Shown: one piece after another, positions 1 to 37,928 of the stretch
How positions within the stretch are numbered: the first letter of the stretch is position 1
Layout of the letters: every line of letters starts with the position of its first letter
Assembly (NCBI GenBank): GCA_025454115.1
Contig: JALOPB010000017.1
Span: forward strand, 1 to 37,928
Source of the DNA: Desulfobacterales bacterium
Lineage (GTDB): Bacteria; Desulfobacterota; Desulfobacteria; Desulfobacterales; SpSt-501
Direction: 5' to 3'
Length of the DNA stretch: 37,928 bases
Notes under the pieces: generated by a model
Seen by the model: the letters and a program-made list of their open reading frames with translations, nothing else
Databases searched by the model: none
What the model was told of the DNA's origin: nothing
Made by a program: the position numbers and the translations under genes

Positions 1-112
1 CCTTGGTCACCCCCATGACCCGAAATCCGTGCTCATGGCTGATCGCCAGCACCCGCCGGGTGTTATGAACGATTTTCTCAAGATCGATTCGCAGCCGTGC
101 GTTCGACATCAT
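1..112 (-). CDS. Alanine/ornithine racemase-like PLP enzyme, N-terminus only
   Basis: Only the first 36 or so codons are in the window; the gene runs off the left edge. The peptide begins MSNARLRIDLEKIVHNTRR and ends GVTK. This matches the start of the alanine racemase N-terminal fold (type III PLP TIM barrel), particularly the YhfX/ornithine racemase branch, in which the Lys of the GVTK motif is the PLP-binding residue. Two adjacent ATG codons (starting at 112 and 109) follow an AAGGA ribosome site; either could start the protein. Being partial, its substrate (alanine, ornithine or another amino acid) cannot be decided. Confidence 0.6.
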   Translation of the reverse strand, partial: MMSNARLRIDLEKIVHNTRRVLAISHEHGFRVMGVTK

Positions 113-251
113 TTTTTCCTTTTAGCGCGTACACATATTGGATTCGTTAATGCTTATCTTAGCAAATAAACTTCAGCGGATAAAGCTGCTGGATTTCAAG
201 CGGAGTTTGCTGATAGGGTAAAGCCGGATTTTCCGATTTTAAAGGAAAAAC

Positions 252-799
252 ATGGCCGCTGCCATCATCACCGAATTTCATACGATCGTCATTCTTTATG
301 AAAATGACGATCTCATCGCCGTCGACAAGCCGATTAAGCTCGCCTCGATTCCCGAGCGCAACCGCGAAAAAATATCCCTCCTCAAGTTGTTATCCGAAGC
401 ACGCCAGCAAAAGCTTTTTGTCGTACACACCTTGCCATCGTCCATGGGCCAATTGAGGAAGACAGTGGTACCATCGACAAACCTCTAAGGCGATTCGGTT
501 CAGGCAGAATGGGAGAGGACCAGAAAAAAGGAAAGCCTTGCATCACTCAATATACAGTGGAAACGCGTTGCTCCGGATATACGCTGGTCAAGGTCCATCC
601 TCAGACCGGGCGCAAACACCAGATCCGCGCTCATTTTTTCAGCATCGGGCACCCGATTGTGGGGGACACGCTATATGGCGACACATCCATTCAAAAGAAA
701 TATCCCCGGCTGATGTTGCACGCGCTGGCCATCAGTTTTAGCTCGCCCGAACAGGAAGATCTATTAATCGAATCGCCGAGTCCGCTGGTTTTCCCTTAA
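252..799 (+). pseudogene. RluA-family pseudouridine synthase, inactivated by internal deletion and frameshift
   Basis: The gene begins at ATG 252 after an AAAGGA ribosome site and opens with the usual RluA start (ENDDLIAVDKP). The frame is lost near 426-431. The second part continues in another frame from about 431 (LAIVHGPIEEDSGTIDKPLRRF) through the conserved TGRKHQIRAHF and IGHPIVGDTLYGD motifs to the stop at 799. Compared with family members, about 35 codons are missing between the His of the expected HRLDxxTSG motif and the Y-L-x-x-V strand. The missing stretch includes the catalytic Asp, so even a corrected frame could not give an active synthase. The deletion length is not a multiple of three. 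RluA enzymes isomerise uridines in 23S rRNA or tRNA. Either a genuine pseudogene or a misassembly; the rest of the gene is well preserved, so the event looks recent. Confidence 0.85.
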
Positions 800-834
800 A
801 AAATTAAAGAAAAAAGATAACTTACCGATAATTC

Positions 835-892
835 AATAGGATCAGTACGAATGGGGGCAGCCTCCGTTTTGTACAGAAATAATTATCCTATT
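835..892. repeat. Long imperfect stem-loop upstream of the PilZ gene pair
   Basis: Perfect 8-bp arms AATAGGAT (835-842) and ATCCTATT (885-892) enclose a second complementary pair (GTAC plus following bases at about 845, and TTTTGTAC at about 867-874) and a G-rich/C-rich core (GGGGGCAGCCTCC). The whole can fold as a nested, imperfect hairpin. It lies between the stop of the RluA remnant and the ribosome site of the next gene. It could act as a terminator-like or leader structure, or be a remnant of a small mobile repeat; no T-tract typical of an intrinsic terminator follows. Confidence 0.4.
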
Positions 893-938
893 TTCAATAA
901 GTTAATTGCCTAAAAGGAGAAAATGGATGGAGGTGAAA

Positions 939-1184
939 ATGCCTGCCACCCAGTTGGTCTATACGCCTTTTCATTGCGCCAGGCTAAGCCGCAACGTAAT
1001 TCTGACTTCGATTCATTTTTTACCTGAAACAGATGGACACGCCGCGGTTGGATCGGATCAAGAAGTGGTTTTTGATTGCGCCGAAAAGAAAATCTGCGGT
1101 GTCTGCAGTGAGTGGGGCCGAACTCGAAGTTATGACTGGGAAAAGTGCTTTCATCCAAACTTAAAGAAACCCGTTTCAGAATGA
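939..1184 (+). CDS. Small hypothetical Cys-containing protein
   Basis: An 81-residue ORF from ATG 939, preceded by a strong GGAGG ribosome site (929-933) with a 5-nt spacer. An alternative start is ATG 927 behind AGGAG at 915-919. I do not recognise the family. It contains four cysteines, three of them close together in the C-terminal half (CAEKKICGVC) plus a further EKCFHPN, which could bind metal but match no motif I can name. The stop codon overlaps the next start as ATGA (1181-1184), suggesting translational coupling with the PilZ-domain gene. The good ribosome site and the ATGA overlap are the reasons for calling it; amino-acid composition alone would not be convincing. Confidence 0.45.
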   Translation: MPATQLVYTPFHCARLSRNVILTSIHFLPETDGHAAVGSDQEVVFDCAEKKICGVCSEWGRTRSYDWEKCFHPNLKKPVSE

Positions 1185-2350
1185 ACTCTCGATTGCTGGA
1201 ATACATCTTAAACGGAAGCATCGTAATCAATTCCCTGGATGTTCTCGGGCATTGGATCAAGCGGTTTCCAGACAACCCGCAACTGTTGAAAATCTACGCA
1301 AACCTCCTGGCGGTGAATGGGCATCTCCAAGCAGCCGCCAACCATTATGACCGTGCAGCGCAGATTTATTTAAGAGAAGGCCAGTTTCTAAATGCTGTTG
1401 CAACCAAAATTGCGCAATGGCAAGCGGTCAAGCCGCGGAAGGACGATGTAGAGGATCTTTTTTCAGTTTTCCAAGGTCATACCTCTGATGGGAAACCGGC
1501 TACAGCATTTTGGAAGAGCCTGACCACGGACGAACTTCTGGATCTATGCCAAATCGTCGAGAATATAAGTTATCCTACCGGAATAACAGTTAAACAGCTT
1601 GGGGAGATAGAGCGAGTATTAAATTTTGTGGTGTCGGGAGAGCTCAAAGAGTCCAACTATCGGATGATCGAAGATCAACAGATCAAGTTCAAGAAACCCA
1701 TTCAAGTGCTGAAACCGAACGATATTTTTGGCGCTATATATCCCTTTTCTGAAGACATCCGGTCCCAGTCTCATATCGTAACTCTCAAGAGAACTGAACT
1801 GGTTAGTATCAAGAAGGAAAAAATCATTCGCCTGTGCAAGGTACACCCACACTTGGAGGCTAAGATTATCGACCTCCTTCAAGTCCGAGATTTCAGAAAA
1901 GCAGAAAATGGTTCTACATTAGCTCGAAAAGCGAAGCGCTACAACCTTACCACCCCAATATCTATTGAAATAATTCCAGATAAAGATGAAGCCACCTCGG
2001 TTCGAATGGCCGGATTTGCAAGAGATTGGTCCGTTTCTGGCCTGTGTTTTCTATCGCCGGATCATCTGATCGAAGATAGTCATGAGGCCGCCTTCAAAGC
2101 TATTCTTAATGGCCATAAGCCGGAGGTGAGGGTAATTTTATCTATAGAAAAAATGTCATTGGTTATTCTAGGCAAGATTGTCCGGAAGGAAAAGGTAGTG
2201 GATCATGGTAAAATTTATCTATCATTAGGAATCAGATTTGACGATTTGCCTCCAATGTTAGGTGGCGCATTTTTTGCTTTTGCGCAAAGCATGGGTTTTC
2301 TCAATCAGGGCTCAAATGCCCCCGGCATTTTCCCTGAGCATATGGATTGA
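1181..2350 (+). CDS. Cyclic-nucleotide-binding-fold / PilZ domain regulator
   Basis: A 389-residue protein in three parts. Residues 1-110 are helical and TPR-like (DNPQLLKIYANLLAVNGHLQ, then HYDRAAQIYLREG). Residues 112-235 resemble a cNMP-binding (CRP effector) fold: a sensor-type opening, LNFVVSGELK, then LKPNDIFGAIYPF. Residues 245-375 are a PilZ domain with both c-di-GMP-binding motifs intact: RxxxR as R249-KAK-R253, and DxSxxG as D282-WSVS-G287. A c-di-GMP receptor role is therefore well supported; the cNMP-like domain lacks a recognisable phosphate-binding cassette and may be structural. There is no HTH and no signal peptide, so it is probably a cytoplasmic adaptor. The start at 1181 was chosen for the ATGA overlap with the preceding small ORF; an in-frame GTG at 1145 would add 12 residues. 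Confidence 0.8.
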   Translation: MNSRLLEYILNGSIVINSLDVLGHWIKRFPDNPQLLKIYANLLAVNGHLQAAANHYDRAAQIYLREGQFLNAVATKIAQWQAVKPRKDDVEDLFSVFQGHTSDGKPATAFWKSLTTDELLDLCQIVENISYPTGITVKQLGEIERVLNFVVSGELKESNYRMIEDQQIKFKKPIQVLKPNDIFGAIYPFSEDIRSQSHIVTLKRTELVSIKKEKIIRLCKVHPHLEAKIIDLLQVRDFRKAENGSTLARKAKRYNLTTPISIEIIPDKDEATSVRMAGFARDWSVSGLCFLSPDHLIEDSHEAAFKAILNGHKPEVRVILSIEKMSLVILGKIVRKEKVVDHGKIYLSLGIRFDDLPPMLGGAFFAFAQSMGFLNQGSNAPGIFPEHMD

Positions 2351-2394
2351 TTCTGATTTCCACTTCTCGGCTATACAAAACAGAAGGAATGATG

Positions 2395-2649
2395 ATGAAC
2401 GTGGACGATGATAATACTGGTAGCCGGCTTATCGATCGGTCCCGCTGGAACAATCATGCTGCGACCAGCACCTTGCCGCCTGTGTTCAACACCAGCGAAG
2501 CCTGTCATTACCTCCGTATCTCGCGCCCCACATTTCTGAAATTGATTGCAACCGGCAAGATTCGAGCGCAGAAGCTCGGCAAGGGATGGAAAGTGCTGGA
2601 CACTGAACTCAAGCGCTTCCTTTTAGCCGGAGAGCTCACCCAGCAATAG
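2395..2649 (+). CDS. Excisionase/MerR-type helix-turn-helix protein
   Basis: An 84-residue protein whose C-terminal half (about residues 35-84) is a winged-helix DNA-binding domain of the excisionase/HTH_17 type: NTSEACHYLRISRPTFLKLI, then TGKIRAQKLGKGWKVLDTELKRFL. The first 34 residues are polar and low-complexity. Three ATGs sit in a row (2389, 2392, 2395); 2395 is favoured because AAGGA (2384-2388) then has a 6-nt spacer. It follows the PilZ gene by about 45 nt on the same strand and may be co-transcribed. Such proteins are common both as phage/plasmid excision factors and as free-standing small regulators; no integrase or attachment site is visible here, so excisionase function should not be assumed. 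Confidence 0.75.
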   Translation: MNVDDDNTGSRLIDRSRWNNHAATSTLPPVFNTSEACHYLRISRPTFLKLIATGKIRAQKLGKGWKVLDTELKRFLLAGELTQQ

Positions 2650-2850
2650 CTCACCCTTTCATGCTGAAAACTATTCCCAAGCGCTCCGGTTCAACACGGC
2701 GCCAACTGACATATTTTTAATCAATCCTGATTAATGCCTTCGTTGATTCCTGTCCTTTACAAAAGACGCAATGCATGCAAAAAAGCGTGCTAGCGTGATA
2801 TTGAACATAGCTGGTAGTGGCCTAGAAACCTTTTAATGGAGAATTCCGTC
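2650..2850. other. Intergenic region, probable promoter region of the Fe-S protein gene
   Basis: About 200 nt without a credible ORF. It contains AT-rich stretches (for example around 2712-2730) and the word ATGCATGC near 2771. No confident -35/-10 pair, riboswitch or terminator was identified. Confidence 0.3.
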
Positions 2851-3951
2851 ATGTCCGATGTTTTTATCCAACTGCGAGAGCACCTGGACAGTCTGCCTTC
2901 AGGTTTTCCATCAACTGAAAGCGGGGTGGAATTGCGCATTCTGAAGCGGCTCTTTACACCGGACGAAGCTCAGTTGGCGTTGAAAGTAACCATGAAGCTC
3001 GAATCGGCAACCGCCATCGCCGAGAGGGCCGGACTTTCGCAAGCTGAAGCCGAAGCACGCCTCAAAAAGCTCTCCCGCAAGGGCCTTATTTTTAGTATTG
3101 AGAGCCCGGATCGGGAGCCTCGCTACATGGCCGCCCAATTTGTGATTGGAATCTGGGAATACCATGTGAACGATCTTGACCCCGAATTCGTGCGGGACAT
3201 GGACGAGTACCTGCCCTACCTGGGCCGGGAAGCTTTCGGCCGAATACCGCAGCTTCGAACCGTACCGGTCGGTCAAAGCATCCATGCGGGCCTGGAAGTC
3301 CTGCCCTACGAGAAGGCCGAGGAGATCGTTCGTCAGCAGTCGAAATTCTTAGTTGCGCCGTGCATCTGCCGCCGGGAACATCACATCAAAGGGGCGGGGT
3401 GCGACAAACTAATGGAGTCCTGTCTCGTTTTTAGCTGGGGCGCCGAATATTATGCCCGCAACGGGCTGGGGCGATTCATCACCCTGGAAGAAACGCTGGA
3501 GATAATAAAGAAAGCGGAGGCGGACGGCCTGGTGCTGCAACCGAGCAACGCTCAAGACATCGTGAACATCTGCTGCTGTTGCGGGGATTGCTGCCAGATG
3601 CTTCTGCATCTGAAAAAACACCCCAAACCCGCACTCGCAGTTTCCTCGCCGTTTAAAGCGGAGTATAACGCGGATCTCTGTGTGGGATGCGAGGCCTGCC
3701 TCGACCGCTGCCAGATGGAAGCCCTCACTATGGCGGATGGCCGTGCTGTGTTGAACCCCGACCGCTGCATCGGGTGTGGGCTGTGTGTCAGCACCTGCCC
3801 GAGCAGCGCGCTCACATTGACCCGCAAGCCTGTCGAACATCAACCGGAGATTCCCAAGAACCAGCGCGACGCCTTCATCCTACGGGCTCAGGCACGGGCT
3901 GCAGCGCGGATGGAGATGGAAGACAAACTCAGGCGCCACCATCGGATCTAA
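2851..3951 (+). CDS. Winged-helix plus iron-sulfur (2x[4Fe-4S]) protein
   Basis: A 366-residue protein. Residues 25-95 form a winged-helix segment (ATAIAERAGLSQAEAEARLKK, then RKGLIFS). A middle domain carries a cysteine set CIC-x10-C-x6-C (Cys171, 173, 184, 191) and the striking cluster CCCCGDCC (241-248). Residues 272-325 are a bacterial two-cluster ferredoxin domain: CxxCxxCxxxC at 277/280/283/287 and again at 306/309/312/316. The layout fits a family common in anaerobic Desulfobacterota and Clostridia annotated only as 4Fe-4S binding protein; its electron partner is not known to me. The HTH could sense or be structural. GGAG at 2838-2841 sits 9 nt before ATG 2851; an upstream ATG at 2836 lacks a ribosome site. 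It converges on the minus-strand transglutaminase-like gene with an 18-nt gap. Confidence 0.8.
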   Translation: MSDVFIQLREHLDSLPSGFPSTESGVELRILKRLFTPDEAQLALKVTMKLESATAIAERAGLSQAEAEARLKKLSRKGLIFSIESPDREPRYMAAQFVIGIWEYHVNDLDPEFVRDMDEYLPYLGREAFGRIPQLRTVPVGQSIHAGLEVLPYEKAEEIVRQQSKFLVAPCICRREHHIKGAGCDKLMESCLVFSWGAEYYARNGLGRFITLEETLEIIKKAEADGLVLQPSNAQDIVNICCCCGDCCQMLLHLKKHPKPALAVSSPFKAEYNADLCVGCEACLDRCQMEALTMADGRAVLNPDRCIGCGLCVSTCPSSALTLTRKPVEHQPEIPKNQRDAFILRAQARAAARMEMEDKLRRHHRI

Positions 3952-3969
3952 CTATGCGCAGCAACTCTC

Positions 3970-4614
3970 TCATTGCGATGGTTTAAAAAGGCCTCTCGGA
4001 TTAGCTCCCGCCAACCCGGCCTGATAGGAGCGCTCATCGACCGGGGACAGCCTATCCGCCAAGGCTGGCGGCAGCAGGTTGATGCGGCGGATCTCATCGG
4101 TGCGCCGGGCGATGAGATCTAAGGGCTCATCCTTCGTCATCCAATCGAAGCGGTCGAAGCGATTCAGGTTGAGCGGGCCGGTGTACCCGCGCAGGGTCTT
4201 TTCGCGTTCGATATTGTAGTACTGCTCGAAGTAAGACATCGCCAGCTCGCGCAGGTTGCGGTAAACCGGCTCGCGGAAACGCAAGCCGACGAAATTGGAT
4301 TTGGCGACCGCGCCCCAATGCCCGTCGATCTTGAAAAGGGCGAGCAGGTGCTCGTCGTCCCGACCGTTCGACAATAGGTCCAGTATCAGTGGCGGATGGC
4401 CGAGGCGGCGCAATGCAGCGGCAGCAAACACGGCCCCGTCGAAGCAGTGGGCGGTGCGCTCCCTCAGCACCCGCAATGGACATCGATAGAAGTCGTCGGT
4501 GCTGTAGGCGATATCATCCAGAAAGGCCTGTATCCTCGCCGGGCTTGTCAGCCCGCTGATCATTCCCCGTTCCGTATCGGCCAGCATGCGTTCAAACGTT
4601 TCAAACGGGGTCAT
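3970..4614 (-). CDS. Transglutaminase-like (papain-fold) protein
   Basis: A 214-residue protein without a signal peptide. The motif ERTAHCFDGAVFAAAALRRLG around Cys57 and DDEHLLALFKIDGHWGAV around His89 are the nucleophile and His regions of a transglutaminase-like/papain-fold enzyme. The following KSNFVGLRFREPVYRNLREL is a conserved block of this subfamily. Whether it is a peptidase, acyltransferase or amidase cannot be told from sequence. It is the last gene of a three-gene operon: its ATG lies 14 nt inside the exosortase gene, behind a GAGGAGG ribosome site, so translation is probably coupled. Similar stand-alone proteins occur in many bacteria without an exosortase nearby, so a functional link is suggestive rather than established. 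Confidence 0.75.
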   Translation of the reverse strand: MTPFETFERMLADTERGMISGLTSPARIQAFLDDIAYSTDDFYRCPLRVLRERTAHCFDGAVFAAAALRRLGHPPLILDLLSNGRDDEHLLALFKIDGHWGAVAKSNFVGLRFREPVYRNLRELAMSYFEQYYNIEREKTLRGYTGPLNLNRFDRFDWMTKDEPLDLIARRTDEIRRINLLPPALADRLSPVDERSYQAGLAGANPRGLFKPSQ

Positions 4615-5149
4615 TCCATTTCCTCCTCAAGCGATTCGAATGCGCTGCCCATCGGCGCCACCGCCACCATATGCCCAGCGCCGCCATCATCAGAATGAGC
4701 TCCCACACCAACTCGTGGGCCAGATCGAACAGTGCCGGGTGAAAAACGCCGGTATGGAACAACTGGACAAGACGAATGAGGTTCAGGCCGACCAGCACAG
4801 GAATTCCTACGCACACGCCGATCAGTTTGGATCGCACGGATACCGGCGTTGCGGCGGTCAACGCTGCCAGGATAGCCGCGGGCAGCAAGCCCGTGCAGCG
4901 GTAATAGATCTCATAGGCAAACCCTTCGGGATGATGGATCTGAGAGCCAATCCGCACCGCCTCAATCTTTAAAGCATGCAGAAAGGCCAGCGTCATCCGA
5001 GCGGTCAGTTCTTCCCACGGGCCGAGGAGCCGTCCCAGCAGATCGTCGCGGTAGACCATCAAAAAAAGGAACATAATGGTTGAAACGCGGATTATAAAAC
5101 GCACTGTCGGGCGGCTCCAGGCCGAGCCGATGCAAAGGCCATCCATCAT
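4601..5149 (-). CDS. Small exosortase (XrtH-like) membrane transpeptidase
   Basis: A 182-residue integral membrane protein with about four to five hydrophobic segments. It shows the exosortase/archaeosortase triad in order: Cys in YEIYYRCTGLLPAA, Arg in GLNLIRLVQLF, His in FDLAHELVWELILMM. Exosortases cleave C-terminal sorting signals and are thought to attach the released protein to a surface carrier. The short length and the FAYEI-x3-C-x-G / LVWELILM layout resemble XrtH, which recognises IPTL-type tails. It starts 1 nt after the stop of the subtilisin gene, whose C-terminus carries a possible signal of this sort, so this looks like a dedicated enzyme-substrate pair. Two ATG codons are adjacent (5149 and 5146); either may be used. 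Confidence 0.8.
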   Translation of the reverse strand: MMDGLCIGSAWSRPTVRFIIRVSTIMFLFLMVYRDDLLGRLLGPWEELTARMTLAFLHALKIEAVRIGSQIHHPEGFAYEIYYRCTGLLPAAILAALTAATPVSVRSKLIGVCVGIPVLVGLNLIRLVQLFHTGVFHPALFDLAHELVWELILMMAALGIWWRWRRWAAHSNRLRRKWNDPV

Positions 5150-5150
5150 T

Positions 5151-6983
5151 TTATACCTGACCGGAATTTATCCGATTTCGTTTTATAACGATAATAGCAG
5201 CCCATGCGATGATAAAAACGACGGCGGTTAGTGATAAATCCGGCACTCTCACCGGTGCGCTGGCGGTCGTGCCGTTTGCAGTTGCGCTCAGCGTGGTCTC
5301 CCCTTTGGATTCTCCCTTCACGGTCGTTTGGGCCAGCCCGTTCGCGTCGGTGACGGCCGCGGCGGGCGTCACGCTGGCGACGGTCGCATTCCCGGTGTTG
5401 AAGGCGACCGACTTGGCGGCGACCGGAGCGCCGTTCTGGGTGACGATGGCCCTAGCGGTAGTGGATTCTCCGGTCTGCAGGTCGCTGGAATCTATCCTTA
5501 AGGACACTGCCAGGGAAGGCGGTGGTGGTCCTCCCGGGGCAACTGCGCTCAACAGGCCGGCGCCACAGGGCTGCGGGCATTGAGCTGCCGTTCGCGGCAA
5601 CGCATTCGCCTGCAAATTGGCCAGCACCTGGGATGACACGAGCGCGGGCTGTTGTGCCAGTATGAGAGCCGCCACGCCGGCCACATGCGGGGCTGCCATG
5701 GACGTCCCATTGTAATAGGCGTAGGTGCCGGCATTAGGGTGTACCAGGCTCAGGACCCCGTCCGGCCGACCGTCGCCGTTGTCGTCTCGGCGGACATCGC
5801 CGCCCGGGGCCATGATCTCCACGGTCGACCCATAGTTGGAATAGCGCGTGGCGAGATAGCCGCGGGCGTCGCCGGCCGCGACGGTGATGACGTTGTTGCA
5901 GCTGGCCGGAAACACCTGGGAGGCGTCCGTGGCATCGTTTCCCGCCGCCACCACGACCGTCGCCCCCATGGCGACCGCATCATTGATGGCTGACTGGGTG
6001 GACGGCGACATCGAGCAGGGATTGCCGGGGGGTGTCCCCAGGCTCATGTTGATGACTTTGGCAGGCGTGGAATTGGCGGGAACCCCCGGAACCGACAAGC
6101 CCGCGGCCCAGCGGATGCCGTCGTTGATGTCTGCGGTTGTGCCGCCGCACTTGCCCAAGACCCGGACGGCCTGGACTTTGACATTCCAGTTGATACCGGC
6201 CACCCCGATCCCGTTATTGGTGTGGCCCGCGCCGATGGTGCCGGCAACATGCGTTCCATGCCAGCTGTCTGGAAGCGCCGGGCTTCCGGGGTAGCATTCG
6301 CCGGCCGCCGCTGCATCCCCAGGGTCCGTCGGGTCGCTGTCCCGGCCGCCGCCGTCGTTGCCGATAAACGCATCGCTGATCATGTCGTACCCCGGTACCA
6401 CATTCGGAGATCCCTGGATATCAGGGTGGTTCGGCAGAATGCCCGTGTCGATAACGGCCACTACGACGGCGGAACTTCCGGTCGAGGCATCCCAGGCTCT
6501 CGGAAGATTGATGCCGCCCGGGGACTGCCCGGCCCCGGCCCCGTTTGAAAAGTAATGCCACTGCTCCGGGTAGCGCGGATCGTTGGGGATTTTGTCTGAG
6601 ATGCGCAGGATGTAGTTGGGCTGGGCATATTCGACATCCGGCCTGGCCGCGAACTGGCGAACGAGCTGCAGGGTGCGGTCCAGGAGTTGATCCCTCGACA
6701 TCGCACTACGGATGTTAGGGGCAATGCGGTAGATGATTTCACCGCCGGAGGTGACGCCTTGTTTCTCTTGAACCCCTAAGCGGCTTAAATCCGCTCCCCT
6801 GAGCCGGAGGGCGGGTTTCATGCGCACGATGACTTCGCCGGGCACGAATAAGGGTGTTGGCGGCGCTTTCTGTTCCATCAGCCGTTGGACGTCTTCTGGC
6901 GTGCGCTCCTGAGAGTAACCCATCGCCGCACTCATGAACACCATGATTCCGACGGCCATCGTTTTCATCCAAAAACGTTTCAT
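5151..6983 (-). CDS. Secreted subtilisin-like serine peptidase (S8) with C-terminal sorting tail
   Basis: A 610-residue protein. Residues 1-24 are a signal peptide (KTMAVGIMVFMSAAMGYSQ). Residues 45-125 resemble an inhibitor-type propeptide. The S8 domain (about 140-480) has the full catalytic set: Asp179 (VIDTG), His242 (HGTHVAG), Asn349 (AAGND, oxyanion) and Ser428 (GTSMAAPHVAG). After a proline-rich linker, residues 490-578 form an Ig-like (Big_1/invasin-type) domain ending ATANGTTAS. The C-terminus is VPDLS (580-584), a hydrophobic helix (LTAVVFIIAWAAIIVI) and a basic tail KRNR, the layout of an exosortase sorting signal, close to IPTL-CTERM but lacking the WG. Six or more cysteines in the catalytic domain suggest disulphides and an extracytoplasmic site. 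The ribosome site AAAGGAGG precedes the ATG. First gene of the exosortase operon. Confidence 0.92.
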   Translation of the reverse strand: MKRFWMKTMAVGIMVFMSAAMGYSQERTPEDVQRLMEQKAPPTPLFVPGEVIVRMKPALRLRGADLSRLGVQEKQGVTSGGEIIYRIAPNIRSAMSRDQLLDRTLQLVRQFAARPDVEYAQPNYILRISDKIPNDPRYPEQWHYFSNGAGAGQSPGGINLPRAWDASTGSSAVVVAVIDTGILPNHPDIQGSPNVVPGYDMISDAFIGNDGGGRDSDPTDPGDAAAAGECYPGSPALPDSWHGTHVAGTIGAGHTNNGIGVAGINWNVKVQAVRVLGKCGGTTADINDGIRWAAGLSVPGVPANSTPAKVINMSLGTPPGNPCSMSPSTQSAINDAVAMGATVVVAAGNDATDASQVFPASCNNVITVAAGDARGYLATRYSNYGSTVEIMAPGGDVRRDDNGDGRPDGVLSLVHPNAGTYAYYNGTSMAAPHVAGVAALILAQQPALVSSQVLANLQANALPRTAAQCPQPCGAGLLSAVAPGGPPPPSLAVSLRIDSSDLQTGESTTARAIVTQNGAPVAAKSVAFNTGNATVASVTPAAAVTDANGLAQTTVKGESKGETTLSATANGTTASAPVRVPDLSLTAVVFIIAWAAIIVIKRNRINSGQV

Positions 6984-7017
6984 GGTAGCCTCCTTTCTGT
7001 CTGCTAAAGCAGTTCAA

Positions 7018-7468
7018 GGAAACCGATGGATTGTTTTTTTGCTTTTTGATCTGATCTGCACGTCCTTTTCAACGGGCTTGGGGAGCAGTTGGTAGCTTCG
7101 AAACCGAGCGGCTGTTGAACCCGTATAGAAACCGCGCAATGGAAGGATCAGGAAGAATATTAAACGCTCAGCTGATGTTTCAAAGCTAAGAATGGAAGGA
7201 AACTAAGGAGGGGCTCCGTCAAAGTCAAGCAATACCGGATCGGGCAAGGAGAAATCGCTCCGGTTTCGTTATGCGGTTCGGCAAAGGTGCCTTCAATCCA
7301 CGTGGAAAGCTGAGAAAATGGTTGATGCGGTTGAATCTCTGAGGAGCTTATACGCGAAATCAGATGACATGCCAATCGCGATGGCTTATAAACGGTTTTA
7401 GCCATCAACCGACCAGCCGGCGCTCACCTGAAAGCAGTCTCGCGGGTGCGGGTGCAGACAATACTTTG
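7018..7468. other. Intergenic region between divergent subtilisin and permease operons
   Basis: About 450 nt with no credible gene; short ORFs here lack ribosome sites and family resemblance. A perfect 7-bp inverted repeat GATGGCT (7380-7386) / AGCCATC (7400-7406) with a 13-nt loop lies about 60 nt before the permease start, and GGTTGATG near 7319 is also complementary to CATCAACC near 7403. These could form alternative hairpins in the permease leader. I looked for a cobalamin riboswitch because of the downstream cbiR and found no B12-box match. Confidence 0.35.
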
Positions 7469-8395
7469 ATGATGCTCCAAGATATTCAACTGATGTCCCG
7501 AATTGCGGTTTCGATCGTCCTGGAGGCCGCTCCTTTTTTGCTACTCGGATCGCTAGTGTCGGCAGCCGTGGACCGATATGTGGACACGGAGCGCATCGTG
7601 AGCCGAATCCCTCAAGGGGCGCTTGGACGTATCACGGTCGGGCTATTGGGTGGAATGCTCATGCCTGTCTGCGAGTGCGGATCGGTACCCCTGGCGCGCC
7701 GGCTGCTGGAAAAGGGTGTCCCGCCGTTGAGCGCGGTTACCTACATGCTGGCTGCACCGGTTATTAACCCTGTGGTGATGTTGTCCACCTACGTGGCCTT
7801 CAGCGGGAACTTCCAAATGGTCGTTGGCCGGGTCTTTATAGTCGCCTGCAGTGCGGCTTTGACCGGATGGCTCTGCCGTGGCTACCTCCGCGCCGGTCGG
7901 CCGGCTGACTCCAAATGCTCGCTCTCGCTGTCGGACTTGAACCATCTTCATTCGCACGGCGCTCAAAGCCGGTCGACCGCTGGGTGCAACTGCCGAACGG
8001 TTTTGGATTTTCTCAGCAGCGGGGCTTCCGAGTTCCTGGAGATGGGGAAATACCTCGTTTTAGGCGCCCTGGCTTCGGCCGCCTTCAAGGTCTTCCTGCC
8101 CTGGCAGCTCGTTCAAGTGATAGCTGGCAGCATGCCCCTATCGATTGTCGTGTTGATGATTTTAGCGGTTCTGCTCTGCGTCTGTTCCGAGGCGGATGCC
8201 TTTGTCGCCGCTTCTTTTGTCTACGTGCCTCCGGCCGCGCAGCTGGGCTTCATGGCCTTGGGCGCCATGGTGGATCTCAAGCTAATAGGTATGTATTTTG
8301 GGGCGTTTCCAAAAAAAATGGCATGGACACTGGTCATCGTGCCGATGGTCTGCGTCCTCGGTTTAACCTTCTTTTCGGGATATCTGATCAGGTAG
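7469..8395 (+). CDS. Predicted permease, DUF318/ArsP-like (UPF0718, YcgR-type)
   Basis: About 308 residues with eight or so transmembrane segments. The family signature is clear: MPVCECGSVPLARRLLEKG followed by LAAPVINPVV, repeated in weaker form in the second half (LLCVCSEADAFVAASF). A hydrophilic loop (about residues 145-185) contains a His/Cys-rich stretch (HLHSHGAQSRSTAGCNC) that could bind metal. The family has been linked to export of organoarsenicals (ArsP), but most members are uncharacterised; the substrate here is unknown. The start is uncertain: ATG 7469 begins the recognisable protein, while an in-frame ATG at 7364 would add 35 non-conserved residues. The next gene starts 4 nt downstream, and this pairing with a TIGR03943-like protein is conserved in many bacteria. 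Confidence 0.8.
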   Translation: MMLQDIQLMSRIAVSIVLEAAPFLLLGSLVSAAVDRYVDTERIVSRIPQGALGRITVGLLGGMLMPVCECGSVPLARRLLEKGVPPLSAVTYMLAAPVINPVVMLSTYVAFSGNFQMVVGRVFIVACSAALTGWLCRGYLRAGRPADSKCSLSLSDLNHLHSHGAQSRSTAGCNCRTVLDFLSSGASEFLEMGKYLVLGALASAAFKVFLPWQLVQVIAGSMPLSIVVLMILAVLLCVCSEADAFVAASFVYVPPAAQLGFMALGAMVDLKLIGMYFGAFPKKMAWTLVIVPMVCVLGLTFFSGYLIR

Positions 8396-8399
8396 GCGG

Positions 8400-9191
8400 A
8401 TGAAACGTGCCCTGCTGGCGCTGGATGGGGCGTTTGTCCTCGGGTTGGGGCTTTACATGCTGCTTCTCACCCGAGCCGAAGCCTATGCGGCGTTTATGAA
8501 CCCCAGGTTCCGCCCGCTCACCGCTGCGGCGGCCGTCGGGTTTTTGATCGTGGGAGCGGCATTCCTGCTTCGCCCGGCCGGAGGCACCAACATACTGCGC
8601 ACCCTGTGCTATGCAATCTTAGGTATGCTGGCCCTAACTGCCGGTGACGGCACTTTAAAGGGTTCGGCCGGCTTTGCTGTCAGGCCTCCTCCTGAGATCA
8701 GGGTCGATCCAGACCCATATTTGGTCTGGAACGGAGATCGTTATCTCAAGTCGAATCCGGCCCGGCTTTTCCTGTCCGTGCAGGCTGATCCGGCCGCACG
8801 GTCGGATCAACGCTATGCCACGAGGGGCATCGTCAAACGCAGCGCCCAACTGGACCGGCTTGGGAAATTCGCCCTGCTGCGCGGAAACATGGTGTGCTGT
8901 TTGGCGGATGCCATCGCCATGGGAATGATGGTTGCCGACGAAGGGGTTCCCCCACCGCGGGACGGAGATTGGATCGTGGTCTTCGGGCGATTGCAGCTGC
9001 TGCCCGAGGCCGTCTTCATCACCGATCTGGGCGGCACGGACGAAGTCCCATTCTCGATGGTTCAGGACAAGGCTTTTCTTGCTGTGGAGGCCATCGAAAA
9101 AATGGAGCGGCCGCGTTTTCCGTATGTCTTCGAGTTGCCGCTGTCCGGCAAGGGGCCGCTTCGCCTGACAGGCGGCGATGACGATTATTAG
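8400..9191 (+). CDS. TIGR03943/DUF1980-like membrane protein (YcgQ-type), permease partner
   Basis: A 263-residue protein with about four N-terminal transmembrane helices (residues 5-25, 40-58, 64-82) and a soluble C-terminal domain. The domain motif GNMVCCLADAIAMGMMV with its Cys pair, followed by WIVVFGRL, is typical of the TIGR03943/UPF0703 family, which is regularly encoded next to DUF318 permeases and regarded as their partner subunit. The Cys pair suggests metal or redox sensitivity. It lies 4 nt after the permease gene and 9 nt before cbiR, so all three are probably one transcript. Biochemical function is unknown; partnership with the permease is the firmest statement. Confidence 0.78.
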   Translation: MKRALLALDGAFVLGLGLYMLLLTRAEAYAAFMNPRFRPLTAAAAVGFLIVGAAFLLRPAGGTNILRTLCYAILGMLALTAGDGTLKGSAGFAVRPPPEIRVDPDPYLVWNGDRYLKSNPARLFLSVQADPAARSDQRYATRGIVKRSAQLDRLGKFALLRGNMVCCLADAIAMGMMVADEGVPPPRDGDWIVVFGRLQLLPEAVFITDLGGTDEVPFSMVQDKAFLAVEAIEKMERPRFPYVFELPLSGKGPLRLTGGDDDY

Positions 9192-9200
9192 GAAACCACC

Positions 9201-10010
9201 ATGGTGCCAATGTTGAAAAATCGATTGCCATTCAGACTGGGCACCACCTCGTATGTGATACCCGACGATATCATTCCAAACGTCCGGTTTCTGGCAAACC
9301 AGGTGGATGACGTTGAAATCGTGCTCTTCGAGTCGACCGGTTTTTCCAACATTCCCTCCGAGGAGACCGTCCGCGCGCTCAGGGGGCTTGCCGCGCAGCA
9401 CGATCTGACCTATACGGTTCACCTGCCGATCGACATTCACACCGGCCATGCCGAATCCGGCGAGCGCCACCGGGCGATAGACGTCTGTCGCCGCATCATC
9501 GCGCGCATGGGTCCCCTGGAACCCTTCGCCTACGTGCTTCACCTTGTCGGCGATCGCCGCGGGGACTCACCTTCCGACGACATACCGAGATGGCAGGCCC
9601 TTCACCGGGATTCCGTCCAGAGTCTCATTCAGGAGGTCCCGCCGGAGAAACTCTGCATCGAAAACCTGGACTATCCCTTCGATCTGACGGCTGACATCGT
9701 GCATGATCTCGGACTCTCTAACTGCACGGACATCGGCCATCTGCTGCTTTGCGGAAAAGATCCCCGCGACCATCTGAACCGCCATTTTGCTGAAACCCGG
9801 GTGTTCCATCTGCACGGCATTGAGAACGGTGTCGATCATCGTTCCGTCCATCATTTGGATGTGGACTTTCTACATTATTTGTTTCAGCGGATCTCAGGTA
9901 ACAGCTCAGCAGATCGCGTGCTCACGCTTGAAATTTTCAGAATGGAAGACTTTCTGAATTCGATGAATTGGATTGCAGGATGGCTCGATGAGAACAAACG
10001 CATCAGCTGA
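9201..10010 (+). CDS. cbiR: Cobamide-remodelling phosphodiesterase CbiR
   Basis: A 269-residue TIM-barrel protein of the sugar-phosphate isomerase/endonuclease IV superfamily. The opening RLGTTSYVIPDDIIPNVRFL, then VDDVEIVLFES and LTYTVHLPIDI, are the hallmark of CbiR. Known CbiR enzymes hydrolyse the phosphoribosyl bond of cobamides so that the lower ligand can be exchanged. Probable metal ligands are Glu in VLFES, His in TVHLP, Glu in CIENLDY, Asp and His in CTDIGHL, His in FHLHG, Asp-His in GVDHRSVHH, and Glu in LTLEIF. ATG 9201 is preceded by AGGAAA. It is the third gene of the permease operon, an arrangement that hints at cobamide or cobalt salvage, though the permease substrate is unproved. 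Confidence 0.85.
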   Translation: MVPMLKNRLPFRLGTTSYVIPDDIIPNVRFLANQVDDVEIVLFESTGFSNIPSEETVRALRGLAAQHDLTYTVHLPIDIHTGHAESGERHRAIDVCRRIIARMGPLEPFAYVLHLVGDRRGDSPSDDIPRWQALHRDSVQSLIQEVPPEKLCIENLDYPFDLTADIVHDLGLSNCTDIGHLLLCGKDPRDHLNRHFAETRVFHLHGIENGVDHRSVHHLDVDFLHYLFQRISGNSSADRVLTLEIFRMEDFLNSMNWIAGWLDENKRIS

Positions 10011-10089
10011 ACAGATGCTGCGGATGGCTGACATCTACACGCCGCTGTTCGACGATATGGTACACTTTCCAAAAGCGAACTGCAGGGAA

Positions 10090-10410
10090 TTAGCCTGTCT
10101 GCGTATTTTTCAACACTCTCAGCGCATTTTCAAGCTCTTCGGTTTGCCGATCGCTTTGCTCCGCCGCGTTGCGAATCCATCGGGCCGCCTCATCCGCTCC
10201 AGCTTTGCGTGCGTCCTCGGCCATGCTGCGATAGGTCGCGGCGTGGTCTCGGTTGTGCCGGATGCTATGTTGCAGACGGAGGATCAATCGTTCGCTGGGA
10301 GACAGCGAAGACCCAGCCACATGTTCGTCCTCATGATGGTGCGAATGCTCTTTTTCACTGTGATGATGCTGATGCTCATGATGATTGGGGACTGAATTCT
10401 CCCGGTGCAT
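10090..10410 (-). CDS. Small histidine-rich protein, possible metal binder
   Basis: A 106-residue protein. Residues 10-30 are extremely rich in His and Glu/Asp (HHEHQHHHSEKEHSHHHEDEH), a typical Ni/Co/Zn-binding stretch. Residues 35-100 are a predicted helical domain (SPSERLILRLQHSIRHNRDH, then AAEQSDRQTEELENALRVLK), probably a helical hairpin. There is no signal peptide, so it is likely cytoplasmic, as a metal store or chaperone. The ribosome site GAGAGGAG is well placed. It converges on cbiR with about 80 nt between them. I do not recognise a named family. The neighbourhood (permease, CbiR) fits cobalt or nickel handling, but this is inference. Confidence 0.7.
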   Translation of the reverse strand: MHRENSVPNHHEHQHHHSEKEHSHHHEDEHVAGSSLSPSERLILRLQHSIRHNRDHAATYRSMAEDARKAGADEAARWIRNAAEQSDRQTEELENALRVLKNTQTG

Positions 10411-10529
10411 AGTACAACTCCTCTCTTCAACCGCAGGTATGTAGTGCGAATATCCTGCAACCTAAAATAGCATTGTTCTTCAAAAAGATAAATAGGTCTA
10501 CGTCGAGCAGGCTTTGTTAACATCCCGAT

Positions 10530-10558
10530 TTGACATCGATCTCGTTCCAGAATATCAA
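10530..10558 (+). promoter_or_regulatory. Probable sigma-70 promoter of nadE
   Basis: TTGACA (10530-10535), a 17-nt spacer and TATCAA (10553-10558) lie about 55 nt before the nadE start. The -35 is perfect and the -10 matches four of six consensus bases. Confidence 0.5.
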
Positions 10559-10614
10559 TAAGCAATATATGTTACCCGACTTCTTCCCATCAATAGGAGA
10601 AACCAGCGGAGATT

Positions 10615-11505
10615 ATGAAGCGAATAAAACTGGCACGAATGGACTGTGAACGGGTCAGCCGCGAAATCGCCGATTTTGTCATCGATCAGGTTCAATACAC
10701 CCGAACCACCGGCTGTGTCGTGGGGCTTTCCGGCGGAGTGGATTCGAGCACAACGGCGGCTCTGATCAAGCGGGCCTTCGATCGTCATGCCGCTGCACGA
10801 TATGAACTGGTTGGCTACATCCTTCCCTCCGGTCTCAACAAGCATGCTGACATTCAGGACGCAGAGGGCGTGGCTCGGCACCTCGGCATCCGTTTCGAAA
10901 TCCACAGCATCGAACAGCCGGTGGAGGGCTTCCGCGCAACCAACTCCGAAGCCTTTGATAGCATTTTCCACAAAGGTAACATGATCTCACGCGTGCGGGC
11001 AAACGTGCTTTCCACCAAGGCGGCCACCGAACATAAGATCGTTGCCGGTACTGGCAACAAGGACGAGGATTTCGGGATTGGCTATTATACCCTCTTTGGC
11101 GACGGAGCGGTTCACCTCAGCCCGATTGGTGGTCTTTCCAAGCGACTGGTGCGCGAGATGGCGGGCTATCTGGGACTGGGCGACCATATTGTCAACCGGG
11201 TACCCACCGCGGGTCTCGAGCCCGAACAGAGCGACTATAAAGACTTGGGCTACGACTACGATGTCGTGGAATTGGTATCGGAGGGCTATGTACAGGGATT
11301 AACGCCCGCTGAACTCGCTCGCCACGAGCAGATCGCACCGCTGGTCGAAAATCAGTTGGCGCATTACCGGAGGGTATTCGTCGCTGCCAAGTTCACCAGT
11401 GTGCAGCAGGTAGTCGAAGATGTGTTACGCCGTCACGAAATCGCAAAGGGGAAGATGAAAATCATTCATCCCCCCTCACCCAAGATTTCATTTACCTACG
11501 AATGA
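10615..11505 (+). CDS. nadE: NH3-dependent NAD+ synthetase
   Basis: A 296-residue protein carrying the ATP pyrophosphatase P-loop SGGVDSS (39-45) and the NadE motifs GTGNKDEDFGIGYYTLFGDGA and PTAGLEPEQSDYKDLGYDY. It catalyses the last step of NAD synthesis, amidation of nicotinate adenine dinucleotide with ammonia. No N-terminal glutaminase (nitrilase) domain is present, so it should use free ammonia. The length exceeds the 270-275 residues usual for the short form, mostly through a C-terminal extension (VVEDVLRRHEIAKGKMKII). The ribosome site GGAG sits close to ATG 10615, with a stronger AGGAG further upstream. Encoded alone, convergent with the thymidylate synthase gene. Confidence 0.93.
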   Translation: MKRIKLARMDCERVSREIADFVIDQVQYTRTTGCVVGLSGGVDSSTTAALIKRAFDRHAAARYELVGYILPSGLNKHADIQDAEGVARHLGIRFEIHSIEQPVEGFRATNSEAFDSIFHKGNMISRVRANVLSTKAATEHKIVAGTGNKDEDFGIGYYTLFGDGAVHLSPIGGLSKRLVREMAGYLGLGDHIVNRVPTAGLEPEQSDYKDLGYDYDVVELVSEGYVQGLTPAELARHEQIAPLVENQLAHYRRVFVAAKFTSVQQVVEDVLRRHEIAKGKMKIIHPPSPKISFTYE

Positions 11506-11534
11506 AGAATCAGTTATTGAAAAAGATCCGGGAA

Positions 11535-12326
11535 TTAGGTTCTCAGGCATCTCAATTTGGCAAGATCTTCGGCATATCCGTAAAGATGGAGGCCCTTGCT
11601 CTCGACGATCATTTCCCCGTCCTTCACGCCGATTTCAGCAGCCATGTATTCTTTTAGGTTTTGAATGGCAGCCAGGTTGGCCGGAAACCCGTTCCACAAA
11701 TCCCAGGAACGGAAATAGATCACAAAGTGCAAAAGCCCGTCCTGAACCCGGGTGTCGATGGATCTCAGGCATGGCGGATCCAAAAGGGTAATGTCGGAAG
11801 GGTGGGCCACCTGCAGCACCATCTGATTATTGCGGTGGCCGAACTTCTTATAGGTTTCGATCACCCACTCGATCTGGTTCAGGTAGAGGCTGCCGTTTTC
11901 TTCAAAAAGAACCCTGCCGTCCACCTCCCGCCGATCGATGATCTCCTGGTTATCCTCCCGCCACCATTTCAATTTATCGCCGGTGATCGGAACTCGCGTC
12001 AAGCGCTCGCCATAGGTGTAGGATTCTCCGGGCTCCTTTCTCGCAGACATAAGGTATTCGATATAGGCTCGACTATAGCCTGGTCCGCCATAGATATAAT
12101 CATGTTCAACTGGGTTGGGGATTCCGCAACTCGGCGGGATGTCCGGAATAAGCGGCAGCGTACCCGGATATTTCACATGGCCGGTAAAAAAGTCATATTC
12201 TAACCGAGTTTGTCCGGCATAGGACCCACGATCGATCACAAACCGGCTGCCGTGATCCAAAATATTGTGAACCGCTTGGAACCAAAGATCGGGAAGATCA
12301 CGTGCCTGAATTTGATGGATGTTCAT
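11535..12326 (-). CDS. thyA: Thymidylate synthase, archaeal-type ThyA
   Basis: A 263-residue protein. The catalytic region LLDPPCLRSID puts the nucleophile at Cys186. RSWD at 206-209 and FPANLAA (Asn217) match the conserved dUMP phosphate- and base-binding segments, and HLYGY (His247, Tyr249) the final H-x-Y. The N-terminal half, with DFFTGHVKYPGTLPLIPDIP, is unlike E. coli ThyA and resembles the shorter archaeal type. The reaction is methylation of dUMP to dTMP with methylenetetrahydrofolate; dCMP/dUMP hydroxymethylase is an alternative within the same fold. The ATG directly abuts the gyrB stop with no gap, so the two genes are co-transcribed, linking dTMP supply to replication genes. Confidence 0.78.
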   Translation of the reverse strand: MNIHQIQARDLPDLWFQAVHNILDHGSRFVIDRGSYAGQTRLEYDFFTGHVKYPGTLPLIPDIPPSCGIPNPVEHDYIYGGPGYSRAYIEYLMSARKEPGESYTYGERLTRVPITGDKLKWWREDNQEIIDRREVDGRVLFEENGSLYLNQIEWVIETYKKFGHRNNQMVLQVAHPSDITLLDPPCLRSIDTRVQDGLLHFVIYFRSWDLWNGFPANLAAIQNLKEYMAAEIGVKDGEMIVESKGLHLYGYAEDLAKLRCLRT

Positions 12327-14777
<2,451 letters not shown>

Positions 14778-14791
14778 CTACTGAAAAATTT

Positions 14792-15910
14792 TTATAGTCT
14801 CATCGGCATGATAACACTTAAATAGGATTTGTCCTTTTCACCCTCGATAAGACAAGGTCTTTCCTCGTTTACAATGTTCAAGGACACATTTTCATCATCG
14901 ATAACGTTCAACGTATCAATGAAAAATTTAGGATTAAACATAACCGTTATTTTCTTACCATTGAATTCAATAGGCATGTCCTCTTTTGATTCACCAATTT
15001 CAGGATTAGTAGATGAAATCGTAAGTAGGTTTTGGTCAAAATTAAATATAACACCTTTATATTCATCCGAAGATAAAATGGACATCCGTTTGAGCATCAT
15101 TAAAAACATCTGACGATTCATGATTAGGTTGTGGCCGGCTGGCTTAATGATAATATCCGAATATTTTGGAAACTCACCCTCAAGCAATCGGATGATGAGC
15201 GTTTCACTATCTTTCTTAACGATAAAATTGTTATCTTTAAAGGCAGCACGAACACTTCCTTCTGTTTCCAAAAATTTTCCAACTTCAACCAAACTCTTTT
15301 TGGGTATGAGAACCCCGGTACCATAAATTAAACTATCCGTTGGTTCAAAAACAAAATCCGCCTTGGAAAGACGGCTGCCATCAGTGGACACCAATCTAAA
15401 AATTTTCTTTTCATTTTCTTCTATTCTCTCTGCATATACTCCGATAATATGCGTTCTACGATCATCAGCCGCAGCTCCGATAATAACCGATTTAGCTATC
15501 ATCTCGGATAGCATGGATGACTCAATTTCAAAAAAATCAGCACTTTCGATCTTCGGTATTTCCGGAAAATCATCAGGGTTCAATCCAACGATATGATATT
15601 CAACGTTTTTGTTTCCAATTTCAATCCAATGATTTTCTTTTTCTTGTAATAATATTTCGTCACTTGGAAAATCCTTAAATATTTCAAATAGTTTTCTAGA
15701 ATTAATGGCTGCCATTCCATGAGCTTCAACCTTTGCAGAGTAGTTGCCTTCAAACCCGGTTTCTAGGTCGGTAGCTGATAGGCAAAGACCAGCATCCGTT
15801 GTTCGTAGCAAGACATTGGTGGTAATGGCTAAATTGGTTTTTCGACCAGTAATACCTTGAATTCTTGCTAAAACCGGAAGAATGTCAGCTTTCCGAACAG
15901 TCACTCTCAT
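14792..15910 (-). CDS. dnaN: DNA polymerase III beta sliding clamp
   Basis: A 372-residue protein of normal length with three clamp domains. It starts MRVTVRKADILPVLARIQGI, has KTNLAITTNVLL in domain 1, and ends with SYLSVIMPMRL, the usual C-terminal clamp motif. It forms the processivity ring of replicative polymerase. ATG 15910 was chosen because AAGGGTG lies about 7 nt upstream; an in-frame GTG at 15919 would add three residues. Base composition is clearly more AT-rich than gyrB downstream and than most of the window. dnaA and recF, its usual neighbours, are absent on both sides. Confidence 0.95.
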   Translation of the reverse strand: MRVTVRKADILPVLARIQGITGRKTNLAITTNVLLRTTDAGLCLSATDLETGFEGNYSAKVEAHGMAAINSRKLFEIFKDFPSDEILLQEKENHWIEIGNKNVEYHIVGLNPDDFPEIPKIESADFFEIESSMLSEMIAKSVIIGAAADDRRTHIIGVYAERIEENEKKIFRLVSTDGSRLSKADFVFEPTDSLIYGTGVLIPKKSLVEVGKFLETEGSVRAAFKDNNFIVKKDSETLIIRLLEGEFPKYSDIIIKPAGHNLIMNRQMFLMMLKRMSILSSDEYKGVIFNFDQNLLTISSTNPEIGESKEDMPIEFNGKKITVMFNPKFFIDTLNVIDDENVSLNIVNEERPCLIEGEKDKSYLSVIMPMRL

Positions 15911-15984
15911 CTTAATCACCCTTACTCTTTTGTATGTTTAAGTTTTTTAAAAATAAAAGATAAATGATTAATAAGGAGTGTTAA

Positions 15985-16137
15985 TATGTTCATAACCTTT
16001 TAACTTATTAAAATAATTTATAAAAAATTAATGTTTAATGTCTAAAATAAATTCCTTAATTTAACGATTAAAGCCTTTTATGAGCATATGAGCTCGATAT
16101 GCTATAATCATATACGATTATGAACATTTTATGTTCA
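15985..16137. repeat. AT-rich intergenic inverted repeats upstream of dnaN
   Basis: The whole 15920-16165 gap is very AT-rich. It holds a perfect inverted repeat TGAACAT-ttt-ATGTTCA (16121-16137), a further copy TATGTTCATA at 15985-15994, and a separate perfect pair AGCATAT (16083-16089) / ATATGCT (16097-16103) around a GAGCTC. The 9-mer TTATGAACA occurs twice, in opposite orientations (16118-16126 and, reversed, 15987-15995). It matches the DnaA box TTATCCACA at seven of nine positions, so it is at best a weak box. Candidate operator sites for dnaN, or part of an origin region. Confidence 0.45.
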
Positions 16138-16165
16138 AATTATAAACCTTAAAAAGGGAACAGTT

Positions 16166-16726
16166 TCAAACGTCAATAGATCTGATCCATTTCTTAATAT
16201 TAGGAACAACCTTTGCGGACCATTTGGAGGTGACTCTTATTTTAATGAACGCCTTAAACGCCAGTTCAATAAAATTTGTAATTTTATTGAACTGTTCGGT
16301 CTTGTCCAGTAAGAAAATCTCCATTTCTTCCGGGCTTGGCGGAAGCGGTGGTCCTGGTGTTTTAAAGTTGCTTAAGTTGAGACTCTCCCCCTTTAAACTG
16401 AACTGCCATTGATGTTCCCCGGTTTTAAAAATAAGGCTTAGCTCAGTCAAAAGAGCGCCCTTTTTCAAAGCCAGACGCCCCTCTTCAAGTCCTGCATCAT
16501 CTCCTCTGATGGAAATACGTTCAAGGGATTTATTTTTCCGGTTTTCGAGAACGATACGGTTGCCTATTTCTAAGGCCGTACAGTCAGGGTCGATTACTCT
16601 GAAAGTATTCTGGTCAGTTTCGATGAGAAACCACAGCCAGGTGAGAAACTCATCCCCTAAGAAACGATAGCGGTTATATGCGACAGCCAGATCCAACATG
16701 ATATGAGAATATTTTCGTGTTGCCAA
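16166..16726 (-). pseudogene. rdgC: RdgC C-terminal half, separated from the N-terminal half by an in-frame TGA
   Basis: A 186-codon reading frame continuing in exactly the same frame as the upstream rdgC segment after TGA at 16727-16729. Its content follows the second half of RdgC: GDEFLTWLWFLIET corresponds to the LTEWVR region of E. coli RdgC, and the segment DDAGLEEGRLALKKGALLTE, then WQFSLKGESLNLSNFKTP, matches the region before the RdgC C-terminus; a further helical tail is extra. The first possible start is TTG 16726, with no ribosome site in front of it. It may be a separately translated subunit, the product of readthrough, or the stranded half of a nonsense-mutated gene. Confidence 0.6.
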
Positions 16727-17341
16727 TCAATCTGAAAAGGGTATAGGAGAAAGGCCTATCAAGACATCACGTTCCTGATCGGACAGGTCTGAAAGTAATT
16801 CAGCGGCCGTGTAGGGAAAAATACGAACCAATGAAAGGTCAAAGGAACGTTTGAATAGAGATTCCAAATCCTCGTTAGAAGAGCGAAGGCTTGAAAAAAA
16901 ATAAATATTCGACTTTTCATAATCCCATATTAAGTCGTAAACATTGGGAGTCGAGGGAATCCGTATCGCTAAATCCGTTATGACCTTGTCTTTAATAGCC
17001 TTCTTCTCGTCTTTGGATAAGAAGCGACGCTTGGTTTTATCTAAGCGCTTGAAGGTTTCAAGCGTCACGTATTTTTTTAGTAGTTTGGCGGGTATTGATT
17101 TACGATCCACGCGTAATGAAAAAATGAAGAAATTGCCAAACAGAAACGAGGACGTTTCAAAGTTTGGTGAAAATGGGTTTTCGAAAGATGTCCAACCAAC
17201 TGATTTTTCAGAGATATCCTCATCAATATCGGCAATGGCATTTTTTCTTAAGCCCTTGGCGACAGCTTCGGTTACCGGTTTTTCGATTTTGCCTTCGACA
17301 CGGTAGCGCGATATAGAAACAGATGACGATAAAAGTCCCAT
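16727..17341 (-). CDS. rdgC: Recombination-associated protein RdgC, N-terminal part
   Basis: A 204-residue ORF starting at ATG 17341 (MGLLSSSVSISRYRVEG). The RdgC pattern is visible: GWTSFENPF, then a strand-rich block FGNFFIFSLRVDRKSIPAKL, a basic helical segment KRRFLSKDEKKAIKDKV, RIPSTPNVYDLIWDYE, and LFKRSFDLSLVRIFPYTAAELL. E. coli RdgC is a DNA-binding ring protein that limits RecA loading. Here the frame ends at TGA (16727-16729), roughly half way through a protein that is single-chain in E. coli. No selenocysteine function is known for RdgC and no convincing SECIS hairpin follows the TGA. Low-GC like dnaN. It is divergent from the EndoQ-UvrD gene and shares its 98-nt promoter region. 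Confidence 0.7.
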   Translation of the reverse strand: MGLLSSSVSISRYRVEGKIEKPVTEAVAKGLRKNAIADIDEDISEKSVGWTSFENPFSPNFETSSFLFGNFFIFSLRVDRKSIPAKLLKKYVTLETFKRLDKTKRRFLSKDEKKAIKDKVITDLAIRIPSTPNVYDLIWDYEKSNIYFFSSLRSSNEDLESLFKRSFDLSLVRIFPYTAAELLSDLSDQERDVLIGLSPIPFSD

Positions 17342-17361
17342 GTGATAAATTCCGAATAAAA

Positions 17362-17439
17362 ACACCACATATGGTGTAAAATAAAAATTACATAAATATA
17401 TAGCGTATTTACTTGCTTGTGACAAGTTAAATTTTACAC
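17362..17439. promoter_or_regulatory. Palindrome-rich divergent promoter region between rdgC and the EndoQ-UvrD gene
   Basis: Three symmetrical elements lie in under 80 nt: ACACCA-cata-TGGTGT (17362-17377), the perfect palindrome CTTGT-g-ACAAG (17416-17426), and an inverted pair GTGTAAAAT (17374-17382) / ATTTTACAC (17431-17439) bracketing the region. TAAAAT could serve as a -10 element in each direction. None matches a LexA box that I know. The EndoQ-UvrD ATG at 17440 directly follows with no ribosome site, suggesting a leaderless or tightly controlled start. Confidence 0.5.
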
Positions 17440-20400
17440 ATGAAAATAATCGCTGATTTGCATGTCCATTCCAAGTATTCAAGAGCCACCGCGCAGGACC
17501 TCAACCTGGAAAACCTATATGTATTTGCCCAACTAAAGGGTATTCAATTGGTCGGAACAGGCGATATTAGCCATCCCGTCTGGTTTAGAGAAATTGAAGC
17601 CAAGCTTGAACCCGCTGAAGCCGGGCTGTTGCGATTAAAGGGCGATGCTGCCAAAGCGCAGGACGAAAGGGTACCGCTCAATTGTCGAGGAACGGTTCGC
17701 TTCGTTTTGGTAACTGAAATCAGTAACATATATAAAAAAGCGGGTCGAACACGCAAAAATCATAATCTGGTGTTTGTTCCTGATTTGGAAGCAGCTCATA
17801 AACTCAGTCATCGGCTTGAACGAATAGGTAATATCCACTCCGATGGCAGGCCGATCTTAGGGCTAGACGCCAGGGACCTGCTGGAGGTGGTGCTGGAAAC
17901 ATCCGATGAGGCCTTCCTCGTACCGGCTCACATATGGACTCCCTGGTTTTCGGTGTTAGGGTCCAAATCAGGTTTTGACTCCATTAGCGAGTGTTTTGGA
18001 GATCTAACCCCTCATGTGTTTGCGGCTGAGACAGGTTTATCATCTGACCCGCCAATGAATTGGCGGGTATCCAGTTTGGATGAAATCACATTGATCTCGA
18101 ACTCGGATGCTCACTCCCCCTCAAATCTGGGGCGAGAGGCCAATATCTTCGACATTGAGTTGACCTTCCATGCATTGCGCGACGCTATCAAAAGCGCGGA
18201 TCCAAGTCGTTTTTTGGGAACCATCGAATTTTATCCGGAAGAAGGCAAGTACCACTTGGATGGTCACCGCAGCTGCGGCGTGCGTTTCGAGCCCAAACAG
18301 ACCGTAGATCAGCATGGCATCTGTCCGCAATGTGGCAAACCCCTCACGATTGGCGTTCTTAACCGGGTGGAGCAGTTGGCAGACCGCTCGGAAGCCCCAA
18401 AACCTAAGAGGGCGCGTCCCTATAACAACCTCATTCCGCTTGGCAGCATACTCGCTGAAATTTTACAAGTTGGCCCGAAAAGCCAAAAAGTATTGAGGAC
18501 TTACCGCACGGCGATCGAAAAGCTAGGGCCGGAATTGGCCATTCTGAATCAGTTGGACGTTCAGCGGATAGAGGAAGCGGGGATTCCGCTTCTAGCCGAA
18601 GCGGTACTGCGCATGCGTGAGAAGAAAGTCGAGATCCGTCCGGGATTTGACGGTGAGTATGGTACGATTAAGATCTTCAGCTCAGCAGACAGAGCGCGGA
18701 TTCGCGGCCAGAGAAACTTATTTGTCATGTCTGCAGATTCTGAAATCACATTGGGATCTGACCATCATCCGGATCCAACGCCGCATCCGCCGCTTCGAAC
18801 ATCGGAGATATTAGCGACTCCCGTGATCGATCCACCCTGCCGCGAACGTAAGGATGGCATGCCATGTCTTAATGCGGATCAGCAACAAGCGGTTGTTCAT
18901 GAGGCCATGAGACTCTTGATCGTGGCTGGTCCAGGTACAGGCAAAACGCATAGCCTCTCATGCCGCATCGCGCATATGATTACCCAAAGGAAGGTCGAGC
19001 CCCGCACCATATTAGCCGTGACCTTTACCAATAAGGCGGCCGGGGAGATGCGCTCGCGGCTGCGTGCGATGTTAGGTGATTCAACGTCGTTGCCATTCAT
19101 CGCTACGTTCCATTCTCTTTGCCTCAAATGGTTGCAGGAAATGAACCTAAACGAGGTCATTACCCTCATCGACGAATCCGAGCAGACCGAGCTCGTTGGC
19201 GAAGCAGTCGAGCGGGTTGTCAATAGTGGAATCATGGTTTCATTGAAGCCGATGGTTCTTCAGGATCGAATTATGCGCGCCAAACAAAACATGATGGCAG
19301 CCGATCAGCTGGAATCGACTGAATCCGATTCTCCGGAGGACCAGGGTTTTTATGCTGTCTATCGCACTTACCAACAACTGCTCGATAGTCAACGACTGGC
19401 GGATTTCGAGGATCTTATATTTAAAGTAGTAAATCGAATGGAGACCGATCCAGGGTTTCGGCAAGCCTGCCGGGAACGATTTCAGCACGTACTTGTCGAT
19501 GAATACCAGGACTTGAACCATGGGCAATACCGTATGATACGGGCATTGGCGCCTCCCCATGCCGATAGCGGCAGTTTATGTGTTATCGGCGATCCGGATC
19601 AAGCCATCTATGGCTTTCGCGGTTCCGATTCCGCATATTTCCGAAAATTTATAGAAGACTATCCTGATTCCGGCACCGTCACCCTTGCACGCAACTACCG
19701 CTCAACCAAAACCATTCTTTCCGCATCTCACCAAATCATCACTCAGGGTGGTTACGGCCGTCCGCGGGTCTATTCAAACATTGACGGCATCGAGACCATC
19801 AGTGTTATCGAACTTCCGAATGAGCATTCCGAGGCTGAATGCATCGCCAGGATCATCGAGTCGTTGGTCGGCGGAACCGGGTTTCATTCGATCGACACCG
19901 GCCGAGTCAGGGACCCCCATGAACCGGCTGGGTTCGGTTATGGTGATTTTGCCGTTCTGATGCGCACCCATGATCAGATGCGCATCCTGGCCGATGGTTT
20001 CAAGAAGTCAGGTGTTCCTTTCCAGACGGCGAACCGACGACAGCTGTTCAACCAACGGGGCGTTATCGAGCTGATTTCGCTGTTAAAACTCATTTCCGCT
20101 GCGGGCGGTTATAGCGATTTCGCTAGGGTGGCGGCGGTGATTGCTCCCGCACTCGGTAATAAAGCGGTTCGGGCATTCAGGCAGTGGGGATTGAAAAACC
20201 GCCTGGCGGTTAGAGAAGGATTGTCGGCTGCCACACGCTTTCCGATTCATGGCCTTAGCCGCAGTCAGCAACGTCAGCTGGGAGAATTGGGGGGTCGACT
20301 AGCCGTCCTCGTCCAGGAAACCGCTCATCTTGCAACTGCTGAAACCATCGCTTATTTGAAGGCGATTCCGCCCATCGCCCGGCTGCTGGACGACGATGAG

Positions 20401-20800
20401 TCTCGATATGCCCTGGGCCGATTGGAGGCCCTATCTGAAAGTTCAGAATCCTTATCACCCGCGTGCGGAAAAAACGGTGTTGATGACGATGCACGCAGCC
20501 AAGGGTCTTGAATTTCCGGTCGTCTTCATTTCCGGCTGCGAAAATGGATTCATTCCTTTTAAGCGCAGGGATCAAGCCTCGGTCGACCTGGATGAGGAAC
20601 GGCGACTGTTCTATGTAGCCATGACCCGAGCGCGCCAGAGGCTATACTTAACAAGCGCTAACCGGCGTCAGATCTTCGGAAAAACAGAAAACCGTGAATG
20701 GTCTCATTTCTTAAGAGACATTGAGAATGGCTTGCTCAAAAACGAATCGCAGCGCAGCAAGCGGAGGAAACCCAAGGCCGACCAGCTTCAGCTATTCTGA
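17440..20800 (+). pseudogene. EndoQ (PHP nuclease)-UvrD/Rep helicase fusion, frameshifted near the C-terminus
   Basis: Residues 1-430 are EndoQ-like: PHP start ADLHVHSKYSRAT (His8, His10), GTGDISHPVWF, NSDAHSPSNLGREAN, a zinc site with CGVRFEP and HGICPQCGKPLTIGVL (Cys279, 295, 298), and PGFDGEYGTIKIF. EndoQ cuts DNA 5' of deaminated bases and abasic sites. Residues 475 onward are an SF1 UvrD helicase: AGPGTGKT (496-503), VLVDEYQDLN, IGDPDQAIYGFRGSD, ARNYRST. Frame 1 ends at 20511 without motifs V and VI. These continue in another frame from about 20450: YHPRAEKTVLMTMHAAKGLEF, then EERRLFYVAMTRARQRLYL, to the stop at 20800. Compared with relatives, some 25 or more codons also seem to be missing between LSESS and YHPRAEK, so the event is a non-triplet deletion rather than a single-base slip. 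Without V and VI the helicase should be inactive; the nuclease half could still be made. Confidence 0.85.
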
Positions 20801-20882
20801 ACCGTACGCTTGCTCAAGTTTTTTTTGCGGCGACCGATATAGGGTGTATCTGATTAGAAAAACACACAATCTTAGGTTTTTC

Positions 20883-20912
20883 TTGATAAAAGTGCCAGTT
20901 GTTGTGTAAAAT
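20883..20912 (+). promoter_or_regulatory. Probable promoter of the lytic transglycosylase gene
   Basis: TTGATA (20883-20888), an 18-nt spacer and TAAAAT (20907-20912), the latter preceded by TGTG as an extended -10. The same GTGTAAAAT word occurs in the rdgC/EndoQ divergent region. Confidence 0.5.
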
Positions 20913-20949
20913 AACATTATATTGTTTAAATCCACTGCACCCTTCGCGG

Positions 20950-21555
20950 ATGCCATCGGTTCTTGTGAATCGCAGATCCCATCAAATCGCTGGCTTTGCG
21001 ATAGTTGTCGCTGCGTTGCTGTTGATGATGAACCCATCTTCGGCTACGGCCGACATCTATCGGTATATTGACGAAAATGGGGTCATGCATTTCACCAACG
21101 CTCCGACTTCGTCAAAATTCAAACTATTCATGCGCGAACGCAAGGTCTTTATTTCCAAGCTCGATTCCAATCAGTTTGATCCGATCATCGCGGATGCATC
21201 AAAAAAATATGGCCTTGAAGCCCCGCTCATAAAGGCGGTCATCAAGGCCGAGTCCGATTTCGACCCCAACGCCATCTCCCACAAAGGCGCCCGGGGGTTG
21301 ATGCAGATCATGCCGATGAACTACCGGCTATTAAACGTGGAAAACCCCTTCGATCCCCATCAAAGCATCGATGCCGGCGCTCGCTACTTGCGCGACATGA
21401 TGGACCGTTACAACGGCAAGCTCAACCTCTCATTGGCTGCCTACAACGCCGGCCCCGGCGCCGTGGACCGCCACGGCGGCGTGCCTCCTTACCAGGAAAC
21501 CGAAGAATATATTGAGCGTGTGATGCGCTATTATCAACGTTACAAGAACTCGTAA
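20950..21555 (+). CDS. Soluble lytic murein transglycosylase-like protein (SLT, DUF4124)
   Basis: A 201-residue exported protein. Residues 10-34 are a signal peptide (IAGFAIVVAALLLMMNPSSATA). Residues 36-50 (DIYRYIDENGVMHFTNAP) are a DUF4124 segment. Residues 75-200 are an SLT domain with catalytic Glu101 in IKAESDFDPNAISHKGARG, then GLMQIMP, and AAYNAGPGAV. It cleaves peptidoglycan glycan strands to 1,6-anhydromuramyl products in the periplasm. ATG 20950 precedes the signal peptide directly; an upstream in-frame TTG (20899) would add 17 residues that do not look like part of an export signal. It appears to be monocistronic, downstream of the helicase remnant. Confidence 0.88.
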   Translation: MPSVLVNRRSHQIAGFAIVVAALLLMMNPSSATADIYRYIDENGVMHFTNAPTSSKFKLFMRERKVFISKLDSNQFDPIIADASKKYGLEAPLIKAVIKAESDFDPNAISHKGARGLMQIMPMNYRLLNVENPFDPHQSIDAGARYLRDMMDRYNGKLNLSLAAYNAGPGAVDRHGGVPPYQETEEYIERVMRYYQRYKNS

Positions 21556-21643
21556 CCCTTCCATCGGATCTTCTTTTTTCCGGCTTGCTGACTTTATACA
21601 GACACGGAACGGCCAATCCGGTCGCAATGGGTTGTAAGCCTCA

Positions 21644-23254
21644 TCAAGAAGTGACGCCGACAGACCCCTTGCCGGTCTGCTTGACGCGGAAAAGAGCCTT
21701 GTCCGCCCGTCCCAGCAGGCTGATGATGTCCTGGGCATCCTCTGGATAACTCGCCAGGCCAAAGCTTGCGCTCAGCCGAACGGAAAGGCCGCTTTCTTGA
21801 AGGTAAAGCGTACGCCCCATTTTTGAACGGATGGCCTCTACCTTGGACCTGGCGCTGGTTTTATTGTATCCGGGCAGCACCACGACAAACTCATCGCCGC
21901 CATAGGCCACACCGAAGCAAGGCTTTTTGATGAGGGATCGTATGGTTCGGGCCACTTCACGAAGGGCTTGGCTTCCGTTCAGGTGGCCATGGGTGTCGAC
22001 CACCCGCTTGAAATTATCCATGTCCATGAAAATCAAGGAAAAGGGGGTTTGCGAGACCCTGCTCTTGTTTATGATCTGCTCCAACGCCAGGTATAGGTAG
22101 CGAGTATTGTGAAGGCCGGTTAAGTTGTCGAGCAGAGAGAGTTTCTGCATTTTTCGATGGTCGCGACGAAGCGCCTCTTCCAATCGTTTTTGGCGAGTGT
22201 TGTCCACCATGATGCCCTCAATGAGGGGCTCGGCGGTTTCGTCCTGGCTCAAGCGGTAATTAGCTAAACCCCATACGGGTTTTCCATCTTTACGCCGTAA
22301 TTTCACCTCATAGTTGGCCAGAAAGCCCTTACGCTTTAGGGCCTTGATCATCCGCTGCCGCTCGGCGGGGTCATAATAAAGGTCCGCTGCTCCCGCATTG
22401 CGCCGCAGCATTTCCTCGGTGGAGGCATAGCCCAGGAACCGGGAATAGGCCGGATTGACTCGGATGAGTTCACCGGATAAGCTGCTTTGAAACATGCCCT
22501 GAACGGCGTTGCGATACATGTTATGGTAACGCTGCTCGGCCCGCCGCAGTTCCTCCTGAACGCCTTTCAATTCGGTCAGGTCGGTGAGAAAAATCATATA
22601 GCCGCCGATTTCGCCGGAATCATCCCGCAACGTGCTGCGGTTGAAAAGAGTCGGCAGGCTCCGGCCGCTCTGAGTGATCAAATTGGCCTCAAAGCTCATG
22701 TGGTCGCGGCTGGCTGAATAGACCTCAACCCGTTCGTGTTCGTAAATTCCGTCGATGCGTTTTCCGTTAAAATCCTCCGGAGCGTACCCGGTCATGGAGA
22801 GCAGGGTAGGGTTGACCTCCTGGATGCACATGTCACGGTCCAGCATCAAGAACCCTTCGGAAGTAGAATTTACGACCCTCTGGAATTTTTCTTCGATTAG
22901 ACGATGATCGGTCAAATCCTTAAGAAAGCAAAGTGTGGCCGGCCGTTCAAGCCAGGAGAAGGCTTCGGACTTCATCTCCACCCAGCGGACAGATCCGTTT
23001 GGGGCGACGATCTTGAAGCTGCAGCAACGTTGAGGGCTTTCCCCGCAGAGGCATTCTTTGGAGCGCCGCAGCACGATATCCAAATCTTCCGGATGGACGA
23101 CTCGCTGCAGGGAGCTGGAAGCCAGCTCGGTTTGAGAATACCCCAACAACTCTTCGGCTTTCGGGTTGGCGAACTGAATGCGGTCGTCCTGGATGACGAG
23201 AACGGCTTCGCTGACGCGTTCGATCATATGACGATAAGTTAAAGCGAAATCCAC
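21644..23254 (-). CDS. PAS-PAS-PAS-GGDEF diguanylate cyclase
   Basis: About 536 residues, no transmembrane segment. Three PAS domains (roughly residues 8-115, 120-235 and 240-360; for example ANPKAEELLGYSQTELASSS) precede a GGDEF domain with the active-site motif YGGDEF at about 451-456 and DNLTGLHNTRYL upstream. It should make c-di-GMP from two GTP. The inhibitory I-site position (RxxD, five residues before GGDEF) reads KKPC, so product inhibition is probably lost. GTG 23254 starts 1 nt after the glgB stop with GGAG upstream; ATG 23227 is an alternative. The coupling to glgB places it as the last gene of the glycogen operon. The ligands of the PAS domains are unknown. Confidence 0.88.
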   Translation of the reverse strand: MDFALTYRHMIERVSEAVLVIQDDRIQFANPKAEELLGYSQTELASSSLQRVVHPEDLDIVLRRSKECLCGESPQRCCSFKIVAPNGSVRWVEMKSEAFSWLERPATLCFLKDLTDHRLIEEKFQRVVNSTSEGFLMLDRDMCIQEVNPTLLSMTGYAPEDFNGKRIDGIYEHERVEVYSASRDHMSFEANLITQSGRSLPTLFNRSTLRDDSGEIGGYMIFLTDLTELKGVQEELRRAEQRYHNMYRNAVQGMFQSSLSGELIRVNPAYSRFLGYASTEEMLRRNAGAADLYYDPAERQRMIKALKRKGFLANYEVKLRRKDGKPVWGLANYRLSQDETAEPLIEGIMVDNTRQKRLEEALRRDHRKMQKLSLLDNLTGLHNTRYLYLALEQIINKSRVSQTPFSLIFMDMDNFKRVVDTHGHLNGSQALREVARTIRSLIKKPCFGVAYGGDEFVVVLPGYNKTSARSKVEAIRSKMGRTLYLQESGLSVRLSASFGLASYPEDAQDIISLLGRADKALFRVKQTGKGSVGVTS

Positions 23255-23255
23255 A

Positions 23256-25310
23256 CTAGTGCTCCGGGTGAAGAACAACCGCTGTGCGCGTGGGCAGATA
23301 GAGGCTGAGCCAGTTCCGGCCTTCTATGGCCGTTTCGTCAGAAAGCGTAAAATGCGCTTGCCCCGCTTTGAGCCGCCCGTGGCCGCCGTAGTCTGGCGAA
23401 TCGCTGTCCAGGATCAACCGGTATTTTCCGGGCGGAGCGTCGATCCGGTAACCGACGTGAGATATGGTAGGGTGAAAACTGAACACGAACACCAAGCCTG
23501 CTCGTACAAAGGCAATAACCTTGTTCGCTCCATCCTCGTGTAGCAGCCGTGGCCGCTCGTCCTTGAATATCCGAAACGTCTTTACCAGCTCGATCATGCC
23601 GCGGTCGAAGCGGGCCAGATATTGGTATTTCAGATTCGAATCATCCAGCAGGTGCCATTGCCGGCGCGCGTATTTGTAGGACCAGTTGTTGCCGGCGCGC
23701 GGAAAATCGATCCACTCCGGGTGGCCGAATTCGTTTCCCATAAAATTGAGATAGCCGTTGCCGGCGCTGGCCAGCGTGATCAGGCGCATCATTTTGTGCA
23801 GGGCCATGCCCCTGGCAACGCGCAGGTGGCCGTCGCCGACCTGCATGTGCCAGTACATGTCCTCGCCGATCAGGCGGAAGATGAGCGACTGGTCGCCCAC
23901 GAGAGCCTGATCGTGGGATTCGGCGTAGCTGATGGTTTTTTCATCTTGGCGTCGGTTGGTCAGCTCGTGCCACAACTGGCCCATGGGCCAGTGTTCGTCG
24001 GGCACTTCCTTGATGACCTTGATCCAGTAGTCCGGGATACCCATGGCAAAGCGAAAGTCAAACCCAAAGCCGCCGTCTTTTTCAGGCACCGCAAGGCCCG
24101 GCATGCCACTGACGTCCTCGGCGACGGTGATGGCATCCGGCCGCAACGAGTGAACCACCCGGTTGGCTAGGGAAAGATACGTCAAGGCGTCTTCGTCGAC
24201 GTTGGGTGTGAAGTAGTCATCGTAAGACAGGAAGCTTTTCTCGATTCCGTGGTCGAGGTAAAGCATGCTGGTCACCCCATCGAAACGGAAGCCGTCAACC
24301 CGGTATTCGTCCAGCCAGAAGCGGCAGTTGGACAGCAAGAAATGAAGGACCTGGATCTTGCCGTAATCGAAGCAGCGCGAATCCCATGCCGCGTGACGCC
24401 CGCGCGGCAGGTCGTGAAAGTACTGGTGCAGCGTGCCGTCGTATCGGCTGAGCCCCTCGACTTCATTGGAAACGCCATGGGAGTGCACAAGATCCATGAT
24501 CACGGCGATCCCGGCGCTGTGGGCGGCATCCACCAGCGCTTTCAGATCCTCTGGGGTTCCAAAGCGCGAACTGGCCGCAAAGAAGCTCGATACCTGGTAG
24601 CCGAAAGAGCCGTAAAAAGGGTGCTCCTGAACCGCCATCAGTTGCAGCGTGTTGTACCCGGCGGCGACGATTCGCGGCAGAATTTTTGCCGTGAACTCCT
24701 GCCAGCTACCGATCTTTTCCTCGGCCTGAGCCATGCCAGGATGAACTTCATAAATGAGAGGTGCCTGCTTGCGAATTCGAAAAGCGGGGTGCCGCCATGC
24801 GTAGGGCGCCTCCGGCCGCCAGACCTGGGCGTTGAAAATAAGAGTGGCGGGGTCCTGGACCACCCGCCGAGCCCATGCCGGGATCCGGTCGCCCTTTCCA
24901 CCTCGCCAGTGGATGATCAAGCGGTATAAATCGCCATGTTTCAGAGTGCTTGAGGGAAGCCTCAACTCCCACACGCCCTCCACATTCTTGCGTGTTAAGG
25001 CAAACGCCTTTTTCTCTTTCCAGTTCGTGGCGTCTCCAACCATCAAGACACGGGTGGCGTTCGGCGCCCATTCCCTCAGCACCCATTGGCGGCCTCTGAG
25101 GTGCAGGCCGAAGTACTCATGCCCGGCCGCAAAATCAGCGATGGACATGCGGGCGCGCGTCAGACGTCTTTCAGTGCTTTCAACAAGGGTTAGGCGTCGT
25201 CGGATGACTTCGACATACGGCTGCAGGGCGGGATCGCGGCGTACGAGACGCTTGATAAGCCGTTCGATGTTGTGCGCCGGACTGTCCGATTTACGACCGG
25301 GGCGAGCCAT
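23256..25310 (-). CDS. glgB: 1,4-alpha-glucan branching enzyme (GH13, eukaryote-like type)
   Basis: A 684-residue protein: N-terminal CBM48 (YFGLHLRGRQWVLREWAPNA, about 65-150), a GH13 barrel and a C-terminal beta domain. Catalytic residues are Asp344 (GFRFDGVTSM), Glu398 (VAEDVSG) and Asp467 (AESHDQALVG). The segments HQYFHDLPRG and AAWDSRCFDYGK are typical of the GH13_8 branch that includes plant and animal branching enzymes, not the E. coli GH13_9 type. It forms alpha-1,6 branches in glycogen. It lies 45 nt after glgA and overlaps the ribosome site of the GGDEF gene. Confidence 0.93.
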   Translation of the reverse strand: MARPGRKSDSPAHNIERLIKRLVRRDPALQPYVEVIRRRLTLVESTERRLTRARMSIADFAAGHEYFGLHLRGRQWVLREWAPNATRVLMVGDATNWKEKKAFALTRKNVEGVWELRLPSSTLKHGDLYRLIIHWRGGKGDRIPAWARRVVQDPATLIFNAQVWRPEAPYAWRHPAFRIRKQAPLIYEVHPGMAQAEEKIGSWQEFTAKILPRIVAAGYNTLQLMAVQEHPFYGSFGYQVSSFFAASSRFGTPEDLKALVDAAHSAGIAVIMDLVHSHGVSNEVEGLSRYDGTLHQYFHDLPRGRHAAWDSRCFDYGKIQVLHFLLSNCRFWLDEYRVDGFRFDGVTSMLYLDHGIEKSFLSYDDYFTPNVDEDALTYLSLANRVVHSLRPDAITVAEDVSGMPGLAVPEKDGGFGFDFRFAMGIPDYWIKVIKEVPDEHWPMGQLWHELTNRRQDEKTISYAESHDQALVGDQSLIFRLIGEDMYWHMQVGDGHLRVARGMALHKMMRLITLASAGNGYLNFMGNEFGHPEWIDFPRAGNNWSYKYARRQWHLLDDSNLKYQYLARFDRGMIELVKTFRIFKDERPRLLHEDGANKVIAFVRAGLVFVFSFHPTISHVGYRIDAPPGKYRLILDSDSPDYGGHGRLKAGQAHFTLSDETAIEGRNWLSLYLPTRTAVVLHPEH

Positions 25311-25355
25311 TGATTCCTCGGATGATTCCTCTTCGCAGCGGTCTGCGGGGAGACT

Positions 25356-26870
25356 TTATTCTACAACCAGCGGTCGGTGCAGCATTTTTTCATAAAGCTT
25401 GATATACTGCCGCGCCGTTTGCTCGTGGGTGAAGGTTTCTGCGCTTTTTGTCATAATGCGCTTGATCTGCTTGGCCTTGACGGCGGCCGGGCGAAGGTAA
25501 AAACTCATGGCCTCCTCGATGGCCCAGAACAGGCCGCTGCTGTCGAAGAACTTGAAGAGGAACCCGTTACCGGTATTGGCGGACACATCCAGGTGCTGGA
25601 CGGTGTCGTGAATTCCGCCCGTGTCGTGGGCCACGGGCAGCGAACCATAGAGCGGAGCGATCATCTGAGGCAGGCCGCAAGGTTCGAAGCGCGAGGGCAT
25701 CAGAATGAAATCCGAAGCGGCGTATGCCAGATGCTCCATTTGTTCGCTGAAATCACAGATGGCGACGCGTTTGTGAAAGCTATGGTGGTTGACAATATCC
25801 TGAAAAACGCGCTGGTAGTCGCCGTTGGCCACAAAGACGACTTGAAGATTTTGATCCCACCACGTGGAGATCATCCGGTAGAAGATGTCCGCTAAAAGCT
25901 GGCAGCCTTTTTGGATCGGATCCAGGCGCGATGGCCAGAAAAACACCGGAGCGTTCACGTCTTCGATCAATCCCAGATTGCGCTGCAGGAAACGCTTGTT
26001 TTCGCGCTTGGCCTTGGCGTGGTTGTTCGGTCCGTAGTTCTGTTTGAGATCCGTATCGGTCTGAGGGTTGAACGCAGGGTCGGGCGCATTCAAAATTCCG
26101 AATGCACAGTCGGCATAATATTTATTGGCCAGCTCGCGGCGGATGGGCGCCTCCACGAAATGGTGCTGGCCGTCCACGATCTCCAGCAGGAAGGTGGGGC
26201 TCACCGTGTTGACGAAATGGGCGGCGAAGATCCCGCTCGTCAGGAAGTCCACCGGATTGGTATCTCGGGCCGCTTCGTAGGACGGGGCGTAGTTGATGTA
26301 ATAGAGATGCTGCCAGAAGCTGGCCGCATCGATGCCGCGGTCCTCAATGAACGCCATCGTGGATTTCACCGTGTGGATATTGTGAACGGTGAAGAGGCAT
26401 GGGATCCTCAGGCGCCGGGCGACGGGCGGGATCAACCCGGTCATCCAGTCGTTGCAATGGATCAGGTCGGGATGCACGCGAGGAATGATGTTGTTGATGA
26501 CCTCCCGCTGAAAGGCCAGCGCCAGTTTGATGTTTTCATCGCCGTATTTGGAATACACCCGGTTGATGTAAAAGAAGGCCCGGTCCTCCGCCAGGTGGAC
26601 GCGGTCGTCGGGCATCTTGCGCTGGATGCTGTTGATTTCTTCTTTGAGGAACGGCACCAAACGGTCGCTGAAGATCGAGCGGTAGTCCGGAAGCGCCACG
26701 TGCACGTCTGCTCCCTGATCCAGAAGTGCGCTCACGAGAGCGGCGGAAACGTCGGCCAACCCTCCCGCCTTGGCGGTGAAAAATGAAGCCAGGCTGCCCA
26801 TGCGGTCCGGCAGATAGGTCACTTCGGGGGTCACCACCAGTACCCTGGGGTTGGGGCGAGAGGTGTTCAT
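25356..26870 (-). CDS. glgA: Glycogen synthase (GT5)
   Basis: A 504-residue protein. The N-terminal KAGGLADV motif (Lys34) is the ADP-glucose-binding KxGGL signature; LIHCNDWMTGLIPPVAR and FTVHNIHTV follow. The C-terminal retaining-GT motif PSRFEPCGLPQMIAPLYGSLPVAHDTGG is complete. It elongates alpha-1,4-glucan from a nucleotide glucose. ATG 26870 has an AAGGAAG ribosome site. The acceptor-side segments differ somewhat from E. coli GlgA, so UDP-glucose as donor cannot be excluded; a UDP-glucose pyrophosphorylase gene lies nearby, while no glgC is in the window. Confidence 0.9.
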   Translation of the reverse strand: MNTSRPNPRVLVVTPEVTYLPDRMGSLASFFTAKAGGLADVSAALVSALLDQGADVHVALPDYRSIFSDRLVPFLKEEINSIQRKMPDDRVHLAEDRAFFYINRVYSKYGDENIKLALAFQREVINNIIPRVHPDLIHCNDWMTGLIPPVARRLRIPCLFTVHNIHTVKSTMAFIEDRGIDAASFWQHLYYINYAPSYEAARDTNPVDFLTSGIFAAHFVNTVSPTFLLEIVDGQHHFVEAPIRRELANKYYADCAFGILNAPDPAFNPQTDTDLKQNYGPNNHAKAKRENKRFLQRNLGLIEDVNAPVFFWPSRLDPIQKGCQLLADIFYRMISTWWDQNLQVVFVANGDYQRVFQDIVNHHSFHKRVAICDFSEQMEHLAYAASDFILMPSRFEPCGLPQMIAPLYGSLPVAHDTGGIHDTVQHLDVSANTGNGFLFKFFDSSGLFWAIEEAMSFYLRPAAVKAKQIKRIMTKSAETFTHEQTARQYIKLYEKMLHRPLVVE

Positions 26871-26896
26871 GGGTTTCTTCCTTTTCAATTCACAGC

Positions 26897-29452
26897 CTAC
26901 TCGGAGGCCCAGGTGAGCAGGCCGGGTGTATTTTTCAACCACGGATCGCCTTTCGGCGTTGCTCGGACTGAAAAACCGAAGCGGCCCGCGGCATCGCAAG
27001 TCAAGGTGCTGCTGAAAATATATCGGCCATGGCCGAGATCCTCCACTACGTCCATGGGAATCACCCGACTTTCCGCCAGCTCCGTGAAGCTCTTGTAAAG
27101 GCCGACGTACAGCTCGATATCGACTTCCTCCGGCCGCAGCTCGCCAAGAACAACTTCGGTCGTCACCTGAAAGGTATCTCCTACCCGCTGTGCGCCACGG
27201 GTTTTCCGCACCGGAGCACCGACCTGAACCTCCTTCCACAAGGAGCTAACCCGTATCGCTTGGTCGGAGAACCGTTTGGCCGCCTCTGCATGATTCGCGC
27301 TGAGCTGGTCGTACCAGCTTGCGGCAGGCGCATACATGGTTTCGGCATAATCTCTGACCATGCGCAGGCTGCAGAAACCCTCCATGGCCATTTTTATTGA
27401 AGCCCTCATTTTTTCCAGCCAACGTTTGGGGAGATCACCGTTTTTGCGGTCATAAAAACAGGGCACGACTTCATTCTCAAGAATGTTGTAAAGGGCCTGG
27501 CTTTCCACGGCGTCCTGATACGCGTGATCTTCGTACTCCTCGCCGTGGCCGATGTTCCATCCCGTGGATTCGCGGTAGCCTTCGCACCACCAGCCGTCGA
27601 GGATACTGAAGTTGAGGGCGCCGTTGATGGCCGCCTTCATGCCCGACGTGCCGCAGGCTTCAAACGGCCGGCGGGGGGTGTTCAGCCAGACGTCCGACCC
27701 CTGCAGTAGATGGCGAGCCAGGTGCATGTCGTAATCCTCCAGGAAAACAAAGCGCTCACGCACGGCGGGGCGGTTGGCAAACTGGAACAGCTGCTTGATC
27801 AAATCCTTGCCTTCATTGTCCCGCGGGTGGGCCTTGCCGGCGAATATGAACTGGACCGGGCCGCTGGCATTATTGATGATAGCCTCCAGGCGCTGCGGGT
27901 CTTGAATGAGAAGGAAGGCACGCTTGTAAGTAGCGAATCGTCGGGCGAAAGAGATGGTCAGGATGTCCGGATCGAGCGCTTTTTCTACCGCTTCGAGAAT
28001 CTTGCGGGGAGCGTTGCGGCGCTGATACTGCCTAACCAGCTGTTCCCGGCAGGTGCGCACGAGACGCGAACGGTTCAGCTCATGGGCCCGCCACAGCTCT
28101 TCGCTGTATATTTCGTCGATACGCTTGATGTTGTCCGGGCGCTGCGACCCCAGAAACCAATCCGACCCGAGATAGCGGTCGAAGAGGTTTCCGAATTCAT
28201 GGGATACGAACGTGGCGATGTGCACGCCATTGGTAATGTGTGTAATCGGAATTTCCTCCACCGGCCGTCCCGGCCAGAGGTGCGCCCACATGCGCCGGGC
28301 AACGCTGCCGTGCAGCTGGCTGACGCCATTGCAATTGGCGGCCAGTTGTACGCCCAGGATAAACATCGAAAGCGGTCCGTTTTCAGGAGTTCCCCGCGCC
28401 TGGCCCCACGACAGCAGGTTTTGATCGGTAGTGCCTAGCCGATCGGCCAGGGGTTTCAGATAGGGTTTGACCATGTCCGCGGGGAATTCGTCGTGACCGG
28501 CGGCGACCGGCGTGTGCGTCGTGAAGACGGTGGTGCGCGGAATGATTTGCAGGGCAACATTCAAGCCGATTTTTTTCTCTTCAACGATCTGGGCCAGTCG
28601 TTCCAAGCCCGCAAATGCACAATGCCCCTCGTTCATGTGAACGACTTTGGGCTTGATCCCCATCGCCTGCAAGGCGCGCATACCACCGATGCCCAGCAGC
28701 ACCTCCTGGGCCAACCGGACCTTGGATTCAGCCGCATAAAGTCGTGCCGTGACTTCACGGTGCTCCGGTGGATTTTCCAGAATGTTGGTATCGAGCAAGA
28801 AAAGGGGCACGCGGCCGATGAGGATCCGCCAGACAATGGCGTGGATGGGACCGTCCGCGCCACGGATGTTTACCCGGACTTCATTTCCGGCTTCATCCCG
28901 CATGCGTTGGATCGGTAGACTGTAGAAATCGGTTTCCGGATAGGTTTCCTGTTGCCACCCCTCATGGTTGAGGAATTGGCGAAAATACCCCTGACGGTGC
29001 ATGAGCCCGACCCCCACCAGCGGCAGACCGGTGTTGGAAGCGGCCTTCAAGTGGTCCCCGGCCAGGATGCCGAGACCGCCGGCGAATAAAGGCAGGCTTT
29101 CGTGCAGACCGAATTCCATGGAAAAATAAGCAATGCACTCACCCGGTGCAAACGGCATGTTGAAATTTATTTCGGGGTTGTTGACTCTTTTTTCAAACAG
29201 GCCCCGGACGCGTTCGAGGTGGCCGACATAGCTGGTGTCCCTGGAAAGCTTCTCCAGGCGGGCCTGGGGAACCCGGGTCAGAAACGGGATCGGGTTACGG
29301 CCGCACTCGGCCCACAGGCGGGGGTCGATACGCCGGAAGAGCTCAACCGCGTCCCGCGTCCAGCACCACCACATATTGTGAGACAGGGTCTCAAGAAAAG
29401 TAAGGTTTTCTGGAACGTTCGGCTGTACCTGGTAAGATTTGAAGCTTCGCAT
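26897..29452 (-). CDS. glgP: Alpha-glucan phosphorylase (GT35, TIGR02094 type)
   Basis: An 851-residue protein. The start MRSFKSYQVQPNVPENLTFLE, then FSMEFGLHESLPLFAGGLGILAGDHLK, and the PLP-binding segment EACGTSGMKAAINGALN with Lys606 are diagnostic of the alpha-glucan phosphorylase family found in Thermotoga, archaea and many anaerobes rather than the E. coli GlgP subtype. It releases glucose-1-phosphate from glycogen or maltodextrins. A C-terminal beta-rich domain (about 740-851) follows the catalytic core. It is 133 nt downstream of the debranching enzyme gene and 26 nt before glgA. Confidence 0.93.
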   Translation of the reverse strand: MRSFKSYQVQPNVPENLTFLETLSHNMWWCWTRDAVELFRRIDPRLWAECGRNPIPFLTRVPQARLEKLSRDTSYVGHLERVRGLFEKRVNNPEINFNMPFAPGECIAYFSMEFGLHESLPLFAGGLGILAGDHLKAASNTGLPLVGVGLMHRQGYFRQFLNHEGWQQETYPETDFYSLPIQRMRDEAGNEVRVNIRGADGPIHAIVWRILIGRVPLFLLDTNILENPPEHREVTARLYAAESKVRLAQEVLLGIGGMRALQAMGIKPKVVHMNEGHCAFAGLERLAQIVEEKKIGLNVALQIIPRTTVFTTHTPVAAGHDEFPADMVKPYLKPLADRLGTTDQNLLSWGQARGTPENGPLSMFILGVQLAANCNGVSQLHGSVARRMWAHLWPGRPVEEIPITHITNGVHIATFVSHEFGNLFDRYLGSDWFLGSQRPDNIKRIDEIYSEELWRAHELNRSRLVRTCREQLVRQYQRRNAPRKILEAVEKALDPDILTISFARRFATYKRAFLLIQDPQRLEAIINNASGPVQFIFAGKAHPRDNEGKDLIKQLFQFANRPAVRERFVFLEDYDMHLARHLLQGSDVWLNTPRRPFEACGTSGMKAAINGALNFSILDGWWCEGYRESTGWNIGHGEEYEDHAYQDAVESQALYNILENEVVPCFYDRKNGDLPKRWLEKMRASIKMAMEGFCSLRMVRDYAETMYAPAASWYDQLSANHAEAAKRFSDQAIRVSSLWKEVQVGAPVRKTRGAQRVGDTFQVTTEVVLGELRPEEVDIELYVGLYKSFTELAESRVIPMDVVEDLGHGRYIFSSTLTCDAAGRFGFSVRATPKGDPWLKNTPGLLTWASE

Positions 29453-29530
29453 AAATTTTAGATCCGGTTCCCCATTAGAGTTTTTATGGTTGATAACGAT
29501 GCTTAATGCTGCATTCTCGATCGGACTAAA

Positions 29531-29540
29531 CCTGATCAGG
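29531..29540. repeat. Perfect 10-bp palindrome between debranching enzyme and phosphorylase genes
   Basis: CCTGATCAGG lies in the 133-nt gap upstream of glgP. A possible operator for an internal promoter of the operon; no further copy was noticed. Confidence 0.25.
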
Positions 29541-29585
29541 ATATAAGCCTATTCTAAAAAAATCAATACGTTCAGAGAGCGTAAG

Positions 29586-32500
29586 CTATCGCGACAATTT
29601 AAGCCACACACGTACCCATTCGCTGACGCCCCAGGCCTGGGCGTCGCAGCCGCGGGCGGTATGAGGGTAATCGCCGTCCAGGATTTCCGGGAGTTGACCC
29701 AGGCAGCCGGATTCCAGCAAGCCGATGCTGCTGGTAAGCCAGGACAGAGCGGTGTGCCTTCCGGGTTCTCCATAGGCAAGCGCCCATGCCTCGCAGTATG
29801 CCGGGAACGGCCAGGTCCAGGCCGTGCCGTTGTGATACGCCGGTTTGCGGCGGGTGTCCTCATCGCCACAGTAGGCTCCCCAGTAAGGGCGGTACGGGTC
29901 GTTGAGCGCTGAGCCGTTGTGTTGGATGGTAATCGGATAGTTAACGGGTCGGTCGGCCAGGCTGCGAATGGCCCCCGGGACCAGGAGCTCTTCGCAGGCC
30001 GCAAGGATGCGGCGCATGTGATCCGTTGTGTCGATCACTCCAAGGGTGATGGCCAGCAACTGGTTGGGCCGCAGCGCATCGTCCGGCCGGGCCGAATGCG
30101 CCGGCTGACCGGGGTCGGCATGCAGGCAGTCGGACAGGCACCCCGCCTCCGGCTGCCAGAAAAACCGCAGGAGTGATTCCCGCACTTGTTGGGCCAGCGC
30201 TTGCCACCGGGAGCGTTCCTTTTTTTCGATCCTGGACAGGAAGGCCAAGGCCGTATGCCAGAACACCTGGATTTCGACCGGATAGCCTTGCCGTGGGCTG
30301 CCGGCGGGAAAGTTGGTATCCATCCAGGTAAAGTGTGATGGGCTGAAGACCAGCCCGGACTCGGGGTCCATTCGTACACCGTTCGGCGTTCCGGCGATAT
30401 AGGAGCGGACGATCGAGCCGAGCACCTGTTTAACCCGGCGTCCGCCGCAGTCGCTTTTTAGGAATCCGTCATTGCCCTCGGCCGCAGCGAGGGCGGCGCA
30501 GGCCACGGCGAACCACAGCGGCGCATCCGAGGTGTCGCGGTTTCCGGCGTCGGTGCCTCGAATCATGTTGGGTAGGGTGCCGCGGCTTTCGTACTGTCCG
30601 AAGAGCTTCAACACGGCCCGTGCCGCTTCGAACCGCCCGGCTGCGATGAGGCCGCGCACGAAGATCAGTGAGTCTCGGCCCCAGTCGAGAAACCAGGGGT
30701 AGCCGGCAATGACGGTCCTCAGGTCTCCGCGGGCGACCACGTAATCGTCCAGCGTGGTGAGCATCAGCTCGATCGGTTTGCTCACGGGCGGCGTGTGGTT
30801 TTCCGCCGGTGCGCTCCCGGATGGCGCATCCATCGTCTGCGGTGAGGCGGTCGCCGCTGCCCGGCCGCTCAGGCTGACGGTTTCACCGCCGTGCAGGTTG
30901 ATTTCAAAATATCCCGGACTGAACAGGTCGCCGTGCGGGTCCTGGCCGCGTTCGGCGTCCTGAAGGTGATGAATCATGTAGCACCACTCCGCTTCCGGCG
31001 CGAAACGGCCGGCGCTGGTTGTTACGCTCAAGCTATGTTGCGCATCGGGGCAAAAGACAAATCCGTTGGGCGCTGGTCGGACCGCTGCGCGAAACTGATG
31101 TTCGGGTCCGCTAAACGCCTTGGTGGTGTCATGGAAGCTACGGTTTTCAATATCGGGTCGCAGGATCAGGCGCACCGGCGTGGCGTCTGCCAGCCGGGCG
31201 GGGTCGTCACCGGCGCGGTGACGGGTGAAGACCATGCGCAGCGAATTATGTCCGGGAACCATTTGCATCTCCGCCGTCAGCTGCACGTGCTGCCCCTGGC
31301 CGCTGGGGATTTTGTAGCGCCAACTGCCGGACTTGGCTTCTCGTAGGGTGAAGGCCTGCAGGCAGTCTAGATTGATGTCCTGGGAAAAGCCCTGATATAC
31401 CAGCCAGGCTCGGCAGCGCGTGAACATGACCCAGCGGTCCTCCGGGAAATCCGGATTGAAGTTGGCCGCCAGCAGGGCATCGTAACGGCTGGCCAGCGTA
31501 CCCCAGGCGACCGGAGTGCGCAGCATGGCTCCGCGGCCGTTTGTAGACAAAAAGTGCATTGGTTCCTTCAGGAATTCGGATCGGCCGAAAACCCGCCGCA
31601 CGTAGGCATCCTCGGCGCGCGGTAGCTGGAGCAGGGCTGCCAGTGCGTGTTGGGTACCGGTTGGCGTGTGCATAGCCAGTTTCAGCGACAGCGGGCGAAG
31701 ATGCTTCGGTGATCGTCGAGGAAGAAACAGACAAAACCGGGTGCCGTCCGCGCTGGGCAGGCTGTTTTCAACCGCTAAGGTACGGTCATTTTCCACCAGA
31801 CACGCCCGGAATCCGTGCTCGGAGGTGACCATTAAAAAATGGCCGGGCGGAATCATGACCGCCCTCCGCAAGTCGTGTGGCCACCGCCACCGGACGACTC
31901 TGCTTTCCTGGCCGAACGGGTTGAGTTCGGCGCAAAACTCAACGGCGTTTCCGCGCAGCTGCCCGGCGGCGCGTTGCACATCGATCTGTTCAAGGTCCTG
32001 CGAGCCGCGGTAAAAGGCGATAACCTGGAGCGCTTTTGCCTGGAGACGCTGCAACTCAATCCGTGGCGGCACGGCAAAGGGGTCGGAGGGCAACGCGGCC
32101 AACAGGTCCAGGTCGTGCGGATCCGGGCTCAGGCACATGACCTGGCCGGGTTCCAGGGGGCAGGCGCAAAGACCGTTACGCTCGATCACCTCCACCGTTT
32201 TCCCGGTGAGCAAGTCGGTGAGCCGCTCGTTCCGGAAGTCGGCCGCCTCCGGGCTCCAGGCGGCCGTTGTTGCCTGTTCAGGATCGAGGTTGACGGGAAT
32301 GATCAGGCGTGTGCCCGAGGGCGGGTGATGGCGCTGGATCACGATCTGGTTGCCGGCATCCTGCTCGATAAGCCTTATTTCGGCGTGGTCATGGAAGGCA
32401 GGGTGGTATTTGAGCAGATGCGATAGACGACGGATCTCCGCCACCTGGTTGATCGCAGCGCCCCAGTTCAGCGGACGCGCTTCATGTACGCTGATCTTAT

Positions 32501-33875
32501 CGACGGATAGCCATTCGACACCGTTGGCAAACCCGAAAGCACCCGAATGCGAGGCGAGCGCGCACAATGCCGTGCGCATCCGGGCGTAGACCGCAGATTT
32601 GGAAGCCAGCCGGAGGTTGTCGTGGGTCTCGGCGAAATGCACCGTGATGCCGTCGCTCCCGGCTATGTCGATCGCCTCCGGCAGGTAGTGCTCGATCTGG
32701 CCGCGGTCGTAGTTTTGAAACAGTTCAGAATAGGCCCAGTTCAGATTGGCGGTGTCGAGCAATTGGCGGGTGACCGAAATTTTGCCGCCCAGTCCTTCTA
32801 GCAGAAAGGTCGTGTCCGGATACTGCTCCCGCACCCGGGCGACGATATATTTCCAGGCTGCATGCGGAACCATGTAGCCCGCGTCGCAGCGAAAGCCGTC
32901 TACCCCGCGGCGACACCAGGTGAGGAATACCTCGGCCATGAACTGCCAAAGTTCCTCATGGCGATAGTCGAGCTTGGTGAGATCCTCCCACTGCACCCCC
33001 CAGGCGCCTGGGACTTCGATGCGTCCTTCGGGTGTGCGGACGAGCCATTCCGGGTGGTTTACGTGCAGGTTGGCGGCCCAGCCGGTGTGATTGATGGCGA
33101 TGTCCAGAAAAATCCGGGCGTTGCGGCGGTGCAGGGCGTCCACCAGTTCGATGAACTGTTCCATCGGGGTTGCCTTGGGGTCGAAAACGGCGAGAGCTGG
33201 GTCGACTCCGCGGAAACTGAGGGCAGCATAAGGGCTGCCGAAGCGTCCCATTCGACCATAAGTGGTGGGAGTGGGGTGGATCGGCAGCAGCATGAGAATG
33301 CGGCAACCGAGCTGGCCGACGATGAAGTCCAGCTCGGCGATAAGGTCACGAAACGTCCCCGAAGGCGGGATCACAGTATAGCGGGCGGCATCGAGAACTT
33401 GCAGGCACATTTCGCCGGGTGGCTCCAGGGGCGAAACGCCGGCCTTGTTTGGTCCGAATTGACGCACAAAAGCGTTGTAGATGATGTTCGCGCAGCAGGA
33501 CTCCGCCGGCTCGACGTTTAACACCGTATTGGCGCCGGGGGGCCAGAGGGGGGAGGATTCACTCTGTCTCAGGAAGAAGCACTTGGCTTCAAAATGGCCG
33601 ACTTCGCACAGCGCCAGTCGAGCCTCAAAGCGGTCTTCGGCAACCTGGCGCATGGGCATATCGAACCAGTCGCGGCCCAGCGGGGTTTCATGAAAATGGA
33701 CGCTGCGGATGATCTCCGTGCGGGTGGTGTCGGCATGGCCGATATTGGTGCGGATCCATGCCGAACCGTTCAATCCGCCCCGCACGCTCAGCGTGAAAAG
33801 GATGCTGTCCCCGCAGAAGTAGACTCCCTTGCTGCCGGGTGCCGGCTCCTGGATGAGCGCATCGGAATGCTGCAT
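29586..33875 (-). CDS. Bifunctional glycogen debranching enzyme: GH13 amylase-like plus GH133 amylo-1,6-glucosidase
   Basis: About 1429 residues. After an N-terminal beta domain, a GH13 barrel (about 150-500) has all three catalytic residues: Asp331 (GFRCDAGYMVP), Glu360 (FLLEGLGG) and Asp419 (AETHDNLRLA). A long middle region (500-1030) is beta-rich. The C-terminal third is a GH133/GDE_C (alpha/alpha)6 domain: AGYPWFLDWGRDSLIFVRGL, then RGTDAGNRDTSDAPLWFAVA, and YHNGTAWTWPFPAYCEA. The layout parallels the two-activity eukaryotic debranching enzyme (4-alpha-glucanotransferase plus 1,6-glucosidase). ATG 33875 has GGAG 6 nt upstream; a GTG at 33908 is in frame but less likely. First gene of the glycogen operon. 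Confidence 0.88.
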   Translation of the reverse strand: MQHSDALIQEPAPGSKGVYFCGDSILFTLSVRGGLNGSAWIRTNIGHADTTRTEIIRSVHFHETPLGRDWFDMPMRQVAEDRFEARLALCEVGHFEAKCFFLRQSESSPLWPPGANTVLNVEPAESCCANIIYNAFVRQFGPNKAGVSPLEPPGEMCLQVLDAARYTVIPPSGTFRDLIAELDFIVGQLGCRILMLLPIHPTPTTYGRMGRFGSPYAALSFRGVDPALAVFDPKATPMEQFIELVDALHRRNARIFLDIAINHTGWAANLHVNHPEWLVRTPEGRIEVPGAWGVQWEDLTKLDYRHEELWQFMAEVFLTWCRRGVDGFRCDAGYMVPHAAWKYIVARVREQYPDTTFLLEGLGGKISVTRQLLDTANLNWAYSELFQNYDRGQIEHYLPEAIDIAGSDGITVHFAETHDNLRLASKSAVYARMRTALCALASHSGAFGFANGVEWLSVDKISVHEARPLNWGAAINQVAEIRRLSHLLKYHPAFHDHAEIRLIEQDAGNQIVIQRHHPPSGTRLIIPVNLDPEQATTAAWSPEAADFRNERLTDLLTGKTVEVIERNGLCACPLEPGQVMCLSPDPHDLDLLAALPSDPFAVPPRIELQRLQAKALQVIAFYRGSQDLEQIDVQRAAGQLRGNAVEFCAELNPFGQESRVVRWRWPHDLRRAVMIPPGHFLMVTSEHGFRACLVENDRTLAVENSLPSADGTRFCLFLPRRSPKHLRPLSLKLAMHTPTGTQHALAALLQLPRAEDAYVRRVFGRSEFLKEPMHFLSTNGRGAMLRTPVAWGTLASRYDALLAANFNPDFPEDRWVMFTRCRAWLVYQGFSQDINLDCLQAFTLREAKSGSWRYKIPSGQGQHVQLTAEMQMVPGHNSLRMVFTRHRAGDDPARLADATPVRLILRPDIENRSFHDTTKAFSGPEHQFRAAVRPAPNGFVFCPDAQHSLSVTTSAGRFAPEAEWCYMIHHLQDAERGQDPHGDLFSPGYFEINLHGGETVSLSGRAAATASPQTMDAPSGSAPAENHTPPVSKPIELMLTTLDDYVVARGDLRTVIAGYPWFLDWGRDSLIFVRGLIAAGRFEAARAVLKLFGQYESRGTLPNMIRGTDAGNRDTSDAPLWFAVACAALAAAEGNDGFLKSDCGGRRVKQVLGSIVRSYIAGTPNGVRMDPESGLVFSPSHFTWMDTNFPAGSPRQGYPVEIQVFWHTALAFLSRIEKKERSRWQALAQQVRESLLRFFWQPEAGCLSDCLHADPGQPAHSARPDDALRPNQLLAITLGVIDTTDHMRRILAACEELLVPGAIRSLADRPVNYPITIQHNGSALNDPYRPYWGAYCGDEDTRRKPAYHNGTAWTWPFPAYCEAWALAYGEPGRHTALSWLTSSIGLLESGCLGQLPEILDGDYPHTARGCDAQAWGVSEWVRVWLKLSR

Positions 33876-33965
33876 CATGATCTCCGATCGGTTGAACTGA
33901 GGGTCCACAAACCAACAAGATCAAATGTAGACCTGTCTTGAAGAGCAGATAATTGTTCAGTCTAG

Positions 33966-33989
33966 ATTAGATTAGCTTAAAAATCTAAT
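33966..33989. promoter_or_regulatory. Inverted repeat in the divergent promoter region of the glycogen operon
   Basis: ATTAGATT (33966-33973) and AATCTAAT (33982-33989) form a perfect 8-bp inverted repeat with an 8-nt spacer, about 90 nt upstream of the debranching enzyme start and 140 nt upstream of the DUF2914 gene. An operator for one or both transcripts is plausible. Confidence 0.4.
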
Positions 33990-34127
33990 GGAAAAAAGCG
34001 CTAACAGGGGGATTTTCTCTTGCAAAATAAAAAAAGGACGCTAAGCTGAAAACAAGGATTTACGGTTGAAAACTGCGCCCAGTGGCACCTGGAGAGGCGC
34101 TCCACGCTGGAGAGCAGGAGGACTCGA

Positions 34128-34565
34128 TTGGTTCGAAAATTCTGTTTGGCTTTGGGAGTATGGTGGCTCTTTTGGTCGGGCGGGGCCGCGGCGGTTCAGG
34201 CTCAGGCCCCGCCCAAGGGCGGGGCGAATTCCGGCACTGCCAAGCTGGCCCTGGTGCAGGCGCTGGTTTGCGAGGACGTAAAGGAGGGGATTCCATCCAA
34301 TCCGGCCATTGCATTTTCCATCTCCGTCGGTAAGATTTATTGCTACACGTTGTTCGACCATATCACGGAGGACACCGTCGTTTATCACCACTGGTTTTTT
34401 CGAGACAAGCCCAGCGCCCGGATCCGGCTTGCCGTCAAGCATCCGCGCTGGAGCACGTTCAGCAGCATTCAGTTGCGGGAGGCCGATAAGGGCCCCTGGC
34501 GTGTGGAAATCATCGACGCCGGAGGCCGCCTTTTAAAAAATTTGCGCTTCAGCGTGACGGATTAG
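34128..34565 (+). CDS. Exported DUF2914 protein
   Basis: A 145-residue protein with a signal peptide (residues 1-26: KFCLALGVWWLFWSGGAAAVQAQ). Residues 40-145 form a DUF2914 domain: YCYTLFDHI, VYHHWFFRDKPSARIRLAV, PRWSTFSSIQL, WRVEIIDAGGRLLKNLRF. The domain is beta-rich and often extracytoplasmic; its ligand is unknown. The start is an unusual TTG (34128) supported by a strong AGGAGG at 34116-34121. It ends 6 nt before the diadenylate cyclase gene and is probably co-transcribed with it. Its TTG start would keep translation low. Confidence 0.8.
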   Translation: MVRKFCLALGVWWLFWSGGAAAVQAQAPPKGGANSGTAKLALVQALVCEDVKEGIPSNPAIAFSISVGKIYCYTLFDHITEDTVVYHHWFFRDKPSARIRLAVKHPRWSTFSSIQLREADKGPWRVEIIDAGGRLLKNLRFSVTD

Positions 34566-34571
34566 GCTTCG

Positions 34572-36008
34572 ATGGAAAAAGTGCTCCAATTCTTATCGGG
34601 CTTCCGCTGGCAGGATGTCGTCGACATCGGGTTGAACAGCTACATCTTGTTTCGCTTTTATGTTCTCTTCCGCGGTACGTACGTGTTCCGAGTTCTCATC
34701 GGCCTGACCATGCTGTGGTTTTTCCAGCAGATGGCCTCCTTCATGGGTCTGATCGTCACCAGCTGGGTGGTACAGGGCATCGTCGCCGTGGCGGCCCTGA
34801 TCATCGTTGTGGTCTTCCGAAATGAAATCCGCAGCGTGCTCCAGGCGCGAAACTTCAGAACCATTTTCTGGGGTTTTACCTCGAAGACCCGCATCGCGCC
34901 CATTGACATCATTGCTGAAAGCGCTTTTGAGCTGGCCCGTCGTCGGCACGGTGCCTTGATCGTCATCCCCGGGGAGGAAGACATTCAGGAGATGATCCAG
35001 AGCGGCGTCGCCTGGAACGGGGATATCTCCCGAGAGATGATCTTGAGCGTTTTCTACCCGGACAACCCCGTCCACGATGGGGCGGCTGTCATTGAAAGCG
35101 ATCGGGTCGCCCGGGTGGGAGTCATTCTGCCCCTGTCGCGGCGGGAGGACCTCCCGTCTTACCTGGGCACCCGGCATCGGGCCGCCCTCGGTCTTGCGGA
35201 AGCCACCGACTCCCTGGTAATCGTCGTTTCCGAGCAAAGGGGCGAGGTGAGCGTTGCTAAGGGGGTGCGGCTTCAGGCAATCGGCAGCCCGCGCCAATTG
35301 GCCGAGAAACTGGAGGAGCATTTCGGGGTTGCCGACGAGCAGAGCCTGCCCGCCAAAAGAGAACGCGTGGAGGTCACCACTGCGGCTCTGGTGTCATTGC
35401 TGTTCATCACCGGATTTTGGTTCAGCATCTCCCGCGGCCTGGAAACCCTGGTCACGTTCGATGTTCCGATCGAGTACCAGAACCGCAACCCCAACATGGA
35501 AATCGTGCATGCCTCGGTAAACGCTGTCCGCCTGAACTTGAGCGGGTCAGGCACGCTGGTCAAGTCTACGCGCCCGGACCAGGTCCGGGTGAAACTGGAT
35601 CTGAGCACGGCCGCTGTCGGCCAGAACGACTTTGCGATTACCGCCGGCAACATCAGTCTTCCGCCCGGTCTGGCGCTTAAAAACGTCAACCCACAAAACA
35701 TCATTGTGGATCTGGATATCACTGTGCGGAAGGATTTGCCGGTACAGGTCGACTGGGCTGGACGGCTTTCGGAGAACCTGATTCTGGCCGAAGCCACGGT
35801 GGACCCGTCGCGGGTGGAGATTGCCGGCGGCAAGCGCGTCCTCGAAAACCTGCAGACCATCTATACCGAGAAAGTCCCGCTGGACCGGCTCAGGGAAGGT
35901 GCCGGCGTGATTGAGGTGCCGCTCGCCATCCAGCCCGCTTCCCTTAAAGCCGCCTCGGGGTCGAATGAAAAGGTTGCCGTCAAGTATCTCACTCGCAAAC
36001 GCGAGTAG
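34572..36008 (+). CDS. cdaA: Membrane diadenylate cyclase CdaA fused to YbbR (CdaR-like) domains
   Basis: A 478-residue protein. Residues 20-82 are three transmembrane helices. Residues 85-255 are a DAC (DisA_N) domain with both catalytic motifs: DGA (169-171, in NPVHDGAAVI) and RHR (201-203, in GTRHRAALGLAEATDSLVI). Residues 264-286 are a further transmembrane helix (TTAALVSLLFITGFWF), followed by about two YbbR domains (290-475), which would be periplasmic. In Firmicutes, CdaA and its YbbR-domain regulator CdaR are separate proteins encoded side by side; here they are one chain. It makes c-di-AMP from two ATP. Good ORF integrity, weak ribosome site, coupled to the DUF2914 gene upstream. Confidence 0.9.
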   Translation: MEKVLQFLSGFRWQDVVDIGLNSYILFRFYVLFRGTYVFRVLIGLTMLWFFQQMASFMGLIVTSWVVQGIVAVAALIIVVVFRNEIRSVLQARNFRTIFWGFTSKTRIAPIDIIAESAFELARRRHGALIVIPGEEDIQEMIQSGVAWNGDISREMILSVFYPDNPVHDGAAVIESDRVARVGVILPLSRREDLPSYLGTRHRAALGLAEATDSLVIVVSEQRGEVSVAKGVRLQAIGSPRQLAEKLEEHFGVADEQSLPAKRERVEVTTAALVSLLFITGFWFSISRGLETLVTFDVPIEYQNRNPNMEIVHASVNAVRLNLSGSGTLVKSTRPDQVRVKLDLSTAAVGQNDFAITAGNISLPPGLALKNVNPQNIIVDLDITVRKDLPVQVDWAGRLSENLILAEATVDPSRVEIAGGKRVLENLQTIYTEKVPLDRLREGAGVIEVPLAIQPASLKAASGSNEKVAVKYLTRKRE

Positions 36009-36050
36009 GACGGCGAAATGATGCCACCCCTCAGTATCCGAAGAAGGGGG

Positions 36051-37466
36051 TTATAGAACCAGGTCGCGCTCGATCACTGTGCCGGCCTTGACGACGGCCG
36101 GACGGCTGCCGCTGTTGCTGATGGTGACCGTGCCGCGGATCACGACGTCTTGTTCGAAACGCACGTCGCCGTTGATGGTGAGGGCATCGCAGTCCGCCAG
36201 CGAGGGCGTGCCCGCCTGGAAGCGCTCCTCCAGCAGGTCGAATTTTCCGTAGTATTTCGAATCGAGCTTGATTTTGATGGCTTCGTTTCTGCCGGCGGCC
36301 TGGCGCGCGGGGTTGAGCGTTAGTCCCTCGCGCTCGGAATAGATGAAGCAGTCCGAGCGTACGGCCAGCAGGTCGTTGCAGGTTTTGACCGGAAGGAAGC
36401 GCGCACGCGGCACGTTGACCGCGGCCGCCCCCTCGAAGAGCGAGATCCCTGACCCCATGGCGGTTTCGATCTGGTAGACAGGGGGGCTTTCCTCGTCGCG
36501 TGGGTCGAGCGTCTTGGGGTTCACGATCATCGGCAGATCGATGATGCGTGCTTTATCGATGAGGTCCCTCAGGAACTCCAGGTTGACCCAGATGTTATTG
36601 GTGTTGAAGAAGCGATAGCGCTGGATGTCCTGGAAGGCGGCGATTTCCTCCCGGGGGCACTGGGCCGCTTCGCGCAGGATGAGGCGGCCGTTGCGATGGC
36701 GGGCGAGATGCCCGCCTTTGATGTCGGATGGGGTTTTTTCAGCGACCTCCATCATGAAAGGCAGCCGCTTTTCAGCGAAATAGCCGAGCAGGGATTCATC
36801 AATGCCGGCGCCTAAATTGTCCGAATTGCAAATAAAGCCATAGCGGACCCCTTCCTCCAAAAGCTTTTGAAGCATCCCGGAAGCATAGAGCGCGGCGTAT
36901 ACATCTCCGTGGCCGGGGGGGTTCCACTCCAGCTCGCGATTATGGGGCCAGCTGGCCGGCGCCAGCTCCCCCTGCAGGATCTTGGGAAATTTATGTTGCA
37001 GAAAGCAGAGCGGCGGTCGGGCCGGCTTGAGCTTCGTAATTTCCGAAAGCGTCGACGTGTGGGTGTTGAAGCTGTTCATCAGCGCGATGCGCACGGAAGC
37101 CAGCTCGGCCTGGCGCAGGATGATCTGCAGAAACGAAAGCCCCGGTTTCACTTTCAGCAGCGATTTGGGGCCGACCAGCCCCATGGATGTGCCCAGACCG
37201 CCGTTCAGCACGATGCGAACCGCCTGGTTCAGCGCCCGGCGCCCGCCGTCCGCGTACCCGGCCAGCTCGGAGGCCCTGGGGATTTCTCTGAGCTGGATCG
37301 GAAGGATGTCCGCATCGTGAATCAATCCGCTCTCGCCGCCCACCAGCCGGCGGTAGTAATGTGCGAACGTGTCGATGACCAGCGGCTTCAAGCCCGCCTG
37401 GGCCATCTTGGCGGCGAACTCCGCTAGGTGGGGAATCATCCGCGGCTGCGCCATCGGCTGCCTCAT
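36051..37466 (-). CDS. UTP-glucose-1-phosphate uridylyltransferase, eukaryotic-type (UDPGP family)
   Basis: A 471-residue protein. The nucleotide-binding motif LNGGLGTSMGLVGPKSLL (about 87-104, Lys101) and ICNSDNLGAGID are signatures of the UDPGP family (UGP2-like), not of bacterial GalU. NTNNIWVNLEFL also matches. The C-terminal 60 residues form a left-handed beta-helix-like tail (GDVRFEQDVVIRGTVTISN). It makes UDP-glucose from UTP and glucose-1-phosphate and thereby draws on the same pool as the phosphorylase. ATG 37466 is preceded by GGAGG about 10 nt upstream; ilvE precedes it by 18 nt, so the two form an operon. A preference for another sugar (for example UDP-GlcNAc) cannot be ruled out. 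Confidence 0.88.
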   Translation of the reverse strand: MRQPMAQPRMIPHLAEFAAKMAQAGLKPLVIDTFAHYYRRLVGGESGLIHDADILPIQLREIPRASELAGYADGGRRALNQAVRIVLNGGLGTSMGLVGPKSLLKVKPGLSFLQIILRQAELASVRIALMNSFNTHTSTLSEITKLKPARPPLCFLQHKFPKILQGELAPASWPHNRELEWNPPGHGDVYAALYASGMLQKLLEEGVRYGFICNSDNLGAGIDESLLGYFAEKRLPFMMEVAEKTPSDIKGGHLARHRNGRLILREAAQCPREEIAAFQDIQRYRFFNTNNIWVNLEFLRDLIDKARIIDLPMIVNPKTLDPRDEESPPVYQIETAMGSGISLFEGAAAVNVPRARFLPVKTCNDLLAVRSDCFIYSEREGLTLNPARQAAGRNEAIKIKLDSKYYGKFDLLEERFQAGTPSLADCDALTINGDVRFEQDVVIRGTVTISNSGSRPAVVKAGTVIERDLVL

Positions 37467-37484
37467 CCTGAAGGTTCCTCCGTA

Positions 37485-37928
37485 TCAGGCGATTGGGACG
37501 ACCCAGCCCTTGGGATCTTCGGCGCGGCCGTACTGGATGTCGGTGATGGCCGTGTAAAACCGCTGGGCCAAGGGTCCGACCCTGCCGTCGCCGACGGTTA
37601 CCAGCCGGTCTGCATATTTGATCTGGCCGACGGGCGAGATCACCGCGGCGGTGCCCGATCCGAATACCTCCTGAAGCTTTCCGGTTTCCAGTGCCGTCAG
37701 CACCTCATCGATGCTGATGCGCCGTTCGGATACCCTCAGCCCCCATATGCGTCCGAGCTGCAGGACCGTGTCCCGGGTGATGCCGGGCAGGATGCTGCCC
37801 TGAAGGGCCGGGGTAATGACCTCTCCGTCGATGACGAAGAAAATGTTCATGGCGCCTACTTCTTCGATGTACTTGCGGTCCACGCCGTCCAGCCACAGCA
37901 CCTGGGTGAAGCCGGCATCGTGGGCTTT
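37485..37928 (-). CDS. ilvE: Branched-chain amino acid aminotransferase, C-terminal part
   Basis: The visible 147 codons run off the right edge (5' end missing). The sequence KAHDAGFTQVLWLDGVDRKY, EEVGAMNIFFVIDGEVITP, LQGSILPGITRDTVLQL, EVFGSGTAAVISPVG is characteristic of the class IV aminotransferase IlvE (the longer, BCAT2-like form). It interconverts valine, leucine and isoleucine with their 2-oxo acids using PLP; the PLP-binding Lys lies outside the window. It is upstream of the pyrophosphorylase gene on the same strand. Confidence 0.92.
   Translation of the reverse strand, partial: KAHDAGFTQVLWLDGVDRKYIEEVGAMNIFFVIDGEVITPALQGSILPGITRDTVLQLGRIWGLRVSERRISIDEVLTALETGKLQEVFGSGTAAVISPVGQIKYADRLVTVGDGRVGPLAQRFYTAITDIQYGRAEDPKGWVVPIA

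Follow-up and report, generated by a model that had tools for sequence, protein, structure and literature searches.

A gene in which an Endonuclease Q (EndoQ) module is joined to a dedicated SF1A UvrD/PcrA-type helicase was identified in a 37,928-nucleotide contig of a Desulfobacterales bacterium (the window, meaning the whole stretch of DNA analysed), and the same fusion spans more than a dozen bacterial phyla, as judged from the best 80 of at least 585 confirmed loci. The explanation that we hold to be probable, and the best of those considered, is a clamp-recruited EndoQ nick after which the tethered helicase would peel off the lesion-bearing strand. In the literature searched, which had subscription papers and preprints outside its scope, no account of an EndoQ-helicase fusion was found, and such an absence is not proof; the identity and likely function of the fusion thus appear to be undescribed in that literature.

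The fused gene and its reading frame in the window

The interval 17440-20800, to which the preliminary description had assigned the fusion, was correct in extent, but as assembled it contained two frames rather than one ORF. The coordinates of all features are listed in Table 1. The ATG start of the fusion ORF agreed with the homologues. For the comparison of frames, the intact homologue L129 from the same genus, one ORF of 1132 aa counted from its first Met, was used as reference. The window sequence was colinear with L129 up to ORF residue 993 (around 20421) with 75% identity, then the match restarted at residue 1021 (around 20453) in another frame with 82% identity. As about 50 nt fewer than in L129 were present near 20421-20453, the window copy is either frame-broken or misassembled. 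Helicase motif V (20489-20515) and motif VI (20615-20635) were both located in the overlapping ORF 20396-20800. The EndoQ module was complete and the two helicase motifs were not in frame; past the break, motif VI and QLQLF were retained.

Table 1. Positions of the fusion gene, its parts and its divergent neighbours in the window
Feature	Position	Strand	Remarks
dnaN (beta clamp)	14792..15919	-	TIGR00663 above cut-off; linkage in 13/28 loci
RdgC-like gene, divergent, two consecutive ORFs (16727-17341 and 16166-16726)	16166..17341	-	PF04381 E=8e-8 on first ORF
EndoQ-UvrD fusion ORF	17440..20511	+	1023 aa; early end due to frame break; intact homologue L129, 1132 aa
EndoQ module, residues 1-423: PHP catalytic domain, zinc-binding part, C-terminal part	17440..18708	+	5zb8 E=1.8e-52; fold match
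DLHVHS, PHP motif I	17455..17472	+	
PAHIWTPW, includes H164 = Pfu H139 (catalytic metal / pocket)	17923..17946	+	
ETGLS (residues 197-201): equivalents of Pfu E167, G169, S171, damaged-base pocket	18028..18042	+	invariant in 118 fused modules
SNSDAHS, PHP SDAH motif	18097..18117	+	
Zinc site HRSC...CPQC: H276, C279, C295, C298	18265..18333	+	
QRNLF, clamp-motif-like pentapeptide of the linker, where free-standing EndoQs end with the clamp motif	18709..18723	+	
Linker, predicted disordered in L129	18724..18864	+	pLDDT <50, residues 425-469 of L129
SF1A UvrD/PcrA-like helicase up to frame break	18865..20439	+	Walker A 18928-18948; DEYQD 19498-19512
Out-of-frame helicase remainder	20396..20800	+	PF13361 positions 285-349, E=2.9e-25; 82% to L129 residues 1021-1135
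Frame break	20421..20453	+	about 50 nt shorter than L129
QLQLF, C-terminal beta-clamp-binding-like motif	20783..20797	+	conserved in 78/79 complete fusions

The source genome is a metagenome-assembled genome (MAG) of 477 contigs with 85% completeness and 5.9% contamination. A real mutation (a deletion) and an assembly fault are both possible causes of the frame break, and they are indistinguishable here due to the fragmented assembly. By its sequence relationships the fusion gene is native to this genome, since its nearest relative belongs to the same genus and the neighbouring genes match too. A decaying gene, from which EndoQ is still made and the helicase is lost as in EndoQ-only relatives, is a possibility that we lean against for the window copy: the break precedes motifs V and VI, and L117-L119 keep an EndoQ that stops near the linker, but an assembly fault is plausible in a MAG of this contig number and completeness, and the post-break sequence still carries motif VI and QLQLF at 82% identity to the intact L129. 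Decay would concern the window copy alone and would leave the main explanation for the family intact.

The two modules and their clamp-binding-like motifs

The EndoQ identity of the N-terminal module was confirmed at the level of sequence and predicted structure. Residues 3-423 matched PfuEndoQ (5zb8_A, E=1.8e-52; 7k30_A, E=9.5e-52), and EndoQ chains were the sole matches when the first 428 residues were searched alone against solved structures. With EndoQ alone matched and the zinc site kept, assignment of the N-terminal part to another PHP family lacking the EndoQ zinc finger was rejected, and the PHP and zinc motifs of EndoQ that had been read from the sequence beforehand were borne out. 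Foldseek on the AlphaFold2 model of L129 also returned EndoQ (5zb8, TMt 0.90). Further EndoQ active-site residues found in the window were E93, H108 and H164. The equivalents of Pfu D6, H10, D42, E76, H84, H139, E167, G169 and S171, together with SD of the SDAH motif, were invariant in 118 fused EndoQ modules. It has been reported that E76A, H84A and H139A each abolish the activity of Pfu EndoQ, whose base pocket is shaped by H139, G169 and S171 (PMC8307549). Incision 5' of dU, dI and AP sites is the predicted activity of the fused module.

The four-ligand zinc site was kept with one substitution, HxxC...CPxC compared with CxxC...CPxC in Pfu. The Pfu ligand Cys249 was replaced by His in 117 of 118 fused modules and in 25 of 27 EndoQ ORFs without a fused helicase, so the zinc site of bacterial EndoQ is described as HCCC. 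The window EndoQ scored 161 bits and missed the TIGR00375 equivalog cut-off (326.6 bits); since none of 197 genomes of the phylum reached this cut-off, free-standing EndoQ included, the shortfall is attributed to the divergence of the bacterial branch and not to the fusion.

The Pfam domain search recovered UvrD N (PF00580, residues 477-742, E=3e-71) and the first part of UvrD C (PF13361, beginning at residue 748). The residues from about 474 matched UvrD/PcrA structures (9dci, E=2.9e-66), and Walker A (GPGTGKT), DEYQD and GDPDQAIY were present in the window ORF. That the remainder of the gene is an SF1A helicase, as described earlier, was upheld by these domains, but not for motifs V and VI, which are out of frame here; in the homologues the UvrD N and C domains and the helicase motifs were complete. 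Foldseek on the L129 model matched Deinococcus UvrD (4c2t, E=1e-45).

Compared to the PcrA equivalog cut-off of 911 bits, the fused helicase reached 301 bits. In a helicase tree built by a quick method with SH-aLRT and no bootstrap, the fused helicases formed one clade with three split-off neighbours and with the L159 helicase, which lies beside a separate EndoQ; this clade was set apart from PcrA/UvrD paralogues taken from the same genomes (SH-aLRT 96). Separate UvrD-like helicases were found in the window genome and in 13 other fusion genomes checked, and in most of these 14 genomes a separate helicase outscored the fused gene as PcrA; the fusion as a stand-in for a missing housekeeping UvrD was therefore rejected. 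The Tudor tail PF21196, which in UvrD binds RNA polymerase (PMC7585439), had no match in any of three scanned fusions and was seen in two of three scanned PcrA/UvrD paralogues. By these sequence comparisons, the fused helicase is a dedicated SF1A UvrD/PcrA type, distinct from the housekeeping PcrA/UvrD.

A motif of the form Qxx[LMF][FLI] was located within 12 residues of the C-terminus in 78 of 79 complete fusions (73 of 79 for a stricter form). It occurred in 2 of 659 unrelated ORFs from those loci and in none of 11 PcrA/UvrD paralogues; the 79 fusions are related and hence not independent trials, though they come from many phyla. Q1128 and L1131 were invariant in a 52-sequence alignment. The free-standing EndoQs of the phylum terminate in a similar motif (QLKLF and similar). 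Clamp motifs have been pointed out in bacterial EndoQs, and PCNA acts through a C-terminal PIP box to stimulate the archaeal enzyme (PMC4858679). In the split pairs L116 and L122, the terminal motif was carried by the helicase gene and not by EndoQ. The linker motif, which in the window reads GQRNLF and in many other fusions GQKSLF, was found in 36 of 52 fusions compared with 7% in shuffles, and was absent from about a third of fusions. The AlphaFold2 model of L129 built with 52 sequences (mean pLDDT 87, pTM 0.69) showed very low confidence for residues 425-469, which was read as a disordered tether between two confident modules, and low confidence for the C-terminal tail (1119-1132). From the conservation and the model, the QLxLF tail is a candidate exposed beta-clamp-binding motif, and clamp binding is predicted. 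In L116:1076-4582, EndoQ and helicase were in the same frame with one TAA exactly in the linker, just before GQKTLF.

Distribution and gene neighbourhood of the fusion

Across the 84,980 species genomes scanned, at least 585 loci were confirmed, and both modules were in one ORF in all 80 of the best 80. Isolate genomes were among the carriers, namely Desulfonema magnum (L013, complete chromosome), Polyangium and Phytoactinopolyspora. The MAGs, whose labels can be wrong, were labelled Desulfobacterales, Myxococcota, Gemmatimonadota, Chloroflexota, Planctomycetota, Acidobacteriota, Binatota, KSB1, Calditrichota, Cloacimonadota, Elusimicrobiota, Bacteroidota, Pseudomonadota and Actinomycetota. 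Within the order, EndoQ was detected in 53 of 58 relatives (43 of 45 good-quality genomes), and 44 of the 53 matches had fused-size frames; in some split cases the helicase was the next gene after EndoQ. With homologues mostly a single gene and a single helicase clade, a chance junction was rejected. The suggestion of the preliminary description that the architecture may exist in relatives held, since it was intact and widespread in bacteria, and its further suggestion of a generic helicase label is very likely right for the sequence databases, so the fusion sequences themselves are not unseen.

EndoQ was present in 134 of 197 genomes in the phylum sample, and among the tallied main matches 54 of 133 were fused-size and 78 of 133 stood alone, as classified by frame length only. 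It was rarer in the other phyla sampled: Actinomycetota (7/247 genomes, 5 strong, 4 fused-size), Pseudomonadota (13/249, 8 fused-size), Myxococcota (8/115, 7 fused-size) and Chloroflexota (4/151, 1 fused-size). In the EndoQ tree, which is uncertain as it was rooted on the very long Pfu branch, free-standing forms lay outside and the fused forms were one group, with several apparently split or shortened members inside. The EndoQ ORFs of L117, L118, L119 and L120 ended at or before the linker, and the clamp motif and an adjacent helicase were absent. This was apparently a secondary loss of the helicase half, and the coupling to a helicase is hence dispensable in some lineages.

In the window (12327-15919, reverse strand) and in many Desulfobacterales-type loci, gyrB, dnaN and RdgC-like genes were positioned divergently next to the fusion. 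Among 28 Desulfobacterota-type loci whose upstream flank was long enough, dnaN was found in 13, the RdgC-like gene in 13 and gyrB in 12, all divergent from the fusion; dnaN and RdgC were next to the fusion in none of 31 loci of other phyla. The linkage of the fusion with dnaN is suggestive but lineage-bound. Only the first RdgC-like ORF of the window matched PF04381. A split RdgC-like gene (ORFs of about 205 and 175-190 aa) was observed in many Desulfobacterales (L012, L014, L017, L037, L095, L127, L129, L130), and the idea that its stop codon was a further mark of decay, or of recoding, was rejected, as relatives share the two-ORF layout. An SLT/DUF4124 gene was located downstream of the fusion in 14 of 32 Desulfobacterota-type loci; this small DUF4124 and SLT transglycosylase gene lies 3' of EndoQ or the fusion in the window (20899-21555, forward strand), L117, L119 and L127-L130, with no obvious functional link.

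UDG-family proteins were found in 56 of 58 relatives, so the repair of uracil is not dependent on the fusion, and its role as a substitute for a missing UDG was rejected for the order. EndoV (PF04493) was found in 9 of the 58 genomes of the order, compared with 53 for EndoQ. Given these counts, the chief load in this order may be hypoxanthine.

Proposed function and comparison with known systems

In the favoured explanation, the beta clamp would recruit the fusion protein through the clamp-binding-like motifs, and the EndoQ module would flip out uracil, hypoxanthine or an abasic site and nick 5' of it, leaving a 3'-OH. EndoQ is known to nick 5' of the lesion with 3'-OH and 5'-phosphate products (PMC4357722), and UvrD-type SF1A helicases move 3'-to-5' (PMC8744996). 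From this polarity we infer that the tethered helicase would engage the intact strand, translocate 3'-to-5' and hence move downstream of the nick, so that the lesion-bearing strand would be peeled off from its 5' end. A polymerase would refill from the 3'-OH, a flap nuclease or exonuclease and ligase would finish, and the clamp motifs would keep the enzyme in place at ends that resemble primers. The helicase may unwind by itself or may be loaded at the EndoQ nick. The nick-then-unwind pathway suggested in the preliminary description would fit this explanation, to which the clamp-like motifs, the dnaN/rdgC-like neighbourhood and the separate PcrA/UvrD gene elsewhere in the genome are additions. 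The fusion probably works alongside UDG and may deal with much of the hypoxanthine in the order, where EndoV is usually absent. A bolder form, held tentatively and somewhat short of an even chance, is a one-polypeptide clamp-riding excision machine for recognition, 5' incision and directed unwinding, in which the two motifs could fill both sites of the dimeric clamp. If true, a glycosylase-independent and so far undescribed repair route would be built into many bacterial phyla.

The disordered linker of about 45 residues does not imply a rigid interface, and UvrD/PcrA helicases operate at forks and transcription complexes (PMC7385302), so the modules might be joined for targeting only, with the helicase scanning DNA or clearing protein or RNA obstacles there and EndoQ acting on lesions met during translocation, with no nick-coupled unwinding. 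This is unlikely in our judgement, because the scanned fusions gave no match to the RNA polymerase-binding Tudor domain that PcrA/UvrD typically carry, and the clamp-like motifs suggest action at nicks or sites of replication. Far less probable still is an anti-phage or foreign-DNA nuclease-helicase acting on uracil- or modified-base phage DNA in the manner of GajA-GajB. An antiviral role has been suggested for Bacillus EndoQ (as cited in PMC8307549), and PADLOC GajB and RT-helicase models matched the helicase part, but these matches are generic to UvrD (PcrA model 301 bits, best GajB model 207), 43 of 45 relatives with good-quality genomes have EndoQ, and the fusion here lies beside dnaN, gyrB and an rdgC-like gene. 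The EndoQ module was also searched for in phage and plasmid collections and not found there, leaving a defence system or mobile gene unsupported; as for Gabija-type defence, the nuclease is EndoQ and not the TOPRIM/ABC GajA, and the neighbours are replication genes.

No biochemistry of any EndoQ-helicase fusion was found in the literature searched. EndoQ was earlier described from few bacteria, Bacillus and Desulfovibrio (PMC4357722, PMC4858679), and its range is now widened from the few genera of 2015-2016 to nearly all examined members of the order and scattered members of many phyla. The fusion bears on the question of what follows the EndoQ nick, for which published models have strand displacement involving Fen1, or EndoV together with an unnamed helicase (PMC4357722). 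The joining of EndoQ to a helicase with clamp-like motifs kept points to nick-coupled, clamp-tethered strand displacement, which a single purified fusion protein makes directly testable.

Compared to archaeal and Bacillus Endonuclease Q (PfuEndoQ, TkoEndoQ; TIGR00375/COG1379), the fusion shares the catalytic and pocket residues, zinc position and fold, and with free-standing bacterial EndoQ it shares a clamp/PIP-type motif that closes the EndoQ module; it differs in its helicase, one His zinc ligand, a second clamp-like motif after the helicase and a score below the equivalog cut-off. The 1A/1B/2A/2B fold and motifs are common to PcrA/UvrD/Rep SF1A helicases and the fused helicase, which differs in its separate clade, poorly conserved 2B region, N-terminal nuclease, clamp-like C-terminal motif and a Tudor tail not found. 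AddAB/AdnAB/RecBCD and Gabija GajA-GajB likewise pair a UvrD-type helicase with a nuclease, but their nucleases are RecB-like or TOPRIM rather than PHP/EndoQ, and their roles are end resection and defence. Mismatch repair (MutL or MutH with UvrD; PMC8744996) has the same logic of nick, clamp and directed UvrD unwinding, but unlike the fusion it uses separate proteins, and the lesion is recognised by MutS and not by the nicking enzyme.
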